Below, in pieces: positions 1 through 64,000 of a stretch of DNA of 64,000 bases (position 1 is the stretch's first letter; each line of letters opens with the position of its first letter). The stretch comes from Stachybotrys elegans (Eukaryota > Ascomycota > Sordariomycetes > Hypocreales > Stachybotryaceae), in assembly GCA_020746835.1 (NCBI GenBank), contig JAGPNK010000005.1, positions 310,001 through 374,000 on the forward strand, written 5' to 3'. The notes beneath the pieces were generated by a model that saw nothing but the letters and a program-made list of their open reading frames with translations, did no database searches and was not told where the DNA came from. Made by a program: the position numbers and the translations under genes.

Positions 1-247
1 GCGTACATCATCCGACTGGGATCCGGCCCAAAGATCGTTCTCCACATCACGGCGGCCTTTCAAGGCCCTCGGTTACTTATGGACGTTAGCCTGGCTTGTG
101 TGGTCGACGCCCGTTTGGATATATCCATCTCTCCAACGGAGCACTGGCGTGGCAATCATCCCAATCTCGGGCTATTTCCAATGGGCTCTGATTACCGGAT
201 CGCAAACACTAGCTGGCCCATCAGAGTTGGCTCTTTTGTGTAGTTAA
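1..247 (+). CDS. C-terminal end of wax-synthase-like membrane O-acyltransferase (partial)
   Basis: An open frame enters from the left edge (frame beginning at base 2) and stops with TAA at 245-247. It encodes about 81 residues. It reads WDPAQRSFSTSRRPF, then GYLWTLAWLVWSTPVWIYP, and ends about 30 residues later. The GYLW..AW..WS.P.W pattern is the C-terminal transmembrane segment typical of fungal wax-synthase-domain acyltransferases, which acylate hydroxyl groups of terpenoids and meroterpenoids. This is recognition from a short tail, so the family call is moderate. The neighbouring triterpene glycoside genes make an acetyltransferase a sensible cluster member, since related fungal triterpene glycosides are O-acetylated. 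The start and the HxxxD-type active site would lie outside the window. Confidence 0.5.
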   Translation, partial: RTSSDWDPAQRSFSTSRRPFKALGYLWTLAWLVWSTPVWIYPSLQRSTGVAIIPISGYFQWALITGSQTLAGPSELALLCS

Positions 248-928
248 GATGGAAGGGGGAACAAAGTGCTAGCTTTGCTTTTATGAGCCAAGCGACTCCC
301 TTGGCGGCTTCTCTACAACGGCTTTGGCTAGATGAAAGTTCGGGCTAGATGTACCGTAGAAGCTTGGATATTTGAAAATGGGCAACAATTGAAACCCTCA
401 TACCCGGAGACATTGCCGAGACCTCTGTGTATTGTTCTGTCATCCCTACTCTGGCTCGCATACGATGACGAGGAGGGGTTGATCAGCATGGCTATGATAG
501 GTAGAGTGGCCGTAGCGAAATGGACTGAAGTTTCTATTGAGCAACTTCATCACGGGCCGCGAAACTCTAATCACAGGAGCCATCTTTCCTATATCCCAGA
601 CGACTGCAGCACTGCCTTCATCGCTAGATGAGCACCAGATGCCAATATCCGCAGGCAGCCTCCATTATCGGTCTGATGAATCTGTAGACATCGACATGCA
701 AGTTCGTCGTCTCCTAGTTCTGTCGGCCATGATCCCACGAGCGTGCGGTTGTAATCTTCCTTCTGCTAAGAGAATTGATGAAAAGCTAGGATTTGAAACA
801 ATGTCACCGCGACGGGATACGCCTTATGCGTGTCAACCTTTTCGGTTATCTATTGATTTGACACTGTTTTTACTCTCCAGGAGATCCTTCCTCAAGTCAA
901 CAATATCCGTAATATTAATTTCTAGAAA
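248..928. other. Intergenic, no supportable gene
   Basis: Two overlapping open frames of 99 and 134 codons occur here, but their translations match no family I recognise and show no domain, signal peptide or coding-like composition. It is probably the shared 3' region between the edge gene and the kinase-like gene, which converge. Confidence 0.5.
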
Positions 929-1711
929 CTACCACCCATAAGCATGATATCTTGCTGCAAGAGCCATCGCTCGCATCGACTTTGAGGGCTTGGGTCCAAA
1001 AAGCTGTTGATGCAAACCTTTTGCAAATTTTTGCCCTATGAGGTTGTATTGGTGAATAAGAGCGAATTCGTCAAAGGCACGAGGATAAATTCCAGCAAAG
1101 CCCCAGTCAAGGATAGTTATTCGGTCGCTAACCATGATGTTGAACTGGGTAAGATCACAGTGGCATAAACATAGCTGCTCTCCTTGAAATGAAACCCTAT
1201 CCTGATAGTCCCCTTCCGTCAACTTGGTATTAATCCAGACTTCTAGCTCCACGAGGGTGTTGAAGATCTGCCCGGATCCGCTATCCGAGAAGAATCTATC
1301 AACAGGTTCCTGCTGACAAAAGGGGCCAGGAGAAAGATTAGGCGGCAGTGGGATATCCCAGATATGGCGAACAGCATTTGCGATGGCTGTGAGTGCTTCT
1401 TCGGCTTCCCGTGGATTCTTGGTTCGATGTGTGGCATAATCGTCGGCCTTCACAATTTCCATGACAATATATGTTATAGGCGGAGCGTTTAGCCGTGTGG
1501 TCGAAAATTCGTCGAAAACTTCCGGAACGTGGACAATACGAGGATCGACGTTGTTATGCACATATCTCTGGATCGCTGCTTCTGCCAACGTTACTCCCTC
1601 GCCATACTTGATCCAGATCTCATCGCTGTATGCAAATCCGTTTGACTTTGGTCCGTTCTCCTTGCAGAGGGCTTCAACAACATCGCGCTTGGGTATCTGA
1701 GGTCGAGGCAT
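929..1711 (-). CDS. APH/choline-kinase-fold phosphotransferase family protein
   Basis: A single-exon gene of 260 residues from ATG at 1711. The core shows the aminoglycoside-phosphotransferase/kinase-like signature: a catalytic loop HCDLTQFN (H-x-D-x4-N, near residues 186-193) followed by the metal-binding ILDWGFAG (the DFG-equivalent Asp, near residue 202). An upstream ITYIVMEIV segment fits the hinge between lobes. Fungal genomes carry many such genes, and most have no known substrate. They probably phosphorylate small molecules, or act as pseudo-kinases. The protein is about average length for the family and lacks a signal peptide, so it is expected to be cytosolic. It sits between the putative acyltransferase and the first P450 of the triterpene locus. 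Membership of that pathway is possible but not shown by the sequence. Confidence 0.75.
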   Translation of the reverse strand: MPRPQIPKRDVVEALCKENGPKSNGFAYSDEIWIKYGEGVTLAEAAIQRYVHNNVDPRIVHVPEVFDEFSTTRLNAPPITYIVMEIVKADDYATHRTKNPREAEEALTAIANAVRHIWDIPLPPNLSPGPFCQQEPVDRFFSDSGSGQIFNTLVELEVWINTKLTEGDYQDRVSFQGEQLCLCHCDLTQFNIMVSDRITILDWGFAGIYPRAFDEFALIHQYNLIGQKFAKGLHQQLFGPKPSKSMRAMALAARYHAYGW

Positions 1712-1754
1712 CTTTCCAGCTAAGGTTGAGTAAGTAGTTGCATCAGGTAATGTG

Positions 1755-1954
1755 GAATTTCTCGATCGTGTGCCCCAATGGGATATAGACGAGTGATTGG
1801 GACTCTGACGATAAAGACAGTATCAAATCAATAAATGACACTTAGTTGGAAAATTCGATTGAGAAAAGCTTGTAGCTGTGGCTAATGTCAAATCTTTTTA
1901 GCCACCTCCATAGCGCAATTGGTCGGGAACTTCCCTCACCAAGCCGCCGTGGCT
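1755..1954 (+). repeat. Dispersed repeat family R1, copy 1
   Basis: About 200 bp beginning GAATTTCTCGATCGTGTGCC and ending near CCGCCGTGGC. The same block, diverged mostly by C/T and G/A changes, recurs near 11.8, 18.9, 26.5 and (reversed) 50.4 kb. No open frame or clear terminal inverted repeat is visible. It lies between the kinase-like gene and the first P450. Confidence 0.7.
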
Positions 1955-2239
1955 TGCATCAGGTAATTATGACCAAGAAATGATTCCAACATTTGTATTT
2001 CCCTGAGAAGATCTGGTTGAAAATAGGCGCCGAGACCCTGGTTTAATGGCAAAAAGGCCGGCTGCGGTGCGTCACCAGTCAATAAACCCTCTTTTTCAGT
2101 GGGTGCAAGAGGCTAGCTTGCAGCAACCATGCCAAGTTTCTTAGTAGGCAACTAGCCTTGGTTAGATAGGTGTATAGTCAACGCCATTCAAAAAGTCACG
2201 ACAATACATCGAATGTAAATCTCTTATGACTACTGATAA

Positions 2240-4085
2240 CTAATGCTGAGAAGGAACGACATTCCTTCTACGAACCCTTATGCTAGACGACAGCGGCGGC
2301 AGTGCTGCATCTCCGATAACACTTGTCTTTGGCGGAGGCGTGGTAGCTTCAACATCGTAACGAAGAAGAAGGTGCGCCAATAATGTCTTCATCATTAGAA
2401 CGGCAAACCACCGACCGGGGCTTCAGATTTTCGTCAATACTCAGGAACAACAGTCCAGATGGTCAAGAGAGGGGAAAGGGCTTCTTACCACGCATGTCGT
2501 CCATATCCAAATCCTAAATACTCAACACCAGGTCGTGCAGCATCATATTCACTTGTCGTTGTACGCTGATCGCCTGATGCGTTCTTCTCAACGTCCAGTT
2601 TTAACTTGAGGAACCGGTATGGATCATATGTCGAGGATTTAGGATAAAATCGTTCATCCCGATGAATGCCAACTACCGGAACTCCCACCCAGGAGCCGCG
2701 TGGAAGGAGGGTACCATTGGGCAACTTTAGACCGTCCGGATCAATCACTTCTTTTGTTAGACCTTTGATTAGGATGGGGTGACATCTTAGGCTCTCTCGA
2801 ATAGCGCTGTCGTATAGGACTAGCTTGTGAAATGCTGTACTTGTGCTCCAGTCGTCCTCGGTTTTCAGGACGCTCTCGGCTTCATCGCGGAGTGCTTGAA
2901 CGAGACCCAATTCAGAATCACAGTGCAGGATGTCAAGCAAGCTATTCGAAATCTGGATGACCGTGGAAGACATTGCGGCGAATCCCTGTACCGCAATCGT
3001 TAGGACCGTCCCAATTCAGCTTCTTCACAGAAGCTAAGAGTAGATTTCATTATCTTACCGCAAGCATAAGCCACTCAGCCAGGATTTGGGGATCTTTGGC
3101 AGATGACAGATTGGCCGACTTTGCCGATACTCTGGCACACTGCGAGACGAAACTAACTTCCTGGCTTCTCCCGTCGCTCTCTGAAAGCTGTTGCTCAACT
3201 TCCGGAACTAGCTTGTGTAAAGTCGTTGATCTGTAGTAGCGCAGGGGTAAATTGAACAAAGGTACGAAAAGACTCTTGAGGAATTTGGGCAGCTCTCCAA
3301 TTACAATTGTTCCCACCCCCATAGCGAGCATGTAACGTTCAAAGGATTTCAGAAAGGATACATCCCGACTCAAAGGCAAACCAAAGAAGACCCGTGTCAT
3401 AACGGGCAAAATGAGCTTCTGGAAGGAATCATATACTTTGATAGTCCTCCACTCATCAGATGCCACACCGTCCGCTTCAAACATTTGATCGAACTGGCGC
3501 ACAATTTCTTCGCGCATCGGTCCTTGGATGGTGTCAAGGTTTCGTGTCAAGCTGTCACGAATAATTCTCTCGAGGAAGAATAGTGTGGAATCAAATTCGA
3601 CACCAACGTGCAAATATCCCACAGCATGTCTCTCTTCTCGTATGGTTCTACTCGACATTTTCGAGTCTGGCTGGCTCGAAAACCACTTGATATGCTCTGG
3701 CGGAAGTAGAATCTCCTGTTGGAAACTAGGCTCGTGTACTATGAATGGTAGGCCATTACGGGAGTACTTGAAGTGGCCCAGGCTGTCAATACAATTTACA
3801 CTCGTGGCCATGCCAAGAATTCGGTTGACGCACCTGATTGTATCCACTTAGCAATGTGTTCATGCCCTGCGTAAGCTGGCGAAGAGAAGCTCGGGTAGCT
3901 TTGAACCACTCATCATGAACAACGATGGCAGGGATTGCATCGGCGCGGTTGTTGACTGACAATGACTTCTTGTCATGCTGAGAATATGAAGGAAATGGGG
4001 TGAATATGACACGAAACAGAAGCCATAAAATCACGGGGCATGCAAGGTAAAAACCCCAAAATTGCATCAAACTGTTGTAAGGCAT
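2240..4085 (-). CDS. Cytochrome P450 monooxygenase (triterpene locus, P450-1)
   Basis: Four exons on the minus strand: 4085-3834, 3766-3059, 2985-2489 and 2420-2240, with introns of 67, 73 and 68 bp. They give 545 residues. All introns have GT..AG ends and keep frame. The N-terminus (PYNSLMQFWGFYLACPVILW) is a membrane anchor, placing the enzyme on the ER. The I-helix region is LAGFAAMSST near residue 320, the ExxR motif is E384-S-L-R387, and the haem loop is FGYGRHACPGR with Cys486. The last intron splits the haem-cysteine codon. The gene is divergent from the cyclase-glycosyltransferase across 862 bp that probably holds shared control elements. By context it should hydroxylate or further oxidise the triterpene scaffold. 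The exact position of oxidation cannot be told from sequence. Confidence 0.9.
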
Positions 4086-4947
4086 CTCGATGGTATTCTA
4101 TACAAGCATCTCTTTGCTCAAGGCTGTAAAACTTTCCAAGAGATGATGGTAGGGACCTTAAACAGCAAAGTACTTCAGACTCCATGTTCCTGCCTTTCGT
4201 TACTTGCATGAAGCCACATCCAATGACTTCACTTCACTTAATGACTATGTGGTTTTTCTACTTAAACTACTTGGTTGCTGTCCAATATCTCCCATCTCGT
4301 TCCCATGTCGGCCAAACTCCCAGAAAGGGAACATGCAGCGCTTACCGCAGGAGAACCAGCCAATGTCCCGCTTTACAGGATTCGCTACTCCGTCCTTGCG
4401 CGGATATCTGATGCATGTAACCCCAAAACCAAAAACGATACATGTTCCATAATCATCAACGTCAGCTTATCAGGAGCAAGTCGTTCATGCATCTGCACAG
4501 TGAATCCTGCTCTGGGAGGGAAGCATGAAGCTAAAACTAAAGCAGAACATACCCGAACCCATGACTCAAGCAATGCATACCCCATTGGTTGCCGCTGGAT
4601 GCCGACTGATAATGATGTCGCAGCTGACAAGTGTGATGTGAGAGCAACGTATGCGCACTGGCTGAAATGTATCCGAAGTGGCGTTTGGAGGAACACGCAA
4701 TCAGTCGGGCAAGGTAGAATCGCACCAAGCAGAAACTTGATTCAAGGTGGGACTTGGGCGAAGGAGCGAAGGCCGATTCTGTCAGACTGAGGTTTTACAC
4801 GTTATCGACAGAGTCGTCCATCAGTGATATGGATTGGCGGGCTGGACAATGGCACTGGCCTGTACAGGGAGATAAAGACTGCAGTATGTCCAGCGTATCA
4901 AATGAGGGCTGGCATTTCTTGGTCTATTGTATACCAGTCTAGCCGAT
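4086..4947. promoter_or_regulatory. Divergent intergenic region between P450-1 and cyclase-glycosyltransferase
   Basis: This 862-bp stretch separates the divergent start codons of P450-1 and the fusion cyclase. Overlapping open frames of up to 171 codons occur but have no recognisable product. The arrangement suggests a bidirectional promoter for the two pathway genes. I could not identify a specific regulator site with confidence. Confidence 0.45.
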
Positions 4948-7900
4948 ATGGAAGAAGATCAACTCCAGCGATTGGCCTGCCGGGCCGTAGAGAATGCAGC
5001 CGCATACTCTTTTGATTGTCAGAAAGCCGATGGCCACTGGGTAGCCGAAGTTTCGTCCGATGCGACTTTCACATCGGAATACGTTATGTTCAAGCATGCC
5101 TTAGGCCTGGACCTTAAGGCAGATGCAGATGCTCTCCGTCAATGGCTTTTACAGGATCAAAAGCCGGATGGCTCGTGGGGCCTCGCGCCTGAGCTGCCCG
5201 GTAACGTCTCGACGACCACGGAAGCATACTTGGCGTTGAAAATATTGGGAGTGTCGTCTCAAGACCCAGCCATGCTGCGTTCCAGAGACTTCATGATAAA
5301 GAACGGCGGAGTAGCCAAAGTGCGCTTCTTTACCCGGTTCTTTCTCGCCACCTTTGGTCTGTTCCCGTGGAGTGCCATCCCTCAGGTGAGCAAACTCATT
5401 TCAATTTGATCACTTCACCAATACATCCGCCTTTGGATGGTGCAGTAACAAGGGGCCAGTGATTGAGTTCTAAGATACTGACATTGCTGTGCCACCAGCT
5501 ACCGGCCGAGCTCATCCTCATGCCGCCTTCCTCGCCCTTGAACATTTACATACTATCTTCGTGGGCAAGAAGCACACTGATACCCATCCTGATTGTGGAT
5601 CATCACCAGCCCGTATATGCCTTGCCAAATGGCCTTAGTACGGAAAACAACTTCCTAGACGAGATCTGGGTAGATCCAAGCAACAAAAACATTCCATATG
5701 CACCACCTCTCTCTACCTTATGGCGAGAGGGAAGCTATGTCGAGTTTGGATTTACCTTCATTGATAAGATGATTGCAAATCTAGGAAATGGGCTTAGAGA
5801 TTTTAAGCCCCTAAGAGCCTATTCACGCAAGAAGTGCATCGACTGGCTGCTTGAGCATCAAGAAGAAGCCGGTGACTGGGCTGGTTTCTTTCCGCCCATG
5901 CACGGTAGTTTATGGGCTCTAGTTCTTGAAGGATACCCTCTTGATTCAAAGCCTGTGAGCTTAGGGTTCGCTGCGATGGAGCGTCTGGCCATGGAAGACT
6001 CCAAGGGCAAAAGGATCGCCGCAACAGTTTCACCAGTGTGGGACACGGCCTTGATGGCTAGCGCATTGTGCGACGCAGGAGAAAGCCATGACTCCCGCGT
6101 TCAAAGAGCTGCTGAATGGATCAAGGCCAAACAACTCAATGATCCGACAAGAGGAGACTGGCGCATATACTGCCCCGTCAAGCAGGCTGGTGGATGGAGT
6201 TTTGAGTACGATAACACCTGGTATCCTGATGTAGACGATACCGCGGTTGTGGTCATGGCTCTTTTGAAGCAAGATGCTGATGGTATGATTGGATCCAAAT
6301 CCATTGCGGATGCAGTCGAATGGATGATTGGCATGCAGAACCCCGATGGAGGCTGGGCCGCCTTCGACCACGGCAACGACAAGCTTTGGCTTCACAAGAT
6401 TCCGTTCAGCGACATGGACAGTCTCTGTGATCCTAGCTCATCCGATATCACTGGACGTATCATCGAGTGCTTTGGGTTCCTGCTCTCCCACCACAAAGGT
6501 CATCATATTGATCCAGATCTCCGCGGAAAGATGAACGATGCTTCATGGCGAGCTGTGACTTACCTCTTGAAAGAGCAAGAAGCTCCCAACAGCGCATGGT
6601 GGGGCCGTTGGGGCAACAATTACATCTATGGTTCCAGCAACGTGCTCAGAGGCTTGGAACACTTTGCCAAGAGCAGTACCCAAGTTCAGCAGTCAGTCAG
6701 TCGAGCCATACAGTGGTTTGAGTCCATCCAGAATGATGACGGTGGATGGGGCGAGACCTTGAAGTCGTATACCGAGCCTGATCTGGCTGGCCGCGGCGTC
6801 AGCACTGCTGCACAGACTGCCTGGGCTATCCAAGCTCTGTTGCCATATCATCCGCCCTCACGCCCAAGCATTCGCAGAGGAATCCACTGGCTCGTGACTC
6901 ATCAGAGCATCCAGTCAGCTCATGGTGCATCCTGGCCATGGGATGTATACACGGGGACTGGATTCCCAAAGGTCCTTTACTTGGGTTACCCTTATTATCA
7001 CCATGCATTTCCCATCATGGCGCTGAGCAAGTATATCGAAGCCGTGGATTTGGAAACATCGAGCACTGGCTGTGCCATTGAACTTGCACTAGAGTGTATT
7101 GATACCTTGAACCGGCCCAACGTTCTGTTGATGGTTGTTGGCAGCCGTGGCGACATCCAGCCCTTTCTTCGGATAGCCGGTCTACTGCAGAAGAAGCACA
7201 ATTGCCACGTCCGAGTTGCGACACATGACTCTCACCGGGAGCACGTAGAGCGCAAGGGACTAGAGTTCTACTCTGTAGGTGGTAGCCCAGAGGTATTCGC
7301 CAAAGTCTTGAGGGAGAGGCCGAATATCATTGCTTCGTTCCTGAATGGAGAGTTCACGGCCCTTCAACAAGCATTTCATCTCATGATGGAGAAGTTTTGG
7401 TTTGCGGCCATCGACCGCCCCAGCCCGACTGAAACCTCACTTGATTCAAAAACTGCAATCAGCGGATCATGGAATCGCCTCTTTGTGGCTGATGCTATTG
7501 GCTCTAACCCACCAACACAATCTCATATCCATGCTGCAGAGAGTCTCAACGTCCCATTGACGCTTGTTTCGATTCAGCCAGAACTACCCACCGCTGATTA
7601 CCCTCACTACATGACCATGACCAAGCCCGCGCTCCAATCTGCGCCTTGGTGGAACCTCATGACCTATTGGGGCATCCAAGCAATGTAAGTCTGCTCCATA
7701 GTGGTCATTGCTCCGTACTCACCGATTTCGCAGGAACTCTCTCGCCTTTGGTTCTTTCCTGAATCGGCTTCGTGTCAACAACTATGGAATGCAGCCACGT
7801 CCCTGGGCGCAGACGCTTTTCAAACCTCAGGCTGTAGGCGTGCCACACGCTTGTTTGTGGTCATCCCAAGTGCTTCCAAAATCGACAGAGTGGAACGAGC

Positions 7901-8937
7901 TTGTAGAGGTTGTCGGCTACACCTTCCCTGAAGACGATGTGGACTATGTGCCACCAAGAAGCCTGGAAAGCTTCCTTGATACAGACCAACCAGTTCTAGC
8001 AATTGGATTTGGATCCATGGTTGTTCCACATCCCAACAAGACAATCTCTATCATCACTGAAGCTGTCGGAAGACTTGGTGCCAAAGCCGTTATTTGCGGT
8101 GTCTGGCCCAAAGCCGCAACGGAAATGTTATCAACCTCGGATGATGTTTATTTCATTCAGGATGTTCCACATGCTTGGCTTCTCCGACATGTTCAAGGGT
8201 TCGTCCACCATGGCGGCGCCGGACATACGGCCGCTGGGATCAAAGCTGGCGTTCCGATGCTCGTTCTTCCTTTCTTCCTCGATCAAAACTTTTGGGCTGC
8301 CAAGGTTTGCCAGATGAAACTTGGGCCTCCGCCAATCCCGTTTCATAATTTGACGGAAGAGATCTTGGTGGCGTCTCTACGGAAACTCTTGCTACCAGGA
8401 CAGTACACAGAACGTTCCAAAGATCTATCCTGTAAGCTCCACGGCGAACAGGATGGCAGTGAAGTGGTGGCAGGTATGCTTGCCGCACAGGCCAAGCAGT
8501 CAGGCGTCGCTCTTTGTAGCTTGATCCCGGCGTTGAAAGCTCCATGGTGTCACAAGACTAGTGGCCTCCGACTTTCCGGGGTCGCAGCCGCCTCGCTTGT
8601 ATCCCAGGGCGTCTTACACTGGTCGGATCTACAGCTAAATGGTAGGCCAGACCACAAAGCAGCCTCTTCGACTGTTGCAAAGCCACGCATTTTAAGCCTT
8701 TTGTGGTTGTTTGTTGGGCTGTACCATCTCCTCATTAGGTTGCTAATTGCCATATTAAGATTGGAACATGACCAGAGCAACAAGGTAGAGAACCCAGTCT
8801 TCCAGGCGAGGATCAGGCAGAGTGAGGATGACTTGGCCTGGGTTGAAGGGCAAGAGTCTGGTGGTGACGTGCAGAAACATGTTGGAAGGGCGTGGCAAGT
8901 GAAATCCTCCAGAGCCTTCCAGAACAAGTTCAAATAG
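4948..8937 (+). CDS. Terpene cyclase-glycosyltransferase fusion (squalene-hopene cyclase type + UGT), EfuA-like
   Basis: Three exons, 4948-5385, 5499-7684 and 7734-8937, encode 1275 residues. ATG 4948 was chosen because the short in-frame extension to 4927 begins with TTG. Residues 1 to about 680 form a class II triterpene cyclase. The protonating DxDD motif is D390-V-D-D393, and several QW-type repeats are visible (QKADGHW, QKPDGSW, QNPDGGWAAF, QNDDGGWGET). Residues from about 687 form a glycosyltransferase resembling sterol 3-beta-glucosyltransferases: the N-terminal GSRGDIQPFLR sugar-acceptor motif and the donor-binding VHHGGAGHTAAG at about 1032-1043. A hydrophobic helix near 1196-1217 may anchor the C-terminus. 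EfuA from Hormonema carpetanum, the enfumafungin synthase, has this same two-domain plan. The expected reaction is cyclisation of squalene or oxidosqualene, then transfer of glucose to the product. Skeleton type and sugar site are inference. The gene is divergent from one P450 and followed by another. Confidence 0.93.
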
Positions 8938-9591
8938 TTACTCTAGCTAGGCATCCTATAATAATAGCCTAAAGTACGCTTGTAGGCATTGATTTACACC
9001 AAAGTTGGCACAGATGGACTATGTGTCAGTCTCAAGACGAGGCTCTAGGCCTTTCAGACCTTCTACCCCATCAAGACCTCCACATGAGATTTATGGTTCG
9101 CAGCATCATGTCGCGGGCTTGAATATCTCCGATATGTCCTTTGTCACTACTTGTTGCGTTTTCCGAACCACACTTTATTCCGTTAGCCGGGTGAGATAAT
9201 GGTTGTGTCATGCAACCCTCTCGGTCTTGCTTGATAATGCAGTAAGCAGCAGGAGGTGTGAGTGATTTACCAGTTTATCCGTTTTCTGGTTTTGGATATC
9301 GCCGAAAGTCGTCATTATTGAAGCAGTGTCCTGCATGTAAGATTCCTACAGGATTGTACTTCCACGGCAGACTTGTAGCCTCTACGTACCAGTACTTGTT
9401 CATGCAAGGGAACAATTGATGTAGTCACAGGAATACCGTCCACTGGAAGCCGTGTGGCGACTTGTCAGCTGACTTTCGGTTGGTCTGATATGTAGCCAAT
9501 TTGATCGCTTTGAATTCACATGCCCATTAACTGGAGCTTCACCTTTTTGCCACCTATTCCCTGAGCCATTGTGTGCTCTAAACGTACAAAC
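8938..9591. other. Intergenic, no gene seen; probable promoter of P450-2
   Basis: Only a 64-codon open frame without recognisable features occurs. The stretch should contain the cyclase-glycosyltransferase 3' end and the upstream region of the second P450. Confidence 0.5.
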
Positions 9592-11601
9592 ATGGATCCT
9601 CCTCGCTACGAAGACTTTCAGAATGCAGCAAATAAGATTTATATGGTGCTCTTCACAGTTCTCATCGTCGTGCTGGGGAACCTAGGGCTTAGGCTTCTGT
9701 CATTTTATCGGGTGCGCGCAAGATTTCCAGCAGTCGACAGCGGCTTGACAAAATCAATTTTTGATGCCGAACCGCTCTATCGCGAAGGGTATCGTAAATT
9801 CAAGAATTCGATTTACAGAGTCACTACCGCGGATGGTGCGTCCATCAAAGTCATGTCCGCCGCACAGAGCTTTCATAACCGATGAATGTCTAGGAGACCG
9901 ATTGATGATTCCCAATTCCTACTTCAATGAATTGTATCAGATACTAGAAAAGGATCCATACGCTACGGACAAAGCGCAGGCCATTGTAAGCAGCCCCAAA
10001 CCGATCTTTGGCTGTGTGCCTCGTTAATGATATGACCCAGACACTAGAGGCGAAACATACCGGTCTCTCCGTGTCAAGGTTCATGATCCACACCATCTTT
10101 ACAGACTTGACTCGAAACTTAGGTAGGCAGGGCTGCTTGCTGTTTTGCCTTTCCCCAATTCACGACAGGGTCTAACTGTGTCGTCATAGGACGGATCCAT
10201 GAGACTTTGTCGAATGCCATAGATGAAGCAGTCGAGACTGAGATATCCACTTCTGGATCAGTTAACCCAGCGAACGAATGGACAACGGTAATCATCGACG
10301 AGTCCCTGGCACGCATTGTAGCCATTGCCTCTGGGACTGTCTTCATTGGGCATAACGCAGCTAGGCGAAGGGAATGGCTCGATGCTGCTGCTAACTTTAC
10401 CACCACCGCTTTCATTGCACGCTTCCTGATCAAATGGTGGCCAGCACCTTTGCGCGGCATAGTCAGTCCCTTTTTGCCACATGTTTGGAGCGTACGAAGG
10501 CAGAGACGCGACGCGCTTAAGTTTTTGGTGCCAATCGTTGAACTGAGAAGAACAATGATCAAGAGCGGAGAAGAAGTGCCCAACGATATGTTGCAGTGGA
10601 TGTTGAACAAGCACGACTTTGAGGATTCCCAGAATGACGCGGAAATTGCCAATCAGTTGCTCCAGCTCACATGGGTAGCTCTCCATACGGCCTCCTTGAC
10701 AGCCACTTCCATGTATGTCCTACCTGTTACTCCCCGAAGAGTTGTTTTACAATTCAGTCGAAGCCATGAAGGGATTCGACCGTACTAATTCGACAAATCT
10801 CTGTTACTAGACTATACGACCTTCTTCTCCATGGGGGTACAGTCATAGAGGAACTGCGTGAAGAGATAAACACAACCTTACAAGAGCATGGAGGCAAATT
10901 TTCAGTATCCTCGCTGTCACAGCTTAAACTGCTTGACAGTGTGATGAAAGAGTCCCAAAGAATGCACCCGCTTGGGCTGAGTATGTCTCCATCCTTGAGT
11001 TTGTGTCTGTTAGTCCGCTCAGGTGCAATCACTAATAGAAATTTTTGCTTAGCACGTTATGTTCGCTATGTCAAAGATCCCATTCAGTTGCACGACGGGA
11101 GGACGGTTCCATCTGGATCCATAGTCGAAGTCCCTCACATTGCTCAACTTCGCGACGAAGCCAATTACCCAGAAGCAGAGGCACGTATCTCTTTGCTATT
11201 ACTATTTCTGGATCCATACTATTTAGACGCAGTTAAAGGCACAGCATCTTCGTTTGGAATGACTGAGTCGTGATCTGGCGCTAACTGCTGGGCAGAAATT
11301 CGATCCATATAGATATTACCAATTTCGCACCGGCGCACGCCCTGATCCGTTTGATTACAATAACAAGGACCAACACCAGTTCGCGACAGCCACGCGTGAG
11401 AACCTTACATGGGGCTACGGTCAGCACGCTTGCCCGGGCCGCTTTTTTGCCTCCAACGAGATCAAGCTTATCCTGGCGCGCGTTCTGACTACTTTCGATC
11501 TGAAACTGCCAGAGGGGATGACGGCTAAAGAGATTCAGGACTATTTCACACCAAACACTATGCTGGTGAGAAGAATAGGAGTCCTGGGAGACAACAGCTA
11601 A
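9592..11601 (+). CDS. Cytochrome P450 monooxygenase (triterpene locus, P450-2)
   Basis: Seven exons give 514 residues: 9592-9835, 9894-9985, 10041-10122, 10190-10712, 10811-10980, 11053-11180 and 11296-11601. An N-terminal helix (MVLFTVLIVVLGNLGLRLL) anchors the protein in the ER. The motif ITTADG-equivalent VTTADGDRLMIPNSYFNEL spans intron 1. ExxR is E361-S-Q-R364, and the haem loop is WGYGQHACPGR with Cys459. Five introns are GT..AG. The sixth is best read as a GC..AG intron (donor GAG|GCACGT, acceptor GGGCAG|AAATTC), because only that choice joins YPEAE to KFDPYRYY in frame. The gene follows the cyclase-glycosyltransferase in the same direction and is intron-rich compared with P450-1, so it is not a recent duplicate of it. 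Probable role: oxidation of the triterpene glycoside or its aglycone. Confidence 0.88.
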
Positions 11602-11797
11602 AGAAGCAATGGCCTGTATATGCAACGGTCCTGATTAATATAGTTCTAGGCCGTGTGGCTGATGTAGATCGGTGGTTAGACGTCTCAATAGTGATGTGTG
11701 ATAGACATTGCCACCTCTTTAGCATAATGATTCTCAGGTTTCTCTTGTCAACGTACAAGGTGCAGGATACGGTTGGCAGTGTTAGGCATGCATGTGT

Positions 11798-12325
11798 GAT
11801 TTCCCATTTGTGTGCCCCAATGAGATACAGACCAGTGACTTTGAGGAGGCACCCTTTGACTATAAAGATAATACTAGATCAATAGATAGCAATTCGTTAG
11901 ACAACTTGATTGAGAAAAACCTGTAACTGTAGTGGTGCTGGTGTTAAAAATTTCTAGCTACATACTGCAATTGGTTGGGAACTTCTGTCATGATGCTGCC
12001 GTCGTGTTAGGCGAGAGAAGGCTTCTGTAGAGATGGCTTCTGCCGCAGGGTCCATATATACGATGTGGCTTCAGCGAGTTTTGCAGTTAGGTCTGCCGTA
12101 GCGTAGACAGCTTGTTCTGGGAGACTTGATTGAGGCTGCTGTTGATGATGCGATATCAAGGTTTTCTATAAAAAATAGCTTCCAGTGACTTGATCCACTA
12201 CCGGCTTGATGGCTTTCGCGGGTGACTGGATTAAAGTTGCTGCTGCTGCGAGAAAACTTTGTTGAGCCTGCTGCCTAATAACCTGTTGGGGCTTCGATGT
12301 CTACAAGATACGCTCTCTGCTTTTC
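11798..12325 (+). repeat. Dispersed repeat family R1, copy 2 (longest copy)
   Basis: The first 210 bp match copies 1 and 3 (CCATTTGTGTGCCCCAATGA onward). The far end, around 12283-12325 (GGGGCTTCGATGTCTACAAG), is shared with copy 5 at 50.38-50.42 kb. Copy 5 joins the two ends directly, so the element is probably about 530 bp in full and copy 5 is internally deleted. No coding capacity is seen. It starts about 200 bp after P450-2 and may mark the right edge of the triterpene locus. Confidence 0.6.
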
Positions 12326-12675
12326 TCCAGGACAGAACGATCTCATCATCAACCACAACCTCTGCTATTACCTCGCTCCTATCTGTTCAATCAAACTACG
12401 CAGACCGGCATACCTCCCATATCAAGAACAGGTCCTGTATTGTATTCATCGGGTCCAAGCAAGATTAATCTTCCCTCTGTCTGTTTCATTGGCCAAGTTA
12501 TGGATGGGGCCCAGTATTGTTGGTGATGCACAAAGCCGAAACTCAGCCCCTCAGCACTGCCCCTGCTTGTGGGACAGCCCCAGGTCAGTCCATCACAGGA
12601 CTCGGCTCTGAACTAACAAAATTCGATCTCCCTTAACAGTCTGGCATCGATTCCTTTCCATGCTCGTTTTTTAGT

Positions 12676-13686
12676 ATGGAGCTCTTTAGCCTTCCTCCTG
12701 AAGTGCTGAGAGAAATCATCGATTGTGTTGGCCCGTCTTTTTTCCGCGAAGACTTGGGTCGCTTTACAGTATGCAAGCAGTGGTTCCAGTTCGCCTGCTT
12801 AACCTCCTTCAAATCCATTACCTTGTCCTCAGAGACTTTGCGGGCTTTGGTCTCGTCTGGGACTCCTGAAAGCCAATCTCTGATTGAAAGCGCGTTAAAA
12901 ACCTTGAGCCTCGAGCTGACAGGGCATCCATCGTCGACCTCAACAAGTCCTTCATCAGAGGACGTGCGCCCGAACACGACAGGCGGGGATGATCTTACTG
13001 AAGACCTCCACTGGCTTGCAGCGCTGATCGAGCGCTCCAGCAGGCTCCGTGAATTACGCATAGAGGCCAGGAGGTCTTTGGAGCCTCAGCCATCCTCTGG
13101 TATCCCAGAGGGCTATCTCTCGATACATACGATGCAAGCCCTACTCTGTGCGGACAATATCAGCACTCTCGTTATCGACCTATCTGCGGGCACTTTGGAG
13201 AATTCGTCAAACGAACAAAGTGGCATCAATCATCTTTGTCCTCTCATCAGCGCGTTCCTGCCTACTCTCAGAACTCTACACGTACGCATGCCAAGAGTTT
13301 GTTCCGAACTCCTGAAGTGCCCGGCCACTGAGAAAGTCCCACGCCTCACGACCGTGGTTGTCAATTTAAGCTTAAATATTATTCAACCGGGCATCACATC
13401 AGCCAGCCATTCGAAGAGCTGCTATTCTTCAGGTGGCAGTTTACTTCAGCTGAAGGAGGATATAACAACACAAGCGGAGACTCTGGCAACTCAAGTGAAA
13501 TCTATCAAAATTTTGAGGGTTTTGACTCACTCTCTCCCAACCTTCAAGATAGAGTCTCTGGATGTCTTGACTGGAAAGACTATGAGATTGAAAGACGGTA
13601 TGGCATGGGACGATGATGGCACTGTTATTGAGGAATCTGAACCCGAGTCCGAGTTCTCTAGCGACGACGATTTCTCAGCTTTCTAA
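12676..13686 (+). CDS. F-box domain protein
   Basis: An intronless 336-residue gene. Residues 1-45 (MELFSLPPEVLREIIDCVGP followed by RFTVCKQWFQFACLTSFKSI) fit an F-box, LPxEvLxxIi...l...s.VCKxWr, which binds Skp1 in SCF ubiquitin ligases. The remainder is leucine-rich and helical with no repeat I can define. The C-terminus is acidic (EESEPESEF..DDDF). The substrate is unknown. Many fungal F-box genes are lineage-specific and fast evolving. The flanks are a dispersed repeat upstream and a non-coding stretch downstream, with no clue to function from neighbours. Confidence 0.75.
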   Translation: MELFSLPPEVLREIIDCVGPSFFREDLGRFTVCKQWFQFACLTSFKSITLSSETLRALVSSGTPESQSLIESALKTLSLELTGHPSSTSTSPSSEDVRPNTTGGDDLTEDLHWLAALIERSSRLRELRIEARRSLEPQPSSGIPEGYLSIHTMQALLCADNISTLVIDLSAGTLENSSNEQSGINHLCPLISAFLPTLRTLHVRMPRVCSELLKCPATEKVPRLTTVVVNLSLNIIQPGITSASHSKSCYSSGGSLLQLKEDITTQAETLATQVKSIKILRVLTHSLPTFKIESLDVLTGKTMRLKDGMAWDDDGTVIEESEPESEFSSDDDFSAF

Positions 13687-14339
13687 ACATGGTATATCCG
13701 ACTAGATATGGACGAAACCAGACGATTAGACTGATCCTCATATCATCAATATTTCAACTTTATATTCCTTTGCTTTGCTCTGAATATCGGAGGGTGTGGT
13801 GGAGGTCGCTAGCCGCAGGCGGATAAACTGCGAAGAAGAGTAGGAAGAGTAGGAAGAGTAGCAGCCCAAAAGCTGAGGAAAGAGAAGGGCGGGAGACAGA
13901 GGAATGAATTGAGATAGCAACAAGTGCCTTTGTTATAGGTCATACTGTTGCATTTACAACTGCAACATGCTCCTGTACAAAAGTTCCCGGATCCCGAATT
14001 ATTTACCTCAAGATTGAGATCAGACGCGCGCATGTTTGTCGGGACCACAGTCCATGGTCAACATTGCAGGATGCAGGTTCTTACCAATCAACGCTGTGTA
14101 TTGGGTGAATGGAGGAGAATGGAGATACTGGTTCCGTGTTATGGCGGACAAATAATTTTCCTACATGCACGTCGTCTTTGATAGGAATCACGGAAGAAAT
14201 GTCTTTGGCACTTTGGTCAGTAAGCACCTCGCATGACCCTGGCCTGGTAATTGAGTACATATTGCTGGCGAAACACGTACTACCGTGTCTTGCGACTGGA
14301 GCCTTCAACTACTAGCCTTTCTTTGTGGGTTTATGAGAA
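13687..14339. other. Intergenic with short purine-rich tandem repeat
   Basis: No gene is supported. At about 13839-13861 a small tandem array of the unit AGTAGGAAG occurs, and the rest is unremarkable. It includes the promoter of the GH62 gene. Confidence 0.5.
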
Positions 14340-15296
14340 ATGAGATTCTTCAAAATTACTCTGCTGTTGGCATCAGCCACAGGAGCACTCTCTTCGTGCC
14401 CGCTGCCTGCAACTTATAACTGGACATCGACTGGAATCCTTGCGGAACCCAAAAATGGTATCGTCGCCCTCAGAGATCCTACCCACGTCATGTACAAGGG
14501 TAAACACCTCGTCTACGCAACAACCTTGGGCTACGATCGCACTTGGGGGACGGTTGTTTTTGATCCCTTCTCGGACTGGTCTCAGATGGGCTCGGTGAAC
14601 CAAACCACACTGACGCCGTATGCTATTGCCCCTAGCCTGTTCTTCTTTCGTCCGAAAGGAATATGGGTCATGGCGTACCAATGGAGCCGAACACCGTTCT
14701 CGTACAAAACGTCTAATGACCCGACCGATTTGAATGGCTGGTCATCGGAACAGGTGCTGTTTACTGGCACGATAACGAACTCAGCCACAGGCCCAATGCA
14801 CCCGGCTCTGATTGGCGACGATAAGAGCATGTACTTGTTCTTCTGCGCAGACAATGGTTCCCTCTACAGGGCGAGCATGCCCATCGGGAACTTTCCGGGG
14901 AGCTTCGGTGCAACATCGACGGTAGTCATTAAGGACGTCACGCGTCTGGTATTCGAAGCCGTCCAGGTCTACAAAATTGCACAAGACAAGTACCTGCTTA
15001 TCGTCGAGGCTATTGGTACCCAAGGTCGCTTCTTCCGCTCCTTTACGGCTACCAGCCTTGACGGCACGTGGACTCCACAAGCATCTACAGAAGCGAACCC
15101 TTTTGCTGGCAGGCTTAATAACAATGCGACATGGACCAAAGATGTTAGCCAGGGCGAGCTAATTCGAAGCAACCCTGACCAGACCATGACGATCGACCCC
15201 TGTAATCTACAGTTTTTCTACCAGGGAAGCCTGCCGGACCACCCGGAATTCAATTTGATTCCCTATCGATTCGGTGTGTTGACTCCGAAGTGGTAG
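14340..15296 (+). CDS. GH62 alpha-L-arabinofuranosidase, secreted
   Basis: An intronless 318-residue gene. The N-terminus (MRFFKITLLLASATGALS) is a signal peptide, so the enzyme is secreted. The mature chain begins CPLPATYNWTSTG, and the catalytic-domain hallmarks of GH62 follow: ALRDPTHVMYKGKHLVYATT with the conserved early Asp, WVMAYQWSRTPFSY, GPMHPALIGDDKSMYLFF and VFEAVQVYKIAQDKYLLIVEAIGTQGRFFRS. The length is that of the single GH62 domain with no cellulose-binding module. Family members remove arabinose side chains from arabinoxylan during plant cell-wall breakdown. Several N-glycosylation sequons are present, for example NWT, NQT and NAT. It is not linked functionally to the neighbouring F-box gene. 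Confidence in the family is high. Substrate preference is inferred from the family. Confidence 0.93.
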   Translation: MRFFKITLLLASATGALSSCPLPATYNWTSTGILAEPKNGIVALRDPTHVMYKGKHLVYATTLGYDRTWGTVVFDPFSDWSQMGSVNQTTLTPYAIAPSLFFFRPKGIWVMAYQWSRTPFSYKTSNDPTDLNGWSSEQVLFTGTITNSATGPMHPALIGDDKSMYLFFCADNGSLYRASMPIGNFPGSFGATSTVVIKDVTRLVFEAVQVYKIAQDKYLLIVEAIGTQGRFFRSFTATSLDGTWTPQASTEANPFAGRLNNNATWTKDVSQGELIRSNPDQTMTIDPCNLQFFYQGSLPDHPEFNLIPYRFGVLTPKW

Positions 15297-16359
15297 TTCA
15301 AACAGTCATGGTCTCATGTCTCTGTTTATCTGGCCTAGTCAATGATACTCTATGTCGTGCTGGGACAAAGTGATAGCTCGAGTCAAATAGTAATTCACTG
15401 CGAACCGTGGGTGGATTTGCTCTCTTTCAAGTGTCCTTGGGTGGTATCTAGTCTCGTTTGGGTGTGTCAATGCCACCCCTTTGACGTCGGCTTGTTGGTT
15501 GATGCATAATAGTGAATGGCAGAAGTAAGGAGCACAATATGTCAGAAGGGTAAGCAGTGAGACCCCATGAACGTTGCACCAATCGATCCTCCTTGGTTGT
15601 CACCAATGGAGGGTCGGTGGCGGAGACTTTCGGACGCTGTCGGGTGCATTTGTGTTGGTCCATGTACCTACAAAGCTGGGCAGCTTATGAAGAAGTTGGT
15701 CTTACTATCCCAATGAGAGGAAATCGTGTCACCTGGCAGGGTTCCCCATCTGATCCCACGTCAGTGTCGCTTACTGCTCGGAAAGTCACCCTGCATGTCT
15801 CTGGACGGAAGGGTAGTAATTTGGGCGGGAAGCGGATATTTAGGACATTGTTGGCGATAGCTAGGTATCCTAGGTACCGTCAGGCCATAAGATGACTGAA
15901 GGGATATCACTCCGGAACCTCATTCGCCAATGTCGGATCTCATCATCTCCGGAGATTGGGGGCTGTCATGTTTACATGCGGCACAGTCTTGGCGTTTTGC
16001 GCAGCCCTGCTGTGCTCCTATTCCCAACCCCGGCAGTGCGCACATTGGTGTGGCTGCGTCCAACAGCCCTACGCACCAACATTCTCAGCCCCAGGGACAG
16101 TCAGTTGCCGGCAGCATTCTATTCTGGTGGAAGGCTGTGAAGTTGGTTCAGAGGCATCGGGTCATCAACCAATTTTATTATAAAATATCAATGTTTCCCC
16201 TTCGTTTCCATGACTCTCCCTTTCATCGCCATCCAACACACCTTCAACCTCAGCACAATAACTGTTTCCTTTTGTGTTCCCTTTTTCATCTCTTATTCCT
16301 CTTACCATCTATCGCCACCCTCTTTCTCAATTTTTAATAATAATCCTCCAAGCGTCAAC
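15297..16359. promoter_or_regulatory. Intergenic; TATA-like promoter of the But2-like gene
   Basis: No gene is supported in this 1.06-kb stretch. A TATA-like element, TATAAAAT, lies at 16179-16186, about 175 bp before the next start codon. It is followed by a pyrimidine-rich leader at about 16195-16340, common just upstream of highly expressed fungal genes. Confidence 0.4.
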
Positions 16360-16938
16360 ATGAAGTTCGCTATGATGCTCTCTGTCCTTGGCCTCGCTGC
16401 CGCCACCCCCATCAACAATCCCACCACAGGGACAGACAACACTGCCAACGAAGGCAAGGTCTTTCAGCCAGAAATGTTCTACCTCTTCACACACGTCGCA
16501 TTTGACACTCGCCCTGTCCACTCCGCCATCCACTTGGAGAATTTCTTCAACGATACTCAGATCGAGCAGGCCGGCGTCTTCCGCAACATTCCGGCCGAGG
16601 CCACCAGCTGTACGCTCATGTGGGCGCAAGCCCAGCGACGCAACCGCATCTTCATCTCCAAGGGCGATGGTCTCACTCACGTGCGACGCCTCTCTGGATG
16701 GCCAGAGGGTGAAGTCAACTTGAACTCCATCGTGCCTTTTGACACCATTGGCCAGCTTGGCTCTCCCGAGTTCACCTTTTGGGATACTGCCAATGGCGCC
16801 CGTAATCATATCGTGGGCAGCTTCCCTTGCAGTACTGAGCTTTACTTCAAGATTGAGCTCTCCAACGTGGACCTAGAATCTTTGCTCTACTTCGACCAGG
16901 ACGAGCAGAATGGTCTCTACGTTCATTACACAATCTAG
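16360..16938 (+). CDS. Secreted protein with But2-like C-terminal domain
   Basis: A single exon of 192 residues. I chose ATG 16360, not the upstream in-frame ATG at 16210, because MKFAMMLSVLGLAAATPI is a clean signal peptide and the sequence before it is a pyrimidine-rich leader. The mature protein contains one cysteine pair (C in SCTLMW and in FPCSTEL). Its beta-rich pattern resembles the ubiquitin-3-binding protein But2 C-terminal domain found in many small secreted fungal proteins: a VFRNIPAEATSC segment, GSPEFTFWDT, and GSFPCSTELYFKIEL near the end. Such proteins are usually cell-wall or extracellular with unknown function. The But2 relationship is by general pattern and could be wrong. 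That it is a genuine secreted protein is well supported. Confidence 0.65.
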   Translation: MKFAMMLSVLGLAAATPINNPTTGTDNTANEGKVFQPEMFYLFTHVAFDTRPVHSAIHLENFFNDTQIEQAGVFRNIPAEATSCTLMWAQAQRRNRIFISKGDGLTHVRRLSGWPEGEVNLNSIVPFDTIGQLGSPEFTFWDTANGARNHIVGSFPCSTELYFKIELSNVDLESLLYFDQDEQNGLYVHYTI

Positions 16939-17789
16939 TTCTCAAGAGGAACTCAATTCTAGAGCACTGCTCTACCACGACTGATCTGACTTTTAACGCT
17001 ATTGGGAAGGATAATTATTAGTAACATCACATGCTGGGAGACGGGTTATTAGGGGTTATTTGGATTGCCATTTTCACTTCACTTCTCTAGATTAATATTT
17101 ACAAGGCCTTTTTCACGCTTTCCTCTCCATCTTACCACGTGCTCTGAGCTCCATCACATCTATTACGCGCCACAGGACAAGTCATGCCATTTGCTGAATG
17201 AATTTTCATGTTCTGGAACTCTGCATATTTACGAATGGAGACTACGTCTTACATGCGCTATGGCAAAAACTGAAATCTCCGAATCACTCGATGACATGGC
17301 GTCCTCGCTTATGCACTACGACTGAGGGGTATGATCGCTTCCAGGTTACCGGAATAGATGTTCCGATATCAATATCAAAGTAAACGCGAGGCCTTCTTGG
17401 AATGGCTTCTCCTGCATTCGCGGAAGATCAGAAGGCCATTGAGTTGTCAACGCCGCCAATCATTGAAGCAAGCGATTGAATTAATTTCTATCAATTCTCA
17501 CACCATATTTATTCCAGGCATCCTTCCATGGGAAAACATTGAGAGATGGGTTATTGCATATCCCTCGTTGTGGATGGCCTGTCAGCTGTGTGGTTTGACA
17601 AGTTGATGGATCAGCTGTGCTGATTTCGGTCATTCCCAGATGCAATGCAACGCATCGGAAGAATACCATCCGCAAGAGGAGAATGAAGAAGGACAATAAC
17701 GTACATAACGTCCTAAATCTCCTGCAATACCTCCACCCGATGCTACCTGTGCCGATCATTTTCCTTCACGAAACTTATTTGCCTTTCCC
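16939..17789. other. Intergenic, nothing recognised
   Basis: Only small open frames under 95 codons with no recognisable features. Includes the 3' end of the But2-like gene and the upstream region of the small secreted protein gene. Confidence 0.5.
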
Positions 17790-18204
17790 ATGATGTATCT
17801 CATCACATTCGGCCTTGCTGTTGCGGGTGCTCTGGCTGCACCAGTCATCGAGAGTCGCTCGATTGGAATTGTCTGGATTGAATATTTTCCGGAGGCTGAT
17901 TGCCAAGGAGAATGGCTCGAGAATAACGTCTTTGTTGATCGAGGCCAAGACACTTGCGCCCCAGACCCTACCACAACATGGAAACCTTACAACAGCTTCC
18001 TTATTAGAGGCAACGACGCTACCCGAGCCTGTATGTTTGACTAAATCGCTTTATGCCCAGCACGACGCGCTTCTGACCCTTTCCATAGTAAATTTCTTCA
18101 GCACCGCTGATTGCAGTATTGGGAATGGAGGAACTGTCGTCACTGCCCCTGGTGGCCATGCTCAATGCTACAACCAGCACATTGGTTCTGTACAGTTTGC
18201 TTGA
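17790..18204 (+). CDS. Small secreted cysteine-containing protein
   Basis: Two exons (17790-18030 and 18089-18204; 58-bp intron with GT..AG) encode 118 residues. The N-terminus MMYLITFGLAVAGALAAP is a signal peptide. The mature protein has four cysteines that are evenly spaced (ADCQGEW, DTCAPD, ADCSIG, AQCYNQ). It also shows two similar halves: FPEADCQGEW in the first matches FSTADCSIGNGG in the second. Together these suggest a small beta-rich fold stabilised by two disulfides, as in beta/gamma-crystallin-like or KP4-like secreted proteins. I do not recognise the exact family. Size, secretion and cysteine content fit the general class of candidate effectors or antimicrobial proteins. That is inference only. 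The splice keeps frame and brings the second half in register, which supports the model. Confidence 0.65.
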
Positions 18205-18883
18205 TAGCCAGCAGGCTCCCCAGTGAGGAAGTTTCTGGTACATTATACAAGTTCTACTCAAAATAAAGACTGGTTGGTCGACAATTAAGCTTCAGCGTCC
18301 CTTTGACTTCGATGTTTAAACCGTATATAGTGGATCTTGAATGATGTCAGATCCCACAAAGTAAACGTATCATTGCAAGCTTCTTGTTCTTATTTCCTTT
18401 GGCTTGTATCTCTATAAAAGTTCAGAAGTACGTTGTTTTTTAAGAAGGCACTCTAGATGCTTGTTAAGACCATATCCTGATACTTGTGCAGGTTACTTGA
18501 TATTGTCTGATCATCAATTAACCGGCGTCGGTCTCGCATACGATATCGCACTCTCATGCCATGGAGGCCTTTGTACAGTTTTGAAACGTCGTTGGAATGG
18601 CCGAGGGTGTAAGGTTGTAATTTGATGCACGGGCCAGCAACCCATATGCTTACTGCCCTTGATACTCAGCGGGAGCCTTCCTCCTAGGCACCTTTTTGGA
18701 ACTCGTAGAGCATAGAATCAGGAATTTCCACATAGTCCATCATGCCATCCCTTCCAGAAGTAATAGCCCATAAGACCTGACGGTAGTTCGCTATATAGAG
18801 TGGTCTCAATATTACTCTCCGAGAAACACCAGCAGCACCAGTGTGGAATAGATCGTGTCAACTTACCGCCTTGGAGAGTGCGT

Positions 18884-19090
18884 CGATTTCCCGTTCGTGT
18901 GCCCCAAGGGGATACAGACCAGTGATTTCGAGGAGGCCCCCTCTCACGATAAAGATGATATTAGATCAATAGATAACAATTGGTGAGAAATTCGATGGAG
19001 AAAAGCTTGACGCTTGTGGCTGCGGCCATGCTAGTGTCAAAGTTTTCCAGCCTGTCGGGAACTTCCGTCACGTTGCCGCCGTGGCGTCAG
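18884..19090 (+). repeat. Dispersed repeat family R1, copy 3
   Basis: Begins GATTTCCCGTTCGTGTGCCC, followed by the shared GATACAGACCAGTGATTTCG block, and ends near TTGCCGCCGTGGCGTCAGGC. It is the most GC-rich and probably least mutated copy. The differences from copies 1 and 2 are largely transitions. Confidence 0.7.
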
Positions 19091-19434
19091 GCTCCTGCCT
19101 GGTGAAGTGTGTGCGTCCCTATAACCCCAGATAATCGTGGAGAAATAGCAAAGTCCAGATAATTACGGAAATTACCAAGGGACGTGCGCAAAATGCAGGG
19201 ACGGAAAAGAGATGAACCAGTGCTCAATAAGTTATGCCGAGCTTTGACGCTCCCCATGTAAGTGGATGAGCCGGTTCCACACTCTCTCCAGATTTTGGAC
19301 TCCATCTCCTTAGCTTCGTGCGGGGAGACCTTGTCCATGTTGCTGTACCCCAGACTCCCCCTGCCGACTGATAAACACTTTCCCGTACACGCAGTTAGCT
19401 TTGCGCTCTTAGTTTATCAGCGAATGCCCCGGTG

Positions 19435-19442
19435 TATAAAAG
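19435..19442 (+). promoter_or_regulatory. TATA box upstream of carboxylesterase
   Basis: TATAAAAG in the sequence GGTGTATAAAAGCGG, 107 bp before the ATG at 19549. Position and match to the TATAWAAG consensus make it a probable core promoter element. Confidence 0.5.
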
Positions 19443-19548
19443 CGGCTGATCCCTTCTGTCGAGCGAGGATGTCCTCAACTCCTGAGCTGGCAGCAAGGCA
19501 CAGGAAGGTCGAAGCCCAAGTCCGCCACCTCTGTGTTGAATCCCCATC

Positions 19549-21518
19549 ATGAGACCTTCGCTCTTATTCGGCGCTGCCACCCTCGCTGGTGCTTCCCAGA
19601 TCCAAGATGCAGACCCTATCATAAATCTGGGTTGCGCTGGATCCTACCGAGGCGTCATCCAGAACAATGGAACGTAAGCCACATGCAAGAACCAGTGTTG
19701 GACAAGCAGCTGCTGATTGTTGAAACCAGGGTCGTCTCATGGAAGGGTATTCCGTATGCCCAGCCGCCAGTGGGAGATCTGCGTTTCATGCCACCCCGAG
19801 TGCTCTCGCCGCAGAACTCATCTGTGGTGGACGTGACAACAGATGCCTTGCGCTGCGTTCAGTTCAGCGGTGCCGATTATGGCATCATCAATGGCAATAT
19901 TGTAGGATCACGAGCTGGTCCAGGTCAAGAAGACTGCCTCAAGCTATGGATCTGGAAACCCGCCAATGCTCCTGCTGATGCAAAGCTTCCCGTCATGTTC
20001 TACATTCATGTACGTTTGTTTATATTGCACGCCGACACTGGTACAATCTTGACTGACGGAACATCTTTCATAGGGCGGTGCTTTGCAGTACAGTGCAGCA
20101 CCCAACAATGACTTCAGCGACTGGGTTGGCCAAAGCCAGGATTTCATTGCCGTCAACGTTGGTTATCGGCTTGGCGCCCTCGGGTTCATGGCCCACCCAG
20201 ATCTGCCCTCGGCAAATGCTGGCTTGCTAGACCAGCGCATGGCTCTGCGATGGATCAAAAAGCACATCGCATCCTTTGGAGGCGACCCGAATGATGTGAC
20301 TATCATGGGTCAGTCCGGAGGCGGCTATGCCATCATTTCACAGATGGCTTTGTACGACGGCGACTCTCAAGGACTCTTCCGCAAAGCCATCCCTCGTTCC
20401 ATTCAAAGATCTCCCATGTTCCGTATCGACGAGCTGGCCGAGCGCAATACCAGGTACTTTGAGTTTCTCAACTGCACGGCAGAACAAACTCAGCTGGACT
20501 GCTTCCAGAATGCATCCGTGCCGGACATTGTGAATGCCTACAATGTCTTGTCAAGATACAGGGCAACAGAAGGGTGAGCCATCTTCCAATGACTATTCTC
20601 CCAACGACTGCTCACAGATCTCTCTGTCTAGGGCTTTCCAAGGCCTAACTTTTGGTCAATCCGGAGCTTTCCTCCCCACCATTGATGGTACCACTTTGAC
20701 TGACTCAATAACACGCCTGTTCAAACAAGGAAAGGTGGCCAAGGTCGATGTTCTCACCGGTGCTGTCAACGACGAGGGGGCTAATATCGGTTCTCGGAAC
20801 ATACCTGTCGTCACTCCCGCCCAGAGCTCGATCTGGAATCTTACAGGCGACTACTTGGACCAAGCCTTGGAAATGTATCCAGTCAATGCCACCTTCGGTT
20901 CCTCGAGCCCGGACAACTTCTTTCTCACCCCATTCAAAGCTGTTATGCAAGGCCTGGGCCCCTTTGGTGAAGTAGGAATCAGTGGCTCGGATCGACTTGT
21001 TGGAAGATATATGGCTGATCTGGTCGGTCCTGACCGTGTGTGGACGTTTCGTTTCAACGCACCTGGTAAGGCACAATCCATTCTGCTTACGCACAAGGAG
21101 GCTAATCATATGATTTTCACCCTCATCATTAGGTGTCGGAACTAACTACAGCGGAAGCGAATATCCGCTGAGCTACGCTGCCCATTCTGCGGACAACTCA
21201 TATCTCCAGAATGCCACATCCGTCATGACCCCATTCGAACTGGCGCTCGCAAAGGAGTGGCGTGCTTACATTGGCTCCTTTATTCGCACCGGCAACCCCA
21301 ATACTGAAAAGCTGGGGTTGTCGCCTACCTGGAGCAGTTACGGCGCACTCGGTGATTACATCAACTCCCCCGTCCGTCTCGTGCCTCAGTTTGCATTCGC
21401 CAGTAATCCCAACTCAAGCTATGAAACCAGCACACAGCTCGAAGTGTGCCAAAAGGCTCAGATAGAACGCCAGGACTGGTGGACTTCGGATGCTCTTCTT
21501 GATGCTACACGAGTCTAG
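19549..21518 (+). CDS. Type-B carboxylesterase/lipase, secreted
   Basis: Five exons encode 574 residues: 19549-19673, 19730-20009, 20074-20573, 20632-21065 and 21133-21518. All introns are 56-67 bp with GT..AG ends. The N-terminus (MRPSLLFGAATLAGASQ) is a signal peptide. Family features are present in order: GIPYAQPPVGDLRF, EDCLKLWIWKP, the oxyanion-hole HGGA, the nucleophile elbow GQSGGG (Ser in a GxSxG-type turn; more often GESAGG), an acidic NDEGAN segment, and a histidine in SYAAHSADNSY before the final WRAYIGSFIRTGNPN. Length matches the cholinesterase/lipase family. Enzymes of this class cleave carboxyl esters, and the natural substrate cannot be told from the sequence. Abundant NxS/T sequons agree with secretion. 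The TATA box lies about 107 bp upstream. Confidence 0.9.
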
Positions 21519-22055
21519 ATGGGGATATAATCAAGTAATTGCTTGTGAAGGTTTTGACAACATGTACACAGTGCCCTTAGGAAATTTGCCTCCAGTTCTT
21601 CAAGACCTTTGATGCATAGATAGGCATTCATGTCAGCTGTTCATAGAAGCCTTAATGTCAACGATAGCTAAACTGCAGTAAAGTATTCTGGAAAATGTGA
21701 GATTGCCTTATCTGACGTTTGTATGGGATATCACTGGATCAGGATAAACGCCATATCACATTCTCGGATGGCGAACTGAATCTAGAACTTTGTGTGACAC
21801 TCTTCCGTCACGGCCTCGTTACAACTGCCTGAACGCTTTGTTGAATGAGCCCGAGAATGTTTTGCTTGGGAGCTTGAGGGTTACGATACTCCGCCGTGGG
21901 CATAAGATGTTGGAGAATCAAGGGGATAATTATTTAAATTTGCATAAAACACTTTTTTAGAATAATATTTATTATGAGTTCTTCCTGAGCTCCCGGTAGG
22001 TCCTGAACCTCAAAAATTGAATAACCGGACTATTGTACAATTCTATATAAGCTGT
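21519..22055. other. Intergenic between convergent genes, AT-rich centre
   Basis: No gene. Holds the 3' ends of the carboxylesterase and amidase genes, with an AT-rich patch near 21930-21980. Confidence 0.5.
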
Positions 22056-24130
22056 TTACCACAGCGTCTTTCCAGTCTTTACCTCTTTAAGTATACCCGC
22101 ATCAGCAAGAGCTGCAGCTAGATCCAGTAGCATCAGATCGCAATTCCGATGGGCAAGCATATCTACAACAATAGGAAGCTTCTCCTCAACTTGAGTGATG
22201 TTGCTCACGTAACTCAACTGGCCTATTGGCAGGACGACTTCTGGGCCTTGCGATTGTACACTGAAATAGTATGGGGTAAAGGTAGACCAGCTTCCGACAT
22301 TCGGTGGGGAGTAGATAGAGTTGCGGTAAACCTGTGAGGTATTAACATCTTGAAGCACAACAAGTAGCGCTCCACCTACCTGCTCGCCGCTCGCTAGCGG
22401 GATGAGGAAAAGGCTCTCGGAGCAGGACTCCGAATCGGCCTTGACCACGTTTTTGCCAAACCAGTCTCGGAAGTATGTGAACCTCCCGTATGACTCTTCG
22501 ACATCGCTTTCAGTTGTTACAGCCCCTGTTGCGAAACGCGCACTAGGGAAAGGGTTGATGAAGGGGGTGCGGCCCCCAAAGGCGGCAGCGTACGCTGCCT
22601 TGAAGGGGTTGATAACTTTCTCAATTTGGTTTCTCCAAATCAGATGAAACCCTACCATCTGCATGTGACTCCAGAAGTCGGTCCCAGGCTTGTCGGCGTG
22701 TGCTGTGGCGTTCCAGTACTCGTCAATGGAGACCACTTCTACCGTGGCATTGAGGAAACCTGTGAGCTGCTCTACCCACTCATCGAAAATTTCCTGGCTA
22801 TCGTTATTCGCAACAGGCCATAGGTGAGAAGGCATGATAATCTTGCGAGGAAACTGGCTGTAGTTGGTGTTGAGCTGCTCATTATCGCCAAGCCACGCCT
22901 TGCCAAAGTCACGAAGCAGGTACGGCGAGCGCGTGTGGTAACCCACAGCATCGAAGTATTCTCCCTCCAGCATAACGCCTTCGTTAGGGAGAGCTCCGAA
23001 AGAAGGTCTGAGACCAAACACGCCGTTCTTAGCTGCAGGAATACGAATGCTGCCACCCGTATCTGTGGCAATCGAAACGTCAACCCAGTCATATGCAGCC
23101 ATTGAGGCGCCAGCGCCGGCGGAGGAGACGCCAGGGTCCTGGTATCCGTCACCGCGTGGATTGAAGGCGTCACTAATAGGAGTTAACAGAAATCCCATAA
23201 ACTGTTTGGACTGTTGCACTTACTGATAGTCAACCCAGTCAGCAGTGGGCCGATCTGCGTTGGCAAATTGAGCAGTCTTGGTCTTTCCAATAATGACAGC
23301 CCCCTTTTTGACCAGAGAGGTAATGGCAGGAGCAGTTGCATTTACAGCATCGTAAAGCTCAAACCAAGCACGATTGCCGTTCGAAGTCTTGATGCCTTTG
23401 AGATCAATAATATCTTTGACAGTGACACGAAGACCTGCAAAGGGCTTTTTCTCCTCGCCGACATCTTTGGCGTACAGTCGGGATGGAACTGGAATTCCAA
23501 TAGTAGAATCACTCAGCGTGTTGACAGTTGCATATCGGAATCCGTCAGTCTTGCCATCAGGAAGAAGACCATTCATGAAGGCCATATTGGTGTCTCGATA
23601 GACACGATACACTGGCCCGAGAGTGGCTTCAGTGGCTGTCAGATGAGCGAGGTAAGGGCCGTTTGGGATTTTGCCGGAGACATTAACTTGGACCACGTCT
23701 TCCGTTAATGTAGTCGAAAATAGGACTTCCGTGCCAAATGTATCTTGCAAACATGAGAACAGGCCATCTTCGAAATTAGCAGCACCCTGGAGATAGATTG
23801 CTGTTGTCTTCGATTAATAACCGGAATCTTGTTAGGGATAGAAATACCAATACCTTGCAGAAATAGATCCTCAAACACATCATCATCCTCTTTGTACTTT
23901 TCCACCTCGCTCTTTACGTTTTCGCATGTAACGTAATCTGTTGTTGTCGTAAAGACAGTCAGGGGAGCAAACACTGCGCCACCTGGTCTAGCTTTACATC
24001 CACGACTGAGAATGTCAAACCCGGCGGTCCATCCAGAAAAGTCACCAATCAACTGTCCACCGTGAGACGGACTCGGCAAGAATACTGACTCTGGCAGCGA
24101 AGAAGATAGCGAACTTAAAGCATAAGACAT
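22056..24130 (-). CDS. Amidase signature family protein
   Basis: Exons 24130-23854, 23743-23224 and 23172-22056 give 637 residues. Another ATG at 24175 in the same frame would add 15 residues; I prefer the second. Residues 1 to about 150 are an N-terminal extension. The amidase core then shows the catalytic lysine in [13 protein letters not shown], a cis-serine region [10 protein letters not shown] (normally GGSSGGS) and the nucleophilic serine in [13 protein letters not shown]. That completes a Ser-cisSer-Lys triad. A 48-bp in-frame segment at about 22334-22381 has good GT..AG ends (GAGCAG|GTAGGT, CTCACAG) and may be a short intron. If so the protein is 16 residues shorter. Members hydrolyse amides, but the substrate is unknown here. 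The altered glycine pattern around the cis-serine may affect activity. Confidence 0.85.
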
Positions 24131-24849
24131 CTTGGAGTCGTTCAAGATTGAAGTGTAATGTCTCTGGATGCACAACCTAACATGCTGGACGCCAGCTGAA
24201 TTTAAATATCAATAGCGGCCCATAGCGGAGCAATTCGTTATCTCTGTTGACTCCATCAAGATCAATCCTTCGGGGCCTATGTGGAGATTCCTTAGCACTT
24301 GAGATGCTTTTCATTAATTCGCTATCTCTACTGACTCCATCAAGACCAGTGCCTCGGGTCCATGTGGGGATACTTTGATGTTTAAGATGGGTTATCATCT
24401 AGATAATTTAAATAAAGCGAATCCTTTATCGTCCAAAAGCATTAACCCATATAAGACAAAATTGGTCATGGTGTCAGAGAGATAAAATAGTGATCAGAGC
24501 CTGTCGGATTGCATCACCTGAGCCACAATTCGAGTTCATGTGCCCTCGGTTTAGTACGTGAACTGACAGCTAAACAAAGTTGCCCAGGATCGGCAATGGA
24601 AAAGCTCATGGATATGAATACATGTATTGGCACAAACGATACCAGGCGATGCTTGGTTGCTTTGATAGAACGAAAAGACAGTAAACCCGTAATCATAGCA
24701 TCGGTAAATAATACACAGCAGTAAATCCTTATATATAATTTTCTTGCTAAGGTAGATCAAATTGGGTCGTGAGATATTGTATCTTGGAGATATATCAAGC
24801 TTAGAAAATATCTTGAAAGAGCTCTTCTACTAACCATGCCACGAAATAA
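24131..24849. other. Intergenic, AT-rich, with a tandem duplication
   Basis: No gene is supported. The stretch contains a diverged direct duplication (24225-24384) and AT-rich sequence to 24810. It separates the amidase start from the 3' end of the seven-TM gene. Confidence 0.5.
24225..24384. repeat. Two-unit tandem repeat of about 75-85 bp
   Basis: Unit one (about 24225-24306) and unit two (about 24312-24384) share ATTCGTTATCTCTGTTGACT versus ATTCGCTATCTCTACTGACT, then CCATCAAGA and CATGTGG(A/G)GAT in the same order and spacing. Differences are mainly transitions. It has no apparent coding role. Confidence 0.6.
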
Positions 24850-25722
24850 TCATGCTTGACTGAACCGCCGGCTAATACCAGCTTCCGGACCCTGTTTTAC
24901 GCCCACAGAGGATCGATGTTCAGACAGCGGATCTGCTGTACTGCAGGCATAAATACTAGATGACAGTTCCAGATCCTGGAAAAACCGTGCCAATCTGCTC
25001 AAAACTGCCAGTTCAAACTTCAGCTTGATGCTGTATACAAAGCCTTTGAGAACGATTTGGAGAATCCGAAAGCTCGCATATTGAACTCCCAAGAGAACCA
25101 AGTCCATGACGACAAGGACTATATTCATGACAAGAAGCTCTGTCATCAATCGTCGTTTCCGGCTCTCTGCCGTATATTTCAAGACTTTGGCTGTCGCCCA
25201 GATGTAAAGTCCGGATATGATGAGCTCCTGGATGGAGAAGAGAGTGATCTGTATATTCTCCATGATTTCGTATCCTAGTTTGACACCGTTTGGCGTTGGC
25301 TCAAGATTATAACAGAGAGCTAAAACGGTAGTCGGTATGAGAAGTACAAAGGCGTTGATGATGATCATAGCCAGCACACCACGAAGGACACGCGGCTTCT
25401 CGAGAACAAGATTAAGGCGTGACCATAGAACAAGTGACTGGGCAATGATATAAGCCCACCACCCAGCAATGGTAATGGCGCTTTGGACAAATTTTTCGGT
25501 GGTTATGTCGAAGAAGTAGGTTGAAAAGCCGATGTAAGAAACGATCAGGCCGAGGCTTGCGACCAGAAGACTCCAAAAATAGCATCCCGCATATCTCGTG
25601 AAGGTGGCAAAGATTAGAACAATGATTTCCAGGGCATTGAATAACGTGATTGCTATACAGCCGGAGAAGAAGAATGCCACGGAGGGGCTGCTCTCGGTAG
25701 CTTGGCCGAAGGTCAACATCAT
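24850..25722 (-). CDS. Seven-transmembrane fungal protein (DUF7703/PTH11-like)
   Basis: An intronless gene of 290 residues. Seven hydrophobic segments are visible, beginning VAFFFSGCIAITLFNALEII and including LVVMDLVLLGVQYASFRIL. The motif YSIKLKFELAVLSRL closes the last helix before a polar tail of about 50 residues. This layout and the YSIKLKxEfAvL motif match a fungus-specific family of integral membrane proteins annotated as DUF7703 and related to PTH11-type receptors. Function is not established, and a GPCR-like sensing role is inference from topology. Amino- and carboxy-terminal tails are short, arguing against a large signalling domain. Its promoter faces a long gene-poor stretch, and the gene converges on nothing clearly related. 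Confidence 0.7.
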   Translation of the reverse strand: MMLTFGQATESSPSVAFFFSGCIAITLFNALEIIVLIFATFTRYAGCYFWSLLVASLGLIVSYIGFSTYFFDITTEKFVQSAITIAGWWAYIIAQSLVLWSRLNLVLEKPRVLRGVLAMIIINAFVLLIPTTVLALCYNLEPTPNGVKLGYEIMENIQITLFSIQELIISGLYIWATAKVLKYTAESRKRRLMTELLVMNIVLVVMDLVLLGVQYASFRILQIVLKGFVYSIKLKFELAVLSRLARFFQDLELSSSIYACSTADPLSEHRSSVGVKQGPEAGISRRFSQA

Positions 25723-27840
25723 TCATAACCGGGCAGGATCGAATATTCTAGGGTAGGAGAGGATGGTGGTTGTTGCACATGGACTTCATGAGCGGATGTT
25801 AATCTCGTTATTTAAACATCATGAGAAAAGGAAGGTTGTTAGAACAGCAAAGGTCAGCCACTGTTGTGATCGTAGTTTGGGGTTTCGGGTTGTAGGGAAG
25901 TGACCGAGTCATATGTGGCTGCCTTCATCTGACAGGAAGGGTGCCTTGCCGCTATATGGTATGATATTCGTGCTCCCCAACCAATTAATCAGAGCGGCTG
26001 GCCGATGCATGCAAGCCTTTGTTCGATGGACCAGATTCTAGAACATTGCTTGCCAGAACGACGTAACCACCACACATCTCTGCTTCGTCTTGGGACAGCT
26101 TGGATCCACCACACCCTCGGTAAACCTAGAATGTGGGGATCAGCTTCTCGCTTGTCAAAACCAGCCAGAGGCCAACGATTGTGGCTTGGTGTTCGATCGC
26201 ACTAAGACGGTGTAATGCTGGTAACGAATGCAACCTTGACGTAGATCGACAGTTCTGGATTTGCCGAATATCTCCGCGGCCACCAATGTCTCTTGAAAAC
26301 GCTCAAACAAATGGCGCCAGTGACCTGTACAGTGTGCTTGGTCGTCAGAGCATTTTTATCGCTTTTCTAACCTAACTGGAGTACTACTCATAAGCAGAGG
26401 TAATGGAGGCATCCTCCACTAACATGCCATCGTCAAGGCCTCACTTCATCTTCTACTTAGCCTTGTTTTCGTTTCTGTTAGCTGTCTATGGCTTATCACG
26501 ACACGCCACTTTTCAGCTCCTCTTTGATGCGGGATTTCCTGTTCGTGTGCCCCAGTGGGATACAGACCAGCGACTTCGAGCCACAAGACTGCTAAGACTC
26601 ACCGTATTGCCCGTCACACCAGCACAATTGGAACTTCATAAATGACATTCTCAATATGTGTCTTAATATACCCATCCCCAGGCTTCTACAACTTCAAGCG
26701 TCACACCTGAGCTTTTATGTGAAAAATTGACATCTGTTATATATGTATTACTGTGGCCAAGACAGTCCCCAATTCGAAGCTTACGGCATTAGAGTCTAGC
26801 ACTTATTCAGTTGTGCAACAGGCAGGACAGTATGGACTATTAGGTAAAAAGGTATGTGTGGCTTTCTAATTACCTCAATGAACTTGCTCAGTTGTTATAG
26901 GTCATGAAGGTAGAAATGATCCGGCAGGAGTTATCCGCTACTCAACATCAAATAGCAGCTTAGCAATAAACGAGGTTACAAGCAAGTAAAGATTCTGACT
27001 TCATGATAATGTCATGGCTATCAATCAAGTGACTAACGGAACATGATGGAAACCACACCCGCACAATGCGTGGTTAAACCTTAAAGCCGCCAAAGCTTAT
27101 TTTAGCTGACAGCATCCGGTCTGTCCTAGCTCCGGAGCTACCGCTACATGACAGCAAGCGTCCCGTTCTCAGCCACACTAGTACTCGGTGACATACTCGG
27201 GAATATTGTGGTTACAGTCACACGATGTGGACAGCAATATGAGCCTCGGCCCGGATATTCTGATCCGTAAATACGTAATCAATTCCCTAGAGCTGCGGCA
27301 AGCCTACCTACATCGCTTAGTTTAATAGCCGAGAGATCGGACGCAGAGATTCATCCTGCCTCCGTCTTCAACCCCGAGACAATCCTAATACGTGGCCTCG
27401 GTTTGTGCAACGTCAGCTTAGGCATGACGTCTAGTATTTTATCCGCCGCAGTGACTACAATGTTTAAGTCACCTACGATGGCTGCAATATAAGGAGAGTG
27501 AATAGATCAAGGAGATGCCTAGCACAAGAATAGCTGCGAGATTGAAGCTAGATAGCGGTATTAGGATGGATTGTTCTCTGGCCTTCTAACGTAGCTGCGT
27601 ACCAAGGCCCTGTTTTGTTAGCTAATTCTATCTGCTGGCTTGTGTAGGTCAGTATATACCTAGCTACTAGAAGCATCCATTGTTTAGGGAGTCCGGTGCA
27701 CCTATGGCCTCCCACCGTACCCTCCTCCCTCCCCCCAGCACACTATCAAGTTATGAAACACTGGCCTTGTATTCTTACACGTATCTGGACACGGCGTTGT
27801 TATGTACATGAACGTGACCCCAGATTTCGACCATCAGAAT
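25723..27840. other. 2.1-kb gene-poor stretch with R1 copy 4
   Basis: No gene is well supported. An 80-codon open frame at 26403-26645 has a hydrophobic segment (FYLALFSFLLAVYGLS) and then runs into the R1 repeat, reading GFPVRVPQWDTDQ. The same tail occurs at the end of the 50.5-52.4 kb gene. The stretch 26700-27750 shows no coding signal. Confidence 0.5.
26532..26580 (+). repeat. Dispersed repeat family R1, copy 4 (truncated)
   Basis: About 50 bp, GGATTTCCTGTTCGTGTGCC then GATACAGACCAGCGACTTCG, matching only the first end of the repeat. The following sequence has no similarity to the other copies. Confidence 0.6.
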
Positions 27841-28821
27841 TTACCGTCTGGGGTTAGGAACCCACACAGACCAACCAAAGGCCCAGTTCAAACCAACGAT
27901 GCACTGCCCTATCACATGACCCAGGACCAGTGGCACGCCAAACTTATACCATGTACTGGGCGGCCAGATCCTGGCCGCTGGTACCACTATGTCGCTGTGC
28001 AGACCTCTGCTCCTGGCGTCCATCTGCACTGGAATGCCCGAGAACGCTTCGGTGGCATCCACAATAATCGACACCGTCTCCTCGGGTCGGCTCAAGAATG
28101 GCGAGTGACTAGTCGGAAGCTCTCTGTGTTCCACACTGGCGCCCATGGCTCGGGCCATGCCCACCTGGATCCGTTGGACCACGACTGGCAAACCTTGATC
28201 CTCCACGGTGCCAATATACCAGGCCGGCACATCCAGCCAACCGGAATAAGTGAACTCACCCCCCTCAAAGAGCGATTTGAGGCTCTGGGGAGTGAGTTGT
28301 GAAACCCAGTAATTCGCTTCTTCGGACGGCACGTCATGGTAGAAGAATTGTCGAGGAGACACAACGAGTTCAGCAAACCCAGTCTCGGTATTGACGCGCC
28401 ACGACGGGGGAGGACGTCCCATGAACGGGTCCATAAAGGCAAGCCCTGTCGCGGTAAATCCGGACGCGATGAGAATGAGGCCAATCACATGCCCCGTCGT
28501 CGAAGACTCCTCAGCATTGCTGTCACTTGGGGCCACTTCGCTGGGCCGCCCAAGACCTTTGACGGCACTGTTGCCCACCATGCCGCCGTATGAATGAGCG
28601 ATAACCACCACGTCGAGCCCGGCGGCTATCTCGCCAGAAATGGCGTCGCGGGCTGCCTCCAAGTCATCTTTGAAGGTCGCAGCTCGATTTCCAGTCGTTG
28701 AGGGGAGACTGACATAGACGCATTTCAGTTGGTGCTTCTCCTGCAAGAGCTTGGCGATCTTGTCATAGCATGTAGGCTTGTGCCACGAGCCGGGAATGAA
28801 GACAAGTGTCGGTAGAGGCAT
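27841..28821 (-). CDS. Alpha/beta hydrolase with C-terminal extension
   Basis: A single exon of 326 residues. The core is the alpha/beta hydrolase type common in fungi: TLVFIPGSWHKPTCYDKI as first strand and oxyanion region, VVVIAHSYGGMVGNSA as nucleophile elbow (Ser in HSYGG), an acid in GTVEDQGLP, and the catalytic His in LPTSHSPFLSRPEE. Most relatives end about 15-20 residues after that histidine at near 250 residues. This protein continues for roughly 75 more, with a hydrophobic stretch (FGVPLVLGHVIGQCIVGLNW) that could be a tail anchor. The extra part could also come from a lost stop codon. Substrate is unknown, and no signal peptide is present. The gene lies next to the decayed aminotransferase. 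Confidence 0.8.
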   Translation of the reverse strand: MPLPTLVFIPGSWHKPTCYDKIAKLLQEKHQLKCVYVSLPSTTGNRAATFKDDLEAARDAISGEIAAGLDVVVIAHSYGGMVGNSAVKGLGRPSEVAPSDSNAEESSTTGHVIGLILIASGFTATGLAFMDPFMGRPPPSWRVNTETGFAELVVSPRQFFYHDVPSEEANYWVSQLTPQSLKSLFEGGEFTYSGWLDVPAWYIGTVEDQGLPVVVQRIQVGMARAMGASVEHRELPTSHSPFLSRPEETVSIIVDATEAFSGIPVQMDARSRGLHSDIVVPAARIWPPSTWYKFGVPLVLGHVIGQCIVGLNWAFGWSVWVPNPRR

Positions 28822-29094
28822 GTTGAAAAGTAAAAAGTACTATTGATACTTATCATGCAAATCAGATGCAACACACAAATTTACCACTGGGACGCCCGAT
28901 ACTTAAACTTCTTGTCCGGTTGCAAATGTTGAGGGTTGATTCAGCTGAGTGCAGCAGTGCGGAACCTCCCGGGTCAAGGAAGCGCCTCTACCGTATTTTC
29001 TTCCTCTTTGGGCATGACCCAGAAATAAGTGCCGAATTAGTGTGTGGCCGTATTTCCCTCATCGCGACGCCTCACCTTACTGTTGTGGTTATTA

Positions 29095-30110
29095 AGCAGC
29101 CACACCTCTTTTGCATCCTCCAAAACACCATCTTCCTTCCAGATGGCAAAGCACAGCCAATTCTCGACACTATGCTGGTTCTGCGCAGTGTAGAATTCAC
29201 CCGGTGGGATGGCCGCCAAACCAATCTCCATGATTAAAAAATAGGCCAGCTTAAAGTCCCGAGGCCCGCTCCTGGTACTCCTCGGGTAACTTGATATTGG
29301 TAAAGTTGACCATGACAAAATAACCGCCCTCGGGCTTCGAGTACGGCAGCCCCAGCTCGTCGCAAACATCGCAGAACCGGGCCATCTTCGCAGCCATGCT
29401 TCGCTCCGTTCCAGAAGCCACGCTTGTCCGCCTCGGAAAAGCCCACAGCGCAGGCCTCCTGCAGCGGGCTTAGCGATATATAGCAGATACGCGTATACGC
29501 CGCACTGGCGTACTTGGTGAGATGAGAGGGCCCGATGAGGAACTTGGCCCGCCAGCCTGTTGCGTAGAGGGTCTTGCCGGCGCTGCAGACGGCGAGGGTC
29601 AGGTTGAAAACCTCGGGGGATAGGTTTGCAGTGTAGTACAGGCTGTCGTAGACTTCGTCGCCCAGGATGAGGACATTGTTGTTGACGACCAGCTGCGCAA
29701 TGTATTCAAGTTCGGCCTTGTAAACACCTCGCCGACAGGGTTGTGTGGTGTGTTGACGATGCTCACTTTGGTCCGCTGGCTAATAGTCACTTCAAGAGCT
29801 ACCAAAGCTGCCAGTCGCCCGAAGACATCTCCGAGTTGCCCTTGGGGATGGGAGGGCGACGTAATAACAGCACCATCCACCATCATGATGTTACTGGTGC
29901 ATTGGTCGAAGGGCTCAAAGACGATCACCTCGTCATGCTTCTCAATCAAGGCGCGCAGAATACCCTCATTGGCACCCGTAGTGATTATCACTTCTGTGTC
30001 GGGATTGATTGGTCTACCGAGACGGTGTGTGTACTGCTCTGCCACTGCTTTCTTGAGGCCAGGCTTCCCTTTGATCGGTGCATATTGGTTGCCTTGGACG
30101 TGGATTGAAC
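29095..30110 (-). pseudogene. Kynurenine aminotransferase-like pseudogene (class I/II PLP aminotransferase)
   Basis: Read on the minus strand, the pieces follow the family order but in several frames. They are QGNQYAPIKGKPGLKKA, TTGANEGILRALIEKHDEV, VIVFEPFDQ, NTPHNPVGEVF, then in another frame ELEYIAQLVVNNNVLILGDE, the PLP-lysine region CSAGKTLYATGWRAKFLI, then in a further frame MAAKMARFCDVCDELGLPYS and KPEGGYFVMVNF, and last DFKLAYFLIMEIGLAAIPPG. At least three frame changes occur (near 29715, 29405 and 29255), each close to a 1-base indel and without splice signals. Segments expected after FEPF are also missing. The N-terminal 60 or so residues are not recognisable. The intact ancestor would transaminate kynurenine or related amino acids. 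It is non-functional as read, unless the breaks are assembly errors. Confidence 0.8.
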
Positions 30111-31092
30111 CAAACGTGGAGTGGGAGCAGGCTTGGGCAGGTGAGGTCGAGGACCATGTTTTCTTGAGGACGTCACGGGATCTGTCGCCACGATCGCTTG
30201 GGGAGCAAGAATCAAGATTGTGCTCCTGCTGTCGCTGGCGCTCCCTGTCGTGCCGGGTGTAGGCTTTCCGGGCCCGGGGCTTGTAGTCCCACGGCCGGTG
30301 TAACCGGACACACCAGCGGCACTCAGCACGGTGGGCGGCCCTCGTCGCATTTGACCTTTATCTCCCAGCAGACCGGCCAAGCGCGGTGGTGAAGATCACC
30401 CGGCTGAGCTGGAGCTGGCAGTGCAGCGAACGAAGCGGCATGGGCCGACCTGCAAGCAGTAGATGCTGGTTAGCCTGCACATATCATATATTTAGGCCCA
30501 GGATTGTAGGTGGCGAATGACTCGTCGCAGGTCGTGATGCATCAAATCGGCGATATTATTGGGCAGCAAGCACACCCTCAGCTGCTCACTGCCTTCCCAT
30601 GACTTGCAGACGTATCCCTGCCCGATTGGGCCCAACAACTTCACAATTAGCTACTCGTCCGCTTTCCTGCCTGCTTCCCAAGTTTGCTCTGTACACTATT
30701 GACCCTCGGCACCGAACTGGGTTTCCGTCTTTAGAACCAGAGCAAACGTCTGGATGCCAGTCACGGCCCTGCCATCCAGGTGTGGTCCTTTCAAACTTGA
30801 GCGCTGGCTCATGCCCCTGCGTCTTCTACGTTGCCTAGTCTCGGCTCTCCGCTCTCAAGAGGCCGGGGTATCTTTGGTCGCCGAATGTTCAGCTCTGCCC
30901 CCCTGCAACATGCAGTTAATGCCACAGAATTGAGGGCTGTGACGTGGCTCCCACTCCCGACCGTACACCCTCAAAACTCCATACGTCCGCAAATCGTATT
31001 CCGCCGTCGCTTTAAGACAATCCACAGAATAGTAGGTTACAGACCGATCCCGTTTACTGGTAAACCATCCTGTTCCATCAACCAATGCGGAC
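30111..31092. other. Intergenic, nothing recognised
   Basis: About 1 kb with only small frames lacking recognisable features. It may include the lost N-terminus of the aminotransferase pseudogene and the promoter of the ankyrin gene. Confidence 0.4.
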
Positions 31093-34000
31093 ATGGCCGA
31101 CGACCTGTCTGATTTCTCCAACAACCTGGCCACGGACTTAGGTCCCCTTCTCGTTCTATTTGGCGAATCCATGACCAAACAGTACCTCAGTGAGAGCACA
31201 TCCTTTCTTGACTACTTTATCTTTGCCATGGCCCCAATTGGCATCATCACGGCAATCGTCTCCGCCATTCGAGTCTGTGGGCACTCATCTCTCCGCGCCT
31301 TCATTGGCAGGTCCCAGGAAGGTGACGGCGTGGTCGAGGCCGAGCTATGCACGTCTACGAGCCGCGATGTGTGTGAGCTGTTTAATAGAGGGGGCATCAC
31401 TCGCGTTCTGGGCAGGCCCAGCATCCTCGAACTTGTCCATTGCCCCAGCGATGGATCGCTCCACCTTTTCCGGAAGTATCTTGAGACCCAGGAAGAACTC
31501 AACATCTCGCCAGACGTGGAAAACCAGCGGGGCCTGAACCGTTCATGGTGGCGAAGGGAGGAAGGTTCTTGGCCTGAGAAAGCCAGACAGTGGTCCCGGC
31601 AAGCCCATGACAGAGACCAGCCCAACGATCTCCCGTTTGCTCCACACCCGAACCTGTCGCTCAATGTCGGCATTGTAAAGCGATCACAGCAGGTCATCTA
31701 CGCCATTGCGGCTATAGGGCTCGTCCTTCAGGCCGGCGTGCTTGCGCTGGCTGGGACTGGCGTTTGGATTCTTGGCTGGAATCTCAACGGCGCCTCGTCA
31801 TCTGCATCGAGAGACTACGCGCCGGTCATGTTCATTGTGGGAACCGCCCTTATGTGCGGCGGAATGTGGAGTTGTGCCGCGCTCATAGGACAAACCACGT
31901 ATGAACTGCGCTTTAGGCGTACAAGGGAAGATGCAGAACGGCCACGCCTTCTCTGGCTCCAGCCTGGGCCCCAGCTCATTGGCGACCAAAGCTTTGATCC
32001 ATTTGCATATTTCGAAAAAGACAGCGAGCCTATTCAGGTATGGACATCGTCGAGGAAGAATCTGAATGAGAAATTCGAGGTTTACACCTTCTTTGCTGTC
32101 TCGGCGGTGCTGATTGGATATATCATGCAATTCATCGGCCTCCGCGGGATGCAGGCCTGGGTTTCTCTTGCGCAGCTTGGCATCACAGCCATCATGGGTG
32201 TCTTACGTGGATGCCTTCGCATGGAACGCCTTAGCGGTCAGGACAACAAATTGCTCACTATGCCTGATATGGTTGCCGGACACGAACTGGACTGGCTTTC
32301 CTTTGCAATCGTTGGAGGAGCGGGGACAGGCGCAGTAGGAGGGAAGAAAGGAGGAACAGGGAGAGGAACATGGGAGAAATTAGGGACAAGAAAAGGTAAG
32401 GGGGCAAAAGAAGAGGGGGTACCGTCATGGCACGTTACAAGCCAGTTCGAGGAGGCCTCATACCTCGAGATGCAGGACAGCGGGTCGCAAAACGGCTCTG
32501 GGTCCTCTGGACTTTCACCAGAGACACAGAGGGAGGTCCCATTCGGAGGCGATGCCCAATTCGCTCCAGAAAAGCCCGAGGATGGCTCGGAAGAAGGGCT
32601 TGGCTGCCAAAAATTGCTGTCAATACGAAAGCGACTCGCTCACCTAACGGGGCATACCACCTTCGACCAAGAATTGGAATACCAGAGGTGGGATGATTCA
32701 AAGGTAAAAGTCCGCGCAAAGGTGGCGGAGCTGTCTGACGCCATCTGTCAAGCGGCGGATGATCTCTGGAAGAGGCGGCGAATGAAGAAGCAGTCGGACG
32801 ACATCCTCCAGAGGGACATTATGCTTCAGATCCGGGCAGCCGCCTCACCGGATATCAAACAGACAACTTCTCACGGGCAGCCAATCGGCATTTGTCTGAG
32901 GCCACCCCAAAAATCACAAATAGGTTGGAGGATTGACTCAGCGCAACTGGAGGCGATCCTAGGTCTCTGGATGTGGACTTTGGTCTCCGATGAGCGTGTC
33001 GTGAGCGAAGACCACTCTCAGCAGAACCAGTCTCGTGCTGAAGGTATCCAATGTATGAGGATTATTTCGGCCGGCCCGACCGACAAGTATTGGGACCGTG
33101 AAATCAACAGTCAGGGCGAAATGGACCTCTGATGCTGTCACTGACAGGCGTCCTGACTGTTGAAAAGACGGCCATTGTCGAGAATGCCGGCTTGGTACAG
33201 CTGGAAAACCCAACTATGACCACATTCGCGAGGGCATTTGTGCAGCACCGTTTGGGTTCCGATTCTGACGCGTTGCTCTGCCTGGTACCAGCATTTCGAA
33301 TCCGACTTCCCCTGCCTTCCTCGGAAGACATGCTTTCTGCATTGCTTAATGCTGCGGATACTTACCGGAAGGTGTCAGAATGGGACAGGGCGCAGACCAT
33401 GTTGCGCTGGGCATGTGTGCGGCATGCTTTGCGTCATGACGAGGAAGAGAGCTCGGCGTCGACGTCAAGCAACGGGAACTTTCTCGTGAGAGCTCTCCGT
33501 GCCACTGGGGAGCTCTATCGCTGGTCACTTGTGCAGCATTATAATGACGATAGAAAGAGCTTCGCGGAAGAAGGCATCGATTGGATGGAGCAAAATTATG
33601 GCAGCATCGACGACCCCGACGTGGCGACGATTTTAAGCACCTACCAAGCTATCCGAAAAAATTCTCAGAAGGGTCCGCGGCCCAAGACTTGCCCCAAGAC
33701 GACGCCGGACGGACTCGTATTTACCAGCAGCTTGTCGAAGCTCTTCGGGATAACAAGAGAGAAGAGGCACTGTACCATCTCTGTTTTGTCCATCGGGGTG
33801 ATTTCCATTCCAAACACTTACAGCCGGCACTTCCTTTGGCTGTTCGGAATGACTGGAGCGAAGTCGTAAGCGCTTTGCTGGAGATGAAAGCAAGCCCAAA
33901 CAGCCAAGACGTGAAAGGCAGAACGGCGATTTCCTATTGCGCAGAGCTTGGCCGGGACTCATATGTGCAACCTCTTATAGATCTCGGAGCGTTCTTGGAC

Positions 34001-34999
34001 CAACCGGACAACAGGCAGAGAACGCCGCTACTCTTGGCAGCCCAGTTTGGGCAGCTAAATGTTGCCAAACTTCTTTTGAATACAGGGCATGTCAACATCG
34101 AGGCTAGAGATGAGGATGGACATACGCCGCTGAATATAGCCAGTTACAACGGGCACGAGGCTATTATATATCGGCTACTTGAGAAAGGGGCAGATATAGA
34201 GGCTAAAGATCGTTTTACCTGGACACCACTACACAACGCCGCCCTAAAGGGACATGAGGCTACTATCCGGCTGCTACTTGAGAAAGGGGCAAATATAGAG
34301 GCTATAAATCGTGATAACTCGACAGCACTATACAGGGCCGTTGAGCGAGGGCACGAGGCTACTGTCCGGCTTCTGCTTGAGAAAGGGGCAAATATAGGGC
34401 ATACAACTGATCGTGGCTGGACAGCACTACACAGCGCCGCCTATGACGGGCACGAGGCTATTGTTCGGCTGCTACTTGAGAAGGGGGCAAATACAGAGGC
34501 TAAGGATGAGGATAAGTCAACACCACTACACATGGCCGCTTATAACGGGAACGAGGCTACTGCCCGGCTGCTGCTTGAGAAAGGGGCAAATATAGAGGCT
34601 AAGGATGGGAATAACTCAACACCACTACACATGGCCGCTCGTACCGGGAGCGAGGCTATGATACATCTGCTGCTTGAGAAAGGGGCAAACATAGAGGCTA
34701 AGGAGATTTTGGCGCTGTTGCGCCTGGCCATCGAATGTGGGCACGAGGCTATTGTCCGGCCGCTACTTGAGAAGGGGGTAGACATAGAGGCTGAGGTTCT
34801 TTCGGAGCTGCTATACCTAGCCGTCGGATATGGGCACGAGGCTATTGTCCAGCTGCTGCGTGAGAAAGTGGCAAAGATCAAGGTCACGGATAGCAATGAT
34901 GGTGATGAGGGCCATAGCACCGAGGTGGATACTGAGCACCAAGGCGTGGAAGAGGCGGAGCCCCATACCGTTGAAAGGCAGCGAGACAAGGGTCTTTGA
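31093..34999 (+). CDS. Fungal membrane/ankyrin-repeat protein, reading frame broken twice
   Basis: Three overlapping open frames make one protein of about 1300 residues: 31093-33132, 33132 to about 33655, and about 33650-34999. The N-terminal part has the conserved start of a fungal ankyrin family (FAMAPIGIITAIVSAIRVCG, then FIGRSQEGDGVVEAELC and RDVCELFNRGGITRVLGRP), four or so transmembrane segments (residues about 200-370), and a glycine/lysine-rich linker. The second frame carries the helical middle part (FARAFVQHRLG, LRATGELYRWSL). The third carries the ankyrin repeats. The first break is at TGATG (33130-33134): adding one base would restore EMDLW and join the frames. The second is in CGAAAAAATTC (33655-33665). 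Both are -1 shifts, consistent with single-base losses, assembly errors or recoding. I infer a scaffold or sensor role only from the ankyrin repeats. The gene may be dead. Confidence 0.7.
34110..34890 (+). repeat. Tandem 99-bp ankyrin-coding repeats
   Basis: About eight units of 99 bp, each encoding one 33-residue ankyrin repeat with the core LLEKGANIEAKD and TPLHMAA.NGHEA. Neighbouring units are very similar at DNA level (GAGAAAGGGGCAAATATAGA recurs), which suggests recent unit duplication or concerted evolution. Units near the 3' end have lost the TPLH motif (ILALLRLAIECGHEA, VLSELLYLAVGYGHEA). Confidence 0.85.
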
Positions 35000-35049
35000 G
35001 GCGCCACTTGCGGTGTTGTGCTGTGCTGCACAGCATAGATAGGGTGGAA

Positions 35050-35537
35050 ACAGGCTGGAACTGGTAGCTGAGCATGGTCTCTCAGATCTGTCCGTGTCCA
35101 GCGTTAGCCCTCGGGCACGACGACGGAGGCTCGGATAGAGCCGCAATAGAAGACCATGGTTGGTTGGAGTACCGGCAGACCCTCTGTCGGGTCTAGGTAT
35201 TGTCAAAGGCCGAAGATGGCGGCGGTGCGATGATTGGCTTGTCATAGTATTGTAGTGCATGCGTCGCATACATCAATGAGCACGTTGACACGCCAGTCCT
35301 CAGCAAGTATAATGTTTGGGGAAGCTATGAACGCACCAGCAGCATCAACGACCAGTCAATCTTCCTGGGCAGCTTCTTATCGACATGGGGATCAATGTCG
35401 TCTGCTACGTGGGTTGCGGCGAGCTTCAGAGCTCCCGTGTGGAGATTGCTTGGCTCCGAATAGCCATCCTTGATGCTCATCCGTTGGGATGGCGCCGTGT
35501 CGAGTTTCTTGCCGTCTTTTTGGACTTGATCTGCCAT
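35050..35537 (-). pseudogene. Relic of MFS transporter N-terminus (allantoate permease-like)
   Basis: An intact first exon (35537 to about 35335) reads MADQVQKDGKKLD and ends DPHVDKKLPRKIDWSLMLL, the cytosolic N-terminus typical of anion:cation symporters of the Dal5 family. A GT donor follows (CTGCTG|GTGCGT). After a putative intron the sequence continues ALQYYDK, the hallmark of the first helix of this family, then AAIFGL in another frame and a stop. Later pieces such as TMVFYCGS are also out of frame. The rest of the roughly 500-residue transporter is absent. It is therefore a truncated, decayed copy beside the broken ankyrin gene. Confidence 0.6.
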
Positions 35538-35848
35538 GGTCTGTCAATTGACCCGCAGAAGGTTAAAAATGAGCCTCGCCCAGAGGAGATGTGTGCTCCC
35601 CATCTACAGCTGCCGGGATGGCAAGATGCATCTCATCTCCTTGCTATCTGTGGAGACGCCGTTATCACAAGAACTGGGATCTCTTGGCTAATCGCAATCC
35701 GGCGTCAGCTAATGGCTCTTACTACAGGAATGTAGGAATGTGGGCCAGGCAGGGCCCGAGGACGGATGTCTGTAATCACGGACCATTAAAATCACGTCTC
35801 GGAGTCCACGGAGCGAGACATCGCAACGCAGCCGCTTTACCCTCAATC
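35538..35848. other. Promoter region of D-lactate dehydrogenase gene
   Basis: No gene. The DLD frame is open upstream to 35591, but this extension has no conserved content and lies before the mitochondrial presequence. It is therefore taken as leader. Confidence 0.4.
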
Positions 35849-37501
35849 ATGTCTCAGCGCCTCCAGAACGGCAGCAAATTGGCCCAGCGGCTTCTGCATA
35901 TGGGCGCAGCGGCATCCCGGACAGCCAACGTGCGACGCCAAGCGCGTTGGTCTTCCTCTTCCTCTGATGGCCGACGTCCCGCGAACAGGGCCGGCATCGT
36001 CTCCATGGTGCTGGCAGCATTCGGAACCGGTGTCTTCTTGACAAAGTTCCAGGCCCAGGAGCTGCCGCAATTGACAAGGCCCGCCTATGCCGATCGCGAC
36101 GGCATGCTCCGGGCCGCCAAGGAAATCTCCAATCTCCTGGGCGAGGACGCCGTCACCTACGACAGCGAAGTCCTGGAGCATCACGGCCATTCCGATTGGA
36201 GCACGGCAAACTCGCCGACGAGGGCAGTGGCCGTGACGTATCCGCGCTCGACTGACGACGTGTCCGTCATTGCGCGCATATGCTCCAAGCACAATGTGCC
36301 CATGGTCCCCTTTGGCGCCGGATCCAGCGTTGAAGGCAATTTCTCACAGCCTCACTCGGGCATCTGCATTGACACTTCCTTCATGGATCAAATTGTCGCG
36401 TTTCACCCTGAGGACATGGACGTCGTGGTGCAGCCAGGCGTCAACTGGATGGATCTTAACGCCAAAGTCGCATCATCAGGCTTGTTCGCTCCCATGGATC
36501 CTTCTCCAACGGCAACAGTCGGCGGCATGGTGTCCACCAACTGCTCTGGCACAAACGCAATGCGCTACGGCACCATGAAGGACTGGGTCCTCAACCTCAC
36601 CGTCGTCCTCCCAGACGGCTCCGTCATCAAAACGAGAAGAAGGCCCCGCAAGACGTCGGCCGGCTACAACTTGACCTCACTCTTCGTAGGCGCCGAGGGA
36701 ACGCTCGGCATCGTAACAGAAGTGACTCTCAAGCTCGCCACCATACCGCAGGACACGAGCGTTGCCGTCGTAGCCTTCCCAACTATTAAAGCAGCCTCGG
36801 CTGCCGCGTCGGCGCTCGTCCGCACTTCGGGCGTCCAGCTCGCGGCCCTGGAGATCATGGACGACGTGCAGATGCGCATGCTAAATGAGCATGGAAGTGC
36901 CACTGTCAGAAAACGCAGATGGGCCGAGAAACCTACCCTGTTTCTCAAGTTTTCAGGCACCAAGGAGGCCGTCCAGAGCGACATGAAGAGCGTGACACAG
37001 TTCATCAAGCCGTACACCACCGAGACTCTCCTGACTCCTCAGACAAAGCAGGACGAGCACGACCTTTGGGCCGCCAGGAAGGAGGGTCTCTTTACAATGG
37101 TCAACAACCGTCCACCAGGTACCCAACTTTGGTCCACCGACGTCGCAGTGCCGCTCTCCCGCCTGGCCGAAATCATAGACAAGTCCAAGGAGGAGTGCAG
37201 CCAGCTGGGGATATTCGCCAGCGTGGTAGGCCATGTCGGGGACGGCAACTTTCACGTTGCCATGTTTTACGACCCTAAGAACAGCGAGCAGAGCGCCAAA
37301 GTGACCAAGGTGGTCAAGGACATGATGAAGAGAGCGTTGGAAATGGAAGGGACCGTGTCGGGAGAGCACGCAATCGGCATCGGGAAAAAGGATTGCTTGG
37401 TAGATGAGCTGGGGCCTGAGACGATTGACCTCATGAAGACGCTCAAGAAGGCCGTGGACCCCAAGTGGCTGATGAACCCAGGCAAGGTGTTTGATCCATG
37501 A
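35849..37501 (+). CDS. DLD1: Mitochondrial D-lactate dehydrogenase (cytochrome), FAD-linked
   Basis: An intronless 550-residue gene. ATG 35849 was chosen because the next residues (MSQRLQNGSKLAQRLLHMGA, rich in Arg and Ser) form a mitochondrial presequence. A hydrophobic segment (IVSMVLAAFGTGVFLTKF) follows, as in inner-membrane dehydrogenases. The FAD-binding VAO-type domain has VPFGAGSSVEGN, DVVVQPGVNW, PTATVGGMVSTNCSGTNAMRYG and FVGAEGTLGIVTE. The C-terminal oxidase domain has GHVGDGNFHV (metal/substrate histidines) and SGEHAIGIGK, ending in MNPGKVFDP. Length and motifs match yeast-type D-lactate:cytochrome c oxidoreductase, which oxidises D-lactate from the methylglyoxal pathway to pyruvate. 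Related 2-hydroxyacid substrates are possible. Confidence 0.93.
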   Translation: MSQRLQNGSKLAQRLLHMGAAASRTANVRRQARWSSSSSDGRRPANRAGIVSMVLAAFGTGVFLTKFQAQELPQLTRPAYADRDGMLRAAKEISNLLGEDAVTYDSEVLEHHGHSDWSTANSPTRAVAVTYPRSTDDVSVIARICSKHNVPMVPFGAGSSVEGNFSQPHSGICIDTSFMDQIVAFHPEDMDVVVQPGVNWMDLNAKVASSGLFAPMDPSPTATVGGMVSTNCSGTNAMRYGTMKDWVLNLTVVLPDGSVIKTRRRPRKTSAGYNLTSLFVGAEGTLGIVTEVTLKLATIPQDTSVAVVAFPTIKAASAAASALVRTSGVQLAALEIMDDVQMRMLNEHGSATVRKRRWAEKPTLFLKFSGTKEAVQSDMKSVTQFIKPYTTETLLTPQTKQDEHDLWAARKEGLFTMVNNRPPGTQLWSTDVAVPLSRLAEIIDKSKEECSQLGIFASVVGHVGDGNFHVAMFYDPKNSEQSAKVTKVVKDMMKRALEMEGTVSGEHAIGIGKKDCLVDELGPETIDLMKTLKKAVDPKWLMNPGKVFDP

Positions 37502-37630
37502 GATGAGATGGAGTACTGTACCAACTAGGATGGATAATTTTCTCTGGATAGATATTGAAGTCATTTCATATATAATTTTATTGTTCCTGGCTTTTCTAGC
37601 AGACAGCCGGTCCATTACTGACCTGGCCTT

Positions 37631-39172
37631 TTACTCAGAACATGTCCAGCTGCTAGCCTGATTGACATTCCCTCCAACGTAAGACATCTTGCTTGGATAT
37701 TTGCAGACATTTCTGGTGCCCCCTTGGATACTTCTAGACAAGGTACTGGGGGCAATTCCGTTCACCACCCAGTCAACCAGGGCACTCAGCTCTCCATTAT
37801 ACGGATGAAAAGCCCACTGCCCACGACAATGCTCCAAGCCCGGGGCCATAAACAAACGGTAGAAATCATCAGCCTCGGAAGTTCCGCCGGCAGCCTCGCT
37901 CACTCGCTCCCAGTGGCCCGTCGATACAGTCGCCGGGACAACCTCATCCGCCCACCCATGCCACGACAATAACTTGCCGCCTCTTTGTCGGAAGGCATCC
38001 ATGTCGGCGTTGCTGCTGCCCCATATCTCGTCATAATCTGCGACAGATTGGTCCCAGAGCTCTCTGAATTGGCTCTCGTCAATGGTAGAGTAGTCGTAAC
38101 CAGGATCTTGCAGAACAAAGTCTGTCAGGAACTCCGACGTGTTGGAGCTGCTGGAGGACAGCGGAACGGTGGATGCACCGTGCGGTAGACCGTAGCTGCC
38201 ATCGCCAAGGGGTCCTTCGTGTATGCTTGCCCAGATGCCTGCATCGTACCCAGTGATAGCAACAGATGGCCCGTTTCGGCAAGTCACGGTTTGTCCAACG
38301 AGGCTCTGAGGATCAAAGTCACAGTCTGGCGGGTGGGCGATAATGCCATCCGCAGCGCCGTCAAGGTCGTCACAGTGCTGAATGGCTGCGCGCTGGAATG
38401 CTTCCAGCTTGCATGTAGCGAGGAACCCTCCAGCTCCATTGGACTGGACAAGGTAGGGCCAGAAGAGGGCCATGGCGGTTCGGGAAAAGTCGACAGTGGG
38501 CGACACGGCCAGAATGCCGTCATAGTCATCGGGGTATCGCTGGGCCTCTGTATGGCCTTGCTGTCCGCCCTGTCCACAACCGGTAAAGAAGCTGTGGGAG
38601 GCGGGTGTGCCATAATAACTAGCGGTGACGGCCTTGCCAACTACCGTCATTTCATGGATGCTCAGGTGCGCAAAATTGGCGACAAGTTGGGAATTCTGTG
38701 CCCAGGAAATTGGGCTGGAATGATCCCAATCCAGGGGACTGGGGCCAGATCGTACCGCGGGCACGCCAGCGTCAGTGCATCCCACAGCATAGCCATGGGA
38801 GATGGAGAGCCCAATGCTGTATTCGTTGCAAATACCACCAAGGTAGTCTCTGCCACCAAGACCCTGGAAGTATCCGTTCCACGACGTGCGGCCCTGCAAG
38901 GGCATCCATACCTCGATGCGGACGGCGTCTCCGGCGTTGCCGTGGGTGAGGTATGTTTGCAAGATGCAGACGCTGAAGAAACCCAGAAAGCTGCCAAAGT
39001 TGAAGTCAAGATACTCGCGCGTCGTACTGTTGATGATTGTTGCTCCTTCAATGACAGGGGGCTCGAGATCGGCGCATGGGGTGCTGGCCACGGCGAGCGA
39101 GGCGGCGTGGCTTGCTCCCAGGGAGCTACCGAGCGCCAGCAGAGCCGCTTGAGAGATCTTCATGTCGATCAC
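37631..39172 (-). CDS. Tannase/feruloyl esterase family protein lacking the catalytic serine
   Basis: An intronless gene of 513 residues. An alternative ATG three codons in (39163) starts directly with the signal peptide MKISQAALLALGSSLGASHA. Family features: NGYFQGLGGRDYLGGICNEY, HGYAVGCTDAG, the long SFFTGCGQGGQQGHTEAQRYP nucleophile region, HGWADEVVPA with the catalytic Asp, and GLEHCRGQ with the catalytic His next to Cys. The family triad is the CS-D-HC motif. Here the Cys199 partner is kept, but the following residue is Gly200 (codon GGA at 38573-38575) where Ser is expected (GCSxGG). Asp and His-Cys are intact. As read, the protein should not work as a normal serine esterase. A TATA-like element lies 55 bp upstream. 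Confidence 0.9.
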   Translation of the reverse strand: MIDMKISQAALLALGSSLGASHAASLAVASTPCADLEPPVIEGATIINSTTREYLDFNFGSFLGFFSVCILQTYLTHGNAGDAVRIEVWMPLQGRTSWNGYFQGLGGRDYLGGICNEYSIGLSISHGYAVGCTDAGVPAVRSGPSPLDWDHSSPISWAQNSQLVANFAHLSIHEMTVVGKAVTASYYGTPASHSFFTGCGQGGQQGHTEAQRYPDDYDGILAVSPTVDFSRTAMALFWPYLVQSNGAGGFLATCKLEAFQRAAIQHCDDLDGAADGIIAHPPDCDFDPQSLVGQTVTCRNGPSVAITGYDAGIWASIHEGPLGDGSYGLPHGASTVPLSSSSSNTSEFLTDFVLQDPGYDYSTIDESQFRELWDQSVADYDEIWGSSNADMDAFRQRGGKLLSWHGWADEVVPATVSTGHWERVSEAAGGTSEADDFYRLFMAPGLEHCRGQWAFHPYNGELSALVDWVVNGIAPSTLSRSIQGGTRNVCKYPSKMSYVGGNVNQASSWTCSE

Positions 39173-39228
39173 GTTGAAATGAAAGAGGATGGCGATCTAC
39201 AAGAAATCATACTTGCAACTGCCTATGG

Positions 39229-39236
39229 CTTATATA
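39229..39236 (-). promoter_or_regulatory. TATA box upstream of the tannase-family gene
   Basis: On the minus strand the sequence reads TCAGTATATAAGCC, about 58 bp before the ATG at 39172. This is a plausible core promoter. Confidence 0.45.
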
Positions 39237-39477
39237 CTGAGACGGCTCACGACTCGCGTACAGTTTGCCAAGATGCACTACAAGGATGGAAGACCCGAGC
39301 AAATTCTGTGCCGCAACGGTGGAGTCTGAAAGCATTTCGCTTATTGTCAGTAGGCATACCTTCATCGCCATGGACCAATGAGCATTTTTAATTATGGCGA
39401 ACTCCCTAACCAGATTTCCGGTCCGGATGCATACTGTCACCATGGGTCTCGTGAGCCTACTCTCCCATGGGTCTGTC

Positions 39478-39690
39478 CTCTCTAAATCTGGGGTGATAAT
39501 GGGGGTCGTTTCTCGAACCTGGGACTTTGGAAATATGAGAGGGATCCTTGGGTGGCTCTTTGTATCTATATTTAGCCGTAATTTCCCGACTGACATCACC
39601 TAGAACATAGAATTCAAGAACGCCTGTCGCCAGAAAATCAATCAAGGTGGGACCAATCAGGACAAGGAGATAAATGTCGGGTTTCAAGCC
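39478..39690 (-). repeat. Diverged repeat family R2, left copy
   Basis: Read on the minus strand it encodes an open stretch FYVLGDVSREITAKYRYKEP then PKDPSHISKVPG. A related stretch, LYVLAGVSRDIITEYRTKEL, lies in the same orientation at 41.88-42.07 kb. DNA of the two copies aligns through GATCCTTGGGTGGCTCTTTG versus GATTCCTAGGCAGCTCTTTA, with mainly transition differences. The 140 bp to its right are AT-rich. Confidence 0.6.
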
Positions 39691-40003
39691 TAACGTTTCG
39701 GCCCTATAGGTTCTTCTGAACTTGATTTATCCTATCAAAGGTCTAGGAATAAAAGTAAAGGTAATTAATTAAAGCTATTTAGCTCTTACTATTACTAGCT
39801 ATTCTAGGCTAAATTAGATATACAAATGTGGGTGCCTTAGGCATCAGGGCATCAGCCCTATCTACATCTATCTATTCATTCACTTCAATGCGGATCAATA
39901 AGCAAGCTTCACCCTCAATTTTCAACTTCATTAAAGCTGCGATCCCGTTACTTCATTTCTCACCTCTTACGCCTTGCTGTATCATCAGACATATTAGCCT
40001 CCT
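39691..40003. other. AT-rich intergenic stretch
   Basis: Bases 39700-39830 are strongly AT-rich with many TA dinucleotides (for example TATTACTAGCTATTCTAGGC), consistent with repeat-induced mutation. The remainder is the upstream region of the membrane protein gene. Confidence 0.45.
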
Positions 40004-40981
40004 ATGGCAACTGTTTCACAGCAAGATATACCATCCGGTTCTTGCGTAACCCTTGGAGACGGTGATATTTACGGTCTGGGGGTTCGAATTGGACTTTACC
40101 TGCAATGGGCATCCGGCTTCATTCTACGTCTACTTGGATCGTGGCCGAGAGTTAGTGGAATAAGAACCACTAATAATATCCTCTGCGGAGCCTTGGTAGT
40201 TGCTGAGTTTATCCATATTATTGATGGCTCTGCACTATCAATCGAATATCTGCTATCCTACTATCTCACTATTGTTCTATTCTACGCGGAATCCTACAAT
40301 CTCGTCCGAAGGATCGACCCAGAGGGGGATCGATCCTTCGCGGCCAGTATGGGTTATGATACAGGAGTCTATCGACTCTACCCGGATTTCCCTTTAATCT
40401 TTCAAAACCTTCTCTTCGCGTCGTATACGCTCTTTGGCGCATGGTTCTGGCAGAGCGGCATCGACGGTACTCGAAGGACCACTTGTGATGACAGGGCAGC
40501 CATTGTCTTTCTCTTCGCTTTACGTAACCCAGGCTGGACGACTGCGGCGACGGTTCTCGCCTCGATTGCCGGAGCACTCTTTGCGCTTATTTTCTTCATG
40601 CACCTGAAGAATCTCAAAAAGGGTGTCATTTCCGGCCCAGAGTTGGTGTTTGCTCGCGCATTGCGCGTCACATCGGGAGCGCCTCTTGGTCCCGAAAACA
40701 TCGGAATCCCAGCATTACTTCGACCTGAACTGCCTAAGCCAAGGGGTTGGTCTATTTCGAGCATTTTTCATTTCCTCCGAGAAGTGATTCACTTTACTCT
40801 CATTAATTTGGTTGGGCCGGTTGTTGCGATAGTGTCAGTCGAGAGGATGATTCAAGCCAACAAGCTTCAGACTCCTAGCGTTCGAGAAAGCACGGGACAG
40901 ATGATTGCGCTGTTTACTGGAGCTACTAGCTTCATGGTTGCATTATGGGAGTTCGGCAGAGCTATCTTGAATGGAGACTGA
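40004..40981 (+). CDS. Conserved fungal integral membrane protein of unknown function
   Basis: A single exon of 325 residues. The N-terminal GDGDIYGLGVRIGLYLQWASG begins the first membrane segment and recalls the 'xxG(I/L)GVRI.yYLQ' motif that opens a large group of fungal polytopic proteins. About six or seven hydrophobic helices follow (for example EYLLSYYLTIVLFYAESYNL, LIFQNLLFASYTLFGAWFWQ, TTAATVLASIAGALFALIFF). The last is before the C-terminus (MIALFTGATSFMVALWEFG). There is no enzyme motif or signal peptide. Function is unknown. The gene lies between two diverged R2 copies in the same orientation, but nothing in its sequence suggests a transposon protein. Confidence 0.7.
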   Translation: MATVSQQDIPSGSCVTLGDGDIYGLGVRIGLYLQWASGFILRLLGSWPRVSGIRTTNNILCGALVVAEFIHIIDGSALSIEYLLSYYLTIVLFYAESYNLVRRIDPEGDRSFAASMGYDTGVYRLYPDFPLIFQNLLFASYTLFGAWFWQSGIDGTRRTTCDDRAAIVFLFALRNPGWTTAATVLASIAGALFALIFFMHLKNLKKGVISGPELVFARALRVTSGAPLGPENIGIPALLRPELPKPRGWSISSIFHFLREVIHFTLINLVGPVVAIVSVERMIQANKLQTPSVRESTGQMIALFTGATSFMVALWEFGRAILNGD

Positions 40982-42284
40982 CCAAAGTCATCAAACTCGA
41001 CAAACTCTTTCTGGTGTTTCAAGCTTCAATTGCAGAGTGCATCTGGTATTGTGCACTGGGTTGTTCACGAACACATTGCTCCGCACTACTCGACTCGATG
41101 AATAGTCAGCATCCTAATAGTCGAAAGCGTTCTCCCCAGCCAGCTCTCTTAGCAGTAAAAACACGAGCCACTCGTCCCCATAATCACCCTTGTTTCACTG
41201 CTCTTGTCGCCGATACAACCCGGGCATTGGTTCGGCTCCGGAATACGTATGGGTGACTCCTCTTCGATTGCCCGGAGCGCTGGTCGGGATGCGCGCTGGA
41301 CACAGCCACGATTGCTTGTTCCCTCTCCTGCTCGTCTTGCCCGTCTCGCCCGTCTCTTTCTTGCCATACAGAGCCGCCAGAATCGCCCCAGTTTTCGTGG
41401 TACGGTAAATTTACCTTAGAGACTCATTTGAAAGAACCACGGGTGAAAGAACCGTGGCTGGTGTTTGGTACTTAAGTGGCTCTCTGAGAATAAGTACAGC
41501 TGTAATTAATGAGGCAAAGCAGTGAGCTTATGGATCTACCCAAGTCATGCTGCCAAACCTTAGGTATGGCGGAGTGCCATATCAACATAGTGAGGACACC
41601 TCTGAAGAGAACGCTGGCCACGACTCGATCCAGCCTGGGCCGACTCAGACACCCTATATTGCGAGCACTATGGAGGGAGCTATACTGGATTAAGTAGATA
41701 TTAGTTATCCAGACTGTCTATAGGGGTGGTTTTATAGTTATAGACTAATAAGTATTTTAATTCTAGTAAACTTTCTAATTAGATTTTTAGTCTAGATATA
41801 TAGTTACTATAAGTTTAATAAGCCTATTTTTTTTATATATTTATTCTCTTTAAATCTAGTATAATAATAGAGATTATTTATCTTAACTCTAGGACTTTAA
41901 AAACATATAAAGGATTCCTAGGCAGCTCTTTAGTTCTATATTCAGTTATAATATCCCGACTCACTCCAGCGAGTACGTACAAATGAGTAACCCAGAGGTA
42001 GTTAGCACCCATGTTGGACTCATTTATCATGGTTGGCAGTGTCGTGGAACCGGCGATTTTTCCAGTGGGCACATCGGGTTAGCTAACATGAGCACCAACA
42101 CAATGTTGACAAGACACGACCAACATGTCCTTGGCTTGCACCCAACGGCCAACAGCCACCCTCCGTTTTCCCCTACCTGCAAACTTGAACAGCTCCTCCT
42201 TCTCTTCATCACCTGCAACTCTTATTTTGCGCTACATACGCCCTCCGCTCAGAACCCTGATTTGACATTGAGGCCTTGCTCACC
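40982..42284. other. Gene-poor stretch with AT-rich block and R2 right copy
   Basis: No gene is supported. Bases 41690-41940 are extremely AT-rich (runs such as TTTTTTTTATATATTTATTC). Short CDS-like frames around 41100-41420 lack recognisable content. The R2 right copy occupies about 41880-42075. Confidence 0.5.
41880..42075 (-). repeat. Diverged repeat family R2, right copy
   Basis: Partner of the left copy at 39.48-39.69 kb in the same orientation. It is preceded by a 250-bp AT-rich block. Both copies retain an overlapping open frame (VSRDIITEYRTKELPRNP) despite many C-to-T type changes. They are possible terminal or solo remnants of one element family. Confidence 0.55.
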
Positions 42285-44136
42285 ATGTTTCCCTACGCTT
42301 CTATTTTGGGGGGTGCGGCAGCTGTTGGTATCATTTGGCATCTACTATGCCGTCGAGCTGCGGGGTCTCTAAAGCTTGACATGCCGCTCGTTGAGTTTGA
42401 TGGCGACAACGCTCCTCATCGGTACAAATCCGAAGTCTGGAAGCTGTTGCAAAGAGGCTATAACGAGGTACCATGGCCTCAGTGACCCTTTGGGCGTGTA
42501 ATTGCAGCACTGACACCAATCATCGTAGCATCTCAAGCGCGGGGAGCCTTTCTGCATCCGCAACATTGTTAATGCTGATCGGAAGATCGTCCTGCTCCCC
42601 CTCAGATACCTGGCGGAAGTAAGGGCCGCGCCGCAGAACAAGCTGAGTCTGCCTGCTCACTTAGATGCAGTAGGAGCATTTCGGCCACAGTATCGAGATG
42701 CAACTCGCTAATTTCTCTAGATTGCCATTCCTCAGCATGTGTATGGTCCATCCATTACGGAGGAGGTTCAGCATACGGCAAGACTGGACCTCAATCGAGC
42801 TATCAGTAGGACTTTTACTTGTTCTATTGAATCTTGTTGACAGGAACCACTGACAATCTCTTCCAGACGACCTCGTCGAGCCACTTCAAAGACAATGTGC
42901 TACTGCTGCTGCATCGGTGATTCCAGATTGTCCCGGTGCGTAGCAAGACAAACACCATGCCCAGAGTACTTGGCTAATGTTGTTGGTAGATTGGAAACCA
43001 ATTCACCCCTATCCCATCATCCTCCAACTCTTTGCCCGCATGTCATCTCGGGTAATGGTTGGTCAGGACCTGTGCGGCGATGAATGGCAAAAGCTATCGC
43101 TTCAGTACATGAGCGCCATCCTAGCCATCCCCAGTATCGTGAAGAAACAATACCACCCCTGGTTCTATTGGCTTGCTAAGTACACCAGCACTGACGTAAA
43201 GAACGTGTGGAAATTCCGGAAACAATGTGCCGATTACATCCATGACACACTGGAAGCCCGCCATGCAGCTTTTGATGGGGATGCAGAGGCGATGCAGGCA
43301 GATAGGCCCAATGACTTTATTCAGTGGCTTATGGAAGAGCATAGAGCAAGGGGGAACAGAGCCACCGCTGATCAAGTCGTGCAAAATATCTTCATCACAA
43401 TGGTCGCCTCCATCCACAGCTCTGCAAGCCTTGCACTGTCCGTGCTATATGATCTCCTAGATCATCCCGACACTCTTGAGGAAATTCGACAAGAAATATC
43501 GAAAACAAAAGAGCGTTTCCTTGGCCAATCAAGAGTCTGGACACGTCAGGCCTTAGGGGAACTTCAGGTCCTTGATAGTGCAATGCGGGAAACCTTGCGC
43601 GTCCACCCCTTCACAGAAGGTATTTCATTTTCCTTTTCTTCACAGTCTGCGAGAAATCTTCCTCATCAGCCTCATAGCCATTCAGCATTTGCTAATATGT
43701 TCCTGCTGCTTCAGTGACTGTTCAACGACTTGCGGTAGTTGACTACACCTTTGCGGATGGTCGACAGATCCCAGCAGGAACTCAGGTTGCATTTACCAGT
43801 CTTCAACACAGCCTTGATCCAGATGTTCATCCAGACGCTCATATATATGATCCCAAACGATGGCTGAAGAGACGTGACGAGGTCAACTATCAGGGGTTTC
43901 ACTTCCCTGCAACGTCTGATGACTGGATCAACTGGGGAAGCGGCTCCCACGTTTGTCCTGGTCGATTCCTGGCCGACGTGACGCTGAAGCTCATATTTGT
44001 TCAGCTTTTGAGCAGCTATGAGATTAGATATCCCGGTGAAGTTCAAAAACGCCCTGCAGATAAGTGGGATAATTTCTCAATCCTCCCAGATATGACAGTG
44101 CCTCTTCTATTCAAGGAGCTTTCAAGCACTACATAG
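42285..44136 (+). CDS. Cytochrome P450 monooxygenase (P450-3)
   Basis: Six exons, 42285-42467, 42529-42669, 42721-42805, 42867-42935, 42990-43619 and 43715-44136, give 509 residues. Introns are GT..AG. The second (51 bp, branch-like GCTAAT) is the least certain, and its removal shortens the region before HVYGPSITEEV. The N-terminus (MFPYASILGGAAAVGIIWHL) is a membrane anchor. ExxR is in RETLRVHPF, and the haem loop is WGSGSHVCPGRFLA with Cys450. The K-helix, meander (YDPKRWLKRRDE) and C-terminus are complete. It resembles fungal secondary-metabolite P450s by length and motifs. It is tail-to-tail with an SDR gene 75 bp away. The two may act on one substrate. I see no core synthase nearby, and the triterpene locus is 31 kb to the left. 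Confidence 0.88.
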
Positions 44137-44211
44137 GCTGCATAGCATAAAGATTTCATCTATGGAGTTCTAAATAACTACCTCAACTTCCGCGCCCTCT
44201 CCATTGAATGC

Positions 44212-45274
44212 CTAGATCTCCCCTGTACCAACAGCCTTGCGCAGGATTTCACGAATCTCCTGCCATGTTTCATGGTACAACTCGCTACCACGCCCACTGG
44301 CGAGAAGCTCACTCGGTCTAATTGTATACGCGTTAGAACGAACTTTCTCTTGTAGAGTATCTTCGTGGGTTCGCCACTTACTCCTGAAGCTGATCATTGG
44401 TCCAGAGCCGACCATTGCTTTCGGGTCCCAGTGCAGTTGCGCCAACTATCGTTCTGGATCCTTGCTCGGCAGATCGGCCAAATATAAAGTAAATGATGTT
44501 CATGACCATCCTCGCAGCTAAGGGCAGCTTGGAGGCCATGTTCGTCTTGCACAATCCTGGACAGCTTGCGTTGACAACAACTCTGTCCTCAAGACCTTGT
44601 TGCTTGACGATGTTGACGAGACCCTGGACGACATACCACGACGCCAGCTTGATAAGGAAGTACTGTCTGTCTCTGTTCCATTTTTTCTTGTCTTCGAGTC
44701 TCTGAACAAGAGATTGGCTCGGTGGAAGCTCCTCGCTCCTCACCTCAAAGGCTGCAATGCTGTTCAAATGCGTCATGTGTGGGACAAACGAATCGTCCTG
44801 CAGTCGCGCAGTTTCCATCAGCTTAGGTAGCAAGAGCAAGCCCATAAGCGCCATTGATAAAACATTGACTTGCGTAGACGTTTCGTGTCCCTCAGGACTG
44901 TGGTCATATTCGAGAGCTACCATGCCAGCTGCGAGGACCACCACATGCAAGCCGGGAACCCGAGTCTTAACACGGTGGCAAAAGGCTTTGACAGAAGCAA
45001 AACTCGCTAGCTCGACCGGTTCAATGATGAATATGTCAGAAGAGCAACCCGTGCGTTGAATAATTTCTGCCTTGGCCTTCTCTCCATTCTCCACGGTCCT
45101 AGTAGCCAATATCAGCGGCGAGGCACCCAGCGCAGCATACTTGACAGCTGATTCATGGCCTAGTCCTGAGTTGGCGCCGGTGACCAGTACTGTTCTGCCC
45201 TTGAATGAGACATCCTTTCCCAGCTCAGCAGGGGGGTGGCGTGCCCAGTAGAACTGCGTCCTGAAGGATGACAT
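44212..45274 (-). CDS. Short-chain dehydrogenase/reductase
   Basis: Two exons, 45274-44382 and 44317-44212, encode 332 residues. The 64-bp intron has GT..AG ends with a TTCTAACG branch sequence. Splicing continues the frame past a stop in the unspliced reading and adds the usual C-terminal helix (ETWQEIREILRKAVG). The N-terminal Rossmann motif is TGANSGLG after GRTVLVTG. The active-site YxxxK is Y-F-L-I-K in RQYFLIKLASW, and the catalytic serine is in THLNSIAAF. A hydrophobic PLAARMVMNIIYFIFGRSAE segment suggests membrane association near the C-terminus, as in many fungal SDRs of this size. It would reduce a ketone or oxidise an alcohol with NAD(P)(H). It is tail-to-tail with P450-3, making a functional pair plausible. 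Confidence 0.87.
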
Positions 45275-46126
45275 TGTACAATGCGTGTGTCTCTGGCAAA
45301 GTGCCCTTGCTTTAGAAGTGAAGATGGGAGGCGAATAAAATCAGTCTGGAGTTGACTAAGTGGCAGGGTAGTAGATATTGGTTTGAGTGTCCCGTCTGTA
45401 CGTATTTCATTACTTGCAGCAGTTCAACCATGACTCTTCAGGCTCCGAACAACCGCCCTTTCAATTTAAATGCCGTGCTCAAGCGTTCACCTCGCAGCGT
45501 ACCCCTCGTCGGTTGCCGCCCCTTCCGACCAATGTTGGTTGGGCCATACTACGTTTCCGTCAGACGGAGGCTGGTGTTGGCTGCAACTGCCTGAATATCC
45601 CTGTCACAGGCGGTCAACTTACTCAGCGTTTGGCCTATCCTTTGCATGGCGGTAAAATGTTGGTATGCTGGCAATTGGGGGCTATTAGCATGGAAAGCCT
45701 GCCGAAGCACTAACAGTTCCAAAGTCGGGTCAATCAATGGAGGCAAGTACTGATGCCAGAGTTGGCTGCGTGGTGACGAGAGACAGGCCGATCCTCCAAA
45801 AGATAACGAAGATGATGGGGGGCCGGTGTGCCACGTCCAGACTGTTTCGAGGTGAACGTCTCGCTCTCATCGCGAGTTGGTTTTGCCATAAAATTGCATC
45901 CACTCCTCCACCCATACTCACTGCCACTTTAGCATAAAATTGGACATACTCTTTAGGGCAGCTCCGCATAGCTGATCTTCCCCCGATTATTCTGTCATTA
46001 CCCTAACGTGGCGTGCTTATATCACATCAATTCAATGGCAATGTTGCTTTTGATGTATCCATGTATGATAATGAAATGAGCTATGCAGCTTAAGGTGGAA
46101 GAAGAAGCAGAGGGACAAGTATTTAA
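45275..46126. other. Intergenic, nothing recognised
   Basis: Only short frames without recognisable content. It contains the SDR promoter and ends at the MITE. Confidence 0.45.
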
Positions 46127-46382
46127 CTATCCCTTTAAGTGTGCGGGAGGAGCAAACTGGTCACTAACAGCGATATTAGCCAATAACCAAGAGAAGAGAA
46201 AAAGATACTTATTTATTCAATAATATCCTACCTTAGTACTAAGTATCTCTAGCTACTGCTTCAGTACCTCTTTGACCCTTCTAGCTAGGCTAGCAAGACT
46301 GTAGCTTCTGTGTACGTGGGGGCTGATTCAGCAGGTATGGGGCAGATACAAGCTTGCTCCTCCCGCACACTTAAAGGGATAG
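46127..46382. mobile_element. MITE with perfect 29-bp terminal inverted repeats and TA flanks
   Basis: The arms 46127-46155 (CTATCCCTTTAAGTGTGCGG then GAGGAGCAA) and 46354-46382 are perfect inverted repeats. TA occurs at 46128-46129 and 46380-46381, so the likely element is 46130-46379 (250 bp) between TA target-site duplications, as expected for Tc1/mariner-type non-autonomous elements. The interior is AT-rich and non-coding. It ends 8 bp from the stop codon of the HeLo-AAA gene, so it probably forms part of that gene's 3' UTR. Confidence 0.85.
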
Positions 46383-46389
46383 GCATCTC

Positions 46390-49300
46390 CTACTCTGATT
46401 CCGATCCACTTGAAAACCCTGCAGCTGACCAACTGGATCTCGTTTCCCTCTTCTTCGACTTGAGAGCCTGCTGTTGGCGCTTCAGCTTGGCAATCTGGAG
46501 CTGGATCTCCAACTCCTGCACTTCCAAGTCGTAATCGCCGTCCTCCTGCTTGACTCTCCGGGAGCCTTCCTTCACACGCCTCGACACAGTGCTTCTCTCT
46601 GACACTACGTCGGAAGAAATATCGGACATGCCAAGGGAAGATCTGGGTGCAACATTTGTACCAGACGTGTAGGACCAGTTATCTGAAGAATACGCTGTCG
46701 GTGGCCGCTTCGTAGGCACCAACTCCCGTGTTGCCTGAGGAGTCTCGGCGAAACCGTGAACTGCGTTGATATACTCGGTAAACACCCGGCTGGCACCCAT
46801 GACAGCCTTGAAATGTCGAGTCTTGAGATTAACCGTCTCTCTTCCGGTGCGCCTCGCTTCTTCTCGTGCCAACGCCATTGCTGTATCAATACAGTTGCGG
46901 ATCTGCCGGCCATTCCACTGGTCCTGTTCTGACCCTCGAAACTGATCTTTCGCGAATTCAAGAATTGCAGCTCTGTCGAAGGCAACATTGCTCTGGCCCG
47001 CCTTCAGTCGGGAGAGGAAGTTTTCCCACAGCCGCACGGCCGCTTCTAAGCTCAGCTGAGGATAGAAGAGAGAGAGGTGGATGCGGGATTGCATGGCTTG
47101 ATCAAATACTCCAACCCGGTTTGTTGTTAGCACTAAAATTCCGGAGAAGTAGTCAAGAGCAGTTATAAAAACTGATCACCAGTTAGCTTTAGCCTAGAAG
47201 ACGCTTAGCAATGAGCATACCTGAGGTTATGTTGTTTCCTTCCCGGTCATTTTTCGTCCTTTGCGAGACAAGCACATCCACATTGTCTATGACAAGAATG
47301 CAACCCCATCGCTCAGCCAGTTTCAGAAACTGGGTAAGCCTTTGTTCCATTTCCAGAGCTGTGCCTACAAGGTCTGCAGCTCTGACCGAGAAGAGAGGTT
47401 TGTTCAACCGGGCCGCCAGAATCTCTGCTGTGGTTGTTTTGCCTGTTCCCGGGGCACCGTGAAGCAGTATCAACTTTCCACTACCCCTTCCCTTGACCAC
47501 ATCACCTGAGTACTCATTCTCCGTACCAGAGCTCTGAGCCTGCATCAAGGCGGACAGCATCGAAATGTGGTCATCAGGTAATACCAGATGGTCGAACCCT
47601 TCGCTAGACACGATTGCGGGCGTGAGAAAGTCAACGTTCAGGGGGTACCACCTGCGGGCCTGCAGTGAGAACGCACACACCCGGGAGGGGAGCAGCATGA
47701 GCTGCAGGTCCGTTAGTAGTCTCCCCTGCAGTTTTATTAAGCTTCTGGATGAGCGAATGAATTTGTCCCTCAAGTGAAGATCGAGGATCAGGTCGTCGAA
47801 AACGTCCGTGCATGACTTGCAGCCAGGTCTGGAGCAATCCACACTTTCAAAGACTTCCCTTTTGTCGCCGAAGGTCGGCCTAGAGATGATGCCTCCACCA
47901 AATGAAGGATTCCAGTTGCAGCCAGAAGTTCGACACTGCTCGATGGCTGTAACATGGTCTATGATCACCTCTCCATCCAGCTACAATAACAGTTAGTCTC
48001 GAGTCTTCCTTCCTGGCCGACATCTATCACGTACCAGTTCTTGACTGTTTTGTCGGGAGCACAACTCGCAGTTATGACGGTGATTTGAGTCCCACTCCTT
48101 CAGGATCGGCCCATTGTAAAAATAACGACCCTTCTCTGTGTATTCGTTGAATTGTTTACCACGAGAGACGAGGTAGTGAAGGTCCTCTTCAGTGGGAAGG
48201 CACACAGGTAGAGACGATATCTCGCGCTTCCCGCTGAATTCCGAAATTACAAACCTCTGTGGTCTCGGTCCGTATGAAGTGCCATCAAAGTCCATGTAAA
48301 AGCAGTCGATGACAAAGTCCGTATATGTCCGCGACGACATGACACCGAATCCGTCCTGGGAGGCTTGTTTCCACTCTTCTGGAGTCTCAAAGCTCTCGCT
48401 TTTGGAGTGGTTATCAGTGTCAATGATTGGACGGCCGCCAGTGACGTGCAGAATTTGGTATGCCCGGAGGTTCTTCTCAAACCCTGGATCATGAGACACG
48501 ATGACAGTACCTGGCTGAAAGATCAACCACAAGTCTTCGAACTCGATGCTCTGCAGGCTCTTGTCTCGCAATTGCTCTCGGATCTGGAATATTTGCTGCA
48601 TGTAATTTTCCATGAACTGAATGAGGCACTGCATTTCTGCAGCAAGTGCTTCTGTTCTTTCAATCTCCGATCCTTTACTTTCGTCTTCGGTGGCTTTGTC
48701 GACGATTTCATGATCTCCAGACTCAGCAACAACGGGCTGCTCACGATCTCGGCGTTCGGTCAACTCTTGCAGCTTATACTGAAGGTCTGCATAGTAGTGA
48801 CTCAGCTCGGTCTCGTAAGCAATGAGCGGTTTGAATGGATAGACCAGAACATTCTGCTCTACTGAAAATTTGTACGAGGTGATCTTCCGTAGAACATTGA
48901 TGAGTTTTCTCGAGTTTATGGCCAGACGGACCGCTCTTTCGCCCCTCTCGGAATATGTGTCGCCAGTCAGAGTGTTTGTCCTCGAGAGGGGCTGAATGCC
49001 ACCCAGGGGTTCTGACAAGGTGCTGGAAGAAGCAGTGGCCACGACGAGTGACTTCAGCCATGGGACGAACCCTGCCCTTGTCTTGACTTTGCGCCATTCT
49101 GATAGGGGCACGCGAGTAATTCCGACTTCTTGAGCATCCCCTCCTGTCTCATCTTCAGGGATTGTACTAATCGACGGCGTGTGTCTCATAGAAGCCATAG
49201 AAACGCTGTCATCAAACTCCAATGGCTGGTTTGCGACTGACTGAGCCTTAACTCTTAACAGTCGACGGCTGACAGCATGAGAGATCAAATCGTCATTCTC

Positions 49301-50003
49301 GTCATCACAGGCACTCGCGGCGGCAATAGCCTCAAGACTCGGCTCGTCGTCAATGAGCTCCATTTCGTACTCGACAATGAGGCGCTGGGTGTCGGTGACT
49401 CCCATGTCGTCGGTGAATTTGGTCAGATCGTCAACCAGATTTCTCAGGTTCTGAACCAAGCTGTCGAACTTGTCCTTGTCATCGACGGCCCAGCGCATGG
49501 TGCCGGCGATTTGCGATTTTCTCTGGAGACTTGTGTTCCAGAAAGACTTTGTGCTTTGGAAAGCCTTGGAGAAGGCGCTTGATCCAGGCCCTTCAATCAT
49601 CTTTGAGCCGACGGGCGCTCGATGGACCTTGAGACCATATTGCTGCTTCAGGTTGTCGCCGTTTGTGAGCAAGTTCCGAATCCTGTCCAACGTCTCCTCT
49701 ATCCGTCTGTTGCGCGCATCTTGGAGCAGGTCATCAAATCTTGAGTGTCGAGGGTCAGAATATGCTCGGATAATTGGCGTAGCTTGAGTGCAAGTACCTG
49801 GCATTTGTCCGTTCTGGGTCCATGAAGCCGCAGGCCTTGCCCCAAGCCATCAGATGAAACTGCTGGTTGTCCAGCATAGTTTGAAACAACTCATAGTCGC
49901 GATCCCGGGATTGATAGACCTGAACAAACTTGAAGCAGTCCACGCAAGTGCTGAAAAGGCCCGCCAAGGAAACAAATCCTACGGCTAGGCCTGCTGCCTC
50001 CAT
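46390..50003 (-). CDS. HeLo domain-DUF7025-AAA+ ATPase fusion protein
   Basis: Four exons, 50003-49798, 49739-48035, 47980-47221 and 47171-46390, give 1150 residues. ATG 50003 begins MEAAGLAVGFVSLAGLFSTC, the typical HeLo start; an in-frame ATG seven codons upstream is possible. Residues 1 to about 210 match the HeLo (prion-inhibition and propagation) domain, including LLTNGDNLKQQYG. The middle holds a DUF7025-like region (FDGTSYGPRPQRFVISEFSG). The AAA+ module follows: Walker A GAPGTGKTT at 812-820, Walker B ILVIDNVDVL with D869-N870, sensor-1 VLTTNRVG and an arginine finger in SRIHLSL. The C-terminus has a short coiled coil (QELEIQLQIAKLKRQQQALK). HeLo domains act as membrane-targeting death effectors in fungi (HET-S type). 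The AAA+ half suggests a nucleotide-driven sensor. Asn replaces the usual Walker B Glu. Confidence 0.85.
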
Positions 50004-50374
50004 GATGTTCCGAGCAATTGGCACAGGTGTCTCGATTTTCTTCGCAAGTACGACAGGCGACGATGAGGGGAAGCTGAAGAAAAGGATGCAGTGGCATGCT
50101 TATATTGGGCTCCAGGCAGCGGCCCAGAATGGATACTGGGTAGCTACGCATCCTACGTGGCTAAGCGTGCTGGCGTATAGACGTGGAGATCGCTTGGCAA
50201 ATGGGGCTTCAAGCAAGTGAAGAGGGGCAATCTCGTGAAATGTGCTGTCACAGACAAACTCGTGAAGGTGAATAAAAATCAGCTTCTCAAGTTTTCACAT
50301 TGGGAATGAACAGGATGTCTCTTGTCTAAGTATGTTAAATTTCATCCCAACTTAGAAGATAAACCAGTAGGCCG

Positions 50375-50592
50375 GAGGGCAGAGAGCGTATCTTATAGAC
50401 GTCGAAGCCCCAACGAGTTCCTAACCAATTGTGATGGCTAGAAAACTTTAACACTAGCATTGCTACAGTCATAAGCGTTAAGCTAATCGAATGTTATAAC
50501 TAATTATTATTTATTGATTTGGTATTGTCTTTATGGGCGTCCTTGAAGTCACTGGTCTGTATCCTGTTGGGGCACACGAACAGGAAATCCTA
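50375..50592 (-). repeat. Dispersed repeat family R1, copy 5 (reversed, internally deleted)
   Basis: On the minus strand it starts GGATTTCCTGTTCGTGTGCC and continues GATACAGACCAGTGACTTCA. It reaches TTGGTTAGGAACTC and then jumps to GTTGGGGCTTCGACGTCTAT, the far end seen in copy 2. Its first 40 bp encode the last residues of the adjoining membrane protein gene. Confidence 0.7.
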
Positions 50593-52433
50593 CATAAACC
50601 AGTAGGGCTATTAAGAGGGCGACCGATAGCCAAAGAGCCCCTGCGACATCACATAGAGCAGCTTGCAGCAGCCGTGCTTGTGTATGCAAATCGTTTCCCC
50701 GGGTTTCCAACGCTTGTGCCGATGTCTGAGTGCTTGAGTGCTGCCGAATAACCCCTGCCTGGCGCTCCAAATCCATCCCTCGTCGGAAAACACTTGTCAT
50801 GCCGCCGTTCTCAGTCTCGCAAAGCGGGTTCTCTATGTCATGCTGGAATTGCGACGAGTTCACAGAAGCCGGCAACGGCGACTGACCAGCCACAGCACAA
50901 ATGCTTGTCCCAGGTGCGACAGTGGATACACCGTTAAACTGTTTTACCGAAGATCCTCTCACGGTGGCATTAGGCCGAGAGTCTCTCGACTTGTCAGTGC
51001 CAACCCAACCTATGCCGAGAAGACAGTTATGTCACAGACTTACCTTCGAGGCTCTGCACGACGGAAAGCATGGGCAATATCAGTAGCAGCATGGGCAGAA
51101 TCTGGCCGAAACCCCAATCTCTCTCGCTGCCAATCATTGCCTTGCTCTTCTCTGCCGCCATTTGAAGATTATCGATGCCAATATTGGCAAATAGGAGAAT
51201 GATGAAGACACGCAGGATAGTGGCCAAATTAGAGGTCAAGATGCCGCCAATAGCAAAGACCAAGATAAGAACTATCCATAAAACAACCTCTGCCACGAGT
51301 GTAATATATCGGGCGACCACTCCTCGGCATTGAATTGTCTGTGTATCTTTCCATGACGGCCGGGGCAAGTGCAATTGCTCGAGTGGCTGCCCTCGGCAAT
51401 GGCGGAGATGTGATAGGAGAATGACCAAGAATGCAAACGGCCATCCAATACGCTTACTGAGTAGCTCGATAAGCCTTTTGATCCTCTTGGAATAGCTCCT
51501 GAGGGCATCAAGCGTCGCCCAAGCGATGATAAGCTGCTCCAGCAACAGCCCGATCCAGCCTGCAGCAGTGGAGATGCGCGCTGGGTCGGCCCATATGCAC
51601 TGAGTCGACAGGCCCAGTACGGCGAGGAAGTGATCGTTATGGATTATAACATTAGACACACCAAGCAGGGGCCAGAAGCAAAAGATGAGGGCGCCACGCC
51701 AAGCTCCTGACAGTGCGTTGTGCCGAGCGTCTAGGCGCACGACCTGGGCGGCCAGTTGGTGGACGCTAAAGGAGATCCAGGCGAGCCAGTATACGATACC
51801 GAAATGATACTGCGTCATGGAGCAGTGTTGTATATAGCTGACCAAGAGAAGGCCAATGCCGATGGCGAGCTGCTGGTCGCTGATGGTCTGGACACAAGCT
51901 GCGAAGCCACGGCCGATGGCGAGCTGCTGGTCGATGATGGTCTGGCCACAAGCTCCGAAGCCATGAAGAAAGCGCCACCGCTGGGGCGATGATGAATCTA
52001 ACTGTGGCCGTGACCGCGTGAGATGTTCTCGCGAGAAGAACAGGCCGGCGAGGCGTCGTCGAATGGACTGGATGAGAAAAAGCACCTTCATATCGAAGAT
52101 TCCTGACTTCCACGATGGTTCTAGAACGTAAACGAAGAGAACGACTGCAAAGGAGAACCAGGCGGATAGCCGGGTCGCCAGGATAACCTTTGAGGCGGGG
52201 ACAGGTAAATTAGTCACAAGAGTCAAGTTTCGAGCTGGAACCTACCCCAACTCCAGCCTTTCTCGAGCTGTTAGCTATGAAGTTCCCGCAGAACGTGCGG
52301 GTGATGGGCAGAGCAAAAGGGTCAAGGGCATGATGATGCTCACCACATCGGGATTCGCGTCAAATGGTTTCTGCTGGATGAGATAGTGGTCGAACTTGGC
52401 GCATTCTCGACCAGCCTCTTTGCATGAACTCAT
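50549..52433 (-). CDS. Fungal polytopic membrane protein with 12-bp microexon and repeat-derived C-terminus
   Basis: Exons 52433-52344, 52257-52246, 52187-51044 and 51009-50549 give 568 residues. The second exon is only 12 bp (AGVG), but it is needed to rebuild NPDVAGVGVILATRLSAWF, the conserved 'NPDxxGxGVR' start of a fungal membrane family. The WRFLHGFGACGQTIIDQQLA region and about six later helices also fit that family. Residues encoded at 51860-51967 contain an 18-residue duplication (GFGACGQTIIDQQLAIG / GFAACVQTISDQQLAIG). The C-terminal exon is a polar tail with one more hydrophobic helix (LWLSVALLIALLVYV). It then runs into R1 copy 5, which supplies GFPVRVPQQDTDQ and the stop. Function is unknown, and no enzymatic motif is visible. 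Confidence 0.65.
51860..51967. repeat. 54-bp tandem duplication within a coding exon
   Basis: Two adjacent 54-bp units share GATGGCGAGCTGCTGGTCG and GATGGTCTGG(A/C)CACAAGCT, differing at about five positions. The duplication adds 18 residues in frame to the membrane protein encoded on the minus strand. Confidence 0.8.
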
Positions 52434-53649
52434 GGCTGCTTAGGAAAGTAGAGTGAAGGAGTGAGATTACTGAATCACAGAGAAGCCTATGGGCACGAGT
52501 ACGTGTCTTTTATGCCGACTTGATGAGGCTGTCTTGGCCGTGTAACACATGTTCCTTACCAGCCCACTCAGCTCAGCCAATAGAGGCCTCTAGTGCGCGA
52601 CAGTGTCTCACTTAAATAGAGTGAAGGCTCTCGAAGCTAAAGAATTTCGATGATTTGACAGACGGATCTCGAATCCATACCATTGCTACAAGTGGACCAC
52701 AGTTTAACAATGACAGACAGAAAGCAATTCCTGATGACAGCATCAATCAGTCAATTTATATGTATTTAGACCTGGTCTATCTCCTTCTTATCAAGCCAGC
52801 CGCAGGGGCTTCTGAGCACAGAGTTGGCTTCACCTACCTTTCAATAATGCTGGTGTCGGATATCCTAGTGACAGCTCTACGAAGCTATGGGCTTCAACTT
52901 GATGTCAAGCGCCTCGGCCCATTTCTCTTCGTCAAAGTACTCACAGCTGCCCATCCTATGGCCAAGATGCCACCTGCGGGCAGCGTACGTGCTGACTTGA
53001 TCTATTTCGACAGTCGCCCGTGGAGAGACTTGAAAAGGTCCTTGGCTACGGCGAACGTGGCAATGCCAAGAGCTGAGAGGGGATGGGCGTGGCGCAAGGC
53101 TTTGGTGAATGGCCTGAGATGCAAGCCAAGGATAGCATATGATACCCATTATCATGTCACCATGGTATCAGCTTAGGTATTGTGTAGTTACCTGGATTGT
53201 TTCTGGTGTAGCCAGCATCCGCTGTTCTCACGTCTTGGTATGCCCATTCGCCATTATGGGTACCGATAACACCTTGCCCGCATCAGTACTACCTACCTTG
53301 TTGGTGATGGCTCAACACATGTCGCCTTCAAGGGTTTATTGGGCAAAAGTCTAACCTGCGGGGTCGCCAACCTATTGCAGCCGTGCCCTCATTTCCCCTT
53401 GCTGCTCTGCTTCCGCCTATTAAGACCCATGCCTGTCTTGACCTTCCGATCCTGCCTCTTTAAGCGAGCTCGCCATTGTCGACTCTGCCGATCCAGAAAT
53501 CACGTCAACAGCAGAGCAGCATTGGTCGGTGATTTATAGATTGGCATGGTTGGGTATATAGCTCAGCAAGATCCCGGGTCTGCACTCTACGGCATTGACT
53601 CCCCTCCTTTACTTCTTTCCTACCTGCGACAGCTGAACAAAGCTACACG
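52434..53649. other. Intergenic with unassigned frames; M14 peptidase promoter
   Basis: A 173-codon frame at 52655-53176 (plus strand) has no family resemblance I can name, and the opposite strand is also open for 92 codons. A decayed gene is possible. A TATA-like TATATAG lies near 53565, about 85 bp before the peptidase ATG. Confidence 0.4.
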
Positions 53650-54969
53650 ATGAAGCTCATACCCATCCTCTCATTGGGGATCCCGCTGTACAGTCTCGCC
53701 CAGGCATGTCTCCTGCCCGAGGAACTGGAGAATGAAGGGGTGATCTACCGCAGGAGCCCCATCATCCATCGTCAATCCAGCCATGTAGACTATCGCATCG
53801 GCACGGGCGATCGTTTCGAGGACGGCTCAATTGTGCCACGCGGTTTAGGTGTCAGCAACCGAATCCTGGGCAGCATCCTCAATACCGACGAGGTCAACTC
53901 GGCACTGCGCGCTCTAGAGAACGAGTACGGCAATGTAGAAGTCTTCGCAGCGCCCTTCAGGACTTTTGAGAATCGCACCGTATACGGCGCTACCATCGGA
54001 TCTGGGAGCCCTCGCGTCTTCATTCAGGGCGGTCTGCATGCTCGCGAGCGCGGCAGCCCGGACAATGTCATCTATGCCATCTCCGATCTACTCGAGGCCA
54101 GCCGATCGGGCAAAGGACTCACCTATGGAGAGAAGACCTTTACCAACGTAGAGGTCAGAAGGGCGCTCTCTGCCGGGGCAGTTATCCTGCCTCTCAACAA
54201 CCCCGACGGCGTCGCCTACGATGCCCAGACCAACTCGTGTTGGCGCAAGAACCGCAACACCACGAGCAGCACCCCCGGAAATGCACGCACAGTAGGCATC
54301 GACATCAACCGCAACTTTGACTTTATCTGGGAGTATCTCCGGTACTTCAGCCCCAAGGCCAACCTCGGCTCTGCCGCATCAGACAACCCGGCCTCGGAGA
54401 TCTTCCACGGCCTGAGCCCAGCGTCCGAGGCTGAGACGAAGAACACCGTGTGGGTGGAGGACACGAACTCGGACTTGTCCTGGTACATTGACGTCCACTC
54501 TTATGGCGGCGATGTTCTGTACGGCTGGGGTATTGACGATATGCAAACCGACGACCCGCCGCAGAACTTCGGCAACTCGACGTATGATGGCAGGCGTGGC
54601 GTCCTTGGTGAAGACCCTCCGGATGCCGTCTACCGAGAGTACATTGATCCAGATAATCTCGTCGCCGGACGATCCACGTCGGCCCGCTTGGCGGAGGCCA
54701 TCAACAGCGCCGGGACAGTCAACTATGTATCCCGACAGAGTGTTTCGCTGTATCCCACCTCTGGAGGTTCAGGGGACTACACGCAGTCGCGATACTTACG
54801 CATCGACCCAGGCACGCGCATCAAGAGTCTCACGCTAGAGTTTGGCACATCGACTAACAGCAGGGCTTGCCCTTTCTATCCGAATGAAGCGCAGTACCAC
54901 AACAACATTCGGCAGGTTTCCGCGGGCTTGATAGAGTTGTTGTTGGCGGAAGCAGAGTCGGTGGAATGA
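53650..54969 (+). CDS. Secreted zinc carboxypeptidase, M14 family
   Basis: A single exon of 439 residues. The N-terminus (MKLIPILSLGIPLYSLAQA) is a signal peptide, followed by a short pro-region. The metal site is GGLHARERG (H-x-x-E) and the third zinc ligand is in WYIDVHSYGG. The substrate carboxylate-binding Arg is in GIDINRNFD, and the general base Glu is in SLTLEFGTSTN. Spacing matches the M14 catalytic domain (about 300 residues). The motif RACPFYPN and paired cysteines agree with secretion. Enzymes of this kind remove C-terminal residues from peptides outside the cell. The intact catalytic set supports activity, while side-chain preference cannot be told by eye. Confidence 0.92.
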   Translation: MKLIPILSLGIPLYSLAQACLLPEELENEGVIYRRSPIIHRQSSHVDYRIGTGDRFEDGSIVPRGLGVSNRILGSILNTDEVNSALRALENEYGNVEVFAAPFRTFENRTVYGATIGSGSPRVFIQGGLHARERGSPDNVIYAISDLLEASRSGKGLTYGEKTFTNVEVRRALSAGAVILPLNNPDGVAYDAQTNSCWRKNRNTTSSTPGNARTVGIDINRNFDFIWEYLRYFSPKANLGSAASDNPASEIFHGLSPASEAETKNTVWVEDTNSDLSWYIDVHSYGGDVLYGWGIDDMQTDDPPQNFGNSTYDGRRGVLGEDPPDAVYREYIDPDNLVAGRSTSARLAEAINSAGTVNYVSRQSVSLYPTSGGSGDYTQSRYLRIDPGTRIKSLTLEFGTSTNSRACPFYPNEAQYHNNIRQVSAGLIELLLAEAESVE

Positions 54970-55109
54970 TAGGTAGTGCCAATGAACTTGCTTGTTGAAT
55001 CGTAAAACACTGTGCCAAGTACTCCGTACTGAAGGTTATTAAGATGATGGTCAGAGACAGTCCAACTCATGTGTTCATCTGTATATCTCTATCCAATTAC
55101 TCGATACCT

Positions 55110-56686
55110 CTAATCTAACTTAATCCCAGTAAAAACCCCAATCGCAGCCAAGTAGCACGTCGCGCTCACAAAATACGGCATCCCCAACGCCAACCCTCCA
55201 ATGCCAATCCCCCCAACCCACAGCGTCGCCATCAGCGGCGCGCCCAGCAGCGACCCAACCGTCTTGCACAGCATGACGATAGAAAAGATGTGGCTCTCCG
55301 CACTGCTACTCGCCTCCTCAGCCCTGGGCGGCGAGATGGCCGGCGATTTGAGCAGCGACAGTGTGAAGATGGGCAGCGCAGACCCCAGCGCATACACGAG
55401 AAGCGCAGGAACCAGCATCCACATGGCCCCCGCCACCGCGATCCCCAGCGCGCCGATTATCGAAACGACGAGGCATGCCTTGGCGCTCTGCATGTTGAAC
55501 CTGCCGGCGTCCTCGGGCGTGTTGGTGGCCGCCGCGCGCCGCCGCAGCAGCAGCCGCGGTATCACGACCGTCAGCAGGACAAAGTTGACGACGGCCTTGC
55601 CCGAGAGGAGGTAGCCCGTCGAGGCAAACGTCCAGCGGAACTTGACGGAGATGTACTGCGGCAGCATCTTGGTGTCCGAGCTCGCGAGCGACGTGAGGAA
55701 GAAACTGAAGAGCAGCAGCGAGAAGTTGCGCGGGTGGCTCGCCACGATGGCCCAGAGCTCGCGCCCGTGCTCCGCCACGGCCTGCAAAACGGAGTCGCCG
55801 CGCCTCGCATCCTGCGCTTTCAGCACCGGTGAGGACAGAAGATGCTGCCGTTGTCCCTCCTCCTCCGCCTCATCGCCGCCACCGGCAACCCTCTGCCGAC
55901 CATCCGGAAGCACGGCCACGACAGGCACCGCAGCGCAGAGCAGACACAGCCCCAGCACGAACGGCAGCCACAGCACGAGCGACATGGTCGCCGAGGCCAT
56001 GGCCGGCCCCAGCAGCGCGACGACGTACGACACGGAGCTCATGTATCCAAAGGAGATGGCGCGCTGCACGGGGTCCTCGGTGAGGTCCGACACGAGCGCG
56101 TACGTGAGCGAGTTGAAGACGCAGTCGCCGCCCAGAAAGGACAGCACGGGCCCCGCGATGATGGCGTTGACGGGCAGGAAGCCGTCGAACCAGCCCACGA
56201 GGACCGCCCAGGAAAGCATAAAGGCGCGCGAGACGAGGTTGAGCAGGAGGACGACGCGGCGGCCCCTCCGCTGCGCGACAAACCCCAAGGGAAGCGTCAT
56301 GACGAAATCTGTAACAAACATCAGTCAAGTCGCCCTAATAAGCCGGATAGAAGGAGTTTTTTCTCACCTCCCACAATCCACATCGTCTCCATGGCCCCCA
56401 GCATCGACCCCAGCGTCTTCTGCACGGCGTCAATCTTGCACAGCTGCTCCTCGACGCTGCCGTCGGGCCGGAGCCGCGAGGGCTCGTGCGCGGCGTAGTG
56501 GTCCCGGCAGAGGCGGCGCTCGATGGCGCGGTTCAGCGGCAGCGTGTACAGGCTCATGGAGAGGTTGACGAGGAGCACGAGGAGGAGGACGGCGCGGGTT
56601 GAGATGCGCGACGTGCGGCCGTCGTGGCGGGACGGTGAGGGGACGGGCCCGCCGCCGCCGCCTGCTAGGGGAGGCATGAGGGGCAA
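55110..56686 (-). CDS. Major facilitator superfamily transporter
   Basis: Two exons, 56686-56368 and 56308-55110, give 505 residues. The 59-bp intron (GAG|GTGAGA...TTACAG|ATTTCG) joins MWIVGD to FVMTLPLGFVAQ. The first helix (AVLLLVLLVNLSMSLYTLPL) is followed by a loop of about 55 residues containing cysteines. MFS motif A then appears as LPLGFVAQRRGRR. Eleven or so further helices are visible (GDCVFNSLTYALVSDLTED, MASATMSLVLWLPFVLGLCL, NFVLLTVVIPRLLLRR and others), with a long charged central loop near the middle. Overall it fits the fungal proton-coupled MFS family with a large extracellular first loop, often located near secondary-metabolite or nutrient genes. The substrate is unknown. The gene is markedly GC-rich. 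Confidence 0.85.
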
Positions 56687-57164
56687 GAAATTACTGATGT
56701 CAAATATGCAGCCGAGAGATGTTATGTCGGCATCGAGATGGTGGATGAAGCGTTGTTGGCTTATCAGGACATGGTGTTGAAATGATGAGGTTTCATCGAA
56801 TCCGTCTCACCAAGCATCTATCTACAGGCACTTGACCTGACCCAGTGACCACCGCCGGCCGCTAATGACCGCTGCCCCGCCTAAACCGGACACAAGGCGA
56901 CCCAGAAACATACCACTCACAATTACAAACAACAAAGACATTCAAGTTCGTGAAAATATTCCTATGGTTCAGATTGAAATACTAAATATGTGGATATATA
57001 AATGAACGATGAGAAGCGAACCATGTCAATCCCAGCTCAAGCAACCTATGAAAACGCCAGGCTATCTATACGTTTGGTGCTGCAAGCACTCATAATAAAA
57101 CACTAAATGCCAATCCCGACATGGCCATTTCTTTCTTCGTTCTTTTTGGAATGAGGGTGGATAT
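56687..57164. other. Intergenic between MFS and ABC transporter genes
   Basis: No gene. It holds the MFS promoter and the ABC transporter 3' UTR. Composition drops from GC-rich to AT-rich near 56930. Confidence 0.5.
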
Positions 57165-60100
57165 TTACTTGCGGTTCCACTTCTTGACGCGGAAAGCCCA
57201 GTAGCTGACGACGGCGACGGCAACGTTGAAGAAGATGAAGGCCCAGACGATGCCAAAGTTCCTCCACCGGTCGCTGAAGAAGACGTCGCTACCCGCCAGG
57301 AACTGGTCCGCTACCTGAAGCTGGCAGTACTCGCAGCCCGACGTAGCCTCGGGGTTCATGATGGTGCCGATGCCGCCGTTGGGGTTCGTCAGGTACGAGT
57401 GCATGTAGGCGCCGCACGTCAGGTTCTGCGGCGGGTCGAAGACGGAGATTTCCGACTCGGAGCACACAATGGCTCGGCCCGCCAGCTCGGTCGCTGCAAT
57501 GCCGCCCACCCAGTACGAGAAGGGGCTAAGGCGGTACATGAAGATCCAGAAATCCGGGAGGGCAGTGGGTGGCTGCAGGATACCGCAGAACGTCAGACTG
57601 AGCAGAATAAGGAGCGTGCACACAGCGGCGGCGACTTGTTCGTTAGGCAGCGCGGCAATGGTGAGGTGGGCAAAAGACGATGCGTAGAGGAGAAGCTGGA
57701 TGGTGAAGAGGAGGACAGTGACCTGGCGGGCGCTGTCCTGAATACCAATGATGGGGTAGTAGATGGTGGCCCAGAGGAGAATACCGGTGATGATCTGGTA
57801 GGGAATTTCGATGATGATGCTGGCAATCATAAAGGCAGCCCACGAATACGACTTGCTGGGTCGCTCGCGGACTTCGTACAGGGATCTCTGGGTGATGAAG
57901 TGAGGTTGAATCTGAAATAAGTTAGCAACATATCTCTCCGAGGTTCTGAGGGTGGGTTATTTACCTGCTGCACCAAGGTCTGGAAAATGGTGAGAATCAT
58001 GAAGATACCGAAGAGCGCGTTCTGCATGCCTGCAATGGACGAGTCCGTGTCGAAGAAGGAGAAACCAACAAACAGACCGGCGCCCGCACCCAGGATGAAC
58101 TTGGCAAAGACATACTCAGGCATACGCCAGTACTGCTGCCAGACACGCTTGGTGACGACCTGCAGCTGCACGATGAAGGGCATGGCGAACTCGGAGTGCG
58201 AGCCAGCCTCGTCGTCGTCCGAGGTGGGCAGGGCAGACTTCTCCTGGTGGATCCTCTCAAGCTCGTCCATAACAGCCTCGCGGTCCTTGCTTCCCAGCCA
58301 AACCGAGTGCCAGTCGTTACCGTCGGGGCTGGTGGTGTTGTTGACAATGTCGAGCATGTACTCGGCGGGGTTCTCCTGGTCATCACACTTGCGGGCGCCG
58401 TGGCCCTCAAAGTAGTCGAGCAGCTCACGCGAGTTCTCACCAATATTGCCAAAGTAGACCGTCTTGCCGCCAGCCGCGAGGAAAAGCAGGCGATCGAACT
58501 GCTGGAAAAGCACAGCAGAAGGCTGGTGCACAGTACAGAGGACAGCCTGTCCGGCGTCGGCGAGCTTGCGGAGGAAGGCGCAGATAGCCCAAGAACTCTG
58601 CGAGTCAAGACCACTGGTAGGTTCGTCGAGGAAGAGAAGGAGCTTAGGCTTGGCAGCCAGCTCGACTCCGATGGTGAGCAGCTTGCGCTGTTCGACATTG
58701 AGACCCTCACCGGGCTTTCCAACGACAGCATCGGCGAAATCGCGCATGTCAAGCATGTCAATGACCTGCTCAACATACTCAAATTTCTCCCGGGGGCTCA
58801 CGTGGGCTGGCTGACGGAGCATGGCGCTGAACTGCAGACTCTCGCGGACAGTGGCGGTGTCGAGGTGCACATCCTGCTGCTGGCAGTAGCCGGTCTTGCG
58901 CTGGAAACTAGCATCGAGAGGCTTTCCGTTGACAAACATGTCGCCCGTGATGACACCCATCGTGGTTCGCTGGGCGAGAACATCAAGCAGGGTAGTCTTA
59001 CCGGCACCGCTGACACCCATGAGGGCAGTCAGGGTACCAGGCTTGACCCAACCAGAAACCTCGTTGAGAAGACGACGAGTGCCCTCTTTGACCGGGACCT
59101 CATAGATGACGTTGCGCCACGTGAAGATGTCCTTTTGTTCTTGGAGAGCAGGGGGAATTTCGGTGCTGGCGTGGGAACCACCGTTGTTGGTCAGGTTCTG
59201 CATGGCAATAGGCCTGTCCGCATCTCCACGGAGGTGAGCGGGGACCTGGCCGCGACGGAAGACGAGGACTTCGGCTGCGCTGACAGCAGACGACTTGATC
59301 TCGACAGAGTAAAAGTACAGAACCTGGAAGAAGATGAGGAAGGCAAAGAGGATGCCCAAGTTGCGCCACACATTGTCGTACGAGTAGCCAAACATGCCCT
59401 CGATGTAGTTGTCACCCAGCACAAAGTTCTCGCCAGCAACTGCGCCGACCGTACCGCAGACCCAAGAATCGCCCTGGGGAGGGGAGTAGTTGGGCACAGT
59501 GCGGCTGCAGGGGAAGTTGCGGCCATGGAACTCGCTCGCGATGAGAATCTCAAACGAGTAGTAGATGGGGTTGATGTATCGGATCCAGCTGAACCAAGGG
59601 TGCATCAGCGGCACGGGAATGACGAAACCCGTGTAGATGACCAGAGCAAGCACAATGACACCAGCGCAGGCGAGGGCCTGTGAGACGCCATTGGAAACAG
59701 CTGCCAGAGTTCGGAAGATGCCGCTCATGACAAAGGTGATGAGGTACGTGATGAGGAAGTACAGGAAGAAGCCACCAGCGGTAGCGTTGAGGCCGGCCAT
59801 GAAGTAGAGGACGACGTTGAAAACAATCGACGTCAAGAACTTGATGGGGATATCGGCCAAAACACCAGCCATGGCTTCGGTAAACGGATGGTAGAATGCG
59901 TAGGACAGGTGCTTTTCGACAATGGGGCGCTGGGCGTAGAGATCGGCAATTTCGGCAATGGCAGTGAGGGCAGAGAGCAGGATAGCCTGGAAGAGAACGG
60001 AACCTTTGGAGAAGAAGCCGGCAGTGGTATCAGGAGTTTGGTAGAAAACGGAACCGATGATGAGAGCAAGGACGATCTGGATGATGCACTGGGCGACCGT

Positions 60101-61816
60101 GGCGCCCACGTTACCTCCAATACGCTGGTAGGCACGCTTGGTGGTGAGCGCAGCCTGCTGGGGAATGCTGAGAATGTAAGGAGAGGTGGTTCGGGCACCC
60201 TTGGCTTGCCTGTCAATCTTGTTCATGCGCAGGTTGATGGCAGTTTCGCCGTGGGGGTCGACTGGGAACTCCTGGCGGTGCTCCTCAATCTCGTCGGCAA
60301 GCTCCCAGTACTCGGTGGAACGGTGCCAGTATCGCTCAAACTCCTCGGCGGTGCGGGGGACGGACTGCTCCATACCGGGACGGGGCTTGCGCTCGCCCGG
60401 GTTGGTGATGGCAGTGAGGAAATCGCCAGTGGTCTGACGCTGAGGGCACTCCCATCCCATGTTCTCAAAGTACTGCTTGGCCTCGTGAGCGGGGCCAAAG
60501 TAGATCTGACGACCCTCGTAGAGGACGACGACCTTGTCGAAGAGGTCATAGATGGACTGACTGGCCTGGTAGATGGCGACGGCGTGTGCGCTGCCACCGT
60601 AGTCGGCGGCAAGACGCAAGGTCTGGACGAACCGCAGAGCAGTAGCCGAGTCGAGACCACGGGTACTGTTGTCCCAGGCACCAATTGGTGCACCAGCGAG
60701 CATCATCTCGGCGATACTGACACGCTTCCTCTCACCGCCAGATACACCGCGGACAAAGTCATCTCCGACCTTGGTGTTGTAGGTGTGACTAAGACCACAA
60801 ACAGCCATGACGATGCGGCTCGTCTGCTCGGCGAACTGCTGGCGGGACATGCCGGCAAGACGGTGCTCAGGTGTCTTGCATGCAGCGGCGAACTCGAGGG
60901 TCTGGCCGACAGTGAGGTACGGGAAATGCTTGTCGAGTTCCTGGTTGTAGACGGTATCTCCCTTGAACTCCTTCATCATGAAGTCCTGGGGAACACCGTT
61001 GTAGTGGATGAGCGACTCGGGGTCGAGGGTCAGACCAGACAGCTGACCAGTGATGGTCTTGAGCAAGGTGGTGCATCCGGATCCAGGACGGCCCAGAACC
61101 AGGAGGAGCTCGCCGCTCTTGAGCAGACCGTCGAAGTTGCGGAGGATGACCTTGGGCTTCTTCTTGCCAGCGCTCATGGCCTCGCCCATACGGAAGGGAG
61201 CCATCAAGGCGCCGCCAATAGTGTTTTGCAGACGCAGAGGAGCGCCGTTGCCAGAAACACGCAGCGACTTGAAGGCAACACCACCGCGGGCCGGGGCGTC
61301 GATGCCCTCCTTGCGGAACTCGCCAAAGAGATGTCGGAGCCACTTGGAAAGGTCGAAGTTGCCGCCGTCCGGGTCGAGAGAAGGGTCGGTGTCGGGAATC
61401 TCCTCCTGGTCGGGGTTGACGGTGAAGTCCTGCTGGGTGCGGTTGAAGGAGGCCCAGCTCATCCTGCGAGACGCCCAGCTCTGGCGGCGGGAGGCGGCGG
61501 CGACGCTCTGCCTCTTGCTCTTACTTCCCGAGGCATGGCTCTGGCGGACAGCATCTGAATGGGCGCGGGCGAGACGAGTAAGCTCAAGGCGATCGGCCTC
61601 GTCGATCATGACAATCGAATCGGCCCGCGCGACAGATCGATCACGGCGGATGGAGCCGGCCTTGCTGCTCTTAGGGCGCATGCGCCATGATTCTCCGCGT
61701 CCGTCGACTTCATCGTAGGTCTGGATGGGGGTGAGGGCCTCGGAGATGTCGGACTCGTTGTCGGAGCTGTCTTCGTGGAACGTCTCTTGGGAGCGACGCC
61801 TGTCCATGTTGGGCAT
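57165..61816 (-). CDS. Full-size PDR-type ABC transporter (ABC-G family)
   Basis: Two exons, 61816-57965 and 57911-57165, give 1532 residues. The 53-bp intron follows LVQQ and resumes [20 protein letters not shown], a well-conserved junction. The order is NBD1-TMD1-NBD2-TMD2. NBD1 has Walker [10 protein letters not shown] (the typical fungal PDR Cys in place of Lys), signature [13 protein letters not shown] and Walker B region [18 protein letters not shown]2 has a canonical Walker [10 protein letters not shown], a degenerate signature [12 protein letters not shown], and Walker [21 protein letters not shown] motifs such as [19 protein letters not shown] precede the TMDs. Such pumps at the plasma membrane export toxic or self-made compounds and confer azole-type resistance. 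It is 46 kb from the triterpene locus, and cluster membership is unproved. No stop or frame defect is seen. Confidence 0.96.
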
Positions 61817-64000
61817 GGTGAAGAGGCTGCTCGGAGGCTCCCGAGCAGAGTGAAGATGATCTAGTCGAGGGTTGGTAGCTGATCAGGTGGGATTGCTCAA
61901 GGGTGAATAGTTACAATAGATGAATTAGAAGTCAGTTGCAAATAACGTATCAAAGTAGAAGGTGCCTCTGTCTATGCCCTCCCAAAGAATTATTGGCAAG
62001 GCAGGTAAGGGTACTGTGAGGAATGGGAGAAACCACCGCTTGACTGCTGACCACAAACAAAAAGGAAACAATAAAAGGTTGGATGATGATCAGACCATTC
62101 TTCCCAGAGAGGAGCGCAGGACCGGTGGTTATGTATATCGGTTCACGAAGCTCGGGGGAATAAGAAGCTCATGGCTGGCTGGGATCAAGGTCCAACAGCC
62201 CCAAGCGTGCCCATCGGGGGGAACCAACATAGCATCAAGGCCACAGACGGCTAGCCGGGGCATGTTGGGCCCGATCATGGAGAGAAGCCAACTGAAAACA
62301 GTAAGTAGTCGAAGTGTTCGGCGTTCGCGTGGTAAGCTATGACCCGAAACCTGGGAGCCATGCTGGGCATCGAATCTCGTGGCGGTCGAGCGGACTGTTG
62401 GCGGGACCCGACGACGGGTGGCTAGGCAAGGGTGCTAGGAGGGGCTGAGTGATGGTGGTGTCTGGCGAGATGAGTGGGAGAGGCTCCAAGGTGAAGCCGC
62501 AAATGAATGATGTCGGGGCAACATTTTGGAATGGATGAAATGGATGTGGGTTCACAGGGTTATTTTTGGCCCCCCTAGCTGACTCAGATCGGCGTGGCTC
62601 TTCCCATTAATGGACTAGCGGATTCGGCTAATTTACTATCTGTGGCTTCCTTCGCAGATCACACGCTGTAAAAAAAGAAGCACCAGTGCTGTAGCAGCCT
62701 AGAGAGCCTGTCCAGAGGCCAACTCTAGCGCTAGGAGCCCTACGAGAAAGCTAAACGTCACTGCAACGGCTGCGCTGAGCGTCCTTGGCCATCTCTTGTC
62801 ATCGAAGATGCCCAGCCAGATGCTCCCGACTTCCGACTGACAGGGAGCAAGACTGGTTTAGCATCGGCGGTGTTTATTCGCTGCTCCTTCATCGCCAAGT
62901 TGCGTGGACTGTACATATGAGGCGGCCCAAGCTCTGTTATTCTCGGCCACCACGAGGTCAACAATTCATGAACCCTTGAACCCTTGACTATGGGTCGCTG
63001 TGCATCACATCCTCCAGCCAACCAAGCAACCCACTAATGTTGCATTGTGGGATAACTCGTCGCAAAGGTGTAGCTCTTACATCTGTTGGTCCGTCTATCT
63101 GCGGCCAGTGGATCATGCATTGATGCATGGGTTGAGTCGTGATGGAGGGTGAGGTTGCCCAACGGCCAGTTCTTACGCGGCGCAGATAGATTCCACCCGC
63201 CATGGCATTGTCCTCTATTCACGGGGTATATAAACCAAGCGATCTCCTGTGCAAGATCAAACTTGTTGAGCGCTTCTATGTTCATCTTGAAGTGTCCGTC
63301 GATTCGACAAGATATCCTCCCCTCCCCAGCCCGCTGTGCTATGCGAGCCCTCTCCGTTGGTCACCGGAAGCTAATATATTGACAGCCACCCGATACACCG
63401 TCGGCCTACATATTGCCTCTACTAGTTGCAGCGTCGATCTCGCTGTGCGCGTGATCCTCCACTGTCACTCTTTACCCGCTGAGCGATATTGACCCGTGGC
63501 CAACATCCAGAACATGCAGTCAGCCATCGTTGCAGCACCAACAGCCCAACCCAGCCAGCAGCCCTGACCGCCTGGAACCAGTACCGACAGGACACTGCTT
63601 CAGCCGTTCCCCGCTTTCAACGCTCATCCCAAAAGGGTTTATGATCACTTTACGAGGTATCACTTGTCCAGCAGCCACCCTCGCTCTGAGTTTTATTGTA
63701 TTCGCAATCTCATTTCTTCAAATTTAATTGCCATAGAATTCTTATTTTGGTAGGAGCACCAATAAAGCGTGACAGTCCAACGAGCAACAGCCGCCTCTCT
63801 CCAGACCATCTATCCAGACCACATGGCATCTACAACAATGGCATGCCACAGGCGTTGCCCTTACTCATCTGCCAGTCATGGCGAACATTTCCTCCTAGAT
63901 CTCTAGCCTGGGCAGCGCCGATTATCCTGCACACACCCTCCCTGCAGCGCCCCGCTACTCGGCAACACGGGTGTGCCGCATCTTGTTCAGCCTGCTACCT
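61817..64000. other. Gene-free right end, promoter of ABC transporter
   Basis: Only short frames up to 126 codons occur, none recognisable. A TATA-like sequence TATATAAAC at 63227-63235 (plus strand) and pyrimidine-rich stretches hint at a possible unrelated plus-strand transcript beginning near 63240, but no coding product could be supported. The ABC transporter 5' leader lies at the left. Confidence 0.45.

What the first reader, a model, noticed from the sequence alone, without database searches (positions are those of the whole stretch)
1..11601. Enfumafungin-type triterpene glycoside locus in a new gene arrangement
Seen: a squalene-hopene-cyclase-type domain fused to a UGT domain, with a P450 on each side and an acyltransferase-like tail at the window edge. 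Known: EfuA is a cyclase-glycosyltransferase making enfumafungin-type products, and very few such fusions are characterised. Inference: this locus makes a glycosylated, oxidised and probably O-acylated triterpene, possibly with glucan-synthase-inhibiting antifungal activity. The product is unknown, and the set of genes here (a divergent P450, a co-directional P450) could define a distinct compound.
Basis: partly seen in the sequence, partly recalled or inferred. Interest (0 to 1): 0.9.

Follow-up and report, generated by a model that had tools for sequence, protein, structure and literature searches.

The report
Enfumafungin-type triterpene glycoside gene cluster
A mould that parasitises other fungi carries a gene cluster of the kind that makes enfumafungin, the natural parent of the antifungal drug ibrexafungerp; it is a new member of a known family rather than something new in kind.

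Summary
The window is Stachybotrys elegans. At 4948-8937 one three-exon gene encodes a 1275-aa squalene-hopene-cyclase-type cyclase (DVDD intact) fused to a sterol-type glucosyltransferase; exon 2 alone runs from one domain into the other without a stop. P450 genes flank it, and the acyltransferase tail ends a complete MBOAT gene that starts 1.1 kb left of the window. A third P450 (P450a) lies further left: 10 of its 41 non-self hits lie on the same contig as a listed hit of the cyclase search; the same test gave 0 of 119 listed hits for a neighbouring 2OG oxygenase. The gene classes match the four-gene set reported sufficient for fuscoatroside, plus one P450. Best reading: it makes a 2-O-acetylated, 3-O-glucosylated, E-ring-oxidised fernane-type triterpenoid, plausibly a glucan-synthase inhibitor; product and activity are inferred. 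'Very few such fusions' is not borne out: 76 of 119 listed relatives are fused. No sequence labelled EfuA or FsoA was seen, so fernenol and isomotiol cannot be told apart, and tailoring-gene orthology is argued by class. New member of a known kind.

The parts
1..247 (+). 3' end of an MBOAT-type O-acyltransferase gene; the gene starts at L005 8864 (1137 bases left of the window), 2 exons, 440 aa; proposed 2-O-acetyltransferase
   Evidence: gene model; Pfam MBOAT_2 81 bits
929..1711 (-). APH-type phosphotransferase (kinase-like) gene, 260 aa, single exon; membership of the pathway unknown
   Evidence: APH 47 bits
2240..4085 (-). P450b, 4 exons (3834-4085, 3059-3766, 2489-2985, 2240-2420), 545 aa
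   Evidence: Pfam p450 115 bits; 78% identical over 413 aa to the first half of P0242 of Paramyrothecium foliicola
4948..8937 (+). terpene cyclase - glycosyltransferase fusion (TC-GT), 3 exons, 1275 aa; cyclase Pfam stretches residues 14-658, transferase residues 688-1121
9592..11601 (+). P450c, 7 exons, 514 aa; the last intron needs a GC-AG splice, so this model is the least certain
   Evidence: Pfam p450 150 bits
1750..1945 (.). copy of a dispersed repeat (40 matches scored of 389 first-look candidates in the genome); not part of the pathway
11792..11930 (.). second copy of the same repeat (75-81% identical, same orientation) just right of P450c

Best explanation
This is a Stachybotrys elegans biosynthetic gene cluster of the enfumafungin/fuscoatroside (efu/fso) kind, running from the third P450 left of the window (L005 6227) to window 11601. 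Proposed route, by analogy with the published pathway: (1) the TC domain cyclises 2,3-oxidosqualene with its DVDD acid to a fernane-type pentacyclic alcohol (fernenol or isomotiol; not resolved); (2) one P450 hydroxylates C2; (3) the MBOAT acetylates the 2-OH; (4) the GT half of the same fusion protein then glucosylates the 3-OH, so the two domains of one protein act at non-consecutive steps; (5) a second P450 oxidises and cleaves ring E; (6) the third P450 adds an oxidation that the minimal fuscoatroside pathway does not need. Shown here: gene structures, domain classes, intact DxDD, a fusion spanned by one exon, and a partnership of the fusion with P450a in other fungi. Inferred from the published pathway: the order and site of every reaction. 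Inferred with less support: that the product inhibits beta-1,3-glucan synthase and serves as an antifungal.
For: TC-GT Pfam domains; solved-structure relatives: cyclase half nearest squalene-hopene cyclase (E 1.8e-121), GT half nearest fungal sterol 3-beta-glucosyltransferase (E 2.9e-35), which fits a 3-OH glucosylation. Fusion aligned over its full length at 71% with Paramyrothecium foliicola and at 46-64% with 14 other listed proteins. In a tree of 119 cyclase rows the window's lies in an 86-row group that holds all 76 fused rows of the tree, next to Paramyrothecium. DxDD intact here and in 118 of 118 relatives examined. P450a: 42 hits at E<=1e-20 of 7993 scored; 10 of 41 non-self hits share their contig length with a listed hit of the cyclase search, 9 of these being fusions; the same test for the 2OG oxygenase gave 0 of 119 listed non-self hits. 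Literature: EfuA/FsoA, EfuH2/FsoD, EfuG/FsoE, EfuH1/FsoF and the reaction order (PMC12667498, parts 1-3 of 5 read); fsoA/D/E/F sufficient for fuscoatroside (PMC12299000, passage); a Hypoxylon rubiginosum cluster with the same core set (PMC8403587, passages).
Against: No sequence labelled EfuA, FsoA or their tailoring enzymes was seen, so orthology is argued by class and partnership, not by direct comparison. Membership of MBOAT, P450b and P450c rests mainly on position and class; no protein search was left for them. The contig test also has misses: in Haloplaca sp. 1 the P450a hit (P0260) and the cyclase hit (P0039) carry distant names and different contig lengths, and the Hypoxylon rubiginosum pair (P0243, P0008) does not match in length. 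No transcript or metabolite data. The S. elegans metabolome paper (passages, PMC4413796) reports trichothecenes and atranones and holds no word beginning 'terpen' or 'triterpen'. No second glucan synthase gene as a self-protection copy (1 match in the genome, on another contig).
Confidence: 0.78

Rival explanations
1. The cluster also includes the 2OG-Fe(II) oxygenase that starts 6.7 kb left of the window and therefore makes an enfumafungin proper, with a C24-C25 hemiacetal as made by EfuI.
For: An Fe(II)/alpha-KG oxygenase (EfuI) converts the seco-E-ring intermediate into enfumafungin in vitro (PMC12667498); a 2OG oxygenase with DIOX_N and 2OG-FeII_Oxy domains sits at L005 3307-4397.
Against: None of its 119 listed non-self relatives (of 150 at E<=0.001) shares a contig length with the listed cyclase hits; its nearest solved relatives are the 2OG oxygenases TraH, TropC and SpoC, which I recall as polyketide-linked; fragments of a broken polyketide synthase (PKS_DH_N, PS-DH) lie next to it; a VHL-domain gene lies between it and P450a. 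EfuI itself could not be compared.
Confidence: 0.2
2. The cluster makes a fernane-type glycoside without E-ring cleavage (peniciside- or kolokoside-like), with weak or no glucan-synthase activity.
For: A fungal fernane glycoside with hydroxyls at C-19 and C-20, peniciside, is known (PMC11371599, passage); none of the three P450s was shown to be the E-ring enzyme; two lichen proteins join a P450a homolog to a P450 only 26-28% like P450b.
Against: Three P450s are present, one more than the set reported sufficient for fuscoatroside; P450a is a partner of the fusion in other fungi.
Confidence: 0.25
3. The fusion makes a hopane-type triterpene glycoside, as a bacterial-type squalene-hopene cyclase would.
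For: The best solved-structure relative is squalene-hopene cyclase, with DxDD intact.
Against: Lies among the fungal TC-GT fusions. Aligned to the bacterial enzyme, H451 is Arg here and in 117 of 118 fungal relatives, Y420 is Phe here and in 118 of 118, F605 is Leu here and in 66 of 75 fused rows. The first two changes are shared by all or nearly all unfused fungal relatives too, whose products are not known here, so they separate it from the bacterial enzyme but do not by themselves show a fernane product.
Confidence: 0.05
4. The cluster is silent or decaying: genes intact but not producing.
For: A broken SHC-type fragment exists elsewhere in the genome (C34) and PKS fragments lie on the left edge; copies of a dispersed repeat flank the core.
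Against: The five core reading frames are open under the gene models and the fusion is 71% identical to Paramyrothecium foliicola over its whole length.
Confidence: 0.15

Closest known systems
enfumafungin cluster (efu) of Hormonema carpetanum, EfuA
   Same: SHC-type cyclase with DxDD fused to a sterol-type glycosyltransferase; three P450s and an acetyltransferase by class (papers)
   Different: efu includes the Fe(II)/alpha-KG oxygenase EfuI; the 2OG oxygenase here is unlikely to be its counterpart. No direct sequence comparison was possible.
fuscoatroside cluster (fso) of Humicola fuscoatra, FsoA/D/E/F
   Same: TC-GT, acetyltransferase and three P450s (fsoB/D/E) by class; the four-gene set reported as sufficient is matched by class
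   Different: a counterpart of the glucose oxidase gene fsoC was not searched for; skeleton (isomotiol or fernenol) unknown here
TC-GT locus of Paramyrothecium foliicola (same family)
   Same: fusion 71% identical over full length (84% over the cyclase columns of the tree); homologs of P450b (78%) and P450a (75%) on a contig of the same length
   Different: the two P450s are annotated there as one 940-aa protein, so they are neighbours or merged by the annotation, whereas here the MBOAT and APH genes lie between them; the rest of that locus could not be read
fernane glycoside cluster of Hypoxylon rubiginosum
   Same: TC-GT (64% over 875 aligned columns) with two P450s and an acetyltransferase as core
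   Different: has an O-methyltransferase and FAD-dependent enzymes according to PMC8403587 (passage)
polytolypin cluster (PolA)
   Same: fernane-type cyclase and three P450s (passages)
   Different: polytolypin is unglycosylated (passage); no GT is mentioned in the passages seen

Membership tests
EfuA/FsoA-type TC-GT synthase | SHC-type cyclase N and C domains with DxDD | tested here: met
   both Pfam domains; DVDD aligned to D374/D376/D377 of the bacterial enzyme
EfuA/FsoA-type TC-GT synthase | GT domain of fungal sterol-glucosyltransferase type in the same polypeptide | tested here: met
   exon 2 spans both domains; nearest solved structure of that half is sterol 3-beta-glucosyltransferase. 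No RNA evidence.
EfuA/FsoA-type TC-GT synthase | groups with TC-GT fusions, not with unfused fungal cyclases | tested here: met
   the smallest well-supported sets around it (2 and 6 rows) are all fused; the 86-row group that holds all 76 fused rows also holds 10 unfused ones, and the fused label needs 5 changes on the tree (shuffled mean 35.2). Quick tree, no bootstrap, midpoint root.
EfuA/FsoA-type TC-GT synthase | direct sequence relationship to EfuA and FsoA themselves | not tested
EfuA/FsoA-type TC-GT synthase | makes fernenol or isomotiol from 2,3-oxidosqualene and glucosylates the 3-OH of the 2-O-acetylated alcohol | not testable with these tools
   needs expression
efu/fso-type gene cluster | at least two P450 genes and an acetyltransferase gene beside the fusion | tested here: met
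   three P450s and an MBOAT by class; function and orthology not shown
efu/fso-type gene cluster | my own criterion, not from the literature: a neighbour P450 that travels with the fusion in other fungi | tested here: met
   P450a: 10 of 41 non-self hits share the contig with a listed cyclase hit, 9 of them fused; misses in Haloplaca sp. 1 and Hypoxylon rubiginosum
efu cluster proper | EfuI-type Fe(II)/alpha-KG oxygenase | tested here: inconclusive
   a 2OG oxygenase starts 6.7 kb left but shows no partnership with fusions (0 of 119 listed); EfuI sequence not seen
fso cluster proper | glucose oxidase gene fsoC | not tested
   no search for it was made
bacterial squalene-hopene cyclase | His at position 451 (partner of the catalytic Asp; role recalled) | tested here: not met
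   Arg here and in 117 of 118 fungal relatives

The most novel reading that the evidence does not exclude
A mycoparasitic fungus makes its own enfumafungin-type glucan-synthase inhibitor, with an oxidation pattern not found in enfumafungin or fuscoatroside (third P450, possibly the 2OG oxygenase), and uses it against the cell wall of the fungi it parasitises.
Probability: 0.2. Interest if true: 0.6.

Novelty: new member of a known kind. Interest (0 to 1): 0.36.

Why it matters
Enfumafungin is the parent of ibrexafungerp, and native EfuA gave little fernenol and no detectable glucoside in Aspergillus oryzae (PMC12667498), so further natural fusions and tailoring enzymes are useful parts. This locus comes from a mycoparasite, where a cell-wall-synthesis inhibitor would have an obvious ecological role. 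It also gives a full-length model for a fusion that is truncated in the public annotation.

Tried and rejected
Rejected: two separate genes for cyclase and transferase (exon 2 is one open frame across both). Rejected as leading reading: a hopene-type product. Doubted: the 2OG oxygenase as EfuI counterpart. Looked for and not found: a second glucan synthase gene (1 match in the genome, on C1). One search looked in that gene for fixed hot-spot motifs and found none; one search printed the protein, where the first hot-spot-like stretch begins with Tyr against Phe in yeast (yeast letter recalled); this cannot be told from ordinary variation in related moulds and was dropped as evidence for self-protection. 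The two flanking repeat copies looked like a boundary signal but belong to a dispersed family. Right flank: only the frames 12637-13686 (no Pfam match) and 14337-15296 (GH62) were scanned to 15.3 kb, and two further right (amidase, alpha/beta hydrolase); smaller frames were not scanned. Left flank: a lectin-like frame under its cut-off, an inositol-monophosphatase-type gene and three frames without match; L007 was read by eye only, L008 and L009 were fetched and not examined.

Limits of the counts. One search lists the best 120 of 8000 scored relatives, so 76 of 119 is a count among the nearest ones; fused means at least 100 aligned residues of the transferase half (75 in the tree plus P0021, which has 489 cyclase residues and was left out of the tree and the residue counts, as was P0001, the window's own). 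The contig test rests on exact equality of the longest-contig lengths typed into. Searches of print: (listings); no listed paper shows hits both for Stachybotrys elegans, Stachybotryaceae or Paramyrothecium and for enfumafungin, fernane or triterpen; one search listed 15 of 47 and 15 of 359, in an open-access library only. Kuhnert 2018 was not held and Cao 2024 was not looked up; what I say of them comes from later papers.
Full report
What is there. The window belongs to Stachybotrys elegans, a mycoparasitic mould (Hypocreales, Stachybotryaceae): the cyclase search returned a deposited S. elegans protein 100% identical on a contig of 2461291 bases, the length of contig C45 in which the window lies. 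The genome was searchable, so the left flank could be read (L005 = C45:300001-310000; window base 1 = C45:310001).

Gene models, from left to right: 2OG-Fe(II) oxygenase (L005 3307-4397, +, 341 aa); VHL-domain protein (L005 5478-6128, +, 216 aa); P450a (L005 6227-8074, -, 574 aa); MBOAT acyltransferase (L005 8864 to window 247, +, 440 aa); APH-type phosphotransferase (929-1711, -, 260 aa); P450b (2240-4085, -, 545 aa); TC-GT fusion (4948-8937, +, 1275 aa); P450c (9592-11601, +, 514 aa). Pfam supports each class above its cut-off, the VHL match only narrowly (23.7 against 21 bits). Two models are identical to deposited proteins: the 2OG oxygenase and P450a. The P450c model needs one GC-AG intron and is the least certain.

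The fusion. Exon 2 (5499-7684) is one open frame that runs from the cyclase through the linker into the N-terminal part of the transferase, so the two domains are one polypeptide unless RNA shows otherwise. A 49-base intron follows; the deposited S. elegans protein (875 aa) ends at it and loses the rest of the transferase, while the Paramyrothecium foliicola protein is annotated at 1271 aa and aligns over the whole model at 71% identity. By comparison with solved structures the cyclase half is nearest to squalene-hopene cyclase and the transferase half to fungal sterol 3-beta-glucosyltransferase, which is what a review reports for EfuA from Kuhnert 2018 (PMC11371599, passage).

Relatives. Of the 119 other listed relatives (best 120 of 8000 scored), 76 carry at least 100 aligned residues of the transferase and 43 do not. 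The tree has 119 rows: the window's cyclase, 75 fused and 43 unfused relatives. All 76 fused rows (the window's included) lie in a group of 86 that also holds 10 unfused ones, 7 of these in an Apiospora group; the label fused needs 5 changes on the tree against a shuffled mean of 35.2. The window's cyclase pairs with Paramyrothecium (SH-aLRT 97) and sits in a 23-row group with Hypoxylon and Apiospora. The tree is a quick one without bootstrap, rooted at the midpoint, and no row is labelled EfuA or FsoA. Catalytic residues on a MAFFT alignment: DxDD is intact in 118 of 118 relatives; H451 of the bacterial enzyme is Arg here and in 117 of 118; F605 is Leu here, in 66 of 75 fused rows and in 13 of 43 unfused rows. 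What these changes do is not tested here, and the Arg does not separate fused from unfused relatives.

Which neighbours belong. A protein search with P450a gave 42 hits at E<=1e-20 among 7993 scored. Misses: Haloplaca sp. 1 and Hypoxylon rubiginosum have hits in both lists that do not match in contig length. The same comparison for the 2OG oxygenase gave 0 of 119 listed non-self hits. So P450a is a recurrent partner and the 2OG oxygenase is not shown to be one. In Paramyrothecium a single annotated protein (P0242) is P450b-like (78% over 413 aa) and then P450a-like (75% over 426 aa), so homologs of both lie side by side or were merged by the annotation. The MBOAT and P450c are assigned by class and position only.

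How it probably works. The published work, of which I read parts 1-3 of 5 (PMC12667498), shows for FsoA and an EfuA-FsoA hybrid that cyclisation is followed by C2 hydroxylation (FsoD), 2-O-acetylation (FsoF), and only then 3-O-glucosylation by the GT half of the same protein; for the enfumafungin-type intermediate it shows that E-ring cleavage (FsoE) needs the glucoside. A review passage states that fsoA, fsoD, fsoE and fsoF suffice for fuscoatroside (PMC12299000). The S. elegans locus holds these classes: TC-GT, MBOAT and three P450s. I therefore propose the same order here. Which P450 does which step cannot be told; P450a, as the recurrent partner, I guess to be the C2 hydroxylase or the E-ring enzyme. 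A hemiacetal as in enfumafungin would need an EfuI-like oxygenase, for which evidence is weak.

What is against it. No direct comparison with EfuA or FsoA; no transcripts or metabolites. A metabolomics paper on S. elegans attacking Rhizoctonia solani (passages, 12 of 16 places shown) reports trichothecenes and atranones and has no word beginning 'terpen' or 'triterpen'. The genome has one glucan synthase match, not in the cluster, so there is no duplicated target as self-protection.

Verdict. It is a new member of a known kind, of moderate interest because of the drug link and the mycoparasitic host.

Noticed in passing
hits P0248/P0030, P0252/P0017, P0259/P0026, P0265/P0016: Four fungi that I recall as lichen-forming Teloschistaceae carry the TC-GT fusion with a P450a homolog one or two names away, suggesting enfumafungin-type pathways in lichens.
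   Followed up: partly
L010 3140-4708 and 4743-5255 (C6): An oxidosqualene-cyclase-type paralog in which the usual DCTAE acid motif (recalled) reads ECAAE, close to a carrier-protein-like frame of a polyketide synthase (by eye, no Pfam run).
   Followed up: no
L012 3668-4237 (C34): A fragment of another SHC-type cyclase with DVDD, apparently a remnant; a 2OG oxygenase 53% identical to the one beside the window lies on a contig of the same length (P0148).
   Followed up: partly
L005 1122-2198: Fragments of a polyketide synthase dehydratase region beside the 2OG oxygenase: probably the remains of a different cluster.
   Followed up: partly
window 1750-1945 and 11792-11930: Two copies of a dispersed repeat flank the core 10 kb in the same orientation; 40 matches scored of 389 candidates genome-wide, one about 1.2 kb from the C6 cyclase match.
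   Followed up: partly
hits P0077, P0079, P0081, P0082 (Xylaria): Xylaria cyclases whose annotated transferase part aligns only at its start and at its end, either mis-annotated or internally shortened.
   Followed up: no
window 929-1711: An APH-type phosphotransferase gene sits between the acyltransferase and P450b; role unknown.
   Followed up: no
L005 5478-6128: A 216-aa protein with a marginal VHL beta domain match between the 2OG oxygenase and P450a.
   Followed up: no
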